A stretch of 64,000 bases of DNA from an uncultured Bacteroidales bacterium (GTDB taxonomy: Bacteria; Bacteroidota; Bacteroidia; Bacteroidales; F082), in NCBI GenBank assembly GCA_946185535.1, contig CAMHJX010000008.1:57391-121390 (forward strand), written 5' to 3'. Within the stretch, counting starts at the first letter, position 1, and every line of letters starts with the position of its first letter. Shown here in pieces: positions 1-64,000 of this stretch. The notes under the pieces are model-generated. The model had not been told where the DNA came from. It worked only from the letters and a program-made list of their open reading frames with translations, and did no database searches. Made by a program: the position numbers and the translations under genes.

Positions 1-1140
1 ATCTCCGACAATGTGGAAGAGGCAGTTAGCGGGGTGAAAGGTGCCATCGTCGCAAAGGTTTATGGTCCAGACCTTTACGAAAGCGAACGATTGGCCACGC
101 AAATCTTCCGCACAATGAAGCCCATCGAGGGCATCACTGACCTTGGCGTTATCCGCAACATCGGCCAGCCCGAACTGCAAATCGACATCAACGAGGCTCG
201 TTTGGCACGCTATGGCGTTGAAAAAGAAGCCGTTCAGCGCACCATTGAGATGGCCATCGGTGGCAAGGCAGCCTCGCAAGTTTATGAAGATGAACGCCAT
301 TTTGACCTCATCGTGCGCTACGACCCGCAATTCCGTAGCGACGAGCAGCAGATTGCCAAGATAAAGGTGCAGGCCAGCGACGGGGCGATGATTCCCATCT
401 CCGAATTGGCCGAAATCCGTACCATCACGGGGCCACTCATCGTCTATCGCGAGAACCACGAGCGCTATTGCGCCGTGAAGTTCAGTGTGCGCGGTCGCGA
501 CATGGGTTCGGCCGTCGATGAGTCGCGGCAAAAGGTGGCCGAAGCCGTCAGCCTGCCGCCCGGCTACCGCATCGAGTGGAGCGGTGACTTCGAGAACCAA
601 AAACGCGCCTCGAAGCGGTTGGCACAGGTCGTCCCCATCAGCATCTTGCTCATTTTCGGCATTTTGTTCATCCTTTTCGGCAGCAGCCGCGATGCCTTGT
701 TGGTCTTGCTCAATGTGCCCGCTGCCGCCGTCGGAGGATTGCTCATCCTTTGGATTACGGGCTTCAACTTCAGCATCTCGGCTGGCATCGGATTCATCTG
801 TCTATTCGGCATTTGCATCCAAAACGGTGTCATCATGCTCACCGACATCAAGCAGTTCATCCGTCAGCGGCAACCGCTGAAAACGGCTGTCGCCAACGGA
901 ATGCGTTCCCGCGTCCGTGCCATCCTCATGACCGCAATGATGGCCACGCTCGGCCTCCTGCCCGCCGCCTTGAGTCATGGCATCGGCAGCGAAAGCCAAC
1001 GCCCGTTAGCCATCGTCATCATCGGAGGATTGGTCACGGCCACACTATTCACATTGTTCATCTTCCCGCTCATCGTGGAAGCCGTTTACGGCAGGCGCGT
1101 TTTCGACAAAAACGGGAAACTGCGACACGGGAAACTCTAA
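1..1140 (+). CDS. CusA/CzcA-type RND efflux pump, C-terminal part
   Basis: The frame is open from the first base, so the gene starts upstream; 379 codons remain. The visible part has the second periplasmic portion of an RND pump (for example IGQPELQIDINEARLARYGV at about residue 60), followed by a cluster of hydrophobic segments from about residue 215 to the end, as in the C-terminal membrane half of heavy-metal CusA/CzcA proteins. These inner-membrane proteins drive export of metal ions or drugs with the proton gradient, together with an adaptor and TolC-type channel. A two-component system follows after 64 bp, which suits a metal- or envelope-stress-regulated pump. The substrate cannot be told from this part alone because the CusA methionines lie upstream. 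Confidence 0.9.
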   Translation: MSDNVEEAVSGVKGAIVAKVYGPDLYESERLATQIFRTMKPIEGITDLGVIRNIGQPELQIDINEARLARYGVEKEAVQRTIEMAIGGKAASQVYEDERHFDLIVRYDPQFRSDEQQIAKIKVQASDGAMIPISELAEIRTITGPLIVYRENHERYCAVKFSVRGRDMGSAVDESRQKVAEAVSLPPGYRIEWSGDFENQKRASKRLAQVVPISILLIFGILFILFGSSRDALLVLLNVPAAAVGGLLILWITGFNFSISAGIGFICLFGICIQNGVIMLTDIKQFIRQRQPLKTAVANGMRSRVRAILMTAMMATLGLLPAALSHGIGSESQRPLAIVIIGGLVTATLFTLFIFPLIVEAVYGRRVFDKNGKLRHGKL

Positions 1141-1204
1141 TTGGGAAGAAAATGCCGACAAAAAGACATTCTAATTCTCTGGAATACCACTACTTTTGCC
1201 CGCA

Positions 1205-1897
1205 ATGACAGCGAAAAAACACATCCTGATTGCCGAAGACGAAGAAGGCATCCGCGACTTCATCCAGCGCGGTCTGAACGACTTCGGCTATGCCGTAACC
1301 ACCGCAAACAACGGGCTTCAGGCGTGGCAACACCTTGCCAATGAGCAGTTTGACCTCATCATTCTCGACATTCGGATGCCAGACATTTCAGGCACCGAAG
1401 TCTGCAAAAAACTGCGCACCCACCAAGGTTATGCCACTCCCGTGCTGATGCTGACCGCCTTGGGCACCACTGACGACATCGTGATGGGACTCCATGCTGG
1501 TGCCGACGATTATATGGTGAAGCCCTTCAAATTCATGGAGTTATTGGCGAGAATTGATGCGCTGCTACGACGGGTCGAAGCCTCGCGTACAAGCCAAACC
1601 ACCCGTTACGCCGACCTGCAAATCGACCCGATTTCGCACAAAGCCACACGCGGCAACACCAGCATTGACTTGACCACCAAGGAGTTCCGTCTTCTGGAGT
1701 ATTTCATTTCGCATCACGGCGAAGTGCTGTCGAGGCGACAAATCCTCAAAGATGTGTGGGACAAGGATTTCGAGACCAACACGAATGTGGTCGATGTGTA
1801 TGTCAAATACCTTCGCGCCAAAATCGACGAACCTTTTGGGCAAAAGTTGATTCGTACCATCGTCGGTGTCGGCTATGTTTTCGGAAGCAAGGAATGA
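1205..1897 (+). CDS. OmpR-family response regulator
   Basis: This 230-residue protein has a receiver domain with the acidic pair E11-D12, the phosphoacceptor D55 in ILDIRMPD, T84 and K106 in DDYMVKPF, followed by a winged-helix DNA-binding domain ending in RTIVGVGYVF, a typical OmpR/PhoB C-terminus. The ATG at 1205 is preferred over a TTG three codons earlier because the receiver domain normally begins directly there. It overlaps the following kinase gene by 4 bp (ATGA), so the two are translationally coupled. With the RND gene just upstream the pair probably regulates that pump; this is inferred from position. Confidence 0.95.
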   Translation: MTAKKHILIAEDEEGIRDFIQRGLNDFGYAVTTANNGLQAWQHLANEQFDLIILDIRMPDISGTEVCKKLRTHQGYATPVLMLTALGTTDDIVMGLHAGADDYMVKPFKFMELLARIDALLRRVEASRTSQTTRYADLQIDPISHKATRGNTSIDLTTKEFRLLEYFISHHGEVLSRRQILKDVWDKDFETNTNVVDVYVKYLRAKIDEPFGQKLIRTIVGVGYVFGSKE

Positions 1898-3066
1898 AGC
1901 CCGGGCGCAAAATATCACTCATTTATTCAGGCATCACCATCGGGCTGGTGCTTTTGGCAGGCGGCGTGTTTTTCATCCTCTCATCTCGATACACGGAAAC
2001 GCTGTATTTCAGATACTTGAACGAAAAAGCGCAAATCGTAGCGATGGAGCGTTTCGAGAAAGACGAACTCGACTCCATCCGATACCAGAATGTGGTTTGG
2101 CGCAGGCAACACTCCATCCCGACCTCGAAGGAAATTTTCATCAACACCGCCGACCGCGAAAAAGCCAATCAACAACTATCGGAATACCTTGAGGATGAGC
2201 AACTAAAATCCATTTTTGACGGCGACATTGTCAACTTCAGGCACGGCGACGAGGTGGGGGCAGCCATACTCTACTACGACAACGAAGGCACCTTTGCCGT
2301 CGTCGTCTTGAGTCGCAATCCCTACGGCGAAAAAATCGCCCGAACCATCGGTTGGGCCTTGGTTTGCCTCATCCTGCTCACTTCCGTAATCCTTTTCCTC
2401 ATCAGTCGGCTCTATGCCACCCGAATGGTGAACCGCATCGACGCTGATTATCAAGCGGAAAAGCTCTTCGTCAACAACGCCTCACACGAAATCAACAATC
2501 CGCTGACCGCCATCCGTGGCGAATGCGAGGTGGCCTTGATGCGCGAGCGGAGCAGCGAGGAATACCGCAAGTCGCTGCAACGCATTTCGGACGAAACCGA
2601 GCGCGTGGTCGGCATCATCCAACAACTGTTGCTTTTCTCGCACGAAAGAGAGACTGAAAACGAGCAAGTTGCTATTTCACAGTTCCTTCAGCAATTCTCT
2701 GACGAGCAGACTTTCATCATCATCGAAAGCGATTTCAGTGTCACGATGAAAGAGAAACTGTTGAAAATCGCCGTCCGCAATCTGATCGACAACGCACACA
2801 AATACGGCAACGGGCGACCCGTCGTTGTCCGCGCCACCGAGCCACGCCAAATCGAAATCATCGACCAAGGCATTGGCATTCCCGAAGTCGACATGCCGCA
2901 CATCTTCTCGCCTTTTTATCGTGCAAGCAACACCAACGGCACAAAAGGCAACGGCATTGGTTTGGCCTTAACCAAATCCATCTTGGAGAAATATGGCGCG
3001 ACAATGAAAGTACAATCCATTGAAAACGAAGGGACTATCATCAAACTCACCTTTCCCGCACCATGA
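1894..3066 (+). CDS. Sensor histidine kinase, membrane-bound
   Basis: The 390-residue protein has two membrane segments (about 8-30 and 151-172) enclosing a periplasmic sensor of about 120 residues. The dimerisation helix carries the phospho-accepting H198 in SHEINNPL, a variant of the common SHELRTPL. The ATPase domain has the N box (NLIDNAHKYG, about 296-305), the G1 box (DQGIGIP, 324-330) and the G2 box (GNGIGLAL, 352-359). It starts inside the stop codon of the response regulator and is its likely partner. The gene is directly followed by a displaced 3' end of an ABC permease on the other strand. The sensed signal cannot be read from the sequence. Confidence 0.93.
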   Translation: MKPGRKISLIYSGITIGLVLLAGGVFFILSSRYTETLYFRYLNEKAQIVAMERFEKDELDSIRYQNVVWRRQHSIPTSKEIFINTADREKANQQLSEYLEDEQLKSIFDGDIVNFRHGDEVGAAILYYDNEGTFAVVVLSRNPYGEKIARTIGWALVCLILLTSVILFLISRLYATRMVNRIDADYQAEKLFVNNASHEINNPLTAIRGECEVALMRERSSEEYRKSLQRISDETERVVGIIQQLLLFSHERETENEQVAISQFLQQFSDEQTFIIIESDFSVTMKEKLLKIAVRNLIDNAHKYGNGRPVVVRATEPRQIEIIDQGIGIPEVDMPHIFSPFYRASNTNGTKGNGIGLALTKSILEKYGATMKVQSIENEGTIIKLTFPAP

Positions 3067-3070
3067 TGTC

Positions 3071-3193
3071 TCACAAATAATCCGCCCAGCGTGCTTGCAG
3101 GCGTTCTTCGGCCACCTCGACGATATCGCGCAAATGCTTGCCATAGGAACGGTAATACACCAACCAAGCCGTGAAACCGTAGAAAAGCGTTTG
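3071..3193 (-). pseudogene. Displaced 3' end of an ABC-2 permease gene (117-bp duplicate)
   Basis: Read on the minus strand these bases encode the last 40 residues of the permease found at 4941-6158, ending in ARWADYL and a stop. Bases 3077-3193 match 4947-5063 with a single difference (R for H in YGKHLRDIVE). The two copies diverge at the last leucine codon (TTG then TGA here, CTA then TAA in the intact gene). Nothing upstream continues the permease, so this is a fragment. Its position directly after the kinase gene, convergent with it, suggests the permease once ended here before 1.75 kb was placed in between. Confidence 0.85.
3077..3193 (+). repeat. 117-bp direct repeat, left copy
   Basis: This is identical to 4947-5063 except for one base (C against T at the third position of CGATATCGCG/CGATATCGTG block). 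The two copies have the same orientation and enclose the outer-membrane protein and lipoprotein genes. Confidence 0.95.
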
Positions 3194-3225
3194 GGTTGCG
3201 GAATTTTTTCAGCCAGTATATTCTC

Positions 3226-3257
3226 AAAAAAAAGCCGACCCATAAGGCCGGCTCCAA
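3226..3257 (-). terminator. Rho-independent terminator after the beta-barrel gene
   Basis: On the minus strand a short hairpin (AGCCGG against CCGACC/CCGGCT arms around 3233-3256) is followed by eight T residues (3226-3233). It lies about 20 bp after the stop of the gene at 3277-3882, as expected for its terminator. Confidence 0.7.
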
Positions 3258-3276
3258 ATGATTTATGCCTAATCTC

Positions 3277-3882
3277 TCAAAGCGTAAAGCCGAGTCCGAC
3301 AAAAAGTCCGTTGGTCTTCAAGGAAGCGTTGTCGCACTTGTCGAGGTCAAGCAGTCCGAGACGATAGCCACCAAACAGGTTGAAATTGGAAAACTTCACA
3401 TCGGCACCAAACACGGCGTAAAGGTTGAAACGGCTTTGGTTGCTGTTGTCGCCGTACCAGTCGTAGCTGTTTTCGCCAAAGAGGGGGTCGGCGCCTTTTG
3501 TGACACCCGTAAGGGCAATACTCGGCATAGGGCCGACAAACGGAACGATGGCCAAGTCGCGGTTGACTGCAACCTTATAGTTGAACAAAATCGGCACATC
3601 AATGATGGTCTGGGTTTCATTTGTTTTGCCGGTGATTCCCCAAATGGTTTGGGTCGTGTTTCTCATGTTCATGCGGAATTGGGCACCGGCGGCTACTCCG
3701 ATACCTTTGGCCAAGTCGATGTTCTGTGAGAAACCGACTGAGAAACCTTGGTAATTTGTGCTGTTGCTGCCAGAGACAAAAGTCTCAGGGGCATAAGTTG
3801 CATAAATGGTTGATTGTGCCTGCACATTTCCGGCAACGAACATGGCGGCTACGAGAGCCACGATTGCTAATGCTTTTTTCAT
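3277..3882 (-). CDS. Outer-membrane beta-barrel protein
   Basis: The 201-residue product begins with a clear signal peptide (MKKALAIVALVAAMFVAGNV, cleavage after QA) and continues with alternating hydrophobic stretches, aromatic residues and a terminal strand LFVGLGFTL, which fits a small eight-stranded beta-barrel of the OmpW/porin-like group of Bacteroidetes. It follows the lipoprotein gene at 3933-4907 by 50 bp and has a terminator behind it, so the two may be one transcript. The pair sits between 117-bp direct repeats, which suggests it arrived as a block. Function beyond an outer-membrane location is unknown. Confidence 0.75.
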   Translation of the reverse strand: MKKALAIVALVAAMFVAGNVQAQSTIYATYAPETFVSGSNSTNYQGFSVGFSQNIDLAKGIGVAAGAQFRMNMRNTTQTIWGITGKTNETQTIIDVPILFNYKVAVNRDLAIVPFVGPMPSIALTGVTKGADPLFGENSYDWYGDNSNQSRFNLYAVFGADVKFSNFNLFGGYRLGLLDLDKCDNASLKTNGLFVGLGFTL

Positions 3883-3932
3883 TGTTGATTATTTTGATTA
3901 AATGAGTTTTACTTTCTGGTTTTGTCTTGCTT

Positions 3933-4907
3933 TTAAAGGCTTAGTTCATACATGTAACCGTGATATTGCAGCGAGCCGTCAATGACTGGGAAGAAGAACT
4001 CGTTGTCGTGTTCCACGTTTTTCAGTTTGAGGTTTTCCATGATAACGGTCTTGGTGCCGTCGTCGTTGGTGACCACTTTCATGGTGCCGCTTTGGGCAAT
4101 ATAGCCCGTTTGGGGCTGGAAAGTCAAGAAATCGCTGTCGAGAGCGACATGCAAGCATGGGAATTTTGGCAGATAAGGCGTGCCAATATACCCTAGTTGG
4201 TATTCGCCGTCCACGACTTGACCGCCCAAATAGCTAACGATGAAGAAACGTTTACGGTCGGCCGACATGAAGAGCATCGACTTGACATCAAGCCCAAAAG
4301 AGCTCAGGTTGTTGAGTGTGGTAATGCCTGCCAGTCCGATGGGGCTTTCGATGTCCTTGATTTGGAACTTGTTGCTCGTGTCAAAGACGTATGGGGGCAA
4401 AGTGCCATTGAAGTTCAGAGCCATATTGACATCATGTCCGTTGGCATTGGTGCCTACGCATTGTGACAAAACGACAGTGTAAGTGCCGTTGTCTTCAGTG
4501 ATTGAGAGTTGACCATTGACCCAAAAGTAGGTATCGCCAAAATACAGCGTGTCGGCACCCATTAGGAAGGGCAATTCACCCATGTTGAACTCATGCAGGC
4601 CGACTACTTGAGGAGCTGTACTTTTGGTGTTTTCGCTAATAGTGTAGGTGCCAGGGACAATGTCACCGTTGAAAATAATGGCAATGCCTTCGTTGTCGGC
4701 GGCAGTCATTTCCTTGGAAGTAAGGACAATGGCGTTTTGTTGGCCATATTTGACTGCATTGGAGGTGACGATGATCATGGTTTTGCTACCGACCGTCATA
4801 GCACCTTCTTCCACTTCGGGGGTTACCGTGTTGTTGTCTTTGTTGCAACTGGTGCTGACGAGGGCAAGGCCACATAAAAGCACCAAACTTAAAAACACTT
4901 TTTTCAT
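3933..4907 (-). CDS. Hypothetical lipoprotein
   Basis: The 324-residue protein has a lipoprotein signal with lipobox cysteine C21 (LALVSTSC), followed by NKDNN. Such charged residues after the cysteine are usual for surface or outer-membrane lipoproteins in this phylum. The rest is rich in beta-type sequence (GTYTISE, GTYTVVLSQCVG, DGEYQLGYIGTP) without a family I recognise. It stands upstream of the beta-barrel gene in the segment between the two 117-bp repeats. Confidence 0.7.
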   Translation of the reverse strand: MKKVFLSLVLLCGLALVSTSCNKDNNTVTPEVEEGAMTVGSKTMIIVTSNAVKYGQQNAIVLTSKEMTAADNEGIAIIFNGDIVPGTYTISENTKSTAPQVVGLHEFNMGELPFLMGADTLYFGDTYFWVNGQLSITEDNGTYTVVLSQCVGTNANGHDVNMALNFNGTLPPYVFDTSNKFQIKDIESPIGLAGITTLNNLSSFGLDVKSMLFMSADRKRFFIVSYLGGQVVDGEYQLGYIGTPYLPKFPCLHVALDSDFLTFQPQTGYIAQSGTMKVVTNDDGTKTVIMENLKLKNVEHDNEFFFPVIDGSLQYHGYMYELSL

Positions 4908-4940
4908 GATGATAAGTTTTATTTTGTTGAATTTCTGTCT

Positions 4941-6158
4941 TTATAGATAATCCGCCCAGCGTGCTTGCAGGCGTTCTTCGGCCACCTCGACGATATCGTG
5001 CAAATGCTTGCCATAGGAACGGTAATACACCAACCAAGCCGTGAAACCGTAGAAAAGCGTTTGTGCCCAAAGGGCAACCAGTTCTGGTTTCACATCGCGG
5101 AGCAAGGCACCCATGCTACCAATCTTCACGAAACCGTTGATGCCAAAAGTCGAAGGGAAGAACCACGAAACGGTCCTCCAAAATGCTGGTATCGAGCACG
5201 ATGGCCACGAAATGCCCGAGATGAACAACAACGGCACCGAGACGAACACGAACATGATGATGAACACCTCACGATTGTAGGCAATGCCCGAAATCGTCAT
5301 ACTGAAAAAGATGCACGACAGCAAATAGGGCACCAAAAACGCCAACAAATCGCGCCACTGCCAAATCTGAATCAGGTGGAACCAATGCGGCACGAGGCAC
5401 AACACATACGCCGCAACCAGCACATAGATTGACAGATACGCCGTGCTCTTGCCCAACAGCATTTCCACGGGCCGCTTCCCGATGACATGAGGCTCAAGGA
5501 TGCCGCGACGTTTTTTTTCGCGCTCCTCCCCTGCCATCATTCCGATGCCCAAAACCATCGTCTGCTGAATGACCAACATCAGCACGGCAGGAATCATGAA
5601 AGTGGCGAAGCCGCTTTGCGTGTTGAACATTGGGACAAACTCATACTCAATGGGATAGGCGAAAGTATCCGACTGTTCCTTGGTCGCGCCAACCAGCCGT
5701 TGCGCCTTGATGTCCTTGTTCATCGCCAGGGAGACCTCCGTACACGAGGCCAACACCGCCTTGTAATACAGCAGACTGCCCATGTCGGAATATAGTTCCA
5801 CGATAGCTTGTTTGCCCTCCATCAAGGCATAATCGAACTCTGCGGGAATATAGATGATGCAATAGGCTTTATGCCTGTGAACCAATTCCTTGGCTTCCTG
5901 CATATCGGCGCAATGCCCGACAATGTCCACATCCGAAGTGGCGTCCACCTTGCGCAAAAACTCGCGGCTTGTGGAAGAATGTGCCAAATCCACGGCCACG
6001 GTGGGCACCTCGCGAACGCTCTCGTTTCCATAGAGATATGCATAAAGCAAAGGATAAAGCAAGGGCACGACGAAGAAAAACACGATGACACCCTCGTCGA
6101 AAATCGAGTTATGGAGTTCCTCGCGGAAAACCTCCAATATGTTATGCAACCATTTCAT
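4941..6158 (-). CDS. ABC-2 type transporter permease (second of pair)
   Basis: This 405-residue inner-membrane protein starts at the ATG at 6158, which overlaps the stop of the preceding permease by 4 bp; longer upstream reading is not needed. It has one N-terminal membrane segment (FFFVVPLLYPLLYAYLY, about 27-43), a large extracytoplasmic part, then a group of about five segments from about residue 215 on (for example IPAVLMLVIQQTMVLGIGMM). This is the YhhJ/YbhR-like ABC2_membrane_3 layout. It is the last gene of the tolC-hlyD-permease-permease operon. Its last codons are duplicated at 3071-3193. Confidence 0.9.
   Translation of the reverse strand: MKWLHNILEVFREELHNSIFDEGVIVFFFVVPLLYPLLYAYLYGNESVREVPTVAVDLAHSSTSREFLRKVDATSDVDIVGHCADMQEAKELVHRHKAYCIIYIPAEFDYALMEGKQAIVELYSDMGSLLYYKAVLASCTEVSLAMNKDIKAQRLVGATKEQSDTFAYPIEYEFVPMFNTQSGFATFMIPAVLMLVIQQTMVLGIGMMAGEEREKKRRGILEPHVIGKRPVEMLLGKSTAYLSIYVLVAAYVLCLVPHWFHLIQIWQWRDLLAFLVPYLLSCIFFSMTISGIAYNREVFIIMFVFVSVPLLFISGISWPSCSIPAFWRTVSWFFPSTFGINGFVKIGSMGALLRDVKPELVALWAQTLFYGFTAWLVYYRSYGKHLHDIVEVAEERLQARWADYL
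4947..5063 (+). repeat. 117-bp direct repeat, right copy
   Basis: This copy is part of the intact permease gene, forming its last 39 codons apart from the final leucine and stop. It pairs with 3077-3193. Confidence 0.95.
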
Positions 6159-7336
6159 TTCGTATATTGATATTCTAACAGACACTTTTTCAATCGATTG
6201 GGGAACAGTAGCGGCAAAATCAGGAAGGCCGTCAGCGCCGCGTACCACAGATAGGAATAATGCATCGGCAGGCCGTTCAGGGCTTGATCGACATAAATCA
6301 GGTAGTAATAACGCAACGGGAACAAGTACGACAGCGAGCGCAAAGGTGCAGGAAATGCCAGTTGCGGGAACGAGAATCCTGAAATCGGGAAGGAAAGTAC
6401 GCCCCACAGCGTGGCGATGCTCAATGCCCAACGCAAGGAAGGCAAAAGTTCGCAAAGAAACACGCCGAAGGCCTGCGAAACCACAATCAGCAGCAGTGAA
6501 TCCAGCGCCATCGGCCACAGGCCGCTTTTCAGCGGGAAGTCCCAATAGGCGTAAAGCACCACTAAATAGGTTGCACCCATCACAATCCAGACCATTAGTT
6601 GAGGCAACAGTTTGCCTGCCAGTGCCTTGTAGAAGTTGCCGTTGGCTAACTCCAGCCAACGCTGCGATGTGCCGTCCTTCACCTCGCTATGGATGGCGTA
6701 AATCGTCACCTGCATGATGAGCAGCATCAGCATGGCAGGCAGCAGGATGTTAGACAAGTAAATGGAATAGTTTAGGCCTGGATTGCCGATGGCGTGCATC
6801 TCCATCTTGATGGGTTGCAGGATGCCCATCACTTGGTCGTCGGTGTAGCCTTTGGCGTATAAAGTCTGTCGTGCGATGGCCCCCGAAGCCAGTTCCGCCA
6901 TCATCTTCATGTCGCGGTATTCGAGCGAAGCCGGAATCAAGTAGGCGGCGTTGGTATAGAACGACACTTTGGGCTGTTTGCTCGAAAGCGCCAGTTCCGT
7001 CGTGCCTTTCGGAATGTAATAAAAGGCGTAGATGTCGCCCCGTTGCATCGCCTCGCGTGCATCGCCGAAGTTGGCGTATTGCTTGACGATGGCGGTCTGC
7101 TGAAAGGCGTCGAGGTTGCGCAGCACCTGCCGCGTGATGGAGGTGTTGTCCTCATCGACCACGCCCACGGGAATGTCCATTGGTAGCCCCTTCCCCATCA
7201 AGGTGGTGAAAAAGAGATAGCCAATCAGCGGTGCCACGACCATACAGAAGACATAGACCGGCTTGGACAGCATCCGCGCCACCTCACGCTGGACGATACG
7301 CCACAAACTCCCGTTTTTCCCTTCCTTCGGACTCAT
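6155..7336 (-). CDS. ABC-2 type transporter permease (first of pair)
   Basis: The 393-residue protein has the same layout as the next gene: a membrane segment near residue 28-48 (YVFCMVVAPLIGYLFFTTLM), an extracytoplasmic domain and a C-terminal membrane cluster. It starts by a 4-bp ATGA overlap with the hlyD-like gene and ends in a 4-bp overlap with the second permease, so the export genes are tightly coupled. The pair would form the membrane channel of a drug or lipid exporter of the YbhFSR/YhiI type. No ATP-binding subunit gene is present in the operon. Confidence 0.9.
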   Translation of the reverse strand: MSPKEGKNGSLWRIVQREVARMLSKPVYVFCMVVAPLIGYLFFTTLMGKGLPMDIPVGVVDEDNTSITRQVLRNLDAFQQTAIVKQYANFGDAREAMQRGDIYAFYYIPKGTTELALSSKQPKVSFYTNAAYLIPASLEYRDMKMMAELASGAIARQTLYAKGYTDDQVMGILQPIKMEMHAIGNPGLNYSIYLSNILLPAMLMLLIMQVTIYAIHSEVKDGTSQRWLELANGNFYKALAGKLLPQLMVWIVMGATYLVVLYAYWDFPLKSGLWPMALDSLLLIVVSQAFGVFLCELLPSLRWALSIATLWGVLSFPISGFSFPQLAFPAPLRSLSYLFPLRYYYLIYVDQALNGLPMHYSYLWYAALTAFLILPLLFPNRLKKCLLEYQYTK

Positions 7337-8334
7337 CTTCTATGCTCCCTTTTCACGACGACGCTCATTCCCGGGCGCAGGTCACTCGATGCCGAAAGCG
7401 GCATGGCGCGCACCTCGAATGTCTTCAAGTCGTATTGTCCTGTTTCCTTGGTGGCCTTCCAAGCCGCGAAGTCGCCGATATCCTTCATATAACTGACTTT
7501 CAGGCGAATGTTTCTGTCCAAAGCGGGCACATACGCGTCAAATTCATACCCCATCGGGAACTCGCTCAGGCAATCCTCGCGCACATTGAAAGTCGTCCAT
7601 TGGTCGTCCATTTGGGCCACATTCATAATGGGCGCGCCCGTCCCGACCAACTCGCCAATATGGGGGAAGATTTCGGTCACCTCACCGTCGGCGTAGGCCG
7701 TCAAAACGGTTTCGTGGATATAGGAATTCACCTCTGCCACAGCGCCTTGCGCCTGCAACACCTTGGCGGCAGCCATATCCTTGTCCTCCTCTTGGGCACC
7801 GTCGAGAGCCAGACGATACTGCGAACGCGCCGCCCTTTCGGTGGCGATAGCGGCATCATACTGCGCCTTCACCTCGTCGTATTTCTGTGCACTCACCACA
7901 CCGTCTTGGTAGAGGTTGCTAATGCGGTTGAACGACTTCTCGGCAATGTCAACGCCCACTTTCGACTTCTGCCACATCTCATAGGCGCCGTCAATTTGCG
8001 GCTTGCGTGCGCCTGCCTGCGCCTTGGCACTCAAGGCCAAAGCCTGCTGTTCGACGGCTTCGGCTTGGGCTTTTTTGGCCTCCACTTCGGGGGCTTCGAG
8101 GATGGCCAAAGTGTCGCCTTTGCGCACTTTCTGGCCTTCCTGCACCTTGTATTCAAGGATGCGGCCCGGCACTTTGCTGGAGACACGATACTCCGTCACT
8201 TCGGCCTGACCTTGAATGTATTCCGTTTCCTTGTGGAAGGTGATGATGCCGATGATGCACACCACCGCAATCACGCCCACCAGCACCGCGAGGGCGAGAT
8301 AGGTGTTCATTTTCTGTTCTTTTACTGTGGTCAT
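7333..8334 (-). CDS. HlyD-family membrane-fusion (periplasmic adaptor) protein
   Basis: The 333-residue protein has an N-terminal membrane anchor (TYLALAVLVGVIAVVCIIGI, about 11-30), a biotinyl-lipoyl half motif (SSKVPGRILEYKVQEGQKV, about 52-70), a long coiled-coil hairpin rich in alanine, glutamate and lysine (about 85-195) and a beta-barrel part near the C-terminus (LRPGMSVVVKREHRR at the end). This adaptor joins the inner-membrane permeases to the TolC-like channel encoded just upstream. An inner methionine at residue 9 is an alternative start. Confidence 0.92.
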   Translation of the reverse strand: MTTVKEQKMNTYLALAVLVGVIAVVCIIGIITFHKETEYIQGQAEVTEYRVSSKVPGRILEYKVQEGQKVRKGDTLAILEAPEVEAKKAQAEAVEQQALALSAKAQAGARKPQIDGAYEMWQKSKVGVDIAEKSFNRISNLYQDGVVSAQKYDEVKAQYDAAIATERAARSQYRLALDGAQEEDKDMAAAKVLQAQGAVAEVNSYIHETVLTAYADGEVTEIFPHIGELVGTGAPIMNVAQMDDQWTTFNVREDCLSEFPMGYEFDAYVPALDRNIRLKVSYMKDIGDFAAWKATKETGQYDLKTFEVRAMPLSASSDLRPGMSVVVKREHRR

Positions 8335-8350
8335 TGTATTTCATTTTTTA

Positions 8351-9868
8351 TTATTTCAGATTCACGCCAGCGGCCTTGCGCAAGTTCACGCCAGCCATAA
8401 TGCGGTCGATTTTGGCATCGATGTAGTCCGAATGCGCTTGCAGCCACGCTGTTTGCGCCAAGTCGATGACCGACGACTCCACCACGCCTTCGCGGAAGCC
8501 CGATGTCGCCATGCGAAGGTTTTCGTCGGCATCGTTCAGTTTCTCTTGGGTCAGTTTCAGCCGGGCGTCGGCTTCGCCGAGTTGCTTCTCGCATTGGCGC
8601 ACTTGCAGCATAATCATCTCCTTCGAGTCGTCGTAATTGTATTGCTGGATTTTGGCCTCGGCCTTGGCCATCCGCGTCTTGTTGTAGCCCTCGCCCCAAT
8701 GGAAAATCGGGATTTTGGCCATCACGCCGAAGTTCCACATGCCGCCGAACTCGTTCTGAAAACCGTTGAAGCACGAGGGATTACTCACCACATAGTTGCC
8801 GAAAGCGCCAATCGTGGGCAGGTAATCCGCGCGGGTGACCGCCACCTTCTTGGCGTAGATGTCGTTGGCAATGGCAAGGCATTTCAGTTCAGGGCGATTG
8901 GCCTCCACATCGCTTTCGCTGTAATAAGGATGATCGTTGGTCACCAAAACATCGTCCAGGTTTTCGTCCGCCAAAACGATATTGGCATCCAAAGGCAGGC
9001 CACAAATCTGGCAAAGCAGCATCTTCGACAGTGCGAGGCCGTTTTGCGCCTTCAGCAAGGAGGTTTCCGCCTCGTTCAACTTTACCCGCACCGAAAGTTG
9101 GTCGGAGTGGGTCGCCACGCCTTCGGCCACGAGTTTGTCCATATCCTTCGACAGCGAACGGAGCGTTTCGGCGTAACTTTCAGCCAGTTTCAACTTGTTG
9201 GCGATGGAGACAATTTGCCAATAGGCCTTGTCCGCCGTGACCACCGTCTCCTGCTGCTGCATCTCCAGTTTCGATTCGGCCAATTTCTTCAAATCCTTGG
9301 TAATCATATTGTAAGCCACAATCTTGCCACCTGCAAAAATCGGTTGTTGAATTGTGACCATACCCGCATAGACATTCTTCGTATCGATGTTGAAGGCATC
9401 GGTCACTTGCTGCCCAATTTCATTCAAGGCGTCCTCCACATTGAGACTCATCATATCGGTGACGAGTTTGTTCAAGGTCGGGTCGTGTTGCAGCAAAGCC
9501 CACGAAATCATTGCCGCCGGGTCGTTTTGATACACCGCCAGCAGTTCCTCGCGATAGGCGTCGATTTGTCCCTGCGCCGTCGTCCCGATGCCGTTGAGTG
9601 CAGCCATGTTCTCGTCGCTCAGCAGTTGGAAATTGCGGCTGTTGTGCATATAGGTTCCCGTGGCTTCCACCTTGGGGAGATAGTTGGCGAACGAGGAAAA
9701 ATACTCGTAATTCGCCTTGTTCACTTCCTCCTCGGCCACTTTCAGTTTCTTGTTGTTCTCCAATGCGAGGCGATGGCATTCATCCAAGGTCAGCACCCGC
9801 TGCGCATTCGCTGAAAGGGTTGCCAAGCAAACCATCAGCATCATTTTGATTTTCAATTTGTTATTCAT
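8351..9868 (-). CDS. TolC-family outer-membrane efflux protein
   Basis: The 505-residue product begins with a signal peptide (MNNKLKIKMMLMVCLATLSA, cut after NAQ) and the typical TolC opening RVLTLDECHRLALENNKKLK. Long helices with two repeats follow. The start at 9868 is chosen because it gives a proper signal peptide; an in-frame ATG at 9931 adds only atypical residues. It is the first gene of the export operon, 16 bp before hlyD, and is divergent from an AraC-type regulator. It forms the outer-membrane exit duct. Confidence 0.93.
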   Translation of the reverse strand: MNNKLKIKMMLMVCLATLSANAQRVLTLDECHRLALENNKKLKVAEEEVNKANYEYFSSFANYLPKVEATGTYMHNSRNFQLLSDENMAALNGIGTTAQGQIDAYREELLAVYQNDPAAMISWALLQHDPTLNKLVTDMMSLNVEDALNEIGQQVTDAFNIDTKNVYAGMVTIQQPIFAGGKIVAYNMITKDLKKLAESKLEMQQQETVVTADKAYWQIVSIANKLKLAESYAETLRSLSKDMDKLVAEGVATHSDQLSVRVKLNEAETSLLKAQNGLALSKMLLCQICGLPLDANIVLADENLDDVLVTNDHPYYSESDVEANRPELKCLAIANDIYAKKVAVTRADYLPTIGAFGNYVVSNPSCFNGFQNEFGGMWNFGVMAKIPIFHWGEGYNKTRMAKAEAKIQQYNYDDSKEMIMLQVRQCEKQLGEADARLKLTQEKLNDADENLRMATSGFREGVVESSVIDLAQTAWLQAHSDYIDAKIDRIMAGVNLRKAAGVNLK

Positions 9869-10001
9869 TTCGTTGTTTCGTTTTGTTTGATGACGCAAAG
9901 AAACAGCAACTTTTTCGACCAAAAGCAACACTTTCAGGATTGAAAACTATCTAAAAGTCGAAAAATTCAATATTTTCAATTCAACATACGAAGATTTTGT
10001 C

Positions 10002-10009
10002 TATTTTTG
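10002..10009 (+). promoter_or_regulatory. Bacteroidetes-type -7 box of the araC-like gene
   Basis: TATTTTTG fits the TAnnTTTG consensus and lies 17 bp before the ATG at 10026, so the leader is very short. Confidence 0.6.
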
Positions 10010-10025
10010 TCGAAAATTTCAACGA

Positions 10026-10934
10026 ATGGAAACTCAAACGCTTAATTATTTCAGTTTGACGAGGGCCAAGGACTTCGTCCCGACCGACAACATTATTAAT
10101 ATAGGTGACGATTTCTTTATGGCGGAGCGCACCAACGAGGCCAACTACGACCTGATGCGCCATCCCAGCCGAATTGACGCCTATGTCGTGGTCTTTTGCA
10201 AAAGCGGCAACTTCAAATGCAACATCAATCTGAAAGAATACGAAATCAGCGAAGGGATGATTCTGGTGAACTTGCCGCAAAACATTATCAGTGTGGAGCC
10301 TAAAGAATCCGCCGACAAGCCCACACTAACCCTTATCGGCGTATCGCCCAAGTTTTTGTCCAACTTCAGTTCCGACATCAGCAAGATGCTCAACGAAGCC
10401 ATCACACTGCTGGACGACCCTTGCTTGTATCTTGAGGAAGATGAGCTGTCTATTGTCACAGAATACATACAACTGATTGACAAGCATCTACATTCAGAAT
10501 ACGCCTATGCCCGCGAAAGTGTCAGTCACCTGATTTCATCGGTTTTTTACCTTTTCGGCAGCTTCATCAACCAACGGATTATGAGCCAGAAAGAGGTGGA
10601 AAAACCGGCCTCGACGCGGCACAAGATGGTCTTTGAGCGTTTTTTGGAATTGGTCACGCAGCACCACAACAAGGAGCGCAGCGTGGGCTTCTACGCTGAC
10701 AAACTGTGCATTACGCCGAAATATCTCTCCAAAATCGTGAAGGACACCAGCGGCCTCTCCGCCCCGCAGTGGATCGACCAATATGTCATCCTCGAAGCCA
10801 AGCAACTACTGAAGCACAGCGACCGCTGTGTCAAGGAAATCTCCGACGACCTCAACTTCCCCAACCCGTCGTTTTTCTTCAAATATTTCAAGAAACACAC
10901 GGGGATGACACCAAATCAATATCGGAATAGTTGA
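10026..10934 (+). CDS. AraC-family transcriptional regulator
   Basis: The 302-residue protein has an N-terminal cupin-like ligand domain (about 25-140) and a C-terminal AraC/XylS domain with two helix-turn-helix units. The first is around SVGFYADKLCITPKYLSKIV and the second around CVKEISDDLNFPNPSFFFKY, ending in KKHTGMTPNQYR, the usual family signature. It is divergent from the tolC-hlyD-permease operon and most likely controls it. The inducer is unknown. Confidence 0.93.
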   Translation: METQTLNYFSLTRAKDFVPTDNIINIGDDFFMAERTNEANYDLMRHPSRIDAYVVVFCKSGNFKCNINLKEYEISEGMILVNLPQNIISVEPKESADKPTLTLIGVSPKFLSNFSSDISKMLNEAITLLDDPCLYLEEDELSIVTEYIQLIDKHLHSEYAYARESVSHLISSVFYLFGSFINQRIMSQKEVEKPASTRHKMVFERFLELVTQHHNKERSVGFYADKLCITPKYLSKIVKDTSGLSAPQWIDQYVILEAKQLLKHSDRCVKEISDDLNFPNPSFFFKYFKKHTGMTPNQYRNS

Positions 10935-10949
10935 TTATATCGCTAAAAA

Positions 10950-11708
10950 TCAGCCAAATACCGCCTTGCAGCGACACACTTCCACCTGATTCTTGGTCTC
11001 GCCTTCCGTCTTGACCAAACGCACACAATATTCATTTTCAGCGGTTGGCTCACGATAGAAACGCAACGCATCGCCTTGGTGTGTTTCGGCGACATAGGCA
11101 ATCTCAAAGCGTTTAATCCGATGCTCACGATACCAGGCAATGTTCCACAGGTCCAGCACATGCTCGATGTATTTCACCGAGTTGACATGTCCGTTGATAT
11201 CGATGTCATTGTAATTGATGTCAATCGTCTTGACCAACGTGATGTTTTCCGACATCTTCACGCGACCGCCTTTCTCGATGGGACACGGCTTGTCGGTTTC
11301 AATCCATTTTTTGATGGCACCATCATCGATGGAATAGATGTCGGTAGGTTGGCGCGTCTCCGTATCAATCATGGCCCAGATGGAGCGCCCATAACCGTAT
11401 ACGCGACCCTCTCCATCCGACACGCAGAAGTTACGGCTCGTAAAGAACCGCATCGCACTCTCCACCCAAGTTTCGATGGTGAAGTGTTCGTATTGTGAAG
11501 GCATCTCCGTCACCTCAATGGCCAGACGCGACAGCACCCACGAGCGTTTGATAGTCATCAGGTATTTCATGCCAAAGCCACGGTCGGTGGAATGAAAGTC
11601 GGCGGCATTAAGCTTCTGATTGCCCAAATGTCCCAAAAACATCCGTCCCGAAAAGTCGCAGTGGAACGGCTCTGCCATGAATTCGTATGTTCCGATTTTA
11701 TTCATCAT
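10950..11708 (-). CDS. Acyl-ACP thioesterase, copy A
   Basis: The 252-residue protein is an acyl-[acyl-carrier-protein] thioesterase of the plant FatA/bacterial TE14 type, with two hot-dog folds. It would release fatty acids from ACP in the cytoplasm. The catalytic motif D-x-N-x-H is seen in DIDINGHVN (about residue 170-178). It is about 84 percent identical to copy B at 13387-14142 (39 differences in 250 aligned positions by eye). Its ATG overlaps the stop of the truncated permease by 4 bp, and it converges with the AraC gene. Confidence 0.85.
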   Translation of the reverse strand: MMNKIGTYEFMAEPFHCDFSGRMFLGHLGNQKLNAADFHSTDRGFGMKYLMTIKRSWVLSRLAIEVTEMPSQYEHFTIETWVESAMRFFTSRNFCVSDGEGRVYGYGRSIWAMIDTETRQPTDIYSIDDGAIKKWIETDKPCPIEKGGRVKMSENITLVKTIDINYNDIDINGHVNSVKYIEHVLDLWNIAWYREHRIKRFEIAYVAETHQGDALRFYREPTAENEYCVRLVKTEGETKNQVEVCRCKAVFG

Positions 11709-12361
11709 GTAATCCTCACACGCGGGTCAATAAACCCATAAATGATATCCACCACAATATTGACAATAATCAGCATGACTGCGATGAGCAGCACCGCGCC
11801 CATGATAACGGGAAAGTCGTATTTGTCCAACGCATCGACCACCACCACACCGATGCCTTTCCAGTCGAAGACATACTCCACAAAAACGGCACCCGCCAAC
11901 AAGGAGGCAAACCAGCCTGAGACTGCCGTCACAACGGGGTTCAAGGCATTGCGCAAGGCATGGATGCAAATGACCCGGAAAGGCTTCAAGCCTTTGGCTC
12001 GTGCCGTACGCACATAGTCCATGGACATAGCCTCTAACAAGGAGGTGCGCGTCAACTCGGTCACTACCGCTAGAGGGCGCATCCCTAAGGTCAAGGCTGG
12101 TAAGATGAGGTTGCGTAAACTTAGGAACTCTCCCCTGCCATATTCGTCGACGGTATAGAGGCTGCCCGTCATGCTCAAACCTGTATAGTGTTCCAACAAA
12201 AAGCCGAAAATCCAAGCCATGAGGATGGCGGCGAAGAACGATGGCAGCGACATGCCGATAGTGGTAATGAACAACGTCAACTTATTGAGAAACTTGGTGT
12301 TGATGACAGCGGCCAATATACCAATCACCAGACCCAAAATCATCGCAATGGAGATGGACAT
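11705..12361 (-). pseudogene. Truncated peptide-type ABC permease, copy A
   Basis: This encodes a protein matching residues 139 to the end of the full permease at 14290-15357. Similarity begins exactly at SISIAM; the sequence before it is unrelated. The first 138 residues with the first membrane segments are missing. An ATG happens to sit at the break (12361), so a shortened protein of about 218 residues could be made, but it would lack the N-terminal part needed for a normal DppB/OppB permease. Only about seven amino-acid differences separate it from the intact copy, while silent differences are many. Confidence 0.85.
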
Positions 12362-12405
12362 CCGTTGGCTGCGGCATCTCATGGATGATCAATTAAGCCG
12401 CCAAC

Positions 12406-13365
12406 TTATTTCACCCGAATTTTCCTACCCTTCCAAAGTTTTGTGTTTTTCTTGAATTTGTTGAGCTTGCACAAGATGGAGACCGTGGTATAGTTCTCCA
12501 CCGCAATGGAGGCCAAGGTATCGCCTTTCTTCACCACATAGTACTTCTTCCTCTCCCTGAGCCTAGGATAAACCGCCTCAACGATATTCACGGTAAACTT
12601 CTCATCCATGTCATCGAGGGCAACTTCCAGCAAGTCATTCGACATGGAGTAGGATCTGTTGGCGGGTCTTCCTTTTTGCTTCAAAGAATGGGAAAAAAGC
12701 CAGTCGTAAGTCTGCTTGAGATAAAAAATACGAGCCAGACGGGAATGGTTCACGCCTTCAAGACGGTCATAGAGCAATCGGGTGGTGTCGCCGCATGAGC
12801 GAATGGAGTCGACCACGCGGTCGGAACAGCTCACAGGTACAGCATTATCGGCCGTACCATGGATAATCCAAAGCGGCAAGGTGGAAAGGCTGCACAGCTC
12901 TTTGTCCGATGCCCCGCCACACATCGCCATAGCTGCCGCAACACGGTCAGAATACTGATTCGCGACATCCAAAGCACCATAACCGCCCATGCTCATGCCG
13001 AGCACATAGAAGCGGTTCGTATCCACCTTATAGTGGTCATCAAGCCAGTCGTATAATTTCATCACCCTTTGCGGCTCCCATGCTTGCTGCGCTTGTGGCG
13101 CAACCACGATAGCATTAATGGCGCGACCCTTCATCAGGGCATGGATAGAGCCATAGCGCAGCACCATTTCCAATGAGTCTCCGCTTAGGCTTTTGCCGTG
13201 CAAAAACATCACCAACGGCAACTCATCCACTTCCTTATAATTATCTGGAAGATAGAGCCAAAAGTCGTACCCTTCCTCGACAAAGCCGCGGCAAGCCATC
13301 AACTGCGCCGAGGAAGTCAACGGCAGCATGAGCAGCATTAATGTCAAGAAGAGCAGCTTTTTCAT
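12406..13365 (-). CDS. Alpha/beta hydrolase with C-terminal LysM domain
   Basis: The 319-residue protein has a signal peptide (MKKLLFLTLMLLMLPLTSSA) and an alpha/beta-hydrolase fold of the PHB-depolymerase/feruloyl-esterase type. The nucleophile is S125 in GMSMGG, with D173 in HGTADNAVP and H207 in GVNHSR as likely triad partners. The C-terminus (about 275-318) is a LysM repeat (YYVVKKGDTLASIAVENY), which binds peptidoglycan. A secreted or periplasmic esterase fixed to the wall is likely; the substrate is unknown. It lies between the two permease-thioesterase copies. Confidence 0.85.
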   Translation of the reverse strand: MKKLLFLTLMLLMLPLTSSAQLMACRGFVEEGYDFWLYLPDNYKEVDELPLVMFLHGKSLSGDSLEMVLRYGSIHALMKGRAINAIVVAPQAQQAWEPQRVMKLYDWLDDHYKVDTNRFYVLGMSMGGYGALDVANQYSDRVAAAMAMCGGASDKELCSLSTLPLWIIHGTADNAVPVSCSDRVVDSIRSCGDTTRLLYDRLEGVNHSRLARIFYLKQTYDWLFSHSLKQKGRPANRSYSMSNDLLEVALDDMDEKFTVNIVEAVYPRLRERKKYYVVKKGDTLASIAVENYTTVSILCKLNKFKKNTKLWKGRKIRVK

Positions 13366-13386
13366 GGCGAATCTTCGATAAATGGG

Positions 13387-14142
13387 TTAAATGAAAAGCA
13401 GTTTGCAACGGCATACCTCAACAGCATCCATACTTTCATGACTTGTCTTCACCAAGCGCACACAATATTCATTCTCAGCTGTTTGCTCACGATAGAAATT
13501 CAGTTGGTCGCCTTGGTGTGCCTCGGCGACATAGGCGATTTCGAACCGTTTGAGGCGATGTTCGCGATACCAGGCGATATCCCACAAATCCAATACATGT
13601 TCGATGTATTTTATCGAGTTGACATGCCCATTGATATCAATATCGTTATAGCAGATGTCTAAGGTCTTCACCAATTCAGCATTTTGTTCCATCTTCACAC
13701 GACCTCCTTTTTCAACTGGACAAGGTTTGTCATCCACAATCCATTCTTTAATCGCACCGTTGTCGATGGAATAGATGTCGCACGGCTGGCGTGATTCGGT
13801 ATCAATCATGGCCCAAATGGAACGACAGTAGCCATAGATTTTCCCATTGCCGTCCGATACACAGAAATTACGGCTGGTGAAGAACCTCATGGCGCTTTCC
13901 ACCCAAGTTTCAATCGTAAAATGCTCGTACTGCGCCGGCATCTCATCCATTTCGATGGCAAGCCTCGACAGCACCCACGAGCGTTGGATGGTCATCAAAT
14001 ATTTCATGCCAAAACCACGGTCGGTGGAATGGAAATCGGCGGCATTGAGCATCTGGTTGCCCAAATGGCCCAAAAACATCCTTCCCGAAAAGTCGCAATG
14101 GAAGGGTTCGGCTATGAATTCGTATGTGCCTATTTTATTCAA
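13387..14142 (-). CDS. Acyl-ACP thioesterase, copy B
   Basis: The 251-residue protein has the catalytic motif D169-N171-H173 in DIDINGHVNS, and a conserved EIAYVAEAHQGD segment (about 201-212) where further active-site residues of the family lie. Release of fatty acids from ACP is the expected role. Copy A at 10950-11708 is its diverged duplicate. A 147-bp spacer with repeats separates it from the permease, whereas in copy A the two genes overlap. Confidence 0.85.
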   Translation of the reverse strand: MNKIGTYEFIAEPFHCDFSGRMFLGHLGNQMLNAADFHSTDRGFGMKYLMTIQRSWVLSRLAIEMDEMPAQYEHFTIETWVESAMRFFTSRNFCVSDGNGKIYGYCRSIWAMIDTESRQPCDIYSIDNGAIKEWIVDDKPCPVEKGGRVKMEQNAELVKTLDICYNDIDINGHVNSIKYIEHVLDLWDIAWYREHRLKRFEIAYVAEAHQGDQLNFYREQTAENEYCVRLVKTSHESMDAVEVCRCKLLFI

Positions 14143-14289
14143 GATTAAAAATTTAAGATTTAAGATTCAAGATTCAATATTTAAAAATCCCATCTGTCAA
14201 CTGAACAACTGATAACTGGCTTACTGGACTGCTTCGTTCCTCGCAGTGACGCAAAGCGACAACTGAACAACTGAATAACTGAACAACTG
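14143..14289. repeat. Low-complexity spacer with short direct repeats
   Basis: The spacer holds TTAAGATTTAAGATTCAAGATT-like repeats and then several copies of ACTGAACAACTGA around a CTGCTTCGTTCCTCGCAGTG segment. The corresponding junction in copy A has no spacer, so this looks like a later insertion of small repeats between permease and thioesterase. Confidence 0.6.
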
Positions 14290-15357
14290 CTAACTGATTC
14301 TCACCCTCGGATCAATAATCCCATAAATAATGTCCACCAAAATGTTGACGATGATCAGCATGACTGCGATTAATAACACTGCGCCCATGATGACCGGGAA
14401 ATCGTATTTGTCCAATGCATCCACCACCACCACGCCGATGCCTTTCCAGTCGAAGACATACTCCACGAAGACCGCACCTGCCAACAACGAGGCAAACCAA
14501 CCTGAAACGGCCGTCACCACGGGATTTAAGGCATTGCGCAAGGCATGAACGCAGATGACGCGCCAGGGCTTCAAGCCTTTGGCCCGCGCCGTACGCACAT
14601 AATCCATCGACATGGCTTCTAACAAGGAAGTTCGGGTCAACTCGGTCACCACGGCCAAAGGACGCATACCCAAAGTCAAAGCGGGCAAGATGAGGTTGCG
14701 CAAACTGAGGAACTCTCCCCTGCCGTATTCATCAACTGTGTAAAGGCTACCTGTCATGCTCAAGCCCGTATAATGCTCAAGCAAGAAGCCGAAAATCCAA
14801 GCCATCAAGATGGCGGCAAAGAACGAGGGCAACGACATGCCTATGGTGGTGATGAACAGCGTCAACTTATTGAGGAACTTGGTGTTGATGACAGCTGCTA
14901 AAATGCCGATAATCAAGCCCAAAACCATGGCGATGGAGATGGACACCGCCGCCAACAATAAGGTGTTTGGGAAGGCTTCGCCCAAGATGTCGGAGACCTT
15001 GCGCTTGCTTTGGTACGACATCCGCAGATAAGGACTTTTCAGCACAATGGCTGTCGCACCAATAGTCGCCAACTTGGCATAGTGACCGATCTTGTCAAGC
15101 TTTTGTGTGCCATTGGAGACATCGTAAAAGGAAATCGGGACAAGGTCGTTGAGATAATCGACATACTGTTTCCCAAGGCTTTGGTTCATGCCGAGTTCCT
15201 CGCGGATGGCATTCACCGAGGCTTCGTCGGCACGCTGGCCGAGCATCATCTGGGCAGGGTCGCCGGGCAGGATGTTGAACAGGAAAAACACCAGCGTCGC
15301 AACGCCCCAAAGCACCGCGATACCGTATAGCAATTTCCTAATCACATAAGCACCCAT
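14290..15357 (-). CDS. DppB/OppB-type ABC transporter permease, full copy
   Basis: The 355-residue inner-membrane protein begins with the family signature YVIRKLLYGIAVLWGVATLV and has LPGDP at 30-34, five to six membrane segments and the EAA loop (DYVRTARAKGLKPWRVICVH) that contacts the ATPase. It would import peptides, nickel or similar solutes. A partner permease, ATPase and binding protein are not nearby, so it is an orphan of its system within this window. It starts 4 bp after the DoxX-like gene ends. A truncated relative lies at 11705-12361. Confidence 0.9.
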   Translation of the reverse strand: MGAYVIRKLLYGIAVLWGVATLVFFLFNILPGDPAQMMLGQRADEASVNAIREELGMNQSLGKQYVDYLNDLVPISFYDVSNGTQKLDKIGHYAKLATIGATAIVLKSPYLRMSYQSKRKVSDILGEAFPNTLLLAAVSISIAMVLGLIIGILAAVINTKFLNKLTLFITTIGMSLPSFFAAILMAWIFGFLLEHYTGLSMTGSLYTVDEYGRGEFLSLRNLILPALTLGMRPLAVVTELTRTSLLEAMSMDYVRTARAKGLKPWRVICVHALRNALNPVVTAVSGWFASLLAGAVFVEYVFDWKGIGVVVVDALDKYDFPVIMGAVLLIAVMLIIVNILVDIIYGIIDPRVRIS

Positions 15358-15361
15358 GTCG

Positions 15362-16609
15362 TCACAAAACCTTCAAAACCTTATTGAAATCCACAGCGCT
15401 CCATTTGTCCTTCACCAAGCCGTTATCCAACCATATCAGTCCAGGATTGTAGCGCACTATCGGCTTGATTTCCAGCTCATCGGCATAATACACTTCATAG
15501 AGAAAATCATATTTCTCGCGCAGCTTTTCCACATATTCCGGCTCATTGGCGACCGTCCATATCACAATATAACCTTGGTTTCCAGCGGTTTCCGTGATCG
15601 CCCGAGCCTTCTCCCATTCCTTTTCGGTCACCTTGGATAGGTCGTGCGAGGTGAACATCAGCAGGTTTTCGGTGTTCAAAATGGATTCCGTGACATCATT
15701 GCCGTCCTCATCCAAGGCTGTAAAGCCCAGGTAACTGGCACCGCCTTCCGTCCTTTGGTCGACAAACTCCCATTGCGACATCCACACCGAGTCGTTCCAT
15801 GGATAATTCGGCGAAATGTACTCCTTGGTCTCACCTGTCGCTTTATTTCTGTATATGAGATAGGTACGTGCTTTCTCAGCAGGTTCGGCATTCAACTGCT
15901 TGCCCACCTTCCAGTTCATGAAGTCGATGACAGGCAGATGTCGGTAGTTGTAGATCTCGAATCCCAAGAAAGCCGCGGCAAAGAAACCTCCGATAAGGAG
16001 CTGGGCTATCAATCCAAGCCTGTTTTTCAGTTGCTTGTTGTTGATTATCAACGGTGCAAGCACAGCATCGATGACAAGGTTCTTATAGAATGTCTGCCAA
16101 TTGCTCATCTTGATGGCCGTGCCAAAGCAGCCACAGTCGGGCACGAGGTCGTACAAGGCATCGAAAAGCGTCGTGAAGGTGAAAAACAGCATTAACAAAG
16201 TTGCTCCTAACACCGCCAATCGAGGCAGCACCTTAGTAATCAAGCAAATTCCAACCAAAAACTCGGCCAAAATCATCAACATAGCTAATACCAACGCAAA
16301 GTCGTTCAGCCAGGTCATGCCATAGACGGCAAGGTAGTCGAGCATCTTGTATTTCGTTCCGAGTGGATCGACACCCTTGGTGAAACTGCTGAAAATGAAC
16401 AAGGCACCCACCAACAGACGGCAAATGGTCAAGGCTGCATTGGAGTATTTTTTGCTAAAAATAAAGGAAACCAATAGGTTAAGCAGCAAAATGGCTAAAA
16501 ACCAGATATGGTATTCAGGCAGGAAATAAATTTCCACCGCCGATGCCAAGGCCACCAAAATGCTTAGCCAAGGAATCGTTGTCGTTTTCTTTCTCTTTTT
16601 CATAGTCAT
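15362..16609 (-). CDS. BT_3928-type DoxX-like membrane protein
   Basis: The 415-residue protein has about eight N-terminal membrane segments of the DoxX/MauE kind (for example NAALTICRLLVGALFIFSSF) with a VPDCGCFGTAIKMSNWQTF motif, then a soluble C-terminal part (about 270-415) resembling a thioredoxin-like fold but without a CxxC pair. Members are common in Bacteroidetes next to the DUF1599 gene, as here (20 bp apart). A role in quinone-linked or thiol redox chemistry of the membrane is suspected from the family, not shown. ATG at 16603 is an alternative start. Confidence 0.82.
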   Translation of the reverse strand: MTMKKRKKTTTIPWLSILVALASAVEIYFLPEYHIWFLAILLLNLLVSFIFSKKYSNAALTICRLLVGALFIFSSFTKGVDPLGTKYKMLDYLAVYGMTWLNDFALVLAMLMILAEFLVGICLITKVLPRLAVLGATLLMLFFTFTTLFDALYDLVPDCGCFGTAIKMSNWQTFYKNLVIDAVLAPLIINNKQLKNRLGLIAQLLIGGFFAAAFLGFEIYNYRHLPVIDFMNWKVGKQLNAEPAEKARTYLIYRNKATGETKEYISPNYPWNDSVWMSQWEFVDQRTEGGASYLGFTALDEDGNDVTESILNTENLLMFTSHDLSKVTEKEWEKARAITETAGNQGYIVIWTVANEPEYVEKLREKYDFLYEVYYADELEIKPIVRYNPGLIWLDNGLVKDKWSAVDFNKVLKVL

Positions 16610-16629
16610 TCGAGTATTGGCCGTAGTGT

Positions 16630-17172
16630 TTATTCGCTCATCAGAATCAGCGCAAACACAGCGTAGTTGATCATATCGTAATAGTTGGCGTCAAGTCCCT
16701 CGGAAACAAGCGTTTTTCCACCATGATCCTCAATGCTTTTGGTGCGCAGCACCTTGCTCATAATGAGGTCGGTGATGGAGCTGACGCGCATGTCGCGCCA
16801 TGCCTCATCGTAGTCGTGATTCTTGCGCGTCATCAGTTCGTATGCTTCCGTGGTGACTTTATCGTACAAGGCAGTAGCTTCTTCGGCTGTCAAATCAGGT
16901 TGGTCAACCACACCGAGTTGGAGTTGGATGATGCCCATCGCCGCATAGTTGACAATACCGATGAACTCAGGCTCAATGCCTTCATCTACAAGTTGCTCTG
17001 CGGTCGTTTGCAAGGTTCTGATTCTCTTTACCTTGATAAAAATCTGATCGGTGATGGAAGGCGTTCTCAAAATGCGCCAAGCCGGACCATAGTCCTTCAT
17101 CTTGTCGATAAACAGCTTGCGGCATTGCGCCAAAACAGCATGAAATTGGGTTTTTGTATCTTTTTTTGGCAT
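16630..17172 (-). CDS. DUF1599 protein
   Basis: The 180-residue protein is made of two similar halves: the N-terminal half has DKMKDYGPAWRILRTPSITD and the C-terminal half has RKNHDYDEAWRDMRVSSITD, each followed by an I-x-K-x-x-R segment and a NYAxxxxI helix. This internal duplication is the mark of DUF1599, a family of Bacteroidetes with unknown function, probably all-alpha and possibly MazG/dUTPase-like. It precedes the DoxX-like gene. Confidence 0.85.
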   Translation of the reverse strand: MPKKDTKTQFHAVLAQCRKLFIDKMKDYGPAWRILRTPSITDQIFIKVKRIRTLQTTAEQLVDEGIEPEFIGIVNYAAMGIIQLQLGVVDQPDLTAEEATALYDKVTTEAYELMTRKNHDYDEAWRDMRVSSITDLIMSKVLRTKSIEDHGGKTLVSEGLDANYYDMINYAVFALILMSE

Positions 17173-17185
17173 GATATTACCGTAT

Positions 17186-17449
17186 TCAATTGTAATTCTT
17201 GAAAAGATTATTGTAATAGAGATTCAGTGGGTCGAACATCAAATCCCAGTTTTCGCCCCAAACGAGGTTGCCATATTCTATTTTGTAGTCAAGGAACCGG
17301 ATTGGATCGTAATACTGGTCATATTGTGGGTGGGGACGCTTGATAAAAAACGGCTCAAAATCAACAACATTGCACTTTCCATCAGCAAAAGTGACGCGCA
17401 ACTTGTAATCGCCACAAGGTTCAATTCCAATAACATTGTATGGGTTCAT
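17186..17449 (-). CDS. DUF2442 protein
   Basis: The 87-residue protein starts best at the ATG at 17449 (MNPYNVIGIEP); a longer reading to 17485 adds only unlikely residues. The pattern V-x-F-x-D-G-x-x-x-x-x-D-x-x-P and the late segment NLVWGENWDLMFDPLNLYYN are typical of DUF2442. In other genomes such genes are often paired with DUF4160 in small toxin-antitoxin-like modules; no DUF4160 gene is seen here. It is the last gene before a repeat-rich stretch. Confidence 0.75.
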   Translation of the reverse strand: MNPYNVIGIEPCGDYKLRVTFADGKCNVVDFEPFFIKRPHPQYDQYYDPIRFLDYKIEYGNLVWGENWDLMFDPLNLYYNNLFKNYN

Positions 17450-17599
17450 TTCTTTATATCTTTTTATTGATTTTCTCGCAGACAAGTGGTTCTTTTATTT
17501 AGGCATAAACGCAATGTATTAAATTCGTTTGCAAAAATAAACAAAAACACAAACATTGCCACTGCTTTTGCAAAAACTTGCCCATATTTTGTTCTTCGC

Positions 17600-17677
17600 A
17601 GGCTGCCGTAATACGACAGCCCTACAGCCATAACGCAACGCGACAGGCTGTAGGGCTGTCACACCGTGGCAACCGCT
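17600..17677. repeat. Palindromic repeat, GGCTGTAGGGCTGTC type
   Basis: Arms GACAGCCCTACAG (about 17614-17626) and CTGTAGGGCTGTC (about 17648-17660) are perfect reverse complements. The outer parts GCTGCCGTAATAC and ACACCGTGGCAACCGC are similar in kind to the sequences next to the arms of the copy inside the TolC gene at 56657-56735. Confidence 0.8.
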
Positions 17678-17698
17678 CCATGCATTGACGCAACCATA

Positions 17699-17823
17699 GA
17701 TTCCCTTCGGGAATGGAAAGGTGGTCGTGTTTACCTGCGGCGGCAGGAAGAGCTTACGAACCGTAAACGCCACAAGCCGCCGCTGGCAACAAAACGACAA
17801 ACGCCATTCCCGAAGGGAACCTC
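17699..17823. repeat. Hairpin repeat, GATTCCC-GAAGGGAA family (copy 1)
   Basis: The outer arms (GATTCCCTTCGGGAATGG and CCATTCCCGAAGGGAAC) are complementary, and inner GCGGCGG and CCGCCGC pair as well. The same layout recurs at 57367, 60883 and 63437. Confidence 0.8.
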
Positions 17824-17927
17824 GACCCTTTTACACAAACGCACACCAACATGACGCTGCCATAGATCCCCGCCCTCGCACAAGCCAGCATTGGGGTGAC
17901 ATGGCTGCTGCGGGAACACCCCGACAC

Positions 17928-17972
17928 AAAAAAAAGCGGAGGCCGCGCCCAAAAAGCGCGCCTCCGCAAATG
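17928..17972 (-). terminator. Strong rho-independent terminator of the FISUMP gene
   Basis: Arms GCGGAGGCCGCGC and GCGCGCCTCCGC form a stem of about twelve pairs with one bulge; on the minus strand the stem is followed by an uninterrupted run of T. It lies about 100 bp behind the stop of the gene at 18072-19469. Confidence 0.8.
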
Positions 17973-17980
17973 ATTGCACT

Positions 17981-18048
17981 GCGAAAAAGTTGCCGAGCGG
18001 GGCTGGGTAGCCTGCTACCGCAGGCACCCCACCCGCCACCTTTTTCGC
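17981..18048. repeat. Imperfect inverted repeat behind the FISUMP gene
   Basis: Ends GCGAAAAAG (17981-17989) and CTTTTTCGC (18040-18048) match, with partly paired GC-rich sequence between. It may act as a first, weaker terminator or protect the 3' end of the message. Confidence 0.5.
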
Positions 18049-18071
18049 CCGTGCCCGTAACGGAACAAAAG

Positions 18072-19469
18072 TTAGTTCTCGCGGACTGCGCGTACAGAGA
18101 GACCGCTGCCGCGGCTGCCGACGGTCACGCTGGCGTTGTACGAACCGAAGCTGAAGTCCCACGCGCCGTCCGGGTCATCCGTGTAGAGCGAACTCGACCA
18201 GTAGTAGCCGTTGCTGCCTGCTTCGCCGAGCTCATCGTCCCAACGGGCGCCGGCAGCGGGCAGGAAGAGACTGTTGCCGTTAGTGGCGGTGAAGAGTCTT
18301 CCGTTCACGCCGCCCTGCTGCGTCCAAGTTACGGTCGTGTTGTCGTAGAGCTCCTGGAACTCTTCCTTGGTGGGCATACGCCAGCCGTTGCCCCAGTTGG
18401 CAGTGGCAGCATCGTCCTCGGGAAGCAGGGTGGCCAAGTTGTCCGTGAAACCGTCGTAGCCGTAGCTAGCATTAGTGCAATACTTGGTCATCGTGTTGTA
18501 GCTGCCGTATTGGTAGGTGTTCCAGTTGTAGTCGCTCTTGGGTTGCGTCTCGCCCCAGGAGAAGTAGTCGCCGTATTCCTCTGGAGCATTCGCACCCACG
18601 TTGCAGGTGGCCCACAAGAGGCCGCTCGGCAGGCCGAGGTCGACATATTCGTGCTCTGGTACCAAGGCCACCGTTACCTCGGGCATCATGTTCACTTGGT
18701 TCAAGACAATGCGGATGTCATTGTCGGTATCGGTGCTGAAAATCGGCTCTTCGCCACCGTTATACACGTTCAGCGTGAAGCCTTCGGCCAAAGCACCCAC
18801 GGGCAGCACGATGAAGAACTCTTGTGTGTCGGCAGTCAATGTCGTGGCGCAGTTCAGCATCACGCGGTTCGTGCCGGCATTGTCCAATGTGGCCACCAAA
18901 GCGGGTTCTTCCATAGTGCATTCAAACGCGCCGTTCAGCTTGTCGTTGGTATTGTTCGACACGATTTCGATGCCTGTAATGTCCACATTGTCGCCCGTCA
19001 GGCTGATGCCCAAACCACCGCAAAGGCTAGTGAAAGTGAGGTCTTCGGAGTCGCTGAAGATGCCTAGCATCGGGTTGGCGCCGTTACCGAAGGTGCCTGC
19101 CGCAGTGAAGGCCTGCTCCTCGGGCAGGGTGAAGCTCACCGTGTTGCCGTTAATCGTTGCGGTCTCGGGATAGACAGCCACGTTGTCCGTGCCGAACTCG
19201 TACTCGCCATTATAGGTGAAAGTGCCTTCGGTGGTGCCTGCTCCGCCCGTGAGGGTAAAGATGGCGTTCGAGCTGCCGTTGTTGACGAGGATCTTGTCGC
19301 CTGCCGTCCAGCTGATGGCACCGTCAGCGGGGTTGAGCGAAGTCCTTCCGTTGCCCTTGTTCTGTTCGATGGAAGCCTTCAGGGTGACTCCCTTGGTGTC
19401 GTTCTCTTTCTTGCAGCCTGCCAGCATGACGAGGGCTGCCAATGCGATCAGTAATGTTACTTTCTTCAT
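18072..19469 (-). CDS. FISUMP-domain lipoprotein with fimbrillin-like N-terminus
   Basis: The 465-residue protein has a lipoprotein signal with C19 (VMLAGCKKEND). Residues of about 30-260 resemble the fimbrillin/Mfa-like fold of Bacteroidales (GRTSLNPADGAISWTAGDKI, then alternating strands). From about 272 it carries the fibrobacter succinogenes major paralogous domain: EYVDLGLPSGLLWATCNVGA, DYFSWGE, GWRMPTKEEFQEL, YYWSSS and the terminal GLSVRAVREN. Such proteins sit on the cell surface. The domain has a C-type-lectin/formylglycine-enzyme-like fold that tolerates variation. A 52-residue peptide gene precedes it by 19 bp, and a terminator follows. Confidence 0.85.
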   Translation of the reverse strand: MKKVTLLIALAALVMLAGCKKENDTKGVTLKASIEQNKGNGRTSLNPADGAISWTAGDKILVNNGSSNAIFTLTGGAGTTEGTFTYNGEYEFGTDNVAVYPETATINGNTVSFTLPEEQAFTAAGTFGNGANPMLGIFSDSEDLTFTSLCGGLGISLTGDNVDITGIEIVSNNTNDKLNGAFECTMEEPALVATLDNAGTNRVMLNCATTLTADTQEFFIVLPVGALAEGFTLNVYNGGEEPIFSTDTDNDIRIVLNQVNMMPEVTVALVPEHEYVDLGLPSGLLWATCNVGANAPEEYGDYFSWGETQPKSDYNWNTYQYGSYNTMTKYCTNASYGYDGFTDNLATLLPEDDAATANWGNGWRMPTKEEFQELYDNTTVTWTQQGGVNGRLFTATNGNSLFLPAAGARWDDELGEAGSNGYYWSSSLYTDDPDGAWDFSFGSYNASVTVGSRGSGLSVRAVREN

Positions 19470-19488
19470 AGTCAGTTCCTCCGTTCTT

Positions 19489-19647
19489 TTACCAGCCGTA
19501 GCCGTCTTGCATGTTCATGTTCGTTGTTCCTGCGCCGAAGCCTGTCGTTTCGCCGCCGCCTGCTGAGGCACACAGGATGCCTTGGGGCTCGATCTCTATG
19601 AGCTCCACCTGGGGAGCCTCATAGCGCTTTCTGTTGGTTTTTTTCAT
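19489..19647 (-). CDS. Small 52-residue peptide upstream of the FISUMP gene
   Basis: The frame from ATG 19647 to TAA 19489 encodes a peptide beginning MKKTNRKRYEAPQVELIEIE, then PQGILCASAGGG and a Gly/Thr/Asn-rich tail ending NMQDGYGW. Small proteins with a basic start, a Y-x-x-P segment and a valine/isoleucine/glutamate stretch are frequent in Bacteroidales next to surface proteins. The conserved front and variable Gly-rich tail with one cysteine recall peptide precursors, but no modifying enzyme is near. It forms a two-gene unit with the FISUMP lipoprotein (19-bp gap). Function unknown. Confidence 0.65.
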   Translation of the reverse strand: MKKTNRKRYEAPQVELIEIEPQGILCASAGGGETTGFGAGTTNMNMQDGYGW

Positions 19648-19733
19648 TTTTGCTTGATTTAAAGATTTAAAATTTAAAGATTAAACAATTCACAAACCAA
19701 ACAAAAGAAGCGTGCGCTGTGTCATATCACATC

Positions 19734-19857
19734 GTACTTGAAGGTCCTGAGAATACCTAATAAAGGAATGTAATAACAGCAACACGCTATTAGCGTGAAG
19801 CCGTCATACAACCTTCCTCTATTACATTGCTTGAAAATTTCTCAGGTTCTCAAGTAC
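19734..19857. repeat. Large inverted repeat with an inner perfect palindrome
   Basis: The ends GTACTTGA and TCAAGTAC are complementary; inside them CCTGAGAA pairs with TTCTCAGG and AATGTAAT with ATTACATT. In the centre CACGCTATTAGCGTG (19783-19797) is a perfect palindrome around one T. The element lies in the probable leader of the small-peptide transcript. Confidence 0.75.
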
Positions 19858-19939
19858 AAGGAAGCATAACGCTTCTAACGTTCAATATGTTACGAATGGA
19901 TGCTGAGAACATCAAAGAACTCGCAAACCAATTCGGCTG

Positions 19940-19947
19940 CAAATGTA
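19940..19947 (-). promoter_or_regulatory. Possible -7 box of the small-peptide/FISUMP unit
   Basis: On the minus strand the bases read TACATTTG, matching TAnnTTTG. A transcript from here would have a leader of about 290 nt containing the large inverted repeat at 19734-19857. Confidence 0.4.
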
Positions 19948-19990
19948 GGAAAAAAACATTTAGATTATATGATTTTCCCAAAAAAATATG

Positions 19991-19998
19991 TAATTTTG
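19991..19998 (+). promoter_or_regulatory. -7 box of the antitoxin-like gene
   Basis: TAATTTTG matches the TAnnTTTG consensus and lies 29 bp before the ATG at 20028; a purine-rich AAGGAGAAAG follows as ribosome-binding site. Confidence 0.6.
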
Positions 19999-20027
19999 CA
20001 CAATAAATAATAAGGAGAAAGAAAAAA

Positions 20028-20195
20028 ATGGCACGACCAATCGCAGAGACACCTATTTTGTTTGGGGAAGACGCAGAACGCTTCTTGTATGAGATGGAGC
20101 ATGTTGAGCCGCTACCTGAGGAAATTCAAGAAAGGAGTCGTCTCGCCTACGAATGGCTGAAAAGCATTGTAACTTTCCAACTTTCAACACAATAA
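20028..20195 (+). CDS. Small antitoxin-like protein
   Basis: The 55-residue frame starts MARPIAETPILFGEDAERFL and continues with an acidic helix. This M-A-R-P-I-x-E-T-P-x-L-x-G-x-D-A start is one I associate with small antitoxin-type proteins encoded just before GNAT-like toxins in Bacteroidetes. It has a clear promoter and an AAGGAG ribosome site. The last residues (TFQLSTQ) come from a low-complexity sequence that joins directly to a GNAT remnant, so the natural C-terminus may be altered. Confidence 0.6.
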   Translation: MARPIAETPILFGEDAERFLYEMEHVEPLPEEIQERSRLAYEWLKSIVTFQLSTQ

Positions 20196-20196
20196 T

Positions 20197-20349
20197 TCTG
20201 CTTGCCGTTTCTTAACCGTTGATGCATATAAGGATGCCGTTTCTTTTTACGAGAAAAACGGCTTCAGAAAAATGGTGAACGAATCGGAAATTCCTGAAGA
20301 ATCACCAACAATTCCTCTGTATTTAGACTTAAAGCAAATAATACTGTGA
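20197..20349 (+). pseudogene. Remnant of a GNAT acetyltransferase (possible toxin)
   Basis: The frame reads CRFLTVDAYKDAVSFYEKNG followed by FRKMVNESEIPEESP and PLYLDLKQ, then stops at 20347-20349. R-x-L-T-V-D-A-Y-x-x-A-x-x-F-Y-E-x-x-G-F is the C-terminal signature of GNAT acetyltransferases of the toxin-associated type. The N-terminal hundred or so residues, including the acetyl-CoA loop, are missing and no start codon is available, so the gene is dead. Its stop overlaps the folP start. Confidence 0.75.
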
Positions 20350-21197
20350 TGTTTCAAATCAGAATAAAAAACCAAAACATCTTTTTCGACCGCCCCGCCG
20401 TCATGGGCATCCTCAATGTGACGCCCGACTCGTTCTCCGACGGTGGCCGCTACAACCAGATGGACAAGGCCTTGCAACACTGTGAGCAGATGCTTGCCGA
20501 GGGTGCCGACTTCATCGACATTGGAGGATGCTCAACACGACCCAACAATGCCATCGCTACAGAAAGCGAAGAAATGGAACGCGTCATTCCCATCCTGAAA
20601 GCCATTAAAACTGCCTTTCCCGAAACCTTGATTTCCATCGACACTTTCCGCAAAAACGTGGCCGAAGCCTGCATGGCCGAAGGCGCTGACATTATCAACG
20701 ACATCTCTGGAGGGCTGTTCGACATGGAAATGTTGCCTTACATAGGACAAAACCATATCCCCTACGTGATGATGCACTGTGTGGGAACGCCAGAGACCAT
20801 GCACCAATATGCTCTAGGTGGCGACATCCACCAAACCGTATTGGACTTTTTTAAGCAGCAATGTGAAGTTTTGGCAGCTTACGGCGAACAGCAGATTATC
20901 CTCGACCCAGGCATTGGTTTCGGCAAGAGCCTTGAAGCCAACTATCAGTTGCTCAGCGAATTGGATAGATATCGCTATAACAATCTCCCCATCCTCATCG
21001 GCATCTCGCGGAAGTCCTTAATAAACAAGGTGCTGCACACCACACCCGACACAGCGGAAAACGGGACAACGGTACTGAACACCATCGCTTTGCTCAATGG
21101 CGCTGACATCCTGCGCGTCCATGATGTGAAAAATGCACGCGAGGCCATCGAATTGGTCGGGAGTTTTTGTAATTTTGCACAAAATTTGGAATCATGA
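20349..21197 (+). CDS. folP: Dihydropteroate synthase
   Basis: The 282-residue enzyme joins p-aminobenzoate to the pterin diphosphate in folate synthesis. Clear motifs are MGILNVTPDSFSDGGRY (about 18-34), DIGGCSTRP (about 56-64), ISIDTFR, NDISGG, DPGIGFGKS and GISRKS near the C-terminus. The ATG at 20349 is preferred to the GTG one codon before. It overlaps the stop of the GNAT remnant and is coupled to cdaA by a 4-bp overlap. Confidence 0.96.
   Translation: MFQIRIKNQNIFFDRPAVMGILNVTPDSFSDGGRYNQMDKALQHCEQMLAEGADFIDIGGCSTRPNNAIATESEEMERVIPILKAIKTAFPETLISIDTFRKNVAEACMAEGADIINDISGGLFDMEMLPYIGQNHIPYVMMHCVGTPETMHQYALGGDIHQTVLDFFKQQCEVLAAYGEQQIILDPGIGFGKSLEANYQLLSELDRYRYNNLPILIGISRKSLINKVLHTTPDTAENGTTVLNTIALLNGADILRVHDVKNAREAIELVGSFCNFAQNLES
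21170..21177 (+). promoter_or_regulatory. Possible internal -7 box before cdaA
   Basis: TAATTTTG inside the end of folP fits TAnnTTTG and lies 17 bp before the cdaA start, so cdaA may also be transcribed alone. Confidence 0.35.
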
Positions 21198-21967
21198 TCG
21201 ACCTTTTCATACAAGTCCGAGTCTTTGATATCATCGACATCATTTTGGTGGCCGCCTTGTTCTTCGGGCTTTACCGCCTGCTGAAAGGCACCTCTGCCAT
21301 GAGCATCTTCATCGGCATCGTGGCACTCTTCCTCATCTGGCAATTGGTCAAGTTCTTGCAGATGGAGATGCTGACCGCTATCCTTGGGGCCTTTGTCAGT
21401 GTGGGCTTCATTGCGCTAATCATTATCTTCCAGCCCGAGATACGCCGATTCCTGTTCACCATCGGCGCACAAGCCCAAGAAGGCAAGCTCACTCGGAAGT
21501 TTAAGTTCCTGAGAGTCAGAAGTAATGTGGATTTGGACATTGATGCAGTCACCAAGGCTTGCCTCAACATGTCGGACATCAAGCAAGGCGCGCTTATCTT
21601 GTTGACTCGCAAAAACAATCTGGACGACATTGTCACAACGGGCGTGGTGGTCAATGCCGACATCAGCAACCCATTGATTGAGAACATCTTCTTCAAAAAC
21701 AGTCCTCTGCACGACGGCGCCATGGTCATCCGCCACAACCGCATCACAGCGGCTCGTTGCATCCTTCCCGTGACACAAAAGACCAACATCCCCGGACATT
21801 ATGGCTTGCGCCACCGTGCCGCCATTGGCGTGACTGAAGTCAACGACTGCATCGCCCTCGTGGTCTCTGAGGAAACGGGAAACATAAGCATGGTGACAGG
21901 TGGAGAGATTCGCACTGTCAAGCCTTCGGAGTTGAAGGAAATGATAGAAAATGAGTTGAAAGTTTAA
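21194..21967 (+). CDS. cdaA: Diadenylate cyclase
   Basis: The 257-residue protein makes cyclic di-AMP from two ATP. Three membrane helices (about 10-30, 36-54, 60-80) are followed by the DisA_N catalytic domain with the D174-G175-A176 motif (LHDGAMVIRH) and the R206-H207-R208 motif. The length and layout match CdaA/DacA. Its location directly behind folP with a 4-bp overlap is a common arrangement in Bacteroidetes. Cyclic di-AMP controls osmolyte and potassium transport and wall stress. Confidence 0.94.
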   Translation: MIDLFIQVRVFDIIDIILVAALFFGLYRLLKGTSAMSIFIGIVALFLIWQLVKFLQMEMLTAILGAFVSVGFIALIIIFQPEIRRFLFTIGAQAQEGKLTRKFKFLRVRSNVDLDIDAVTKACLNMSDIKQGALILLTRKNNLDDIVTTGVVVNADISNPLIENIFFKNSPLHDGAMVIRHNRITAARCILPVTQKTNIPGHYGLRHRAAIGVTEVNDCIALVVSEETGNISMVTGGEIRTVKPSELKEMIENELKV

Positions 21968-22106
21968 AGTTGAGAGTTTAGAGTCAGTTTATAGTTGAGA
22001 GTGGAAAGTTGTAAGTATAGAGGTCTGCCATAATTACAGTAATACTCTAAACTAAAAACTCTAAACTTCCCACTGACTCTAAACTCTAAACCCTCAACTC
22101 TAAACT
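21962..22106. repeat. Intergenic inverted repeat, CTCAACTCTAAACTC type
   Basis: The stretch GTTGAGAGTTTAGAGTCAGT (about 21977-21996) is complementary to ACTGACTCTAAACTCTAAAC (22073-22092), giving a long hairpin between the convergent cdaA and lipoprotein genes, where it can stop transcription from both sides. Related sequence lies in frame inside the kinase-RapZ gene at 51621-51692. Confidence 0.75.
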
Positions 22107-22983
22107 ATTTGATTTCCACAAAGCCATCATCCTCTTCCGCATAGCGGAACTTCTTCTCATACGGGTCATAGCGCAGCATAATCTGATAGGCGTAGCCTTT
22201 CTTTTTCAACTCCGCCCCGACATAACTGTTCAACATATAGTCATAGGTATAACCCGCATAGAGTTTGCCCAAATACACGGCATAGTTATAGACATCCTTG
22301 AGTTTAAGGGTGTCAATAGAGTAGCTGTAGTCGATGGTATTGGTCCAGATGGAAAAGTCCGTTTTGGAGTCGAAGCCGTCCATAAGGTTGTGTTCGCAAA
22401 ACAGCACAGGCCTCCAGTTGCCGTCGTTGACCTCAAACCAAGATGCCACATTGACCGTGTTCAACGGATGCTTGTAGCTGAATTCATCCGTATCACTAAA
22501 AAGATAGTCTTCGTATTCCGTGATGCGTCCAACGACCTCCATTTGCGAAAGGATGATCAGCCAATGTGTGGAGTCAATTTGCACATTGTCAGCGTCTTCA
22601 GGAACATAGACATCGACGCCATAATCGCCCATGGCTTCCGCATAGGCATGGTACATGACATCCAGGAACATATCCTGGTCGAAGCCGTTCAAAACCTCGG
22701 TTTTCTTGCCCAATTGGTCATTATACTCCACTTTCACTTCGGCCTGTTCGGGAAAATACACCGCTGCCGCGATGTTGGGACGATTCGCCATGTATCGCTT
22801 GGCCAGTTTCTTTTCAGTTTGGCAACTGGAGAGCAGAAAAGCAACCAGTAATACTAAAGCCAAACTGAAACAGGTTTGCGGGGCCTTCGACAGGCTCAGA
22901 CATCCTCTAACTTTTGAATGGTTTAAGGTCCCTGAGCTTGTCGAAGGGCCGACCTTTTTTATTATTTTAGTTGTTATCATCAT
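22105..22983 (-). CDS. Lipoprotein with a repeat-derived N-terminus
   Basis: The 292-residue reading begins at 22983, overlapping the parC-like gene by 17 bp. The lipobox (LVAFLLSSC) appears only at about residue 54. The residues before it (KVGPSTSSGT...LSLSKAPQT) are translation of a palindromic repeat at 22881-22953. No ATG exists between the repeat and the lipobox, so the original start was probably lost or replaced. The mature protein (QTEKKLAKRYMANRPNI...) is a lipoprotein of unknown function found in this phylum. Whether the long N-terminus still allows export is uncertain. Confidence 0.7.
   Translation of the reverse strand: MMITTKIIKKVGPSTSSGTLNHSKVRGCLSLSKAPQTCFSLALVLLVAFLLSSCQTEKKLAKRYMANRPNIAAAVYFPEQAEVKVEYNDQLGKKTEVLNGFDQDMFLDVMYHAYAEAMGDYGVDVYVPEDADNVQIDSTHWLIILSQMEVVGRITEYEDYLFSDTDEFSYKHPLNTVNVASWFEVNDGNWRPVLFCEHNLMDGFDSKTDFSIWTNTIDYSYSIDTLKLKDVYNYAVYLGKLYAGYTYDYMLNSYVGAELKKKGYAYQIMLRYDPYEKKFRYAEEDDGFVEIK
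22881..22953. repeat. Palindromic repeat, CCCTTCGACAGGCTCAGG family, inside a gene start
   Basis: Arms GGGCCTTCGACAGGCTCAGA (22881-22900) and GGTCCCTGAGCTTGTCGAAG (from 22927) are complementary around a short loop. They lie in the reading frame of the lipoprotein. Confidence 0.85.
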
Positions 22984-25729
22984 TCAACTCATTAAACAAA
23001 TCCATTTGTACACCGTCACCCTTGGGCTCCACAATCTCCAACGGCACATCGGCGGGGTTCACATTAACCTTCTCCGTAACCTCTTCCTCGGAAGGCTCGT
23101 CGATTTCATTTGCACCATCAGGAGTTTCCTCTGAAGGCTCGGGCTGATAGGGCTCCAAAAACTCCCATGTATCAATCTCTCTCGTAGAGAGACGCTTGCC
23201 CTTGGCCTTGTAACTCTTGATGCCGATGAACTCTTCCACATTGACCTCATCGTCAGGGAAGCTGTTGCCAGCGTCGCTGACCTTATAGCTCAGCAACAAA
23301 CGCGGCAGGGTGTCGGTGCTCATGCCGAGATATTTCGCCTCGGGATGTTCGCCAATGAAAGAGGCACGGCTGTTCAGCTTGGTCTCGGCCTCGATGGTGA
23401 AACGTTTCAAGTAGTGCTTCTGCGTCTCGCCTTCGATGTAGATGACGGAGAAAATCTCGTCCGGGTCGAACTTACGGATTTCCACCATGTCATCATCGAA
23501 GTGGGTGTTGAGGTCGAAGCCGGAGATTTTGAACTCGCCGTTGCTGAAGATTTGCAGGATCTTATCCTCGCCCTCGAAAGCACCCAGATATTGTCCACGT
23601 TTGTCGACATTCAAGCGACGCACTGTATCATCAAACCAGATGTCACGGGCGTTGAGCGTGGAGACGCCTTCCCCACCCTTCTTGATTTCCTTGACCTCGT
23701 ACTTCGTGAGCAAGTTGCCACGCGTATCACGGCCTTTAACAGCTAAGTCTGCAAACTTATAGTCGACGGTCTTTTGTTTCTTGTTGAACAGCACCAAGGT
23801 CACTTTGATGACCTCTGCCTCACCGTTGGGATTCGATGAGAAATAACGCACCTTCGATCCGGACTTGCCTTGTGTGAGGTCGTATTCCTTGTCGCGGGTG
23901 ACGCCCTTCACGGCGAAGCGCTTCACATAGTGTGGAGCCCCGTTCTTGCCGTCACGATAAACGACATTGTAAGTCGTGCGATCATCGTTCTTGTGGAACA
24001 CATCAACGTGAATGACCTTCTGTCCCACAAAGAGTTTCGGCTGCAGCTTGACCACAGCATATTTGCCGTCCTCGTGGAAGACAATGATATCATCCATGTC
24101 AGAGCAGTCGCACACATATTCGTAGGCTTCCTTGTTCTTCTCGCGTTTCAGGCCCTCACCTGTGCAGACAAAGCCCTCTTCCCTGTTGACATACAGCTTT
24201 TCATTGTTGGCTGCCACGGCCACGGCGGAGATATTGTCGAAGTTGCGGATCTCGGTCTTGCGCTCGCGACCTTCGCCGTATTTTTCCTTGATATGCAAGA
24301 AATAGTCAATGGTATAGTCCACGATATGGTCGAGGTTGTACTTGGCCTCTTCCATCTTCTTTTCGATGTCGGCCAGTTGTTCATCGGCCTTCTTGATATC
24401 GAACTTGGAAATCTTGCGGACAGGTTTCTCGCAGAGTTTTTCCACATCCTCACGCGTAATCTCGCGTTTCAGCAGCTTGCGATATTTGTCGAAGCGACGC
24501 TCGATGCCCGTAAGTTGGTCATCCCATGTCTCATAGTCCTTGTTCTCCAACTCTTTATAGATGCCCTTCTCGAAGAAAATCTTCTCCAACGAAATCCAAT
24601 GCCAGTTGTTTTCAAGTTCCTCGATGAGGATCCGCAGCTCCCAGCTGAGGAGTTCCATTGTGCGGTCAGTACTGAGTTTCAGAATCTCGCTCACGCCCAT
24701 GAAGGCAGGATGCTGGTTCACGATGACGCAAGCGTTGGGCGAAATCGAAACTTCACAATCAGTGAAAGCATAAAGTGCATCGATGGTCTGGTCGGGCGAC
24801 ACACCAGGGTTGAGATAAATCACGATTTCACACTGCTCAGCGGTGTTGTCATCGATCTTTTTGATCTTAATCTTGCCCTTGTCATTGCACTTCACGATGC
24901 TCTCGATGAGGCTGCCCGTAGTGGTGCCGTATGGAATCTCGCTGATGACCAACGTCTTCTTGTCCTGCTGACTGATTCGTGCACGGATGCGCACCTTGCC
25001 GCCACGCAAACCATCGTTGTAGTTGGTCACATCCATCAGGCCACCTGTCGGGAAGTCAGGATAGAGCGTGAAAAGCTCGTCGCGCAAATAGGCGATGGAG
25101 GCATCGATAAGTTCATTGAAATTGTGCGGTAGGAACTTGGAGGCCAGACCAACGGCAATGCCTTCGGTGCCTTGTGCCAGTAGCAGCGGGAACTTCACCG
25201 GCAACGAGACAGGCTCAGCATTACGGTTATCATAGGAACGGGTCCAGTCCGTGGTCTTATGGTTGAAGACAACTTCCTTGGCAAACTTTGAAAGACGTGC
25301 CTCGATGTAACGCGGTGCTGCGGCATCATCGCCAGTGAGGATGTTACCGAAGTTACCTTGCGTGTCGATGAGCAGGTCTTTCTGGGCGAGTTGTACGAGG
25401 GCATCACCGATGGAAGCGTCGCCGTGCGGGTGGTATTTCATCGTATTACCCACGATGTTGGCCACCTTGTTAAAGCGTCCGTCATCGAGTTCATCCATCG
25501 AATGCAGGATGCGGCGTTGTACGGGCTTCAGGCCGTCCTCGATGGCGGGCACGGCACGCTCCAAGATGACATACGAGGCATAGTCGAGAAACCAATTCTC
25601 GAACATGCCCTTCAGTGGTATCACATGGTATTCATCCTCCTGAGCCTGAGCGTCTTCCACGCCTTCTATTGGCTCATCTATTGGCTGCTCATCCAAGGGC
25701 TCGTTTTCCTTATTCTCTTCGATATCCAT
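22967..25729 (-). CDS. parC: Topoisomerase IV/DNA gyrase subunit A-type protein
   Basis: The 920-residue protein has the breakage-reunion core with the catalytic tyrosine Y141 after R140 (AAPRYIEARLS), the quinolone-region sequence KYHPHGDASIGDALV (98-112) and GNFGNILTGDDAAAPRY. The C-terminal half is less regular than the six-bladed GyrA wheel and ends in an acidic tail (about 840-920), which fits the Bacteroidetes ParC-type subunit rather than GyrA. It works with a GATPase subunit (ParE) that is not in the window. The acidic N-terminal 30 residues are typical too. Confidence 0.9.
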   Translation of the reverse strand: MDIEENKENEPLDEQPIDEPIEGVEDAQAQEDEYHVIPLKGMFENWFLDYASYVILERAVPAIEDGLKPVQRRILHSMDELDDGRFNKVANIVGNTMKYHPHGDASIGDALVQLAQKDLLIDTQGNFGNILTGDDAAAPRYIEARLSKFAKEVVFNHKTTDWTRSYDNRNAEPVSLPVKFPLLLAQGTEGIAVGLASKFLPHNFNELIDASIAYLRDELFTLYPDFPTGGLMDVTNYNDGLRGGKVRIRARISQQDKKTLVISEIPYGTTTGSLIESIVKCNDKGKIKIKKIDDNTAEQCEIVIYLNPGVSPDQTIDALYAFTDCEVSISPNACVIVNQHPAFMGVSEILKLSTDRTMELLSWELRILIEELENNWHWISLEKIFFEKGIYKELENKDYETWDDQLTGIERRFDKYRKLLKREITREDVEKLCEKPVRKISKFDIKKADEQLADIEKKMEEAKYNLDHIVDYTIDYFLHIKEKYGEGRERKTEIRNFDNISAVAVAANNEKLYVNREEGFVCTGEGLKREKNKEAYEYVCDCSDMDDIIVFHEDGKYAVVKLQPKLFVGQKVIHVDVFHKNDDRTTYNVVYRDGKNGAPHYVKRFAVKGVTRDKEYDLTQGKSGSKVRYFSSNPNGEAEVIKVTLVLFNKKQKTVDYKFADLAVKGRDTRGNLLTKYEVKEIKKGGEGVSTLNARDIWFDDTVRRLNVDKRGQYLGAFEGEDKILQIFSNGEFKISGFDLNTHFDDDMVEIRKFDPDEIFSVIYIEGETQKHYLKRFTIEAETKLNSRASFIGEHPEAKYLGMSTDTLPRLLLSYKVSDAGNSFPDDEVNVEEFIGIKSYKAKGKRLSTREIDTWEFLEPYQPEPSEETPDGANEIDEPSEEEVTEKVNVNPADVPLEIVEPKGDGVQMDLFNELNDDNN

Positions 25730-25748
25730 AAGATTTTTCTCCTGCTTG

Positions 25749-25756
25749 CAAAAATA
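25749..25756 (-). promoter_or_regulatory. -7 box of the parC-like gene
   Basis: The minus strand reads TATTTTTG, matching TAnnTTTG, 19 bp before the ATG at 25729. Confidence 0.6.
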
Positions 25757-25765
25757 GGAAAAATA

Positions 25766-27790
25766 TCACTTCCAAAACCTCAGCACCAAAATTTCCCCGA
25801 GCAAAGCCAGCAAAGCAATCAACGCAAAGAGCTTCCATTGCGAGGATTGGTGTGCCATGGCCTCCACAAGGTCAGCATTGGCGAAGTCAGAGGTATCGAG
25901 AACTGCAGCAACATCGAAACCCGCTTTGGCAAAGGCTTTGCTCACCTCGTCGCGGTCCACGAAATCCATGCGCGACTCCACACGGCTCTCATTCCAAGCC
26001 GTGACTCGATTCACAGAATCATTGACTAGCAGGTCATAGAACCCAGCTGAAGGAAGATTGTCATTCAAATAGAGATAGACTTTACCATTTCGCATTTCCG
26101 AGGCTGGCATTTGTTCAAAACTGTGGTCGGCATTGGCAAAAAGGAAACGATGGTCGCCTTCCAAATCCATGTCGTTCAAGACCAGCATCTTGTCCTGACC
26201 TATCGTGTAGGAAAGCCTGCTCAATTGCCCACCTAACAAAGCCATCTTCACCATCATCGGAACGAAAAGCGAATGGTCGGCGAGGTTGCTCCATTTCGGG
26301 TCAAGTGCGGTGGCCATGACAAAGGTCTGCCCCTGCCCCACTGCCTCAGAAAACAGCATCGGGTCACCGTTCTGCAAGATGAGCAAATTGTTTGGAATGC
26401 CGTTGCTTCTCATACGCAAGTGCCGCTTCACCTTAGGCAAGTCGGCGTGTTGGGGCAAGTCGAGGATGACATCATTGAAGAACTCATGCCTTATAGCCAA
26501 GTCCTGTGCCACCGTTGTGTTGGTGTCGAGCTCCATGACTGACAGACCAAGCTTATTCAAAAGGTAAGCATTGCTCTTCGGGTCATTTTTCGAGGGAAAC
26601 ACAAGCATGGCGGCACCGTCATTGACGTAATTCAACAGGGTCTGCTGCAAGGTTTCGTTCAAATTGGCGGTCTCGTTGACAATGATGAACTGAGCTTTGG
26701 CCAATTGGTCCAAATCGAAGCGGGAAGGTTCCATCAAAGTGTAGCGGAATTGTTCATCATCTTCAAAAAGCAAAGCGCAACTCGTGGCTTCGCTGCCTAA
26801 CTCAATCACAGAGAGGCTTGGCCTCACACCCAGAACGAAGTCGTATGTGTCATCGAAGGTGATGGGATGATCGTTGAGTGACACGCTACAGCGTTGGTCA
26901 CCAGTGCCCTCCACCACAAACTGCATGACGACTTCCTGCATTCCGTTTTTCTCCAAGTCGACGGTGGTGGAAGCTGCCATAGCACCGTTCATTGTGAAGG
27001 TGATGGGCAAGCCTTTCACTTCCTTGTCGCCTTGGTTGATGATGCGCACATGGAGGTCGTTGGTCAGGCCTGGCTGCACCACGGGCGAAGCCAACCACAC
27101 GGTATCGATGTATAGATTGGTCTTGAACTCGGGTGTCATCGGAACGACGACCACTTGCATGGAGGTATCGGCTTTAGCTGCCGACAAGTCAAAGGTATTG
27201 CTTTGGAAATCAGAATAGACAAAGAATGATGAAGAGGTGAAGCTATGCTGTTTGGCCAACATCTCAAAACGGTCCATCACCTCGCCCATGGCCACAGGTG
27301 CACCATCGGGGTTCATGCGGTCGAGTTGGTCGAGCATCTCCTCCTGGTTCATCGGATATTCGTTCTGGATCTCGAAGCTGTTGGTCATCAGCAGGTAACG
27401 GTTGGAAGGATTGAGTTTGTGCACCAAATCGCGCGCCGACTGTCGTGCATCCTCAATCAAGGTGGTGCGCTGCGACTGCCCCTTCATGCTCATCGAGTTG
27501 TCGATGTATATGCCAACGAGATTATTCTCCGCATTGACATTCAACTGCTTTTCAGGCGTGTATGGAAAGGCAAAAGCCAGCACCAAAGCCGCGATGAACA
27601 GGCACCGCAACAACAAGGTGATGAGATATTTCAGCTTGCGCGTCTTGGCATTCTCCTGTTGAATGCTCCGCAACACAGCCGTATTGCTGAAATACACCAA
27701 CTTATGCCGCCTGAAGTTGAACAGGTGGATGAGGATGGGAATCAGCAGGGCAAGCAAGCCCCAAAGCATATTGGGATAGAGAAAATGCAT
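25766..27790 (-). CDS. BatA-domain/VWA membrane protein
   Basis: The 674-residue protein starts with the aerotolerance-regulator N-terminal domain (MHFLYPNMLWGLLALLIPIL, a second membrane segment at about 57-77), then a von Willebrand A-type domain with DNSMSMKGQ (about 97-105). A long extracytoplasmic region follows and a last membrane segment lies at the C-terminus (LFALIALLALLGEILVLRFW). Such proteins are common in Bacteroidetes as single genes; the first proteins of the Bat cluster share the N-terminal domain. The exact role is unknown. Confidence 0.85.
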   Translation of the reverse strand: MHFLYPNMLWGLLALLIPILIHLFNFRRHKLVYFSNTAVLRSIQQENAKTRKLKYLITLLLRCLFIAALVLAFAFPYTPEKQLNVNAENNLVGIYIDNSMSMKGQSQRTTLIEDARQSARDLVHKLNPSNRYLLMTNSFEIQNEYPMNQEEMLDQLDRMNPDGAPVAMGEVMDRFEMLAKQHSFTSSSFFVYSDFQSNTFDLSAAKADTSMQVVVVPMTPEFKTNLYIDTVWLASPVVQPGLTNDLHVRIINQGDKEVKGLPITFTMNGAMAASTTVDLEKNGMQEVVMQFVVEGTGDQRCSVSLNDHPITFDDTYDFVLGVRPSLSVIELGSEATSCALLFEDDEQFRYTLMEPSRFDLDQLAKAQFIIVNETANLNETLQQTLLNYVNDGAAMLVFPSKNDPKSNAYLLNKLGLSVMELDTNTTVAQDLAIRHEFFNDVILDLPQHADLPKVKRHLRMRSNGIPNNLLILQNGDPMLFSEAVGQGQTFVMATALDPKWSNLADHSLFVPMMVKMALLGGQLSRLSYTIGQDKMLVLNDMDLEGDHRFLFANADHSFEQMPASEMRNGKVYLYLNDNLPSAGFYDLLVNDSVNRVTAWNESRVESRMDFVDRDEVSKAFAKAGFDVAAVLDTSDFANADLVEAMAHQSSQWKLFALIALLALLGEILVLRFWK

Positions 27791-27806
27791 AACCTAAAAC
27801 AGGCCG

Positions 27807-27814
27807 CAAAGATA
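27807..27814 (-). promoter_or_regulatory. -7 box of the BatA-type gene
   Basis: The minus strand reads TATCTTTG (TAnnTTTG), 16 bp before the ATG at 27790. Confidence 0.55.
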
Positions 27815-27825
27815 CGAAATCTTTG

Positions 27826-28653
27826 TCAGTATCCATATAAATGACCGCGATTGCCATGGCGGCGGTCATTTGAGAATGAAGCACAGGCATCCTTAAGGAT
27901 TGGCTTCAGCGGAATGGCCACGCCTAATGTCACCTCCAATCCTTGCGGCAAACGCCAACCCGTAATCTGATAGACATTGACATTTTGCGCTTGGGCTGCG
28001 CCATTTTTCTCATAAGGTGAATAGCTGTCGACAAAACCTTGGTGAAATGTGGCACTAAGTTTCAGCATAATCTCCATCGCACCCAAAGTTATTCTGCTAC
28101 GCACACCCGCTCCAGCAAAGGCTCCAGCATGCACCAAGAACATATTGGAACTATCGGCAGGAAGGGTTTCATTTAACACGATTGGTGCTGTGCGATCCAT
28201 GTGGATTTCTCCAAACAAACGGAAGCCTGCTTCGGCACCAGCCACTAAATAAGGTTGAAAATAAGGTTTGATAGGCCAATAAAACTCCACAGGCAGACGA
28301 AGGTCGGCATAAGCGACCTTTATGGAATAATGCACCTGAGCTCCCGTACGATGCTCATAGCGCATGTCAGTACCACGTTGCACATAAACGACTTCTGGGG
28401 CAAAACTAATACCTTCACTCAAGGGAATATCAGCAAAAATCCCTCCCATTATCGTAAGGGTATCTTTTTGTGGCAATTGACTCAATGCAGCATTATTGAA
28501 ATACAACATCCTCGGCATATTGATTCCTCCTTTGAGCCCCAGAGCAATCGTCTTGTCAAAAGGTTGACTGCTACTCATTTGGGCAACATTGTGTCCCATG
28601 AATCCAATCAGCAGCCCCAATAACAACAATATTTTCTTCATCTTCTTAAACAT
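27826..28653 (-). CDS. Outer-membrane beta-barrel protein of a surface operon
   Basis: The 275-residue protein has a signal peptide (MKKILLLLGLLIGFMGHNVAQ after a four-residue lead) and a repeated pattern of short amphipathic strands (IALGLKGGINMPRM, SFAPEVVYVQRG, YFQPYLVAGAEAGFRL, LEVTLGVAIPLKP), as in PorT-like barrels. It directly follows the lipoprotein gene without a gap, so it is probably the last gene of the operon that begins with the two large T9SS proteins. It could anchor or help assemble them; this is inferred only from order. The ATG at 28641 is an alternative start. Confidence 0.72.
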   Translation of the reverse strand: MFKKMKKILLLLGLLIGFMGHNVAQMSSSQPFDKTIALGLKGGINMPRMLYFNNAALSQLPQKDTLTIMGGIFADIPLSEGISFAPEVVYVQRGTDMRYEHRTGAQVHYSIKVAYADLRLPVEFYWPIKPYFQPYLVAGAEAGFRLFGEIHMDRTAPIVLNETLPADSSNMFLVHAGAFAGAGVRSRITLGAMEIMLKLSATFHQGFVDSYSPYEKNGAAQAQNVNVYQITGWRLPQGLEVTLGVAIPLKPILKDACASFSNDRRHGNRGHLYGY

Positions 28654-29355
28654 TTACAGTTTTTCAGCCAATCCATCTCCTTCTTCATAAATAAAATATG
28701 TGCCTGGCTCAAATTGAGGCAAACCGAAAGCAGGGTCATTCTCCCAATTCAAGATAATGGAGGCATAACGGAATTTGGCATGACCATCCGAGACACCAGA
28801 AAGGCCTGCTGCAGTCACAGAGCCACACATGATGATACCGCGTTTAATCTTCACATGATATGTTTGTCCATTATACGCTTGGTCATATTCCTTGTTTTCA
28901 ATAAAATATGCAGTAAAACCATTATCATTACCTATGATATAAACCGGTTCGGTCTTCTGCGTAATGGATGATTCCGTAAACTCTATAACTGCTTTGCTGT
29001 TGTGCTGACTCATAAAACTCATGGTCACATCCGACATGGATGCAGGGATTTGTGTGTTTTCCATGTTCGATTCAACCAACATCGTTTGATTCATAACATA
29101 GGGACCCTCAAGCTTTGGAGGGATCAAGTCTTCATAACAAGACGGAGTGGCATTTTGCTGATTAACAATACCCATTTTATTTCTCACCTCATCAAATGAC
29201 GGCTTGACCTCTAAAAAGAGTCCTTCAACATCAATCATCTCTTCTCCAATGGGAACAAAAGTCTTGCCGTTACTACTCACTTTGGTGCAGGAACTTGACA
29301 TGAATACAATTGTCATCAAAAAACAAAGGCCCAATATGATTCGTTTTCCTTTCAT
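28654..29355 (-). CDS. Hypothetical lipoprotein of the surface operon
   Basis: The 233-residue protein has a lipoprotein signal (MKGKRIILGLCFLMTIVFMS, lipobox SSSC then TKVSSNGK). No known domain is visible. It lies 15 bp after the stop of the T9SS protein gene and touches the beta-barrel gene, so it is part of the same unit. Confidence 0.7.
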   Translation of the reverse strand: MKGKRIILGLCFLMTIVFMSSSCTKVSSNGKTFVPIGEEMIDVEGLFLEVKPSFDEVRNKMGIVNQQNATPSCYEDLIPPKLEGPYVMNQTMLVESNMENTQIPASMSDVTMSFMSQHNSKAVIEFTESSITQKTEPVYIIGNDNGFTAYFIENKEYDQAYNGQTYHVKIKRGIIMCGSVTAAGLSGVSDGHAKFRYASIILNWENDPAFGLPQFEPGTYFIYEEGDGLAEKL

Positions 29356-29370
29356 TTTCCGAACAAGTAT

Positions 29371-31836
29371 TTATTTAATTACCACCTTTTTGGCTATAGT
29401 GCCCTCTTTTCCGTTGGCCACAAAGAAATAGATACCCTTGGAGCCATTGAGATTATATTCCAAAGCCTTGGATTCCAAATCATTGTAGGTCATGAAATCG
29501 TCAATCAAGTTGCCCATCAAATCATATACCTTGACTTCAACTTTCCCTTCAAAACGATCGAAGATGAGCATCATCTGTCCGCTGTTGGGGTTGGGAACAA
29601 TGCTGAAGTCAGACATTGAAGTCTCTTGATCCTCCATGCCGTAGAAGGATGGATAGAGCAAGTATGTCGCTGTAACGCTATCGCAGTTATTGACGGCCTT
29701 GAAACTGAGGCAAATAGGATCAGGTACCCAGTCCATCGCATAGACAGTACACTCAAGGGGATTCTCAGGATTGGGGATAAGTCGCCAACTGTCTTTGGAA
29801 ATATCCCATTTACACTTGTCGATTTTCCATTTGGAAATATCAGAAATGTCATCCTTCACTGTGTAAGTGTAACGGTTTACATTGAATTCAGTGGCAGTTA
29901 TGGGATAATGGGGGTTGGGATTATCGCTAACTATGTATGGATGAGGCGTGTAATTGATGTTCCTAATGTGAAGTTTGATTTCATACAGACATCCCGAAGG
30001 GGTTTCGCCTGTAAGAGTAGTTTCAACATCATGGTCAAAGTAAAGCGTATCGCCAATATTTGGATTATAATAAAAGACAGTATCGCAGAATCTACCCTCA
30101 ACATCATCTTCGCCATCATAGGTGTAGCTCTCTTGCGTACTCGATTCATTGATGGTGATGTCAAGGATGTATGTACTGTCGCACACCTGATCGCCGAAAG
30201 GATACTGGAATGTCCTGACAATATGATGGCCTTGGTCTTCAGGACCAAAGCTTTCTCCCGTGAGGGGCCATACATATTGGTCACAAGTAACAACGGGCGG
30301 CTCTTCGCTATAGAACTCTTGGTGGAACTTAAGATCCAATCGGTACTTGAAGTCGCAGCCTCCATTGGGGTCAGGGACAATGGCTTCATCGTATGTGTCG
30401 GCTGTATAGACAACATTGTTTTTGTCCCATCTGAAATAAGGCTCTTCATCATGCCCGTAGCAGACATATTCTTCTTGTATCGGGGGCATTTGATATTGCC
30501 CAACACTGAGGATGAGCTTCTCAACCTTTAGACAGCCATGGTTATCGATAGTGTCGAAATAGGCAACTTGACCGTCCTGATCATATAAGGTTCCATGAAA
30601 ATCATATGTTTCTCCAACACAAATGCTGGGGTCGACAACCGTGGTGTCGTTGGGCGGATAAAAGCTTAAACTAAGATGCACAACACTATCACACCCATAT
30701 TGGGTTGGAAGCGTATGCTCGTATTCACCGGCAGTTGTCAGTTCTTGGCCATTAAAGTTGAAGCTATCTCCAGAGCAGATGGTTTGTTGGACTTGGGTTT
30801 CTTTGTTGGGATGAACAACGATAGTGACACTGACATCCTGTGTGTTACCCCAACTGACATCAGACACATGGCATGTATAGGTGGTCGTACCCAATGCTGG
30901 CGTGGCCACCGGATGTTGCGAACTGGGATTGTCCAAGGTATTGGCTGGCGTCCAGCTGTAGGTATAGTTGCCCGAGCCATTCACAGGCAAGGCATGCAAG
31001 GTAGTCGATTCACCCTCACAGAGTTCATCATCATCAGCAGTAGCCGAGGCGCTCATGCTGCCCACATAAACCGTACAAGTCGGATTACCGACCAGTACCA
31101 ATTCGCGGAAGGAGATATCATCCAAGCCGAAGTCGTTGCCACTACCTCCAGTATTCTGATTCAAGATGGTGATGGTTGCCGTTGTGGAATTGTCACTATA
31201 CCAAAGTTCATAGAACTGTTCCCAAACATAACGCTCAGGCGGAGCTGAAAACACTTCTCCGATTTGATGGCCATTGATGCTGAATTGGAGTAATGCCACC
31301 TCATTGGCTTGACCCGCCAATGTGCAAACCCAAGTTGAAAAAGCGTAGTATTTGTTGGGTTGGACAGTTATTTGCTCAGTCCATACGTTGGTGTTTGGTA
31401 AAGTAGCTCCATTGACAATCATAAAATTGCCGTTGTCGCCATGCCCTTGACCAAAGAAGTTTTCGTGATGCAGGCTGGCATCATTATCTACATAATAGGT
31501 TCCCTCATTCCACAGGTTGGTGTTGTATTCATAGGATGAAGTAAAACCCGTGTTACCTTGACTGAAATCGCCATTATTGACACTTTCAGCACCTGGGGCG
31601 TAACCCGAGCAGGTGTAAGTGGTGGTCACTGTAGGCGAAGCCACAACTACCGGACCTTCGGTGGTCGATAATCCAGTGGCTGGCGACCATTGGTAATAGG
31701 TGGCACCGGAAGCCGTCAATGTTACCGACTGACCCGGCTGGATGTTGGCTGAAGGTGGGTTGATAGTGACAGGCTGGGCGAAAGCACAAATCACTGATAA
31801 CATCAAAAATAGAATGAACAAATACCTTTTACTCAT
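29371..31836 (-). CDS. T9SS cargo protein with Ig-like and GLDDI-type domains
   Basis: The 821-residue protein starts at the ATG at 31836, which gives a good signal peptide (MSKRYLFILFLMLSVICAFA). An Ig/PKD-like segment (NIQPGQSVTLTASGATYYQW) is followed by a domain of about 150 residues with GNFMIVNGA and NDFGLDDISF, then further Ig-like repeats with C-x-G-x-x-F/Y pairs. The end (SIVPNPNSGQMMLIFD ... IYFFVANGKEGTIAKKVVIK) is a type A sorting domain for export by the type IX system. The neighbouring larger protein has the same NFMIVNG/NDFGLDDI domain at its N-terminus. A surface adhesin is likely. Confidence 0.85.
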   Translation of the reverse strand: MSKRYLFILFLMLSVICAFAQPVTINPPSANIQPGQSVTLTASGATYYQWSPATGLSTTEGPVVVASPTVTTTYTCSGYAPGAESVNNGDFSQGNTGFTSSYEYNTNLWNEGTYYVDNDASLHHENFFGQGHGDNGNFMIVNGATLPNTNVWTEQITVQPNKYYAFSTWVCTLAGQANEVALLQFSINGHQIGEVFSAPPERYVWEQFYELWYSDNSTTATITILNQNTGGSGNDFGLDDISFRELVLVGNPTCTVYVGSMSASATADDDELCEGESTTLHALPVNGSGNYTYSWTPANTLDNPSSQHPVATPALGTTTYTCHVSDVSWGNTQDVSVTIVVHPNKETQVQQTICSGDSFNFNGQELTTAGEYEHTLPTQYGCDSVVHLSLSFYPPNDTTVVDPSICVGETYDFHGTLYDQDGQVAYFDTIDNHGCLKVEKLILSVGQYQMPPIQEEYVCYGHDEEPYFRWDKNNVVYTADTYDEAIVPDPNGGCDFKYRLDLKFHQEFYSEEPPVVTCDQYVWPLTGESFGPEDQGHHIVRTFQYPFGDQVCDSTYILDITINESSTQESYTYDGEDDVEGRFCDTVFYYNPNIGDTLYFDHDVETTLTGETPSGCLYEIKLHIRNINYTPHPYIVSDNPNPHYPITATEFNVNRYTYTVKDDISDISKWKIDKCKWDISKDSWRLIPNPENPLECTVYAMDWVPDPICLSFKAVNNCDSVTATYLLYPSFYGMEDQETSMSDFSIVPNPNSGQMMLIFDRFEGKVEVKVYDLMGNLIDDFMTYNDLESKALEYNLNGSKGIYFFVANGKEGTIAKKVVIK

Positions 31837-31854
31837 AAAAATCGCTCTTTGCTG

Positions 31855-31862
31855 CAAAATTA
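31855..31862 (-). promoter_or_regulatory. Possible -7 box of the second T9SS gene
   Basis: The minus strand reads TAATTTTG, 18 bp before the ATG at 31836, so this gene may have its own start in addition to read-through from the larger gene. Confidence 0.5.
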
Positions 31863-31904
31863 GCACTTTTTTCTTTGCCTTTCCCATTTAGATTAAATAT
31901 AGGT

Positions 31905-34900
31905 TTATCTATACAAAACCAAACGTTTTTTCGCCACTCCTTTGACGGTCTTGACCTCCAACAGATATACCGATGGTGTATAACCACTGAGGTTCAACAC
32001 GACACTGTCCGAACCGTCGCATTCGCGCATGTCGAGCACCTGACCCATCATATTGAGCAAACGAACACTTTCGATACCTTCCGCCTCAATTGTGACCGAA
32101 TAACGTGTCGGATTAGGATAAACCTTCACCACCACAACATCGTTTTCTTCTACACCAAAATAGGTGGAATTAATCGGAAGAACGACCTCGAATTCATTCG
32201 AGCACAACTCATTCGAGATTCGGGCATGCAATACAGCCGTACCAATCGAGCTGACATATACCAAGCATCTCGCCATGCCCAAAGGCTTCAACCGCCAATT
32301 GGCGCCCTCAAGGCTCCACTCCACAGGCTGTTCAAGGCTGGTAGAATCGATGTGATAATCATAAATACCAGTCCAAAAACTATTCATCATGGCAACTTGT
32401 GTCTCGCCAACGATTGGCATATTGGGTGCTCCCAGCAGTCTCAAGGTAAGCACCTTGCTCTCATCGTCGCCACACGAAGTGTGCACGAAATACCGCAAGA
32501 GCTTGCCGTCAAAGAAGTCGTCCACACGACTTGGATCAAAGACATAGCCATCAAGTTCCGTGACCCAATTCGTACCATTCTCGCTTACCTTCCATACTCC
32601 AGACAAGCCATCGGGTGTTTCAATTCCCAATGAGCCTCCCGAGCAATACGTAACTTGATCGGGCCAAGCTTCATCATTAATGGTCGGGCTGTCCATCAAT
32701 TGAATGGTATACACTTCACTGTTGTCCTCAAGATTCGGACATTGCGTGGATTCGGCATGATAACGCAAATACTTGCCATCAAAGTAAGCATCTACACGAT
32801 TGGGGTCAAAGGCATGACCTTCAAGTACCGTACCCCATTCCGTTCCATCCGCGCTCACTTGCCATCCGCTCTCATTCTGCTCTGGCTGGACTTCCGGTTC
32901 GTCAATTCCCAATGAGCCGCCAAAGCAAATTGTAATCAGATTGCTCGAGGGCAAATCATCATCATTAATGACAGGTGCAGAATGTACGGAAATGACAATC
33001 TCTTCACTGTCATTGCTGAGATCAAGACAAACCGAATGGTCCAAATGGTAACGAAGATGTGATTCGTTATAATTAGCGGTCCATGTTGTCGGCAGGTCGC
33101 CCCATGTGCCATCTTGAGATTGTATCTGCCAATGTCCTGTCACATGTCCTTCGCCATTATGGAAATCGATTTCAGGATCAGGCAATTGCACAGCATCGCC
33201 ATCGCAAAACTCCCAATCTATCTGAGGCATTTGCGTCACCATAGGTCTTCCGTAAACATAGAGGAGAACACCTCTGCTGTATACAGGAACATCACTACAA
33301 TCACCGGTCACGCCATAACTAAGTCCGGCATTATGGTAATACTCTCCAATTACAGTACTTAAATCTACTTGTTGGCCATCAATGAACCAACCAAGAGCAT
33401 TGTGAGGAACACTCGGATCAACCAATGACGGTGCCGTGATTCCCGATTGTTGCAAAAACTCTCCCACAGTTGTGCCTTCACAAACATACTGCGATTCGGT
33501 GGGTAATGTGCTATTGTCAAACTCAGGTCCGGCCGTCACAGAAAGCGGCAAGGGGCCAACATAGTCAGACCAACCACAATCGTTGCCCACACGATAATAG
33601 ATCAGGTATTCTCCTTCAACATCAAAAGTGTACTCATAGGGATTGAATACATCGCCAGAGGTGGAACCTATTTTCCATTCCCTTTGTGTCACTGGATAAC
33701 CGTTGGTACTGATCAACTGAAACGACAAATACTGTCCTTTGCAGATACGGTCGGCAATGTTCCACTCCTCCAATGGCTTTCCATCCACATAGATTTCCAC
33801 TTCGTGATGGATGTAAACATTACAACCTATTGCATAGTATTTAAGCCATCTACCATTATCTGAAAGCGTCAGAGCGTGGCCCGGAGTAACCTCCGTATAT
33901 TCTCCATCTGGATCATAGCCCACACTGATTTGCCAACCTGACTCATCAATATGTCCTGAAACAACCGGATTGGAAGGAATCTGCAACACATCGTCTTCGC
34001 AGAACCGGCCTAATTCAAACGGCACAGCATTCGAAAATTCAGGAGCGGCTTCTATAGTGACAGTCAATGGGGTGCCGTAGGCATCAAAACCACATTCATT
34101 AGCCACAGCATGGTAATTGATATAAAACTCTCCAGCTTCGGGGATACCGACCATCGGATTGAAATCGAAATAGCTGTTAGGCTGATTCGTAGGAGCATAC
34201 TGCCATGAAGACGCCTGAGTGTTTTGGGTACACAAATGCCAATCAACATCGGCATCCAATGACAAGGGAGTGCCAACACAGAATGTATTACCCCCATCCA
34301 ATGATATTTCGACCTCTGGCTGTCCTTTTACAGTCAGTGTAAAAGGAGTAGGATAGTAAATCTCACCACCGCAATCGCTTTCCAAAACATATGTGATTTG
34401 ATAGCCATTCCAACTTTCATCCAACTGCGGAGTAGAGGTTATCCTATGGTATTCAACACCATCGAAATAAGCCCAATACTCCTCATTCACATTGATTCCA
34501 TGTCCATCATACCCAGGAGGTGTTGGAAGATTTAATGAGTTCCCATCGCAATAATAATCCTCAAGACCAAGTGATGCTCCAGGACTGTTAAATGATGGCC
34601 CTTCCGTAACACTAACCACACCTGCCGACACTATAGTTTCACCACACTGGTTTTGTGCATAATAGCGCACCTGACATCCATTATAGCTCAACGAAAACTG
34701 AGTAAAAGCCGTCCAGTTACCATTGAGATTCACTTCCCATTGTTCAACACCTTCAAACAGGTTCCAGTTGGTCACATGGACATCTGCCAACGATGCCACC
34801 AAGGTTCCATCACATACCGTCCCAAAAGAAGCGATTTGAGAGGTATTCAATGTAGGAGAGGCACCAACCCAAACCCGAATGGGATCACTTGTTGCATCAT

Positions 34901-36989
34901 CATAAAGTCCACAATCAGTCTGCACTCGATAACGAAGCCATCTCCCATTATCTGAAGCCGAAAGGGTTTGAGGCAGATTGGACTGATATCCGCTTGGATT
35001 CTGTCCCGCGCTGATTTCCCAACCAAATTCGGTGTAATGCCCATCGGGACTCAGTTCGGGCAAAATGGAACTTAAGCTTGTTCCCGAGCATACTGGCCCC
35101 AAAGAATCTGGCAGTTCATCCAAACCCTGAATGGCAGGCTCATCCCAAACAACAAGGTCAAATGCGGGGAAATAAGGCGTGAAACCGCATTCCTCGTTTT
35201 GCAGACATGGTGTAACCGAAACCGAACCATTATTCAAAGTAATAGTGCTACCTGTGATAGGAACATAGGAAGGAGAGCCCGAGGGGTCGTAATTCACATA
35301 ATACCAACCTGGAGTGACACTCATCCCGTAAGCATTATACCATGAGGATTGAATTTGAGGCAACGACACCTGAGAATTCGGACAATAACCTTCATCAAAC
35401 GACACCGGGATACTTGAGTTGAATTGCGGACCTGAGACCACATTGATGGTCTGCGATATCAACGGATTGCCGCTACAACCATCGTAGGTGACTCGATATC
35501 TCACCTGGTCACCAGGGAGCAAATCAAACTCTCCCCAAACGAAGTCGGTCCAGTTTCCGTTGCCGCGCTTGTATTGCCATGTCTGGACACCTGTATTATA
35601 ATTCCAGTTGATGCTTACCGTTGGTTCGGCAGAACCCGTACAAATTGAGGGAACAGTGGGTTGGATGATCCATTCTGGCACATCGCAAATATTGAAATTG
35701 CAGGAATCTGATTCCTGCATACCACAATCGTTTACTGCAAAAAACTTAATGCTGTACTCACCTATTCCGCCCCATTGGGTAACCCATGATTGGAAGTTGG
35801 ACCCCGGCTCCCAACCGGTCACTCCTATCTTTTTATACCACCAGCCAGAAGGATTGATAGTGCTACCGTTTGACACCCAGGTTGCCGATGGGTTAAATGA
35901 AGCAACATCGCTAATGCATAGCAAATTATTGGCGGGCAGTCCTTGAGGAGTGCAATTCGAGGGCAAATCGAACACATTGATGGTAATCAAACCAGCAGCC
36001 GACAATCCAAATCTTGAAACCTGAAATCTGACATAATCCGTACCATGAAAGCCAGCATTGGGAGTATAGTAGATTTTATTATCGGTTCCAACATATGCCA
36101 CACCGAAGAAAGTATTAATTTGAGAGCTTACCCATGGATCATTGTTGTTTAACCTAATCTTGACCTCCATGGGAGGAGCTGAATTGCCACCCGAAGGATA
36201 AGTTATGTTATAATGATTGGTCAAATCAATCGGCGTTACTTCGCCACAATAGGTGACTGTGAAATCATTTGCAGTCACAGAATACCCATCTTTCATCTTG
36301 AAGACAATATCGTCAAGACCAAAATCATTGCCATTATCGTTGGTGCAGTTGTCAATGATAGTAATTTTTGCACTGGTGGTATTGCTTCCAGCAATCCATT
36401 CCTCTGACCACAATGTCCATTGTCCTCCATTTGTCCAAGTAAGGGTTTTTACTGGCCCAACATCCTGGTCGTTGATTTTTAATTGAAGTTTAGGCAAGTA
36501 ATTGTTCGTTGGTTGTGTACCATAAGGTGTCATAAATAGGCAGGTCACATATGCCTTAAACTGGTATATGACACCTGGTGATATGTTTTGAACTGTGTAT
36601 TCCCATACTTTCTTGTTCGAACTGGTAGAACCATTGACAATCATATAATTACCGTTGCCAGTAGTATGATCACCCAAATTAAACAATCCATAATCGCCAA
36701 TAATGCTATTATGACCATTGCCATAGTATCTGGCATTCGTACCAACCGCATAGCATTGTGTGGCACCATCAGCAAGTAATCCATTCTCCCACGACACATA
36801 AGAATAATTTGTAGTAACACCGGCATTATTCAAATTGTTTCCGGAATGCCCGTTACCGACAGTTCCAATATTGAAATTGGAAACATTGGTGGGTAAAAGA
36901 TTATTCTGGGCCAGCACTGGTGAAGACACAAACAACAGGCACAACGCCAATGCCTTGAAAACTGGTAGAATTCGGCTTTTCACAGTCAT
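31905..36989 (-). CDS. Giant T9SS surface protein with Ig-like repeat array
   Basis: The product is about 1,694 residues from the ATG at 36989 (MTVKSRILPVFKALALCLLF, cut after LAQ); an ATG at 37013 would add eight residues. The N-terminal domain has GNYMIVNGS and NDFGLDDIVF, as in the next gene. Then about a dozen modules of 120-140 residues follow. Each has a conserved middle (such as VVSGPQFNSSIP, VSVTEGPSFNSP, SVTAGPEFDNS) with GWxxSxG and RYxxxxxC patterns. The C-terminus (KVYPNPTRYSVTIEAEG ... GVAKKRLVLYR) is a type A sorting domain. It is probably a cell-surface adhesin or matrix protein. Confidence 0.85.
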   Translation of the reverse strand: MTVKSRILPVFKALALCLLFVSSPVLAQNNLLPTNVSNFNIGTVGNGHSGNNLNNAGVTTNYSYVSWENGLLADGATQCYAVGTNARYYGNGHNSIIGDYGLFNLGDHTTGNGNYMIVNGSTSSNKKVWEYTVQNISPGVIYQFKAYVTCLFMTPYGTQPTNNYLPKLQLKINDQDVGPVKTLTWTNGGQWTLWSEEWIAGSNTTSAKITIIDNCTNDNGNDFGLDDIVFKMKDGYSVTANDFTVTYCGEVTPIDLTNHYNITYPSGGNSAPPMEVKIRLNNNDPWVSSQINTFFGVAYVGTDNKIYYTPNAGFHGTDYVRFQVSRFGLSAAGLITINVFDLPSNCTPQGLPANNLLCISDVASFNPSATWVSNGSTINPSGWWYKKIGVTGWEPGSNFQSWVTQWGGIGEYSIKFFAVNDCGMQESDSCNFNICDVPEWIIQPTVPSICTGSAEPTVSINWNYNTGVQTWQYKRGNGNWTDFVWGEFDLLPGDQVRYRVTYDGCSGNPLISQTINVVSGPQFNSSIPVSFDEGYCPNSQVSLPQIQSSWYNAYGMSVTPGWYYVNYDPSGSPSYVPITGSTITLNNGSVSVTPCLQNEECGFTPYFPAFDLVVWDEPAIQGLDELPDSLGPVCSGTSLSSILPELSPDGHYTEFGWEISAGQNPSGYQSNLPQTLSASDNGRWLRYRVQTDCGLYDDATSDPIRVWVGASPTLNTSQIASFGTVCDGTLVASLADVHVTNWNLFEGVEQWEVNLNGNWTAFTQFSLSYNGCQVRYYAQNQCGETIVSAGVVSVTEGPSFNSPGASLGLEDYYCDGNSLNLPTPPGYDGHGINVNEEYWAYFDGVEYHRITSTPQLDESWNGYQITYVLESDCGGEIYYPTPFTLTVKGQPEVEISLDGGNTFCVGTPLSLDADVDWHLCTQNTQASSWQYAPTNQPNSYFDFNPMVGIPEAGEFYINYHAVANECGFDAYGTPLTVTIEAAPEFSNAVPFELGRFCEDDVLQIPSNPVVSGHIDESGWQISVGYDPDGEYTEVTPGHALTLSDNGRWLKYYAIGCNVYIHHEVEIYVDGKPLEEWNIADRICKGQYLSFQLISTNGYPVTQREWKIGSTSGDVFNPYEYTFDVEGEYLIYYRVGNDCGWSDYVGPLPLSVTAGPEFDNSTLPTESQYVCEGTTVGEFLQQSGITAPSLVDPSVPHNALGWFIDGQQVDLSTVIGEYYHNAGLSYGVTGDCSDVPVYSRGVLLYVYGRPMVTQMPQIDWEFCDGDAVQLPDPEIDFHNGEGHVTGHWQIQSQDGTWGDLPTTWTANYNESHLRYHLDHSVCLDLSNDSEEIVISVHSAPVINDDDLPSSNLITICFGGSLGIDEPEVQPEQNESGWQVSADGTEWGTVLEGHAFDPNRVDAYFDGKYLRYHAESTQCPNLEDNSEVYTIQLMDSPTINDEAWPDQVTYCSGGSLGIETPDGLSGVWKVSENGTNWVTELDGYVFDPSRVDDFFDGKLLRYFVHTSCGDDESKVLTLRLLGAPNMPIVGETQVAMMNSFWTGIYDYHIDSTSLEQPVEWSLEGANWRLKPLGMARCLVYVSSIGTAVLHARISNELCSNEFEVVLPINSTYFGVEENDVVVVKVYPNPTRYSVTIEAEGIESVRLLNMMGQVLDMRECDGSDSVVLNLSGYTPSVYLLEVKTVKGVAKKRLVLYR

Positions 36990-37063
36990 TTTTCCTTGTT
37001 TTGTACATTTCATAAACGCGCAAAAGTGCAAAAAATGTACCAATTATGCAAGAAAAAGTTCAT

Positions 37064-37528
37064 TTACAGAGCTTTTCCATCCAAAACAGCTTCTTTCAGT
37101 GTGTCATTTTCGTAGGTCAGCTTCAACGAGAAGAAAGGTCTATGCTCATCAATAAGCCGAAGGAAAATCTTGTCGCCTTCCCACGATGGCAGCTCCAAAA
37201 GTCGCTGTTTGTCAATCCATTCAAGGTCGCCTTCGTTGCAAACAATCTGCTTGCCTTCCCATTCTGTGCAGACAAAGATGTGCATCTGCTCGGCAGGCCA
37301 GATATTGTGGACGAAAGTGACGATGCCACAATAGCGCCACGCCGTGACGGCGAAGCCTGTTTCCTCAAAGACTTCACGCCTCATGCAATCCTCGGGGCTC
37401 TCCCCTTCCTCGAACTTGCCGCCCACGCCAATCCATTTGTCGTGGTTCTCGTCGTTCTCCTTCTTGGTGCGGTGCAACATGAGGTATTGGTTGCCGCGCT
37501 CAAGGTAACATTGGGTGGTTTGTTTCAT
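37064..37528 (-). CDS. NUDIX hydrolase, MutT/8-oxo-dGTPase-like
   Basis: The 154-residue protein has a complete NUDIX box from G37 to F59 with R51, E52, E55 and E56 (REVFEETGF), and the substrate-loop sequence LMLHRTKKENDENHDKWIGV typical of 8-oxo-(d)GTP diphosphatases. It probably cleans oxidised nucleotides. It stands alone between the giant surface gene and gdhA; a palindromic repeat is right before its start. Confidence 0.88.
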   Translation of the reverse strand: MKQTTQCYLERGNQYLMLHRTKKENDENHDKWIGVGGKFEEGESPEDCMRREVFEETGFAVTAWRYCGIVTFVHNIWPAEQMHIFVCTEWEGKQIVCNEGDLEWIDKQRLLELPSWEGDKIFLRLIDEHRPFFSLKLTYENDTLKEAVLDGKAL

Positions 37529-37544
37529 GGTCTTTTTGTTTTAT

Positions 37545-37572
37545 GTCGGCCCTTCGACAGGCTCAGGGACCT
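37545..37572. repeat. Intergenic repeat, CCCTTCGACAGGCTCAGG family
   Basis: GTCGGCCCTTCGACAGGCTC followed by AGGGACCT is the single-arm form of the repeat that also lies in frame at 50937-50963 and, with three changes, at 52616-52643. Confidence 0.85.
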
Positions 37573-37580
37573 CTGCTAAC

Positions 37581-37617
37581 AAAAAGCAAGGCGGCCAAAT
37601 TGACCGCCTTGCAAAAA
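37581..37617 (-). terminator. Terminator of gdhA, possibly two-sided
   Basis: Arms GCAAGGCGG (37586-37594) and CCGCCTTGC (37604-37612) pair perfectly, with A runs on the left and right that become T runs on either strand. It lies 20 bp behind the gdhA stop. Confidence 0.85.
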
Positions 37618-37633
37618 CCTTTTAGCTCTGGAA

Positions 37634-38977
37634 TTAGATGATACCTTGAGCCATCATGGCGTGGGCAACACGCATGAAGCCAGCGATGTTAGCACCCTTC
37701 ACATAGTTGATGGTGCCATCGGCTTGCTTACCGTATTTCACGCATTGGTCATAGATGTCGCTCATGATCTTCTTCAGCTTCTCATCAACTTCCTTAGCGG
37801 TCCAGTTGATGTGACCAGCGTTCTGGCAGATCTCGAGGCCTGAGGTGGCAACACCACCGGCGTTGACAGCCTTACCAGGACCGAACGGGATCTTGGCAGC
37901 TTGGAAGGTGGCAATAGCACCAGGTTGGCAACCCATGTTGGAGACTTCAGCCACATACTTCACGCCATTGGCGATCAGTTCCTTGGCGTCCTCTTCAGCA
38001 AGCTCGTTTTGGAAAGCGCAAGGCATGGCGATGTCGCACTTCACGCTCCAAGCCTTCTTGCCAGGGGTAAAGATAGCTTTGCCCGGGAACTTGTCGGCCA
38101 TGTCCTGAACCTTGTTACGGTTCGAGGCACGCATGTCAAGCATGTAGTTGATCATCTCAGCGTTGATACCTTCGGGCAGTTCGCACACACCGTCGGGACC
38201 GCTGATGGCGACCACCTTGGCACCGAATTCGCAAGCCTTCTGGGCAGCACCCCAAGCCACATTACCGAAGCCAGAGAGGGCCACGCGTTTGCCTTCGAGA
38301 GTGTCACCCTTCTCTTCCACCATGTGCTTCACATAGTAGACAGCACCGAAACCAGTGGCCTCGGGACGCATGAGGGAACCACCCCAGCCGTAGCTCTTGC
38401 CAGTCAAAGCACCAGTCGAGTGCTCACGGGCCAGCTTCTTGTACATACCGTACATGTAGCCAATCTCACGGCCACCAACACCAACGTCACCAGCGGGGCT
38501 GTCTTGGTCAGGACCAATGTTGCGCCACAGTTCGTAGACGAAAGCTTGGCAGAAACGCATGATTTCAGCGTCGCTCTTTCCTGTAGGATCGAAGTCGGCA
38601 CCACCCTTACCACCACCGAGAGGCAGGTTGGTCAAGCTGTTCTTGAAGATCTGTTCGAAGCCCAAGAACTTCAGCATTGACTCGTTTACTTTGGGGTGGA
38701 AGCGGAGACCACCTTTGTAGGCACCGAGGGCAGCATTGTACTGCACACGGTAGCCGAGGTTGACCTGGGTCTGACCTTTATCGTCAACCCACACAACGCG
38801 GAACTTGAAGATACGATCGGGCTCAACAATGCGCTCGACAATCTTAGCAGCCTCGAATTCGGGGTGCTTGTTGTATTCTTCTTCGATGGTTTCCAGGACT
38901 TCGCGAACGGCCTGTAAGTACTCATTTTCGCCCGGATGCTTAGCTTCCAGAGCGGTCATAATTTCATTGACTTTCAT
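37634..38977 (-). CDS. gdhA: NADP-type glutamate dehydrogenase
   Basis: The 447-residue enzyme interconverts 2-oxoglutarate plus ammonia and glutamate. The hexameric bacterial type is recognised by length, KGGLRFHPKVNESMLKFLGF (88-107), the catalytic region with K124 in LPLGGGKGGADFDP, DVGVGGREIGYMYG and GFGNVAWGAAQKA (nucleotide fold). It is a stand-alone gene with its own promoter and a strong terminator, and is a main entry point of ammonia in gut Bacteroidales. Confidence 0.96.
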   Translation of the reverse strand: MKVNEIMTALEAKHPGENEYLQAVREVLETIEEEYNKHPEFEAAKIVERIVEPDRIFKFRVVWVDDKGQTQVNLGYRVQYNAALGAYKGGLRFHPKVNESMLKFLGFEQIFKNSLTNLPLGGGKGGADFDPTGKSDAEIMRFCQAFVYELWRNIGPDQDSPAGDVGVGGREIGYMYGMYKKLAREHSTGALTGKSYGWGGSLMRPEATGFGAVYYVKHMVEEKGDTLEGKRVALSGFGNVAWGAAQKACEFGAKVVAISGPDGVCELPEGINAEMINYMLDMRASNRNKVQDMADKFPGKAIFTPGKKAWSVKCDIAMPCAFQNELAEEDAKELIANGVKYVAEVSNMGCQPGAIATFQAAKIPFGPGKAVNAGGVATSGLEICQNAGHINWTAKEVDEKLKKIMSDIYDQCVKYGKQADGTINYVKGANIAGFMRVAHAMMAQGII

Positions 38978-39042
38978 TTGTTTGACTTTAATTAAAGGTT
39001 TATTTGTTGTGTTTGAAAGTTTGCTGCTTGTAGAAAGCGTTG

Positions 39043-39050
39043 CAAAGGTA
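39043..39050 (-). promoter_or_regulatory. -7 box of gdhA
   Basis: The minus strand reads TACCTTTG, matching TAnnTTTG, 65 bp before the ATG at 38977. Confidence 0.6.
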
Positions 39051-39104
39051 GTGTTTTTATTTGAACTATTTCCAAATTCTACAAAATATTTTCATTTTCC
39101 TTCC

Positions 39105-39773
39105 TCACCTACCTATATTTTGAGGGTCATTGTCTTCAAATATCACATTACCTTCTTCATAATCAACGATTTTCGTTATCCTTCCATTAGGATTGTAATA
39201 GATTTCCCTGCCGTGTTTCAGATTGTTGACATAAGGCACCTCTAAGCATTTGTATCCCGACTCCTCATAACAGATTTGCTTGCCCGTACCCATCTTATAA
39301 TCCGCCTTGCTCGCCAATGCACCGCTGGGATAAAAGATAAACCAAGAGCCGTCCATCATGCCATCCTTATATTGGCCTTCCTGAAAAACCTGACCGTTGT
39401 CGTACCATTTCTTCGACTCACCGTTGAGTTTGTCTTCTGAATAATAGTCTTCCGAGGCCAAAGTGCCCTTGACGCTGTAGCTTCGATAGATACTGTCTCG
39501 CAGTCCGTTCTTGTACCAACACTCCACATCCAACTCACCATTCTGATGAAAACGCTGATAACGACCCTCAAGCGTGTCGTTCCTGTAAAAGGCTCGCGCC
39601 ATCACCTTGCCCTGTTTTGTGTACCAAATGCTTTCACCATTCAGCCGGTCACCTTCATAATGTTGTTCCGACTTCAACTTGCCGTTTTCCCAATACTCTT
39701 TCTTCACGCCATCGTTGCAGGCGGTTAACACCAGCAACGCTGACACTAGAAACAAGCAACAAAATTTATTCAT
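39105..39773 (-). CDS. YwqK/MORN-like repeat lipoprotein
   Basis: The 222-residue protein starts at the ATG at 39773 ([19 protein letters not shown]), giving a lipoprotein signal with the cysteine at about 19. The rest is a row of about eight repeats of 20-24 residues with the pattern Y-x-x-G-x-L/V-x-x-x-x-x-Y-x-x-x-x-x-x-G-x (for example [20 protein letters not shown]), the YwqK-type relative of MORN repeats. Although databases call some relatives antitoxins, a lipid-anchored protein like this is more likely structural. It overlaps the LysM/PBP1 gene by 8 bp and is co-transcribed with it. Confidence 0.82.
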
Positions 39774-42207
39774 CAGCTTGTGTTTTCTTGAACGGATCGA
39801 CAGGAACAAGTTCGATGTTTTCTTTGTCATACTGATAGATGCTCCAATACAGGTTTTCTTTGCCTTCGTTTCCTCCCGCATTCAGATAGTTCTTGTAATA
39901 AAAACGGTAGCTGGTATGCAACATTGAGGCTTGATAGCAATGCAGGCAGTTAATCAAGTCGTCGCTGCCATACTGCATCAAGGCATTGAGGAAATAGCAG
40001 CCTACATCATAACCCTCAAAGGCATATTGCTGCGGCTCAGTAACATATTTTTGCCTAAAGCGAAGCACAAAACGCTTGGCATCATCATTGTTGTAGTCGA
40101 CGAAGAAATCGCTGACAAAAATGGCGTGCATTTTCAGCAAGTTGTCCACCAACAGCTTTTCATGCTTCTGCCAATCAGGGGCACATACCAAAGTAATGGG
40201 GAAACGGTCGGCCGACTTGGTCAGCGAGTTGAGCATTTGGGTAGCAAACACATTGTCGTCGCCGTACGCAATGATGACATTGTCGCGAACACCCGAAAGC
40301 TGCGACTTCACCTTAGCGATTTCGCTGTATGGATAACGCTTTACCGAATTGGAAAGCACCACTTTATCAGTTAACCCTTCTTGGAAATCACCTGTAGAAA
40401 AGACCTGCCCTTCCACATCGATGGTCGGCACCAAGTGGCTGCCCATTTCCAAACGCTCGCTCTCGTTGCGGGCAAACTGCAAGAACTCGTCGCCCGACAC
40501 CGTAACCTCCTCGTTGACAGCATAGTTCAAATGATGCTCCAACTGGTTCAAAAACACGGAATCTGTAGCCTTTTCGCGGCTGACGATGAACACATTAGCA
40601 TTGGAATAGTGGTTTTTCACCAAATTGGAAATAGTCAAAATCATGCCAACATCACCCGCTTTCGCTTTCACCACATTGGGGCTATCCTCAATTACCGACT
40701 TACGGGTCGACAAGGGATTGACCACGGCAATGCCGTTGGCCTTGGCGTATTCCTCGATGACATCAAACGATTTACCAAAGAAAGGCCCAACGATTAAATC
40801 CAGATCCTTATTCTCGATTTGCGACAGTGCCCTTTCGGCCGAAGCCACATTTTCGGTCACATCAATGACCGTCAAATCCAGCTTCATTCCTTGCTTTTCC
40901 ATGGCCTCGGCGGCCATCATGAAACCTTCATAGAATTGCAGGAACGACAAGGAACGCGACTTCTTTGACTTAGAGGACTTTTCCTTCGAAACCGAGATAT
41001 TGTCGATATCATACAAATACAAAGGCACCAACAACGCAACATGATAGCGTTTTGAGGCATTCGCGGGATTGGCGACACAATCAGGGATGTCGCCTGTCTC
41101 AAAGTCGAAATCCAACTGGGCTTCCTCTTGCATGGGTTGTTGTGGCTCAACTGGGACCTCAGGGACCTCAGGGGCTTCAACGATTTCCGTCCCGTCTTGC
41201 CCAATCCAATAGAAATCAGTAATCGGCTGGATGGGAATCAGCACCACTTGGTTTGTAAACACATGAGAGCCGACGGAAATATTCTTTTTCCTGAAGTCGT
41301 TTTCGTCCACTTTCCAACGCTTCAACAACGATGAGACGCGCTCATTCCTTTCGCAAGAATGCACGATGTAGTCGTTTTCATTGACAATATTGGGAATCAC
41401 GATGCGCGTACCTTCCTTGGGCTCATCAGTCAATCCAGGGTTGACAGCTTTGAAATCAACTAAATCAATGCCAAATTCCTTTGCGATGTCATAGAGATCC
41501 TCGCCACGCTGCACGATTCGGGTTGAGCCTTCGAAAAAGGCATTTCTTTCGGGATGTTGCTCTTGAGCTGCAGGTACTTTAACTATTTGAGGTTGCTCAA
41601 CAACAGGCTCTGGTTCTTCAACGACAGTTTCAGGTTCTTCTCCAGGTTCGGGCTCCGGCTCTGGTTCCTCAACGACAGGTTCCGGTTCTTCTTCAGGTTC
41701 TGGCTCCGGCTCTGGTTCTTCAACGACAGGTTCCGGCACTTCTTCGGGTTCGGGCTCGGGCTCTGGTTCCTCAACGACAGGTTCCGGTTCTTCTTCGGGT
41801 TCGGGCTCGGGCTCTGATTCCTCAACGATAGGTTTCGGTTCTTCTTCGGGTTCAGGCTCTGGTTCAGGTTCAGGTTCGACGACAACTATCTCTGGTTGAG
41901 GCTCTTCCTCTTTTTGAACTTGAACGGGCCGGACAGGTATGCCCAACACAAGCCCAGCTTTCAGTCCATTCTTCACCTCTGGGTTCAATTTTTCAATCTC
42001 TTCGACAGTGACATTGTATGCCTTGGATATGCTATAAAGCGTCTGCCCTTGTTTGACATGATGCATATAGTATGTCTTGCCACCTATCTGTGTTTTTTGG
42101 GAGGAACGCACTACGACGACCTCTTGCGCCATCAGATTACCCGACAGCATGATTCCAAACAGGAAAAAGAGAAAGAAAACCAGTCTTTTTTTCATCATCT
42201 TACTCAT
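39766..42207 (-). CDS. LysM and periplasmic-binding-protein (PBP1) fusion protein
   Basis: The 813-residue protein has a signal peptide ([20 protein letters not shown]), a LysM repeat at about 48-92 ([18 protein letters not shown]), a Pro-Glu-rich array (about 107-205), two more LysM-like units ([18 protein letters not shown] and one after [15 protein letters not shown]) and a C-terminal type 1 periplasmic-binding fold (about 395-800; [20 protein letters not shown]). It is probably an envelope protein bound to peptidoglycan. In Bacteroidetes this gene is commonly found beside guaA, as here. The Pro-Glu array may span the periplasm. Confidence 0.85.
41590..41878 (-). repeat. In-frame 51-bp tandem repeats (Pro-Glu array)
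   Basis: About five units of 51 bp encode the 17-residue unit [17 protein letters not shown] with small changes. Such a minisatellite can expand or shrink by whole codons. Confidence 0.9.
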
Positions 42208-42215
42208 TTACAGTG

Positions 42216-43790
42216 TTATTCCCATTCGATGGTCGCTGGCGGTTTCGACGAAATGTCGTAGCACACGCGGTTGACCCCTTTCACCTTATTAATAATATCG
42301 TTTGAGACTTTGGCCAAAAACTCGTACGGCAAATGCACCCAATCGGCAGTCATGCCATCAGTGGAGATCACCGCACGAAGGGCAATGGTGTATTCATAGC
42401 TGCGTTCGTCACCCATCACGCCCACCGATTTCACTGGAAGGAGGATGGTACCCGCTTGCCAGATGCTGTCGTAGAGGTTGTCAGCCATCTCGTTAGGATA
42501 AGAAGCACTAGGCAGTTCACACGGCCAGTTGCGCAAACCTTTGATGAAGATGTCGTCGGCGTCACGCAAAATGCGAAGCTTCTCTTCGGTCACCTCTCCT
42601 AAAATGCGGATACCCAAGCTTGGTCCTGGGAAAGGATGGCGACCTATCAGTTCGCGCTTGATACCTAAAGCACGACCCACGCGACGCACCTCATCCTTGA
42701 ATAGGGAACGCAACGGCTCCACAATCTTGAGGTTCATCTTCTCAGGCAAACCGCCCACATTGTGGTGCGACTTGATCTTACAGCTCGGACCGTTGACGCT
42801 CACACTCTCGATGACATCGGGATAGATGGTACCTTGAGCCAGCCAGCGAGCACCTTCAATCTTTTGCGCCTCGGCATCAAAAACATCGATGAAAGTCGAG
42901 CCTATGGCCTTGCGTTTGGCTTCAGGGTCGGTGACACCTTTTAGTTTCTCAAGGAACAGATGACCTGAGTGGACACCGATGACATTCAGTCCCATCTCCT
43001 TGTAAGAATCAAGAACCTCCTCAAACTCGTTTTTGCGCAAAAGTCCATTATCCACAAAGATGCAAGTCAGATTCTTCCCTATCGCCTTGTTGAGCAACAC
43101 GGCGGCTAAGGTGCTATCCACTCCTCCCGAAAGGCCAAGGATAACCCTGTCATCGCCCAATTGCTTCTTCAGGCTTGCCACCGTGTTGTCGATGAACGAA
43201 TCAGGAGTCCAGTCGCCCTTGCAGCCACAGATGCCAAGCGCAAAGTTGGCCAGCATCTGTGGGCCTTCCTTGGTATGGAACACCTCGGGATGGAACTGCA
43301 CCGCGTAGGTGTCTTCACCGTCAATCTTGTATGCCGCGTTCTCCACATCGTCAGTCGAGGCGATGATACGAGCGCCATTAGGCAACTTGGCGATGGTATC
43401 ACCATGGCTCATCCATACTTGACTGGTTTTACTAACACCCTTGAACAAAGGCGACACCTCGTCGACCACCGTCAGCATGGCGCGGCCATATTCGCGAGCG
43501 ATACTACCGTTGACCTCACCACCGAAATGCTGGGAGATGAACTGTGCGCCATAACAAATGCCCAACAGTGGCAACTTGCCTTTGATACCTTCCAGATTGG
43601 CAAAAGGAGCTTTCTCATCGCGCACCGAGAACGGGCTACCGCTGAGGATTACGCCCTTGACATTAGGGCCGATGGTAGGGATCTTATTAAATGGATGGAT
43701 TTCGCAATACACATTCAGTTCGCGAAGGCGGCGACCGATGAGTTGGGTCACTTGCGAACCAAAGTCAAGAATGAGGATCATTTCCTGCAT
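42216..43790 (-). CDS. guaA: GMP synthase (glutamine-hydrolysing)
   Basis: The 524-residue enzyme turns XMP into GMP. The N-terminal glutaminase domain has C79 (LLGICYGAQ) and H/E in VQFHPEVFH (about 164-172). The ATP-pyrophosphatase domain has [10 protein letters not shown] (about 218-227), and the C-terminal dimer domain ends IEWE as usual. The start at 43790 ([14 protein letters not shown]) is standard. It is divergent from the PrsW gene with back-to-back -7 boxes. Confidence 0.97.
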
Positions 43791-43806
43791 ATCAACAAAT
43801 TTTGCG

Positions 43807-43814
43807 CAAAAATA
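43807..43814 (-). promoter_or_regulatory. -7 box of guaA
   Basis: The minus strand reads TATTTTTG (TAnnTTTG), 16 bp before the ATG at 43790. Confidence 0.65.
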
Positions 43815-43836
43815 GGCTTTTTTTATGATAAAACCT

Positions 43837-43844
43837 TATTTTTG
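43837..43844 (+). promoter_or_regulatory. -7 box of the PrsW gene
   Basis: TATTTTTG (TAnnTTTG) lies 20 bp before the ATG at 43865, back to back with the guaA promoter. Confidence 0.65.
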
Positions 43845-43864
43845 CAGAAAATATCGAAACTATA

Positions 43865-44659
43865 ATGACATTACTCAGTTACCTTATTCTGTTAAGCATT
43901 GCCATTCTGCCCGTGGCAGGACTGCTTATATTCATCTACTTTCAAGACAAATACCAGAAAGAGCCCATCAAATCCCTGCTCAAGGCTTTCTTCGGAGGCT
44001 GGCTTGCCGTTTTGATGGACATCGGTTTGGTAACAACCATCGAATATAGTATTGGACTCTTTCCCATACTGCCCGATACCGTGTTTTACGACTCGTTTCT
44101 CACCGCGGCCATCCCTGAGGAGTTATGCAAATTCTTGATTTTCATGATATTCATTTGGCGCGACAAAAACTTCGATGAGTACTTTGACGGTATTGTGTAT
44201 GCCACTTTCATCGGTTTAGGCTTCGCCTGTGTCGAGAATATCGAATATGTGTTTATGTACGGTTTCGGTGCGGGTGTTTCGCGTGCCTTGTTTGCAGTTC
44301 CCGGACACTTCCTCTTTGGTGTGCTGATGGGTTATTTCTTGTCGTTGGCCAAGTTCACTACCGAAAAACGGAAAAAATACATTTTCTTAGGTCTGTTGTT
44401 TGCCATCATTGCCCACGGTCTTTACGATTGGCTGCTCATGTTCGTCGATAGGCTTTCCAGTATCGGCAGCGACTTTGCTTATGTGGTGTCAGGAATCGTT
44501 TATCAAGCATTCCTTGCCGGTGACGTTCTGCTTTGGATTTTTGGCATGAAGCTTGTCCGCAAACACCAGCGAAACTCACGCCAGCAAGCCGAAGAAAACA
44601 TTGAAACCGTTGAAAACGAATACAAGCAAATTGACTGGAATGCGGGTAACAACTATTAA
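43865..44659 (+). CDS. PrsW-family intramembrane metalloprotease
   Basis: The 264-residue protein has about eight membrane segments and the PrsW motifs: AAIPEELCKF (E-E pair, about 78-87), FACVENIEYV (about 119-128), PGHFLFGVLMGY (H, about 144-155) and AIIAHGLYDWLL (H, about 178-189). Members cut anti-sigma factors or other membrane proteins inside the membrane. No sigma or anti-sigma gene is adjacent, so the substrate is unknown. The end is rich in glutamine and asparagine (QQAEENIETVENEYKQ). Confidence 0.87.
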   Translation: MTLLSYLILLSIAILPVAGLLIFIYFQDKYQKEPIKSLLKAFFGGWLAVLMDIGLVTTIEYSIGLFPILPDTVFYDSFLTAAIPEELCKFLIFMIFIWRDKNFDEYFDGIVYATFIGLGFACVENIEYVFMYGFGAGVSRALFAVPGHFLFGVLMGYFLSLAKFTTEKRKKYIFLGLLFAIIAHGLYDWLLMFVDRLSSIGSDFAYVVSGIVYQAFLAGDVLLWIFGMKLVRKHQRNSRQQAEENIETVENEYKQIDWNAGNNY

Positions 44660-44664
44660 TTTCT

Positions 44665-44672
44665 TATTTTTG
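44665..44672 (+). promoter_or_regulatory. -7 box of the ychF-like gene
   Basis: TATTTTTG (TAnnTTTG) lies 25 bp before the ATG at 44698. Confidence 0.6.
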
Positions 44673-44697
44673 CAACAAATTTAAACATCATATCATT

Positions 44698-45768
44698 ATG
44701 GCACTCAATTGTGGAATCATAGGTCTTTCAAGCACTGGAAAGACCACCATATTCAATTGTATTTCAAACACCAAGGCAGAGATTGGCTTTGCCTCAAAGT
44801 CGAACATTGGCATGTGCGAGGTGGTGGACGAGCGCCTCAAGCTCATCGACAACATCTCCCACTCGAAGCGCATTGTGCCCGCGACAGTCGAAATCGTCGA
44901 CCTGCCCGGCTTGAGCAAAGGCGGTCAAGGCGTGGGCAACAAGCTCCTCGCTGAGGTGCAGACCATGGATGCCCTCATCCATGTGTTGCGCTGCTTCGAC
45001 GACCCCAACATTCCCCACAGCGAAGGCAGCATCGACCCTGTGCGTGACATGGAACTCGTTGACCTCGAACTGCAGGTGCGCGACTTGGACCTAGTCACCC
45101 GCAAACTGGAACGCGTGCAGAAGCTCCTGAAAAACGGCGAAAAGGACAACAAAAAGGCCTTTGATGTGCTCAGCGTCTACAAGGAAACCTTGGAGAACTT
45201 CGGCAATGCCCGCGACGCCAATGTGGCCGAGGAAGACAAGAAATTTGTTCAGGACATCCAACTTTTGACGGCCAAACCCATCATCTATGTCTGCAATGTG
45301 GACGACGCTTCGGCCACCACAGGCAACAAGTACTCCGATGCCGTGAAAGCCGCCTTGAAGGAAGGTCAGGAGATGCTGATTATCGCTGGTAAGTTGGAGG
45401 CAGAAATCGCCGAGCTTGATGCCGATGACAGGGCTTTGTTTATGGAAGATGCCGGTTTGACCGAACCTGGTGTGAACAAACTGGTGCGCACTGCCTACCA
45501 CACTTTGAATTTACATTCCTTCTTCACCACGGGTCCCGATGAGACAAGAGCTTGGACCATCCATGTGGGCGACACCGCTCCCATCGCCGCTGGAGCCATC
45601 CACAGCGACCTGCAACGCGGCTTCATCCGCGCCGAGGTGATGAGCACGGAAGACTTCCTGAAATACGGCTCGGAGGCCGCAGTGAAGGAAGCTGGCAAGT
45701 TCCGCGTGGAGGGCAAGACATATGTCGTTCAAGACGGTGATATTCTTAACATCAGATTCAACGTATGA
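44698..45768 (+). CDS. YchF/Obg-family ATPase, divergent form
   Basis: The 356-residue protein has the YchF layout: nucleotide-binding domain with coiled coil, then a TGS domain at about 275-355 (FFTTGPDETRAWTIHVGDTA ... FRVEGKTYVVQDGDILNIRFNV). The P-loop reads GLSSTGKTT instead of the usual GLPNVGKST. The following switch region (AEIGFASKSNIGMCEVVDERL) lacks the common NFPFCTIEPNVG sequence. G3 is DLPGL and G4-like is NVDD. YchF proteins bind ATP and ribosomes and take part in oxidative-stress control. It is coupled to idi by an overlap at 45765. Confidence 0.85.
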   Translation: MALNCGIIGLSSTGKTTIFNCISNTKAEIGFASKSNIGMCEVVDERLKLIDNISHSKRIVPATVEIVDLPGLSKGGQGVGNKLLAEVQTMDALIHVLRCFDDPNIPHSEGSIDPVRDMELVDLELQVRDLDLVTRKLERVQKLLKNGEKDNKKAFDVLSVYKETLENFGNARDANVAEEDKKFVQDIQLLTAKPIIYVCNVDDASATTGNKYSDAVKAALKEGQEMLIIAGKLEAEIAELDADDRALFMEDAGLTEPGVNKLVRTAYHTLNLHSFFTTGPDETRAWTIHVGDTAPIAAGAIHSDLQRGFIRAEVMSTEDFLKYGSEAAVKEAGKFRVEGKTYVVQDGDILNIRFNV

Positions 45769-46298
45769 TGGAACAAGTCATCCTTGTCGACGAGCAAGAC
45801 AACCCCATTGGTTTAATGGAGAAACAAGCGGCTCATATTGAGCCACATCTTCATAGAGCCTTCTCGATTTTTATATTCAATTCGAAAGGCGAACTGCTGA
45901 TGCAGCAACGCGCCCTCTCGAAATACCACTCCCCAGGCCTGTGGACCAACACATGTTGCAGCCATCCCCGTGCGGGAGAGACTTTGGAAGAAGCCACTTC
46001 GCGCCGACTGATGGAAGAGATGGGCATGGCCTGCCCGATGCACGAAGTCTACACCTTTATATATAAGGCTCCCGTCGGAGAAGGTCTCACCGAACATGAG
46101 TTTGACCATGTGTTCATCGGTCAAAGCGACGACACTCCAATCATCAACCATGAGGAAGTTGAGTCGTGGAAATACATGACTGTAGCTGACTTGAAAGACG
46201 ATATTCAACTCCACCCTGAGCAATACACCGAATGGTTCAAAATCACCTTTGAGGAAATGCTGCATCATGCCAAATCGGTTTTCCCGCATTTGAACTGA
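45765..46298 (+). CDS. idi: Isopentenyl-diphosphate delta-isomerase, type I
   Basis: The 177-residue enzyme turns isopentenyl diphosphate into dimethylallyl diphosphate. It shows the NUDIX-like fold with HLHRAFSIFIFNSKGELLMQ, the active-site cysteine in TNTCCSHP (about 63-70), RRLMEEMG (NUDIX-like, about 83-90) and a YxExEFDHVF-type segment (EHEFDHVFIG, about 109-118). The start overlaps the YchF stop; ATG at 45768 is also possible. A terminator follows. Confidence 0.94.
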   Translation: MMEQVILVDEQDNPIGLMEKQAAHIEPHLHRAFSIFIFNSKGELLMQQRALSKYHSPGLWTNTCCSHPRAGETLEEATSRRLMEEMGMACPMHEVYTFIYKAPVGEGLTEHEFDHVFIGQSDDTPIINHEEVESWKYMTVADLKDDIQLHPEQYTEWFKITFEEMLHHAKSVFPHLN

Positions 46299-46342
46299 TT
46301 GTATTTATTTCAACTTATTGAAAATGAAATCATAATCATATT

Positions 46343-46370
46343 AAAGCCATTCAAAATGGCTTTTTTTCTT
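46343..46370 (+). terminator. Terminator of the ychF-idi operon
   Basis: AAAGCCATT and AATGGCTTT form a nine-pair stem with a three-base loop, followed by a T run. It lies 45 bp after the idi stop. Confidence 0.85.
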
Positions 46371-46381
46371 CTCAAAACAAT

Positions 46382-46399
46382 TAGTAAATATATTTACTA
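46382..46399. promoter_or_regulatory. Perfect 18-bp palindrome, likely operator
   Basis: TAGTAAATATATTTACTA is a perfect palindrome placed just upstream of a -7 box (46413-46420), over the -33 region. A dimeric repressor bound there would block the promoter of the porin and YeiH genes. The protein is unknown. Confidence 0.6.
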
Positions 46400-46412
46400 T
46401 ATATATTTTTAC

Positions 46413-46420
46413 TATTTTTG
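46413..46420 (+). promoter_or_regulatory. -7 box of the porin gene
   Basis: TATTTTTG (TAnnTTTG) lies 41 bp before the ATG at 46462. Confidence 0.6.
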
Positions 46421-46461
46421 CCGCGCAAAATAAAATTGAAAACGTTTAATTTAAAACCACT

Positions 46462-47670
46462 ATGAAACGCAAATTTCGCATTATCGTTGGAATGCTGCTG
46501 TTAGCCATTCCGCTGTGCATGAACGCACAAGTGAAAGTCAAAAAACCAGGCCAAGACTCTAATGAAGCCAAAGAACAGAAAACCGAACAGGAAAAAACCG
46601 AAAAGCCCAAAGACGGATTGAACATGCCCAAAATCTCCGGCTTCGTGCAAGGCATGTACCAAGCCAACCTGAGCGACAAAGGAGACCTTCTCGACAACAC
46701 CTTGAGAATGCGCCGTGTTCGTCTTTCGGTCGATGGTAACCTTTCGAAAACTGTGAGCTATAAAATCCAAGGCGACTTCACCCGCAGCCCCATGCTGGTT
46801 GACGCATACGTGAAGTACAAACCCTGCAGAGAATTCGCCATCCAAGTCGGTCAATTCAAGACCCCGTTCACTTTGGAAAGCCCCATCAACCCTGTCAACC
46901 TCGAGATCTTCGACTATGGTGAGAGCGTCCAGCAATTGGTCGGCTACAAAGACGTTTGCGGTGTGGGTGCCCTCGGCCGAGACCTCGGTATCATGGCTAC
47001 CGGTAGCCTCTTCCCCGTGATCGATGAAGACGGTTACAAATACAGCATCGTTGACTACGCCGTCGGCGTGTTCAACGGTAACGGCGCCAACCAACTCGAC
47101 AACAACAACCGCAAGGACGTTGTGGGCCGCTTGGAAGTGCATCCCGGCCTGAAAGCCCTGACATTGAGCGGATCGTATTATTATGGCAAGTATTATAAAG
47201 ACGAAGATTTCAACGGCACTCGCAACCGCTGGGCAGCAGGTTTGCAGTACAACGATGGTAAGCTTGTGATTCGTGGCGAATACCTAAACGGCACGACGGG
47301 CTATCAAGGTTTTGAAGGCGAAGAAGCACCCAAACAATTCAATAGCAAAGGCTACTACGCTGTGGCTGGCTACAACTTCCAATTTGGCAAGGAAGGCAAG
47401 GAACAGAAACTGATGCCTGTGCTAAGGTATGAGCATTTTGAGCAGCAAACAGGCGTTTTGGGACTCCATACTACTGATTACGTTATTTATATGCTTCCTA
47501 ATTTTTCTGCTCCAACGAGTTATTACACTGTCGGCATCAACTATTGGCCTCTCAAAAGCGTGAATTTCAAACTTGACTATTCATTCATTGATGGTTACAA
47601 AAATGTTGAGGGTATATTTAACAAGAATCATTCCCACCGCGTGGTGGCTATCCTGAGCTATAAATTTTAA
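46462..47670 (+). CDS. Porin of the phosphate-selective OprO/OprP type
   Basis: The 402-residue protein has a signal peptide (MKRKFRIIVGMLLLAIPLCM, cut after NAQ), a charged linker of about 35 residues (KPGQDSNEAKEQKTEQEKTE) and then a barrel beginning MPKISGFVQGMYQANLS, LRMRRVRLSVDGNLSKTVSYKIQGDF and VGQFKTPFTLESPIN. These are characteristic of the porin O/P family. The last strand is HRVVAILSYKF. It would let anions through the outer membrane. With a YeiH-type exporter directly behind, sulfur or other anions are possible substrates. Confidence 0.87.
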   Translation: MKRKFRIIVGMLLLAIPLCMNAQVKVKKPGQDSNEAKEQKTEQEKTEKPKDGLNMPKISGFVQGMYQANLSDKGDLLDNTLRMRRVRLSVDGNLSKTVSYKIQGDFTRSPMLVDAYVKYKPCREFAIQVGQFKTPFTLESPINPVNLEIFDYGESVQQLVGYKDVCGVGALGRDLGIMATGSLFPVIDEDGYKYSIVDYAVGVFNGNGANQLDNNNRKDVVGRLEVHPGLKALTLSGSYYYGKYYKDEDFNGTRNRWAAGLQYNDGKLVIRGEYLNGTTGYQGFEGEEAPKQFNSKGYYAVAGYNFQFGKEGKEQKLMPVLRYEHFEQQTGVLGLHTTDYVIYMLPNFSAPTSYYTVGINYWPLKSVNFKLDYSFIDGYKNVEGIFNKNHSHRVVAILSYKF

Positions 47671-47697
47671 ATCTTGAATCTTAAATTTTGAATCGTT

Positions 47698-49038
47698 ATG
47701 GCAAACAATAACGCATCCAACCTTTGGAAAAAGGAAGATTGGCTGGCCGTGTGGATAGGCTTCATCGTCATCGCCATCGGCTGCATCTCCATCCTTACCC
47801 AAAGCTTCGACTTCTCCGCCGCCAAGTTCGGCACCTGGCATGCGGATGTAAAAGGTTCTTTGGCGGCTCAATTCACTCAATTCAATGGCCTCTTTTGGAT
47901 CAAGCTGCTCCGCACCTTCTTGGTGCTCGGCATCCTGTTCGCCATCGGCATCAAGCTGCAAGGCGAGAAGATCGGCAAGTTCATCCCCGCCTTCATCGTA
48001 CTATTCATCATCTGTATCATCGTGCGTATGGTAAGTGCCGAGTTCACCCTGAACCGTTACCTCGAATGGGCCTTCTGGGCCTTGCTCATCGGCCTGCTCA
48101 TCTCCAACACCGTTGGCACGCCCGAATGGCTGAAACCCGCCATCCGCACGGAGTTCTACATCAAGACCGGTCTGGTCATTATGGGCTTCTCGGTGCTGTT
48201 CAGCAACATCGCTAAGTTCGGCCTCTATGGTCTCGGCATCGCTTGGATTGTGACGCCTATCGTCATCATCTTCATGTGGTGGCTCGGCACCAAAGTACTG
48301 AAGATTGACAATAAGCCTTTGGTCATCACGCTGGCTTCGGCCACCTCGGTGTGCGGTACCAGTGCCGCCATCGCCACGGGTGCTGCCTCCAAAGCCAAGA
48401 AGGAAGACCTCTCGTTGGCCATCAGCATCTCCATCATCTTCACCATCCTGATGATGGTGTTCGAGCCCATGATCATCCGCGCCTGCGGCATGAACCAGCT
48501 CATGGGCGGTGCACTCATCGGTGGTACCGTTGACTCGACAGGTGCTGTGGTGCTGGCCGGTAATGCCCTCGGTGAAGAAGCCGAGCAAGCTGCTGTGCTT
48601 GTGAAGTCCATCCAAAACATCCTCATCGGCTTCATCGCCTTCTTCGTGGCCATCTTCTTTGCTACCAAGGTCGACAAAGACCCGAACCAAAAGGTCGGTG
48701 CCGGCGAAATCTGGAACCGTTTCCCGAAGTTCATCATCGGTTTCTTCGTGGCCTCGTTGGTCGCCTCCTTTATCGTGCTGCCGCTCACCGACGGCACAAC
48801 CGTGAAGAACATCAACGGCGTCCTCGACCAATACAAAAACTGGGCCTTCGTGCTGGCCTTTACCAGCATCGGCTTGGACACCAACTTCAAGAGCCTCTTC
48901 AAGCGTATGCAAGGCGGCAAGGTGCTCTGGCTCTACATCATCGGCCAGGTCTTCAACATCGCCCTTACGCTGTTTGCAGTGTGGTTCCTGCTGTCAGGAA
49001 AGATCTTTGACATTCCTTCCCTCGACATGTTCAAGTGA
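47698..49038 (+). CDS. YeiH/UPF0324-family putative sulfate exporter
   Basis: The 446-residue inner-membrane protein has about eleven segments. The UPF0324 hallmark is seen in PLVITLASATSVCGTSAAIATGAASKA (split here around residue 220) and GGTVDSTGAVVLAGNALGEEA, ending in the family-like FTSIGLDTNFKSLF. It lies 27 bp after the porin, so the two are likely co-transcribed. Members are thought to move sulfonated or sulfate-like anions; experimental proof is limited. Confidence 0.88.
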   Translation: MANNNASNLWKKEDWLAVWIGFIVIAIGCISILTQSFDFSAAKFGTWHADVKGSLAAQFTQFNGLFWIKLLRTFLVLGILFAIGIKLQGEKIGKFIPAFIVLFIICIIVRMVSAEFTLNRYLEWAFWALLIGLLISNTVGTPEWLKPAIRTEFYIKTGLVIMGFSVLFSNIAKFGLYGLGIAWIVTPIVIIFMWWLGTKVLKIDNKPLVITLASATSVCGTSAAIATGAASKAKKEDLSLAISISIIFTILMMVFEPMIIRACGMNQLMGGALIGGTVDSTGAVVLAGNALGEEAEQAAVLVKSIQNILIGFIAFFVAIFFATKVDKDPNQKVGAGEIWNRFPKFIIGFFVASLVASFIVLPLTDGTTVKNINGVLDQYKNWAFVLAFTSIGLDTNFKSLFKRMQGGKVLWLYIIGQVFNIALTLFAVWFLLSGKIFDIPSLDMFK

Positions 49039-49331
49039 TGAACAAAAACCACAAAATATTCAAAGTGATTACCATCGTTGTGGTGGTAATCACTTTGTTT
49101 TTGGCCGGTTGGATCATGGCCAACCAACTCGGCCTCGTCGAAGGCTACGACTTCGGCGCAGGTGCCTATTACTATGCCGACATCCCCACAGAACAATACA
49201 ACGAAATCGACAAGGAAGGCGCCTATACAACCTCCATCCCAAAATGGATTTTCTATGTCCTCTTCTTCGCCTGGGGCTGGTTGATGTGGCGGCTTTGGGT
49301 GTGGGTCGAAAATCGAGGAAAAAATCAGTGA
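49038..49331 (+). CDS. Small two-helix membrane protein
   Basis: The 97-residue protein has membrane segments at about 10-28 (FKVITIVVVVITLFLAGWIM) and 69-88 (WIFYVLFFAWGWLMWRLWVW) with an acidic, tyrosine-rich middle. Its ATG lies in the stop codon of the YeiH gene (TGATG), which suggests it is an accessory subunit of that exporter. I do not recognise a family. Confidence 0.7.
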   Translation: MNKNHKIFKVITIVVVVITLFLAGWIMANQLGLVEGYDFGAGAYYYADIPTEQYNEIDKEGAYTTSIPKWIFYVLFFAWGWLMWRLWVWVENRGKNQ

Positions 49332-50515
49332 CTTGAGATAATTTCGTTGTACAACACCGTACCTTTTGTCGTCAGCAAATATTTTTGCCGTGGGTGATGG
49401 GGTTTGTCAGGATAGCGCATTCGGACAAACTTTTCCTTTAATGCGGGATTGAGATACACTTCCATAAAGCTCTCCCTATTCTTCAAGCCAAGATGCTCAA
49501 GCATTTCCTTTATAGAAAATTCCTTCAACCCGACAACCATCACTAAACTAATGATTTTCTGATTTTTAGGAGCTAACTTATCGGGTAGGTTGTCGGGTAA
49601 CTTGTCGGGTAACTTGTCGGGTGCTTGTCCAGTAGTTGTCCTGTTCTTATCCCCTACCCGTTCTACTTCCGGCATCTTCCATTCCTCGAGTGGATTGATC
49701 ATCATATAGCGGTTTTTCAGCGCATTTTCCTCTCCTAGAAGCAAATTACGAAAGAAACGCTCCAAAAAGGCAGGCTCATAGTCGATGCCTTTGGCCACAT
49801 TACGATAGTTGGCACGGACGAGCGCGTTACGGAAATACCATGAATGTTGCTCAAACAAGTCATTGTTCACATCAAAGCCAAGCGAACGAAGATATTTGAT
49901 GGTGAAAATGGCCGTGGTGCGAGTGTTGCCTTCGCCGAATGGATGAATCTGCCAAATGCCTGAAACAAACTTGGCTATATGCTCCACCAGCTCATCTTTT
50001 TCCAAGGATTTATAGTCAAAGTGTCGTTCTTGCTCCAAGTCGTACTCAAGCGTCATCTGCAAGTCCTCCCAATGGGCATAAAACACCGTATCGCCGCGCA
50101 AGACCCACTCCTTTTTCGTGATGTCATAGTCCCTGAAACGGCCAGCATGTTTGAAAACGCCATTAAAGATGGCTCTATGGATGGCTGCAAAGCCTGCCAC
50201 GCTATAGGTGAACGAATCGGTTTGCAGCAATTTTGAGATGTTGGTTGAAACCTTATCGGCCTCTTCCATGTTGGCATCGCCCTCATCACGCGAGGTTTTC
50301 TTGATATAGTATTGGTTGACCAGTTCCTTGGCCTCGTCAATGGTGATGTCGCCTTCGATATTACGGCGAGCAGTTTCCTGAAGGTAGGCCGATGTCTTCA
50401 GTCCATCCACGGCCTGCAATCCAATGGCCACGCGCCAAGCATCCGCACGGGCTTTCTTCTGCGGCTCGCCTTGGCGGATATACTCGTCGAAATTGATGTA
50501 TTGTTCCTCGGTCAT
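49325..50515 (-). CDS. Fic-family protein with C-terminal DNA-binding-like region
   Basis: The 396-residue protein starts best at the ATG at 50515 (MTEEQYINF), because a -7 box occupies 50534-50541. The Fic motif is H191-PFGEGNTR-199, a variant of HPFxxGNGR that keeps the catalytic histidine and the acidic residue. An N-terminal helix with RRNIEGDIT (about 51-58) resembles the self-inhibiting E-G motif of Fic antitoxin parts. After a run of PDKL-type repeats (49578-49625) a winged-helix-like end follows. Fic enzymes usually attach AMP to proteins. It stands alone, convergent with the YeiH operon. Confidence 0.88.
   Translation of the reverse strand: MTEEQYINFDEYIRQGEPQKKARADAWRVAIGLQAVDGLKTSAYLQETARRNIEGDITIDEAKELVNQYYIKKTSRDEGDANMEEADKVSTNISKLLQTDSFTYSVAGFAAIHRAIFNGVFKHAGRFRDYDITKKEWVLRGDTVFYAHWEDLQMTLEYDLEQERHFDYKSLEKDELVEHIAKFVSGIWQIHPFGEGNTRTTAIFTIKYLRSLGFDVNNDLFEQHSWYFRNALVRANYRNVAKGIDYEPAFLERFFRNLLLGEENALKNRYMMINPLEEWKMPEVERVGDKNRTTTGQAPDKLPDKLPDNLPDKLAPKNQKIISLVMVVGLKEFSIKEMLEHLGLKNRESFMEVYLNPALKEKFVRMRYPDKPHHPRQKYLLTTKGTVLYNEIISSH
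49578..49625 (-). repeat. In-frame short tandem repeats (PDKL)
   Basis: Four units of 12 bp related to AACTTGTCGGGT encode PDKLPDKLPDNLPDKL in the linker of the Fic protein. Confidence 0.85.
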
Positions 50516-50533
50516 ACCCTTGCAATTGAATTG

Positions 50534-50541
50534 CAAAGATA
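50534..50541 (-). promoter_or_regulatory. -7 box of the fic gene
   Basis: The minus strand reads TATCTTTG (TAnnTTTG), 18 bp before the ATG at 50515, and so argues against the TTG at 50536 as start. Confidence 0.6.
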
Positions 50542-50579
50542 AACAATTTTTGGGAGATTACCAAATCATTTTTTCTTTG

Positions 50580-50587
50580 TAACTTTG
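50580..50587 (+). promoter_or_regulatory. -7 box of the kinase-RapZ operon
   Basis: TAACTTTG (TAnnTTTG) lies 25 bp before the ATG at 50613. Confidence 0.6.
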
Positions 50588-50612
50588 CATCATACAAAAA
50601 CAAAGGCATTTT

Positions 50613-52097
50613 ATGCAAACTCCTGATATTCAAAACATATTAGCAGAACTAGCCCGTTCCATCGGGGAAACGCCCAAGGACATCCTGCCCATCGCAGAAT
50701 CAGGCTCGGCGAGGAAGTATTTCCGTATCATCACTGACAACAAGAGCCTTATTGGCACCTTTAGCAATAATGTCGAAGAGAACGAGGCTTTTCTTGCTTT
50801 CAGCAAGCATTTCCATGACTTGGAGCTGAATGTGCCAGAGGTCTTTGCCGTAAACGAAGAAAAGACCTGTTATCTGCAAAGCGATTTTGGGGATGACAAT
50901 CTGTTTGCACATGTGCAGAAGGCTTTGATGGCTAATGTCGGCCCTTCGACAGGCTCAGGGACCTTTGATGAAAACGTAATAGAACTATACAAAAAAGCAC
51001 TGAGCCATTTGGTGAAGCTGCAAGTGTTAGGGCACCAAGGCCTGGACTACAGCAAGGCCTACCCTACCGAGCGCTTCGACCAGCAGGCCATTATCGACGA
51101 CCTCAACTATTTCAAGTACTACTTCATCAAGCCGCACGAGGAAATCGACTTCAACGAGACGCGCTTGGGAAAGGACTTTGAAGCCTTCGCCAACTTTGTC
51201 AGCCAAGCACCCTGCGACTTCTTCATGTACCGCGACTTCCAATCACGCAACATCATGGTCAAGGACAGCGAGCTATACTTCATCGACTTCCAAGGCGGTC
51301 GTAAAGGTCCTTTGAACTACGATGTGGTCTCGCTGCTCTACCAAGTGAAAGCGCAAATACCGCAAGCCATCCGAGATGAATTGGTCGGGTATTACAAGAC
51401 CGAATTGTCACAATACATGAGTCCAGAAGCCGTCAAATTCGACACTTACCAGCCCTATTTCGTTTACTTAAGGTTGATGCAAGTGCTGGGCGCCTACGGT
51501 TTTAGAGGCCTCATCCAGAAGAAGTCACACTTCATCGAGAGTATCCCTTACGCCTTAAAAGAACTGAAAGCCTGGAATGAGGCCCACCCATTAAACAAAT
51601 ATCCCGAACTCCAAAACATCATCTCCCAACTCTCAACTCTAAACTACCCACTCCCAACTGACTCTAAACTCTCAACTCTAAACTCTCAACTTACCGTAAC
51701 CATCAATAGTTTCTCATTCAAAAAAGGCTACCCCAATGACTTCAGCGGCAACGGCGGCGGCTTCGTGTTCGACTGTCGTGCCTTGCCCAATCCTGGACGC
51801 GAACCTGAATTCAAAACAAAGACCGGCCGCGATTGGGAGGTCATCGACTACCTCATGGCCAAGCCGCCCGTCCATGTCTTCCTCGACCATGCGAAAGGCA
51901 TCATCGGGCAAAGCGTCGACAACTACCGCGAGCGGCATTTCAGCAACCTGATGGTCTCCTTTGGCTGCACTGGCGGACAGCACCGCTCCATCTTCTTCGC
52001 CCAGACCATCTACGAATGGCTCAAGGCGACCTATCCCGACATCCACCTGAAACTGAACCACATCGAACGCAAAATCACGGAGGAAACTGGCTTATGA
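50613..52097 (+). CDS. Sugar kinase (AmgK-like) fused to RapZ C-terminal domain
   Basis: The 494-residue protein has an aminoglycoside-phosphotransferase-type kinase domain (about 1-335; catalytic FMYRDFQSRNIMV and the metal site YFIDFQGGRKGPLNYD) and a C-terminal RapZ domain (about 362-494; GYPNDFSGNGGGFVFDCR and SFGCTGGQHRS). With the MurU-like gene behind it, it may phosphorylate a cell-wall amino sugar such as N-acetylmuramate. Two palindromic repeats are in the frame: NVGPSTGSGTF (109-117) in the kinase and QLSTLNYPLPTDSKLSTLNS (about 342-361) in the linker. Confidence 0.87.
   Translation: MQTPDIQNILAELARSIGETPKDILPIAESGSARKYFRIITDNKSLIGTFSNNVEENEAFLAFSKHFHDLELNVPEVFAVNEEKTCYLQSDFGDDNLFAHVQKALMANVGPSTGSGTFDENVIELYKKALSHLVKLQVLGHQGLDYSKAYPTERFDQQAIIDDLNYFKYYFIKPHEEIDFNETRLGKDFEAFANFVSQAPCDFFMYRDFQSRNIMVKDSELYFIDFQGGRKGPLNYDVVSLLYQVKAQIPQAIRDELVGYYKTELSQYMSPEAVKFDTYQPYFVYLRLMQVLGAYGFRGLIQKKSHFIESIPYALKELKAWNEAHPLNKYPELQNIISQLSTLNYPLPTDSKLSTLNSQLTVTINSFSFKKGYPNDFSGNGGGFVFDCRALPNPGREPEFKTKTGRDWEVIDYLMAKPPVHVFLDHAKGIIGQSVDNYRERHFSNLMVSFGCTGGQHRSIFFAQTIYEWLKATYPDIHLKLNHIERKITEETGL
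50937..50963 (+). repeat. In-frame CCCTTCGACAGGCTCAGG repeat in the kinase domain
   Basis: The 27-bp unit encodes VGPSTGSGT (residues 109-117) and is the same as the intergenic copy at 37545-37571. Confidence 0.9.
51621..51692 (+). repeat. In-frame CTCAACTCTAAACTC repeats in the linker
   Basis: Several copies of CTCAACTCTAAACT and CCCAACTGACTCTAAACT make up the domain linker. The same words form the intergenic hairpin at 21962-22106. Confidence 0.85.
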
Positions 52098-52864
52098 GTC
52101 CAAGAATCGAAACCACCGCCATGATATTGGCCGCAGGCCTCGGCACCCGCCTCAAAGCCTTGACCCAGGACAAGCCCAAAGCCTTAGTCCCGCTTAACGG
52201 CAAGCCATTGTTGCAGCATTGCATCGAAAACCTGATTGCTAACGGGTTCTATCACATTGTCATCAATGTGCATCATTTTGGCGAACAAATCATTGACTTC
52301 ATTAACCAACATCAGTTTGACGCTGTCATACAGATTTCCGATGAGCGCGACCTGCTGATGGACACGGGCGGCGGCATCGTAAAAGCCACTCCACTGTTCA
52401 AAGACTCAAAAGCCGTGTTGGTGCATAATGTTGACATCATCAGCGATGTGAACCTTCGAGATATGAGCCAACAATTCCTTGATTCTAAGGATGACGCTTG
52501 GTTGCTGACGCAAGACAGGGAGACGAATAGGAAGTTGTTGTTTGATGCTGAGAACCAGCTTGTTGGGTGGATGAATAAGTCGGAGGGCTCTTTCAAGTGG
52601 GTTCATCCTGAAAATGACGGCCCTTCGACGGGCTCAGGGATCTGTTCTTACCAAGAAATGGCCTTCAGCGGGCTGCATTTTTTCAGGAGCGATTTGTTTG
52701 CTGAATTTGAGGTCAAGCCTCAGAGCGTCATTGATTTATACCTCAATTTAGCCAAAACTAACCGTATTATTTCCAAACCTATCCAACCCGATTATTGGTT
52801 CGATTTAGGCAAACCCGAACAACTGCAAGCCGCCGAAAACTACCTTAACAACCTAGTAAAATGA
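52094..52864 (+). CDS. MurU-like sugar-1-phosphate nucleotidyltransferase
   Basis: The 256-residue protein shows the nucleotidyltransferase signature MILAAGLGTRLKALTQDKPK (about 9-28) and VHNVDIISDVN (metal-binding D). It ends with the left part of the family fold and lacks an acyltransferase tail. Together with the kinase in front (4-bp overlap) it could form the AmgK-MurU type recycling route that makes UDP-MurNAc. Residues 175-183 (DGPSTGSGI) are a repeat insertion between WVHPEN and CSYQEMAFSG, close to the sugar-binding region. Confidence 0.85.
   Translation: MSPRIETTAMILAAGLGTRLKALTQDKPKALVPLNGKPLLQHCIENLIANGFYHIVINVHHFGEQIIDFINQHQFDAVIQISDERDLLMDTGGGIVKATPLFKDSKAVLVHNVDIISDVNLRDMSQQFLDSKDDAWLLTQDRETNRKLLFDAENQLVGWMNKSEGSFKWVHPENDGPSTGSGICSYQEMAFSGLHFFRSDLFAEFEVKPQSVIDLYLNLAKTNRIISKPIQPDYWFDLGKPEQLQAAENYLNNLVK
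52616..52643 (+). repeat. In-frame CCCTTCGACGGGCTCAGG repeat in the nucleotidyltransferase
   Basis: A diverged copy of the 27-bp unit encodes DGPSTGSGI. It is the second gene of the same operon to carry this repeat. Confidence 0.88.
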
Positions 52865-55794
52865 GCCACGACACCTTCATTTCCAAGCTAGCCCAGCACA
52901 TCCAAAGCCGCTACGACCTCACAAAGCAGGAACTGACCGTAGTATTCCCCAACAAAAGGGCGGCTTTCTATTTGCGCAATGCTTTCAAAACAAGCTGTGA
53001 CCAGACCATCTGGCTGCCACAGATGATTTCTATCGAAGAAGCCATCACCCAATGGAGCGGCATCGCCTTAGCCGATACTATCGACTTGTTGTTTGAACTC
53101 ATCGACATCGACGCGGGACTGCATGTTGAGCAAGACAGCGACCTCAGCGTTTTTGGAGGCCAAGCCGCACAAATGGCCAAGGACTTCGATGAAATCGACC
53201 AATATGGCATCGATGCAAAGAAAGTGTTTGAGTTTGTAGCAGACGACAAAGAACTGCAAGTTTGGAATGTGAACGGTGAAAGCCGCACCAAAAAGGAAAA
53301 AGAGTACTTGGAATTTTTCAAGACGCTTCAACTGTACTATTTCCAACTCCGCGAGCGTTTGACACGGCAAAGGAAAGGCTACTACGGCATGATTACCAGG
53401 CATTTGGCAGAATTGCCTGAATCTGAGTTATTGGAAAAAATTGGAGACAACAGCATCGTTTTCGCTGGCTTCAATGCCTTGAGCACCACCGAGGAACGCC
53501 TTATCAACACGCTCATTAGAAACGGTAAGGCAGAGATTCTGTTCGATTACGACGCCTATTATGTCGATGACGAGAACAATGAGGCTGGTCTTTTTGCGAG
53601 GAAGCACAAAAAGGTTCATCCGCAATGGATTGAAAACGGCATCTCCCGTGCACTGACCAGCGAGTCAAAAGCCATACACATCATCAATGCCAGTGGCAAC
53701 GCCATGCAGGCCAAGGCACTTCAAGCCAAACTACAAGAAATCCATGATGAAAAGCAAGACGAATCCAAAGAGAAACAGGATGAGAAACAAGCCGTCATCC
53801 TTGCCGATGAGAACTTGCTGATCCCAGTCTTGAACAGTATTCCAAACGCTTTCTCAGGCTTCAAAGTCTCGATGGGCTATCCCATAACAAAAACACCTGT
53901 CAACCAGCTTGTTAAGGAATGTTTTACTCTGTATCGACACAAAAGAATCTCTCGAAAAATCAACGACAACGGGACAGAGCGTGTGGCAGAAGGTTGGTAC
54001 ATTTGGCCCGTCCTTCACTTGATGGATCTTGAAATCGTCAAAATCGTCTTCTCCCGAAACGAGCTTGAAGCCTTTAGCCATTGGAAGCAAACTGCGGTGA
54101 AGAATGGCAAATTCATCTTTGAGGACAGCGACCTGGAGTCATTCCAACAGATGCCCAACATTCAGGCGTTTCTGAAGGTTATCCTGAACAAGAAAGACGA
54201 ATCATCGCCAGCCATAATCTTGGAAGACCTCAACCAAGTGCTGGTCTTCATCTCACATTTGCTCCAATCAAAACCAGAACAAGAAAGGAATCAATTCCTC
54301 CTCAACCAAGTCAGTGAAATCGGAAAAATCATTAGTCGGTTGCAAAAAGTCATCGGGCAAAACGCCCAATATGTCAAAGACGCGCACAGCCTTGAGTCTT
54401 TGTATCGGGTGCTGTCGTCAGCAGCGAGTCTGAAGCTGAACAGCAGTGAGACTGATGGACTACAAATCATGGGCTTGCTCGAAACCCGCAACCTTGACTT
54501 TGAGCGGCTGCACCTGCTCAGCGTCAACGAAGGCATTTTGCCGCCCGACAAGTCACGAGGCAGTTTCATCCCTCAATTCATTCGCCATGCTTGTGGGCTG
54601 CCTGACTACGCAGACAGTCAAGCCGTAGTCGCCTACAATTTTTATCGCCTGCTTCAAAATGGAAAAGACATTTATTTGTATTATAACAATTTAGGCGACA
54701 CATCTGGCGGCGAGGCCAGCCGATTCATCCTGCAAATCAAGCATGAGCTGGCCAAAAACACCAACATCAAAGTCGAGGAAGAATCGTTCAACAGTGCTGC
54801 AAAATCCTCTTTGGAATCACAGAAGCTCAGCGCACAGAAAACCAATGCTTTAGACCGTCTCCACTACCTCATCGAAGAGAAAGGCCTCTCCCCTTCCGCT
54901 TTGTCCACCTATCTGAATTGTCCGTTGAAGTATTATCTGCGGTATATCGCCCAAATTGAAGACAATAGCGTTGAGGAAGACACGGGCGTCAATGTCATAG
55001 GCACCATCATCCACGACACATTAGAGTTTTTGTTTGCCGACTATCTCCCGAAAGATGGAAAAACACAACTCATTGACAAAGAGCTTTTTGACAAAGTCAT
55101 CAAGCCACAATGGGAACAAAAACTAGCCCTATCAATAGCGAAAAACCTGCCCAATGGCCTTCCCGATGTGGGCTTCAACTACTTGAACCGTATCACCATT
55201 GAGCAACAACTGAAGAACTATCTCAACTACACTTCCAAACAATTGGAAAACAGCACCTTGACCCTATTGGAAACCGAAGGCGAATTGAGGTCAAGCCTGC
55301 CAACCTCTCATGGAGATTGCATTTTCTATGGTCGCACCGACCGCATCGACCAATTTGGTGGTCTTATCCGAGTCATAGACTACAAGACGGGTCATGTGAG
55401 CAGCACTGACCTCAAGGTTCCCGTGCGCCATCAAAGTGAAAGCGACCTTGATTATCTGAAACAAATTCCCGAAAAAGCGCTTCAATTGCTACTTTATAAG
55501 TATTTGTATATCAAAGAGAATCCAAGCATCATGCCCAATCAGGTGACCGCAGCCATCCATGGTCTAAAGTACGCACACAACATCGAATTTGGCCTATCAA
55601 AAGCGACTCCCAAGAAAGACGACAAGGATGCCGACCCTAACTTTTTGGAGGATAGTTCTTTCGTATGTGACATGGAAGCCATGCTTGAAGCCGTCGTAAG
55701 CGAAATGCTCGACACAGGGACTCCGTTTGTGCAAGCTGAAGACAACAAGAAATGCAGCTACTGCGAGTTTAGGCTGATTTGCAAACGCAAATAG
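52861..55794 (+). CDS. AddB-like PD-(D/E)XK nuclease
   Basis: The 977-residue protein matches the Bacteroidetes AddB-type subunit. It starts with a helicase-like domain without a Walker A (LTVVFPNKRAAFYLRNAF) and has LLSVNEGILPPDKSRGSFIP (about 557-576). It ends in a RecB-type nuclease with SPSALSTYLNCPLKYYLRY, GTIIHDTLE, GRTDRID and VIDYKTGH (D and K of the active site). Four cysteines (one in NCPLKYY and three in KCSYCEFRLIC at the end) would hold an iron-sulfur cluster. It overlaps the nucleotidyltransferase by 4 bp. An AddA helicase is not in view. Confidence 0.88.
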   Translation: MSHDTFISKLAQHIQSRYDLTKQELTVVFPNKRAAFYLRNAFKTSCDQTIWLPQMISIEEAITQWSGIALADTIDLLFELIDIDAGLHVEQDSDLSVFGGQAAQMAKDFDEIDQYGIDAKKVFEFVADDKELQVWNVNGESRTKKEKEYLEFFKTLQLYYFQLRERLTRQRKGYYGMITRHLAELPESELLEKIGDNSIVFAGFNALSTTEERLINTLIRNGKAEILFDYDAYYVDDENNEAGLFARKHKKVHPQWIENGISRALTSESKAIHIINASGNAMQAKALQAKLQEIHDEKQDESKEKQDEKQAVILADENLLIPVLNSIPNAFSGFKVSMGYPITKTPVNQLVKECFTLYRHKRISRKINDNGTERVAEGWYIWPVLHLMDLEIVKIVFSRNELEAFSHWKQTAVKNGKFIFEDSDLESFQQMPNIQAFLKVILNKKDESSPAIILEDLNQVLVFISHLLQSKPEQERNQFLLNQVSEIGKIISRLQKVIGQNAQYVKDAHSLESLYRVLSSAASLKLNSSETDGLQIMGLLETRNLDFERLHLLSVNEGILPPDKSRGSFIPQFIRHACGLPDYADSQAVVAYNFYRLLQNGKDIYLYYNNLGDTSGGEASRFILQIKHELAKNTNIKVEEESFNSAAKSSLESQKLSAQKTNALDRLHYLIEEKGLSPSALSTYLNCPLKYYLRYIAQIEDNSVEEDTGVNVIGTIIHDTLEFLFADYLPKDGKTQLIDKELFDKVIKPQWEQKLALSIAKNLPNGLPDVGFNYLNRITIEQQLKNYLNYTSKQLENSTLTLLETEGELRSSLPTSHGDCIFYGRTDRIDQFGGLIRVIDYKTGHVSSTDLKVPVRHQSESDLDYLKQIPEKALQLLLYKYLYIKENPSIMPNQVTAAIHGLKYAHNIEFGLSKATPKKDDKDADPNFLEDSSFVCDMEAMLEAVVSEMLDTGTPFVQAEDNKKCSYCEFRLICKRK

Positions 55795-55816
55795 ACATGT
55801 CCGTTTTACACTCTAC

Positions 55817-55854
55817 TGTAAAGTTTTGTTACACCACTGTAAAAAAATGTTACA
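55817..55854 (+). promoter_or_regulatory. Paired TGTAA-N7-TTACA sites, block A
   Basis: The two 17-bp palindromes TGTAAAGTTTTGTTACA (55817-55833) and TGTAAAAAAATGTTACA (55838-55854) have centres 21 bp apart, two helix turns. Blocks B and C at 60754 and 63913 have the same design. This looks like an upstream activating site for a sigma-54 enhancer-binding regulator. Confidence 0.75.
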
Positions 55855-55907
55855 CTTTGTTTTAAATCATAATTTTTAAATATTTGAATTTCAAATAGTT
55901 AAAATTT

Positions 55908-55923
55908 TGGCATGAGATATGTT
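55908..55923 (+). promoter_or_regulatory. Sigma-54-like -24/-12 promoter of the TolC operon
   Basis: TGGCATGAGATATGTT keeps the TGGCA of the -24 box and T-G at the -12 box. It starts 62 bp after the centre of the second palindrome, exactly as in block B (60783 to 60845). No TAnnTTTG box is seen before the TolC gene. Confidence 0.6.
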
Positions 55924-55945
55924 TTCTATTGGCACATAAAAAACT

Positions 55946-57361
55946 ATGTGTAATATGATAGCAAAACATACCTTTCTCATTTTGATGATGTCCGTTGGAG
56001 CCTTGACCAATGTCAAGGCCCAGGACACCGTCACCATGGACCTCAAATCCTGTATGCATTATGCCATGGAGCATTCCACCAAGATGCGCATTGCCCATGC
56101 CGACAACCGTGATGCACAGATCGACCGCCGCGATGCTATTCTTGCGGCCTTTACGCCTACGATTGAAGGAAGCACTTACGCCTATTCCAACTTTGGCCGC
56201 AGCATCGACCCTGAGACCAACACCTACATTAGGACGACCTCGTTCCATAATGGCTACAGCCTTTCGGCAGGCATCAACCTCTTCAACGGATTCCAGGCCG
56301 TCAACAACTTGAAAATCACTAAGACGGCACAGATGATGGGCTTGACCAAGGAACAGCAAACCGAAGACCAGATCTGTCTCGCCACCATGGAGGCGTACTG
56401 CAATGTGTTGTATTACAGTGAGATGCAGAAAGCCTTACAAGCGCAGGTGGCTACGGCAGAAAAAGCCGTGCAACTCGCTACAAGGCAGGAACAACTGGGA
56501 CAGAAATCCCACGCCGATGTGGTGCAGATGCAGAGCGACCTCGCCGAGCGACAGTACCAACTGACCACCTGTCGGAACAACCTCAACAATGCCGTCATCA
56601 CCCTGAAGGATGTGATGTTTTGGCCGATTGAAAAACCGTTGAAAATTGATGGGTTGGCTGTAGGGCTGTCACACCGTGGCAGCCGCATCATCAACGATTC
56701 GTTAGTGCGGCTGCCGCAATGCGACAGCCCTACAGACCAGGCTGAAAACATCGCCCAAATGGTGGAATTTGCCAAAACCAACATGCCTTCCGTCCTTTTG
56801 GCGAAAGGCACGATGAAAAACGCCCGTCTCGCCCTCAAAACGGCCCGTTGGCAGTTGCTGCCCCGCCTCTCGCTCTATGGTGGCTGGTCGTCGAGTTATT
56901 TCACCTATCCGGGTATGGAGGGCTATGTGCCCACGCCGTATCTCGAGCAGTTGAAGAACAACGGCGGCGAGTATGTGCAACTCTCGTTGAGCATCCCCAT
57001 CTTCGACCGCCTCTCGAAACATTCCAACATCGCAAAGCGAAAAAATGCCTACGACCGTGCCCAAGCCGATTATGAGCAGACGCTTCAAACGGTGGAGGCC
57101 GAGGTACGCCGCGCCATCGCCGACCGTGACGGCTCAGCCGATGCCCTGCGCCAAGCCGACACTCGTGCTGAATTACAGCAGGAGGCCTTCGCACTGAACA
57201 CCAAGCGCTTCGAGCAGGGCTTGATCTCGTCCATCGAATACCAAACGGCCTCAAACAACTACCTCAACGCCCTTGCGGAACAATTGAATGCCAGGCTTCA
57301 ATACTTTATCAAGAATAGTGTGGTTAATTATTATGGAGGGATACATTATATAGAACAGTAA
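55946..57361 (+). CDS. TolC-family outer-membrane efflux protein with repeat insertion
   Basis: The 471-residue protein has a signal peptide (MIAKHTFLILMMSVGALTNV, cut near KAQ) and the TolC opening TVTMDLKSCMHYAMEHSTKM. Two helical repeats follow. Residues of about 238-264 (GLAVGLSHRGSR ... LPQCDSPTDQ) are the translation of a 79-bp palindrome inserted between the two repeat halves, before AENIAQMVEF. The gene heads the unit with the MacB-like permease at 57537 and probably provides its outer-membrane channel. The ATG at 55955 (MIAK) may be the real start. Confidence 0.88.
   Translation: MCNMIAKHTFLILMMSVGALTNVKAQDTVTMDLKSCMHYAMEHSTKMRIAHADNRDAQIDRRDAILAAFTPTIEGSTYAYSNFGRSIDPETNTYIRTTSFHNGYSLSAGINLFNGFQAVNNLKITKTAQMMGLTKEQQTEDQICLATMEAYCNVLYYSEMQKALQAQVATAEKAVQLATRQEQLGQKSHADVVQMQSDLAERQYQLTTCRNNLNNAVITLKDVMFWPIEKPLKIDGLAVGLSHRGSRIINDSLVRLPQCDSPTDQAENIAQMVEFAKTNMPSVLLAKGTMKNARLALKTARWQLLPRLSLYGGWSSSYFTYPGMEGYVPTPYLEQLKNNGGEYVQLSLSIPIFDRLSKHSNIAKRKNAYDRAQADYEQTLQTVEAEVRRAIADRDGSADALRQADTRAELQQEAFALNTKRFEQGLISSIEYQTASNNYLNALAEQLNARLQYFIKNSVVNYYGGIHYIEQ
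56657..56735 (+). repeat. In-frame palindrome, GGCTGTAGGGCTGTC type, inside TolC gene
   Basis: CTGTAGGGCTGTC (56658-56670) is the exact reverse complement of GACAGCCCTACAG (56723-56735), and GGCAGCCGC pairs with GCGGCTGCC. The intergenic relative is at 17600-17677. The reading frame stays open through it. Confidence 0.9.
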
Positions 57362-57366
57362 AAGAG

Positions 57367-57496
57367 ATTCCCCTGCGGGGAATGGAGGTCTAAGGTCGTT
57401 TTTAACTGCGGCGGCCTGTGGCGATACAGATTGGCAACTTGTTCTTGCCGCCGCTATATAACTAAGACAAGCACTCCATTCCCGAAGGGAAACTCA
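57367..57496. repeat. Hairpin repeat, GATTCCC-GAAGGGAA family (copy 2)
   Basis: Outer arms GATTCCCCTGCGGGGAATGG and CCATTCCCGAAGGGAA and inner GCGGCGG and CCGCCGC can pair. It fills the gap between the TolC gene and the first MacB-like gene, ending 40 bp before the ATG. Confidence 0.85.
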
Positions 57497-57536
57497 ACAA
57501 ACAATTCAACAGTTAAACAATCAACACTTCAACAAT

Positions 57537-59870
57537 ATGAAAACCTACCTGAAATTCCTATCCCGCAACAAGCTCTACACCGCCATTGAGTTCATTGGAC
57601 TGAGCGTAGCCTTGGCTTTCGTCATCATCAGCTTCTGCTATGTGGTGCAGCAATACGCCGTGACGCGCGAGAACCCCGATCGCAAGCGGATTTATGCCAT
57701 GGGCGAAAATAAAAACATGATTAACTGCTATGGCATGAAAGAGGTCTTCGACGGAAAGTTGCCCGAGTTGGAAGCGGTGTCGCATTTCCAGTTCCTGCAA
57801 GATCAATTTCGTGTCGGTGAACAGAACTTTGCAGGCACGGCGCTCGTCTGCGATGTGGAATTCTTCGATATCTTCCCCGTGACGCTCAAAGAAGGCAGTC
57901 CTGGGATGCTTTCGGAACGCAATGTAGCATTTATCTCCGAAAAATTGGCCGAGAAACTGAATGAAGCGTCTGCTGAACAGCCGGTGATTTTTCAAGATGA
58001 CACGTTGCACATCGTAGGTGTTATTGCCGACAAAGGCAGTTCATTACTTCCCGATTTCGATGTGATGTTTAGCTTCGAACATGGACAGTCGTATGCTATC
58101 CGGGATTATCGCGACAATCCTTTCACCCACTGGGCCAATATCGGCACTTTCATCAAGGTGCGGCCTGGTGTGAACCGAGAAGAGTTAGCCGAGAAATTAC
58201 AGGCACTTTGTGATGTGCAATTTGCCAATAGCCCAACGATGGAAGAGCTTTCGATGTTTCGCTTTGACGAACTGTTTTTCGCTCCTGTTTACACGGGCTT
58301 GCAGAAAGGCGATCGTTCAATGCTTCGCACGATGATTGTCATTGGGTTGTTGTTACTCATTTCGGCCTTGCTGAATTACATCAACCTAAATGTCGCCTTG
58401 GTCGGGAAACGTGCCAAGGAAATGGCATCGAGACGACTGGTTGGGGCACAGAAGTCCGACATCATTTTGAAATTTCTCGGCGAGGCGCTTGCCTTTACTT
58501 TGTTCAGTTTCATCGTCGGGTTGGCAATAGCCTACGCCCTCACCCCTACCGTCAACCAATTGTTGCAGTCTGATGTGGCGATTTCCATACCTTTCAGTTT
58601 ACCTTACCTCGCTGCCTATCTTTTGATTGTGATAGTGGTGTCGATGCTGGCTGGCATCATGCCCGCCCTCATCGTTTCGCAGGTCAAACCCATCGACGTG
58701 GTGCGTGGCACCTTCCGCTTCCGTAACCGCTCTGTACTCTCGAAGGTATTCATCGTGGTGCAAAACGTCATCGCCATCGTGCTCATAGCCCTTGTGCTGA
58801 CGATGGAGCTTCAAATGCACCACATGGAGGACCGTTCAACGGGATTGAATCTGGATAACCTCTATTTTTTGGGTTCCGACCTTGATTACACGACTGAAAA
58901 GGAAGCCTATGTGGAAGAATTGAGAGCCTTGCCTTGCGTGAAGGAATTGGCATCGGCCAGCAATGTTCCTGGCGTGATGAGTATGCAGTTCTATTTGAAA
59001 AAGCTCCACGAAACCGAGCCGAAGACCCTCGTACCAGTCCTTACTTGCGATACGGTGGCATTCCGTATGCTTGGTTTTGAGGTGAAGGAACGTTTTGGCA
59101 ACACCGATGCCCATGGTTTCTGGATTACCGAAACCACCGCTGCGGGCATGACGGGCTTGCCATACGGCGACTACAATATGGACACTATCACAATGTGGCA
59201 AGAACACACCATAGGCAATACGATATGCGGAGTGATTGCCGACTTCAAGATGCAGGATGCCTTGCATGTGACCGATGAAGACTATGTAGTTGTATATGGC
59301 AATGGTGGTTGGCAACCTCGATCCTATTTGCTGATTGAGGTTGCTGGCGACCATCGTGAAGCCAAACGTGCCATAGATGCAGTGTATAAGAAACACTGCG
59401 AAAAGGTATTTGGCATCTACATTGAACCCGATTTCGATGATTTTGTGGAGAACGTGATTGCCAAGCAATACGACAAGCAACGTCGCCAGATGCGTCTCAT
59501 TGAGTTGATCATGGCGATTTCAGTCATCCTCTCACTGCTCGGCCTCGTGGCCATGAGCACGCATTTTGCTTCCGAGCGCGAGAAGACCATCGCCATCCGC
59601 AAAGTGTTTGGCGGCACGATGCAAAGCGAAATCCGTCGCAACCTGAAGGAATACATCATTATGATATTGATTGCCAACGCGATTGCCATTCCCGTAGCGG
59701 TGTGGCTCTGCAAACGTTATCTGGAGGACTTCGCCTATCGCATCGACTTGCACCCATGGATTTTCGTGGTCACGGTGGTGCTGTCGTTTGTGATTGCCAT
59801 CGGCTCGGTGCTTTGGCAAATCGTCTCGGTGGCACGGGTGAATCCGATTTGGGCACTGAAAAAAGAGTGA
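57537..59870 (+). CDS. MacB/FtsX-type ABC permease 1, no ATPase domain
   Basis: The 777-residue inner-membrane protein has the double layout of Bacteroidetes MacB-like permeases. A first segment lies at about 17-39, then a periplasmic core domain to about 260, and an FtsX block of three helices (around IVIGLLLLISALLNYINLNV and EALAFTLFSFIVGLAIAYAL). After a further segment (IVVQNVIAIVLIALVLTMEL) comes a second periplasmic domain and a C-terminal FtsX block with EREKTIAIRKVFGGTM. There is no Walker motif, so an ATPase encoded elsewhere is needed. It follows the TolC gene after a hairpin repeat. Confidence 0.9.
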   Translation: MKTYLKFLSRNKLYTAIEFIGLSVALAFVIISFCYVVQQYAVTRENPDRKRIYAMGENKNMINCYGMKEVFDGKLPELEAVSHFQFLQDQFRVGEQNFAGTALVCDVEFFDIFPVTLKEGSPGMLSERNVAFISEKLAEKLNEASAEQPVIFQDDTLHIVGVIADKGSSLLPDFDVMFSFEHGQSYAIRDYRDNPFTHWANIGTFIKVRPGVNREELAEKLQALCDVQFANSPTMEELSMFRFDELFFAPVYTGLQKGDRSMLRTMIVIGLLLLISALLNYINLNVALVGKRAKEMASRRLVGAQKSDIILKFLGEALAFTLFSFIVGLAIAYALTPTVNQLLQSDVAISIPFSLPYLAAYLLIVIVVSMLAGIMPALIVSQVKPIDVVRGTFRFRNRSVLSKVFIVVQNVIAIVLIALVLTMELQMHHMEDRSTGLNLDNLYFLGSDLDYTTEKEAYVEELRALPCVKELASASNVPGVMSMQFYLKKLHETEPKTLVPVLTCDTVAFRMLGFEVKERFGNTDAHGFWITETTAAGMTGLPYGDYNMDTITMWQEHTIGNTICGVIADFKMQDALHVTDEDYVVVYGNGGWQPRSYLLIEVAGDHREAKRAIDAVYKKHCEKVFGIYIEPDFDDFVENVIAKQYDKQRRQMRLIELIMAISVILSLLGLVAMSTHFASEREKTIAIRKVFGGTMQSEIRRNLKEYIIMILIANAIAIPVAVWLCKRYLEDFAYRIDLHPWIFVVTVVLSFVIAIGSVLWQIVSVARVNPIWALKKE

Positions 59871-59880
59871 AAAACAATAC

Positions 59881-59929
59881 TGAGTTTTTTCCAAAATTGC
59901 TAAAAATCGATAATTTTGGAAAAAACTCA
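59881..59929. repeat. Perfect palindrome before the ATPase remnant
   Basis: Arms of 18 bp (TGAGTTTTTTCCAAAATT and its exact complement) enclose a 13-base loop. It lies directly behind the permease stop and 23 bp before a -7 box. A close relative is at 60684-60730. Confidence 0.9.
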
Positions 59930-59951
59930 TTTCTATTTTGAGGAATTTCCA

Positions 59952-59959
59952 TACCTTTG
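59952..59959 (+). promoter_or_regulatory. -7 box of the ATPase remnant
   Basis: TACCTTTG (TAnnTTTG) lies 25 bp before the ATG at 59985. Confidence 0.55.
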
Positions 59960-59984
59960 CTTGTGAAAACAACAAAGGACAATT

Positions 59985-60646
59985 ATGGATAAGCTGATAG
60001 GTAGAGAACAGGAAATCAAGTTGCTAAAAGAGTACACCAAATCAGAGCGGCCTGAGTTCGTCGCCATTTATGGAAGAAGACGGGTCGGAAAGACCTTGTC
60101 AATTGCGATATTATCCGCAAATATGTGGTGAGGGAGAAAAATGTAAAGAAGAACTCAGCCATCTACCAGCTGACGGATTTCTATTCACTGTTCTACCTGA
60201 CGTTTGTCGCCAAAGCTGAGGCGGAAACAGGTTATTGGTGCAACCATATCGGGACATCGGAAGTGAACGCCTGGCTCGGTTTGAGTTTTGAGCGGTTGTG
60301 CATGGCACACGTCGCCCAAATTAAACAAGCATTGCGGATTGACCGTATCGCCACCAAGTTCTACTCATGGCGAAGCAAGAGCACAAACCCCAAGGCACAG
60401 ATAGACATGATTTTGGAACGTGCGGACGGAATTATCAACATTTTTGAGATGAAATATAGCGAGGCGGAATACATGCTGAGTAAGGAGGAAGAGGAAAAGT
60501 TGCGCAGTAGGGTCTCAAAGTTTCGCGAGGAAACGGGAGTCAAGGAAGCATTGTGGCCAACACTTGTAACGACCTATGGCCTTAAGAATGGCATCCATTC
60601 TTCCAGTTTTGTCGCTACATTAACCACGGACGACCTGTTTTTGTAA
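59985..60646 (+). pseudogene. Decayed AAA ATPase (DUF234-type), internal deletion
   Basis: The first 38 codons (MDKLIGREQEIKLLKEYTKS, then FVAIYGRRRVGKT with the P-loop) belong to the common Bacteroidetes ATP-binding family. The frame then breaks (stop at 60129) and continues in another frame with CDIIRKYVVREKN, NSAIYQLTDFYSLFYLTF and the nuclease-like end KAQIDMILERADGIINIFEM ... LVTTYGLKNG. Roughly 200 residues of the middle, including Walker B and the sensor region, are missing. The gene is dead. Palindromes lie on both sides. Confidence 0.85.
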
Positions 60647-60683
60647 AGCAGATCCTTTCTCTGAATCTTCTTGAGAAAGCATC

Positions 60684-60730
60684 GAGTTTTTTCCAAAGTT
60701 GTCAAAATTGATTGGTTTTGGAAAAAACTC
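60684..60730. repeat. Palindrome behind the ATPase remnant
   Basis: GAGTTTTTTCCAAA (60684-60697) and TTTGGAAAAAACTC (60717-60730) are perfect complements. The arms are the same as in the palindrome at 59881-59929, so the ATPase remnant is bracketed by two copies. Confidence 0.9.
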
Positions 60731-60753
60731 AATTTTGCGCGATAACTATGCAC

Positions 60754-60791
60754 TGTAAAGTTTCTTTACACCACTGTAAAATAACTTTACA
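60754..60791 (+). promoter_or_regulatory. Paired TGTAA-N7-TTACA sites, block B
   Basis: TGTAAAGTTTCTTTACA (60754-60770; arms of seven) and TGTAAAATAACTTTACA (60775-60791) have centres 21 bp apart, as in blocks A and C. Confidence 0.78.
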
Positions 60792-60844
60792 CTTTGTAAA
60801 ATAGCTGTTTTTGTATTTCGTTGATTACTATTGATTTGCAATTT

Positions 60845-60860
60845 TGGCACAAGGCTTGGT
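60845..60860 (+). promoter_or_regulatory. Sigma-54-like -24/-12 promoter of permease 2
   Basis: TGGCACAAGGCTTGGT fits TGGCAC-N5-TTGCW except for one base in the -12 box (G for C). It starts 62 bp downstream of the centre of the second palindrome. A transcript from here would begin near 60872 and carry the hairpin repeat as leader. Confidence 0.72.
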
Positions 60861-60882
60861 ATATGGGTGAATGATAAATAAA

Positions 60883-61008
60883 GATTCCCTGCGGGAATGG
60901 AGGTTAGAGTTTTGTTTACTGCGGCGGCCTGTGGCGCTACAGATTGGTAACAAGTTTTTGCCGCCGCTTATAACGAACAAACAACACTCCATTCCCGAAG
61001 GGAAACTC
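60883..61008. repeat. Hairpin repeat, GATTCCC-GAAGGGAA family (copy 3)
   Basis: The same arms and inner GCGGCGG/CCGCCGC pairs as at 57367-57496, ending 39 bp before the ATG of permease 2. The spacing to the start codon is nearly the same as for permease 1 (40 bp). Confidence 0.88.
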
Positions 61009-61047
61009 AACAAACAATTCAACAGTTAAACAAACAACAATTAAACC

Positions 61048-63417
61048 ATGAATAGCATATCCGACAAACTCATCAAAATCCTATCGTTAGGCATAGGTCT
61101 CGCCATTGGCATCGTGCTAATTGCCAAGGTGTGCTTCGAATTGTCGTACGACAGTTTCTACAAGGACGTGGACCGAATCTATATGATCACGGAAAACATC
61201 ATCTTCCAAGAGGGCGGCGACCCCGATGACTATTGGGGCACTTCGGGCGGCATTGCGCCGGGCTTCAAGGCTGAAGTGCCGGGCGTGGAAGCTGCTACGC
61301 GCTATTCCAACCTGCTCAACGGTAACCTTTATGACGAAAACAACAACCTCATCACAGGACTATGCATTGGTGCCGACACCTGCTTCTTCGACTTTTTCGA
61401 CCGCGAATTCCTTGCGGGCGACCCGATGCAGGCTTTGCAACAATACAATGGAGACATTGCCGTCAGCCGCAGTTTTGCGGAGAAGTTGGGCGGCGTGAAC
61501 GAGGCCATTGGCAAACAAATCTATAGTGAAGTTTGGGGACCAAAAACAAGACTGACTGTGGTGGGTGTTTTTGAAGATTTTCCGGAGAATGGCAGCGTAC
61601 AATGCGACATCGTGACGGCCATTGCTGCCTTCGGTGAGTGGAGCATCAACAACTGGCTAGGCAACGACCGTTATCGCAGCTTTGTCAGGCTGGCGCCCAA
61701 TGTGGACCCCAACAGCCTGAAGGATGCCATCCGTAAGATGCAGGAAGCACACCAGCCTTTGGAGGAGTTGGAGCGTGATGGCTCCACGATTTGGTACACG
61801 CTGACCCCTCTTGCCACCATGCATCGTCATGAGCCTACTATCAAAAACTATGTGTTGATTCTTTCGGTGGTGGCGGCCTTGCTGCTTTTGGTCTCGGTGC
61901 TCAACTACCTGCTAATGGCGGTTTCGGATGTGGTGCGCCGCTCCAAAGAAATGGGTGTCAGGAAGTGCTACGGTGCCAGCGCAGGAAGCATTTACGGAAT
62001 GCTCATCAAAGAGACGGCTTTGAACCTGCTGGCTTCGTTGGCAGTGGCGGCCTTGGTGATATGGGCTTTCAGCGGGGTCATCGAGTCGTTGTTGGGCGTA
62101 CCGGTTGCCAGCCTTATGGTGCCGCAAACACGATGGGTGCTTGTCGGTATCATCGCTTTCATTTTCCTAGTCTCGGCGCTCATTCCCGCGATGATGTTCG
62201 TCAGGATTCCCGTTTCGACGGCCTTCAGCGGTTACAAGGAAAACAAGCGCCGTTGGAAACTCTCGTTGCTGATGTTGCAGATTGGCATCAATGCCATCCT
62301 GCTACCTATGGTTCTCGTGGCCGACGGACAATATGACAGGGCGTTGAATGCCGACATGGGCTACGAATATGAGCATTTGTTGTATTCCCCGTTGAGAGGC
62401 GCAGATAAGGACAAATTGATACTGATTACGGAGAAACTGCGGCAATATCCCGAGGTGGAGGCCGCCGAACTGACCTATTGCATCCCCTTGGATAAGACAT
62501 CGGGAAACAACATCATGCTGCCCGACAACCCAACGAAGTATTTGATGGGCGTGTGCGACCAATACATGGCGACGGAAGGTTTCTTCGACATGATGGGCTT
62601 CCGTTTGATAGAGGGCAAGGCGCCTTCAAAGCCGAAGGATGTGGCCGTGAGTCAAAGTTTTGTGAAGGAGATGAACCTTTATGCCGACTGGAGCGATGGC
62701 GCTGTGGGCAAGGACATCCTGATTTCGGAGCACAGCGATGGCGACGATGACGTTTACACTATTTGTGGCGTTTATGAAGATTATGTCATCGGATCGATGT
62801 TGGGCAACGACGACCGTGCGAGCATCCGCTTCTGTTGGAACATGGATTGGAACTATGGCCCCGAAGACTGGTCGAGGGTGATGAACACCTTGGTGGTGAA
62901 GGTGCGCGAGGTGAATCCCGAAGCCATCGCCAAGGTGAAGGCGGTCATCGAGGAATGTCTGCCCGAGCGGAACAATGTCGAAGTGACGCCTTACACCGAA
63001 TTGGTCAAGAAGGAGTACACCCACCTGTATCAGATGCGGCGCACATTCATTATAGGTGCCTTGTTCGCTTTGGCGATTGCCTTGTTTGGTCTGATAGGCT
63101 TTGTGCGCGACGAGGCCAACCGCCGCAGCAAGGAAGTGGCCATTCGCAAGGTGAACGGTGCGGTGGCGGGCGAAATCATCCGTATGTTCGTGGCAGATGT
63201 GTTGAAACTAGCTGTGATTGCCGCCTTAATTGGTGTGGCGATAGCCTATTTCCTCGCCGACAAATGGTTGGAGTTGTTCGCCATGCGCATCGGCCTCTCG
63301 CCACTCTATTTCGTCATCGGTGCGGTGATGGTCTTGCTTATCGTGACCGCCGTGGTTGTCATAAGCAGCAACCGCGTTGCCCGAATGAATCCTGTTAAGT
63401 CTTTGAAGAATAATTGA
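61048..63417 (+). CDS. MacB/FtsX-type ABC permease 2, no ATPase domain
   Basis: The 789-residue protein has the same plan as permease 1: first helix at about 11-29 (ILSLGIGLAIGIVLIAKVCF), periplasmic domain, FtsX block (VLILSVVAALLLLVSVLNYL, RSKEMGVRKCYGA), a middle helix, second periplasmic domain and a C-terminal FtsX block (RSKEVAIRKVNGA, then helices to VVISSNRVARMNPVKSLKNN). It is a distinct paralogue and not a recent copy of permease 1. Its own sigma-54-like promoter and paired sites precede it. Substrates of such arrays in Bacteroidetes are thought to be drugs, peptides or lipoproteins. Confidence 0.9.
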   Translation: MNSISDKLIKILSLGIGLAIGIVLIAKVCFELSYDSFYKDVDRIYMITENIIFQEGGDPDDYWGTSGGIAPGFKAEVPGVEAATRYSNLLNGNLYDENNNLITGLCIGADTCFFDFFDREFLAGDPMQALQQYNGDIAVSRSFAEKLGGVNEAIGKQIYSEVWGPKTRLTVVGVFEDFPENGSVQCDIVTAIAAFGEWSINNWLGNDRYRSFVRLAPNVDPNSLKDAIRKMQEAHQPLEELERDGSTIWYTLTPLATMHRHEPTIKNYVLILSVVAALLLLVSVLNYLLMAVSDVVRRSKEMGVRKCYGASAGSIYGMLIKETALNLLASLAVAALVIWAFSGVIESLLGVPVASLMVPQTRWVLVGIIAFIFLVSALIPAMMFVRIPVSTAFSGYKENKRRWKLSLLMLQIGINAILLPMVLVADGQYDRALNADMGYEYEHLLYSPLRGADKDKLILITEKLRQYPEVEAAELTYCIPLDKTSGNNIMLPDNPTKYLMGVCDQYMATEGFFDMMGFRLIEGKAPSKPKDVAVSQSFVKEMNLYADWSDGAVGKDILISEHSDGDDDVYTICGVYEDYVIGSMLGNDDRASIRFCWNMDWNYGPEDWSRVMNTLVVKVREVNPEAIAKVKAVIEECLPERNNVEVTPYTELVKKEYTHLYQMRRTFIIGALFALAIALFGLIGFVRDEANRRSKEVAIRKVNGAVAGEIIRMFVADVLKLAVIAALIGVAIAYFLADKWLELFAMRIGLSPLYFVIGAVMVLLIVTAVVVISSNRVARMNPVKSLKNN

Positions 63418-63436
63418 TATGGAAACAATGTATATA

Positions 63437-63564
63437 GATTCCCTGCGGGAATGGAGGTCAGAGGATTTTGTTCACCGCGGCGGCCTGTGGCGCTACAGAT
63501 TGGTAACTTGTTCTTGCCGCCGCTTATAACGAACAAACAACACTCCATTCCCGAAGGGAAACTC
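63437..63564. repeat. Hairpin repeat, GATTCCC-GAAGGGAA family (copy 4)
   Basis: Nearly the same as copy 3 in sequence. Unlike copies 2 and 3 it is not followed by a permease start. Confidence 0.88.
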
Positions 63565-63581
63565 AACAAACAATTAAACAA

Positions 63582-63719
63582 TTAAACAAAGAACAACGCA
63601 TCGCCTTTTACCTCACGGGATACTTTCCGCGAGTACATGTTGTCCAACAGCCCGTTCGGGGTGATAAACGCTGGTAACAAAGACTTCCGCGTTTTGGTGA
63701 CCTTTCGGAAGATACGCAT
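63582..63719 (-). pseudogene. C-terminal remnant of a second AAA ATPase
   Basis: The 45-codon frame MRIFRKVTKTRKSLLPAFIT, then PNGLLDNMYSRKV and VKGDALFFV, corresponds to the last 40 or so residues of the same ATP-binding family as the remnant at 59985-60646 (compare ALWPTLVTTYGLKNG ... TTDDLFL). The P-loop part is gone. An intact -7 box lies upstream at 63738-63745, so a small peptide may still be made. Confidence 0.65.
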
Positions 63720-63737
63720 TCTGCGTGCGAGTTGGCT

Positions 63738-63745
63738 CAAAGTTA
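63738..63745 (-). promoter_or_regulatory. -7 box of the second ATPase remnant
   Basis: The minus strand reads TAACTTTG (TAnnTTTG), 19 bp before the ATG at 63719. Confidence 0.5.
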
Positions 63746-63755
63746 CAAAAAAATT

Positions 63756-63796
63756 GAGATTGCGCCAACTTTGATGTAGAATTCTGGCGTAATCTC
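63756..63796. repeat. Palindrome upstream of the second ATPase remnant
   Basis: GAGATTGCGCC and GGCGTAATCTC pair in ten of eleven positions around a 19-base loop. The first ATPase remnant has a palindrome in the same place relative to its promoter. Confidence 0.7.
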
Positions 63797-63912
63797 GATA
63801 TTTTTATGAGATTTAGCCAAGAAACTCTATTTTTATACACTTTTTCGGTAGTATTTTGGTTGAAAAGATTCAATTTTTCAAACATGCTCAAATAATAAAG
63901 TGTAAAAGCAAG

Positions 63913-63950
63913 TGTAAAGTTTCTTTACACCACTGTAAAAAAACGTTACA
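63913..63950 (+). promoter_or_regulatory. Paired TGTAA-N7-TTACA sites, block C
   Basis: TGTAAAGTTTCTTTACA (63913-63929) and TGTAAAAAAACGTTACA (63934-63950) have centres 21 bp apart. The sequence after them matches block B up to the window end, so a further promoter and permease probably lie just outside. Confidence 0.75.
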
Positions 63951-64000
63951 CTTTGTAAAATAGCTGTTTTTGTATTTCGTTGATTATTATTGATTTGCAA

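Follow-up and report, generated by a model that had tools for sequence, protein, structure and literature searches.

A repeated, predicted sigma-54 enhancer-promoter block and its candidate NtrC-type regulator in a MacB-like exporter array of an uncultured Bacteroidales bacterium

How the separate segments of a large exporter array might be switched on together is the question raised by contig C8 of an uncultured Bacteroidales genome (3.67 Mb, 86 contigs), of which positions C8:57391-121390 were analysed; this whole stretch of 64,000 nucleotides is referred to as the window. Three pairs of TGTAA-N7-TTACA palindromes (dyads), 21 bp apart within each pair (55817/55838, 60754/60775 and 63913/63934), occur among exporter genes, and all six palindromes were found where a preliminary description of the window had placed them, against a mean of 0.06 and a maximum of one after shuffling. 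The features of the locus, all on the + strand, are listed below.

55817..55833, +, putative distal enhancer dyad of Block A, TGTAAAGTTTTGTTACA
55838..55854, +, putative proximal enhancer dyad of Block A, TGTAAAAAAATGTTACA
55908..55923, +, predicted sigma-54 -24/-12 element of Block A, TGGCATGAGATATGTT, 62 bp past the proximal dyad centre
55946..57361, +, TolC-family outer membrane efflux protein, first gene of the array (PF02321, E 1e-46)
57537..59870, +, duplicated MacB/FtsX-type permease, 777 aa, eight TM-like windows, no ATPase domain found
60125..60646, +, DUF234/DUF4143-like gene fragment between the two permeases (Pfam matches below curated cut-offs)
60754..60770, +, putative distal enhancer dyad of Block B
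60775..60791, +, putative proximal enhancer dyad of Block B
60845..60860, +, predicted sigma-54 element of Block B, TGGCACAAGGCTTGGT, 62 bp past the proximal dyad centre
61048..63417, +, second duplicated MacB/FtsX-type permease, 789 aa
63913..63929, +, putative distal enhancer dyad of the third block
63934..63950, +, putative proximal enhancer dyad of the third block, with a sigma-54 element expected from 64004

Block A heads the TolC gene and then a permease gene, Block B heads the second permease, and the third block stands at the contig end. Both complete blocks carry TGGCA 62 bp after the second dyad centre, at 55908 and 60845, as the preliminary description had it. Sigma-54 promoters have the consensus TGGCAYRNNNNTTGCW, from which the Block B element differs by one base, in agreement with the earlier reading; the Block A element is a weaker match, and in place of GC the two elements have GT (Block A) and GG (Block B). 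The contig ends at window base 64000, four bases short of the element expected in the third block, so the bases beyond are not readable in this genome; in the relative G071, the block that matches the third one carries TGGCACGAGGATTGG / TGGCACGAGG exactly 62 bp past the dyad centre. TAnnTTTG boxes, described earlier as absent before the array genes and present before most others, were indeed not found within 250 bp upstream of the three array ORFs in the window; 'most others' is overstated, with boxes in the same interval before 12 of 44 crude window ORFs, operon-internal ORFs included, and before about half (11/23, counted by hand) of the non-array ORFs with an upstream gap of at least 30 bp.

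Sixteen TGTAA-N7-TTACA dyads occur genome-wide (reversed-pattern control, five): six in the window, six on contig C10 and one each on C71, C3, C1 and C26. Those on C10 form three pairs, each followed by a TGGCAC element and then a permease gene, while the C71 dyad lies near the end of a short contig and has a degenerate partner; no TGGCA was found within the 133 bp inspected on either side of the C1 and C26 dyads. A dyad with TGGCA at the block spacing is present at six sites, of which the window has two, C10 three and C71 one; each of the six precedes an exporter gene or lies on an array contig. The reversed-pattern control for this search gave two, and that for a stricter pattern none. Contig C71 encodes a permease, an HlyD-type adaptor, a second permease and an ABC ATPase, and the array part on C10 terminates in a response regulator gene and a kinase gene, next to the rest of the array, where the preliminary description had suggested looking for an NtrC-type regulator. 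The order of these parts, on contigs that are not joined here, would be C8-C71-C10, which relatives support: G071:C39 joins the C8 and C71 parts, and G096:C18 connects the C10 part with the end of the C71 part. When fragments belonging to one gene are counted once, the array of this genome has nine permeases, as does that of G110, which runs on a single contig from TolC at C6:88440, with an upstream element reading TGGCATGCGATATGCT, to the regulator and kinase at C6:122534; TolC, permeases, adaptor, ATPase, regulator and kinase also share one contig in G106 and G067.

Whether the TGGCA element behaves as a sigma-54 promoter was examined by searching with the dyad and TGGCA only, and then reading the bases outside the search pattern. 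The set comprised 48 sites from the genome's own, same-genus and named-relative loci, with exact duplicates removed, near copies kept, and one of 49 (spacer 60) left out. Position 14, corresponding to the -12 G and outside the search pattern, is G in 48/48 sites compared with 1/11 chance matches in other genera, and positions 6 and 7 are C or T and A or G, respectively, in every site; TG occupies positions 13-14 in 45 sites and GC positions 14-15 in 33, which conforms to GG and GC ten bases apart (TGGCAYR-N5-TGC). In all 48 sites TGGCA lies 61-64 bp from the dyad centre, so that the 62-bp spacing claimed earlier is exact in the complete window blocks and varies slightly in relatives. A partner dyad, with at most one mismatch in ten and 19-22 bp away, accompanies 44/48 sites, the dyad-to-dyad distance in relatives being 19-23 bp. 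Among the matches listed, with lengths of 70-82 allowed, match length is 74-77 in 134 of 137 same-genus rows (one of the other three reading a counted site a second time) and in 4 of 13 rows from other genera, as chance gives. At the level of the order, a pair pattern that allowed either TGTA or TGTC half-sites gave 63 sites in 32/393 genomes, with none for the reversed-pattern control; among the 30 sites read, the -12 G is present in 27 and absent in three, the dyad-TGGCA distance is 61-64 bp in 27 and 65-66 bp in three, and an ORF for TolC, a permease, an adaptor or an ATPase follows 23 sites, the other seven having no recognised exporter ORF adjacent.

The same dyad pair is carried by eight viral contigs (L016-L023), in which neither TGGCA at the block distance nor any ORF similar to the exporter proteins was found, and the paired palindrome alone was consequently rejected as a sufficient marker; the viral pairs are possibly operators of another regulator. 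Were the array dyads likewise operators of a regulator that does not act through sigma-54, for example a repressor, with TGGCA incidental, the viral contigs would be readily accommodated. The nearly fixed dyad-TGGCA spacing and the invariant -12 G outside the search pattern argue against this, as do the co-occurrence of an enhancer-binding protein with the motif and the correspondence between dyad type and its recognition helix described below, and such a reading is very unlikely. Outside the array, a dyad pair with CGGCATGAGGATTGC at 62 bp (C3:20072-20167) lies upstream of an outer-membrane beta-barrel gene (L035:5700-8030) unlinked to the array; since a search for the CGGCA version across 98 genus genomes gave matches in only three, this genome included, the C3 target may be local to this species.

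Likeness between blocks could also reflect history rather than function, promoter and permease having been copied together by gene duplication; Block B and the third block are nearly identical across the 88 bp visible in both, and the permeases are paralogues. Across genera, however, the dyad-TGGCA spacer diverges while the dyads, the spacing and the -24/-12 bases stay, and blocks are also found before TolC, HlyD and ATPase genes, none of them a copy of another; duplication as the whole explanation is extremely improbable. The favoured reading of the repeated block is a sigma-54 promoter with a paired upstream enhancer.

Components for such a promoter are present, as the preliminary description required: the genome has one copy of rpoN (PF04552, E 1.3e-50) and four strong PF00158 matches, representing clear enhancer-binding proteins encoded on C10, C1, C37 and C6, with three weaker matches at 22-37 bits. 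The C10 regulator (gene at C10:91295-92650, with the kinase gene directly after) comprises a receiver, an AAA+ sigma-54 activation domain and a Fis-type HTH, and its PF00158 match, HTH and GAFTGA-type loop identify it as an enhancer-binding protein with the loop variant GAFTDA. This variant occurs in 67/82 loop matches among ORFs of genome-contig relatives, other enhancer-binding proteins included; two other enhancer-binding proteins of this genome (L024, L027) have GSFTSA at the sigma-54 loop. GAFTDA is among the loop variants that would keep activity according to the available text of PMC4641369, citing its reference 2, and sigma-54 was not found in a pull-down of VfmH, which also has GAFTDA, in a study whose available text leaves sigma-54 activation through such a loop open (PMC10714721). 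A single TM-like window marks the start of the kinase, and its histidine motif, HEIMN, falls at residue 87; most of the relatives' kinases in the first 45 rows have one TM-like window or two close together, leaving no room for a large external domain in most of those listed.

With four clear enhancer-binding proteins in the genome, the blocks could be sigma-54 promoters at which the C1, C37 or C6 protein acts on the dyads. Only the C10 protein sits among array genes, relatives of it lie beside dyad pairs in many genomes, and dyad type follows the helix of the C10 family, leaving the involvement of one of the other three highly improbable. Among the matches listed, 60 of the 61 genus genomes whose regulator is at least 64% identical to the C10 protein carry the motif, compared with 1/16 with a regulator 52-59% identical and 11/20 without a regulator match at E 1e-100 (most of these 11 being incomplete MAGs, and two being 91% and 97% complete); two further genus genomes with a regulator match of unlisted identity, counted separately, both carry it. 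The association gives a Fisher p of 7e-14, relatedness ignored. The sole genome with a close (at least 64%) regulator and no motif is G069, and no recognised exporter gene was found in the stretches read around the G045, G065 and G069 regulators. A C10-type regulator adjoins array permeases in each of the five relatives (G095, G110, G106, G067 and G096) for which a longer array was read, and 24 of 27 non-genus genomes with the pair pattern have a regulator match at E 1e-110, and in 14 of these 24 a pair and the regulator gene share a locus of a few kb.

Dyad sequence also varies with the regulator. Arrays were grouped by recognition helix, with five of 40 groups dropped for want of a regulator or pair and only the best match used where there were several regulators: SRPTLY-type (P) helices accompany TGTA half-sites in 124/124 cases (19 arrays), and SRQTLY-type (Q) helices accompany TGTC in 50/64 (16 arrays). 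Because part of the P set came from a TGTAA search, the non-genus genomes of the order search form a fairer subset, in which six P genomes have TGTA at 24/24 half-sites and 15 Q genomes have TGTC at 46/60. On a tree built without the HTH and omitting one divergent row (L066_1), the 38 rows with both traits show no discord when dyads are scored simply as all-TGTA or otherwise; there are only two changes of each trait, amounting to two independent changes, and with only two such pairs the sign test (p 0.5) falls short of significance. The dyad sequence thus appears to follow one recognition-helix residue, P or Q, a pattern that is suggestive and not proof; the position presumably matches one DNA-contact residue of NtrC.

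Taken with these observations, it is very probable that one sigma-54 enhancer-binding regulator, acting through the repeated blocks, switches on the whole exporter array; the preliminary description had proposed as much, and none of the refuting tests that could be run went against it. In the proposed mechanism the kinase would phosphorylate the regulator on a signal, and the regulator would bind the two dyads, about two helical turns apart, contact sigma-54 polymerase at the TGGCAYR-N5-TG(C/T) element 61-64 bp downstream and open the promoter, from which transcription would start. We infer that the direction of control is activation and, because the array segments begin with the same block, that a single regulator would turn on all parts of a tripartite set consisting of TolC, an adaptor, one ABC ATPase and about nine duplicated MacB-like permeases. 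A broader reading, in which a GAFTDA clade in Bacteroidales governs MacB-like arrays through one nearly fixed enhancer-promoter geometry, the SRPTLY/SRQTLY residue change resets TGTA to TGTC, and the exporters themselves drive a kinase that has no external sensor domain, in the manner of Bce systems, is tentative and as a whole rather doubtful.

The candidate regulator shares its receiver, AAA+ and Fis-type HTH domains with NtrC/ZraR/AtoC-type proteins; its best PDB relative is the NtrC-family structure 4l4u (E 8.7e-87, residues 7-451), and among NCBIfam models it matches PEP_resp_reg, AtoC and NtrC best, each with a score under the cut-off. It differs from that type in the GAFTDA loop, the TGTAA-N7-TTACA dyads and the prediction of one regulator for serially repeated blocks. 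With the darobactin exporter DarBCD plus TolC, the array has in common a duplicated permease, an HlyD-type adaptor and a separate ABC ATPase; scores against the DarB, DarC and DarD models are 71, 208 and 279 bits, below their cut-offs of 700, 450 and 375, by which the array does not qualify as DarBCD, and there are here about nine permeases per one adaptor and one ATPase. MacB_PCD and FtsX domains, an adaptor and TolC are shared with MacAB-TolC, whereas the ATPase is here separate from a duplicated permease; MacB is a four-TM permease fused to its ATPase, and the window permeases, with eight TM-like windows and no ATPase match, are not of that kind. In the available text of PMC5985334, MacAB is described as under PhoPQ control in Salmonella and E. 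coli. BceRS-BceAB, described there too, resembles the array in having MacB-superfamily permeases next to a two-component system, with a kinase that lacks a large external sensor domain; here, by contrast, the response regulator is NtrC-type, and by analogy one may guess that the kinase is linked to exporter activity, through physical coupling to the permeases, as in Bce systems.

Sigma-54 control of FtsX-like permeases in Bacteroidia is already predicted in print: PMC12316311 (2025) predicts sigma-54 promoters before COG0577/FtsX-like permeases in Bacteroidia, gamma-Proteobacteria and Opitutia, which it calls first evidence, and its main text contains no occurrence of 'UAS', 'upstream activat' or 'EBP binding'. 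Sigma-54 promoters have been mapped in Flavobacterium for chaperones, gliding and exported proteins (PMC9723704), the main text of which has no occurrence of 'abc transporter' and three mentions of 'efflux' that concern other responses. No title or abstract opening in the open-library listings searched was found to describe this array's regulator or enhancer. The mechanism class is textbook; new here are the enhancer, the identity of the regulator, the array-wide repeated geometry and the co-variation of operator and helix. A predicted regulator, enhancer and promoters can now be named for a large exporter array of gut-type Bacteroidales, turning the general prediction of PMC12316311 into a testable circuit. 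The array regulators also provide a natural example of operator choice that seems to depend on one position of the recognition helix, against a nearly constant enhancer-promoter geometry.

Several further observations concern the wider setting of such loci. Genes lying between the exporter genes encode Fic with DUF4172, HipA with an HTH partner, AbiEii beside DUF6922, and AAA_14/DUF4143 ATPases, which are toxin-antitoxin-like or related (L033:13027-14316, L034:2084-3497, L036:7410-8317, L033:6664-7881 and L033:17199-18536), and ORFs of similar size recur between exporter genes in relatives. At L161:15650-16555 of G110, a block precedes a DUF2807 (head GIN domain) protein rather than a pump part. 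In Hymenobacter relatives (L107, L108 and L121), exporter genes are preceded by TGGCACG-type elements, and the accompanying palindromes are different ones, such as CCGAACACTCTGTCCGG. The closest named relatives of the regulator, at 97% identity, come from uncultured Bacteroidales MAGs, several bearing RUG names, which we take to denote rumen genomes, and the host bacterium is probably from the rumen.
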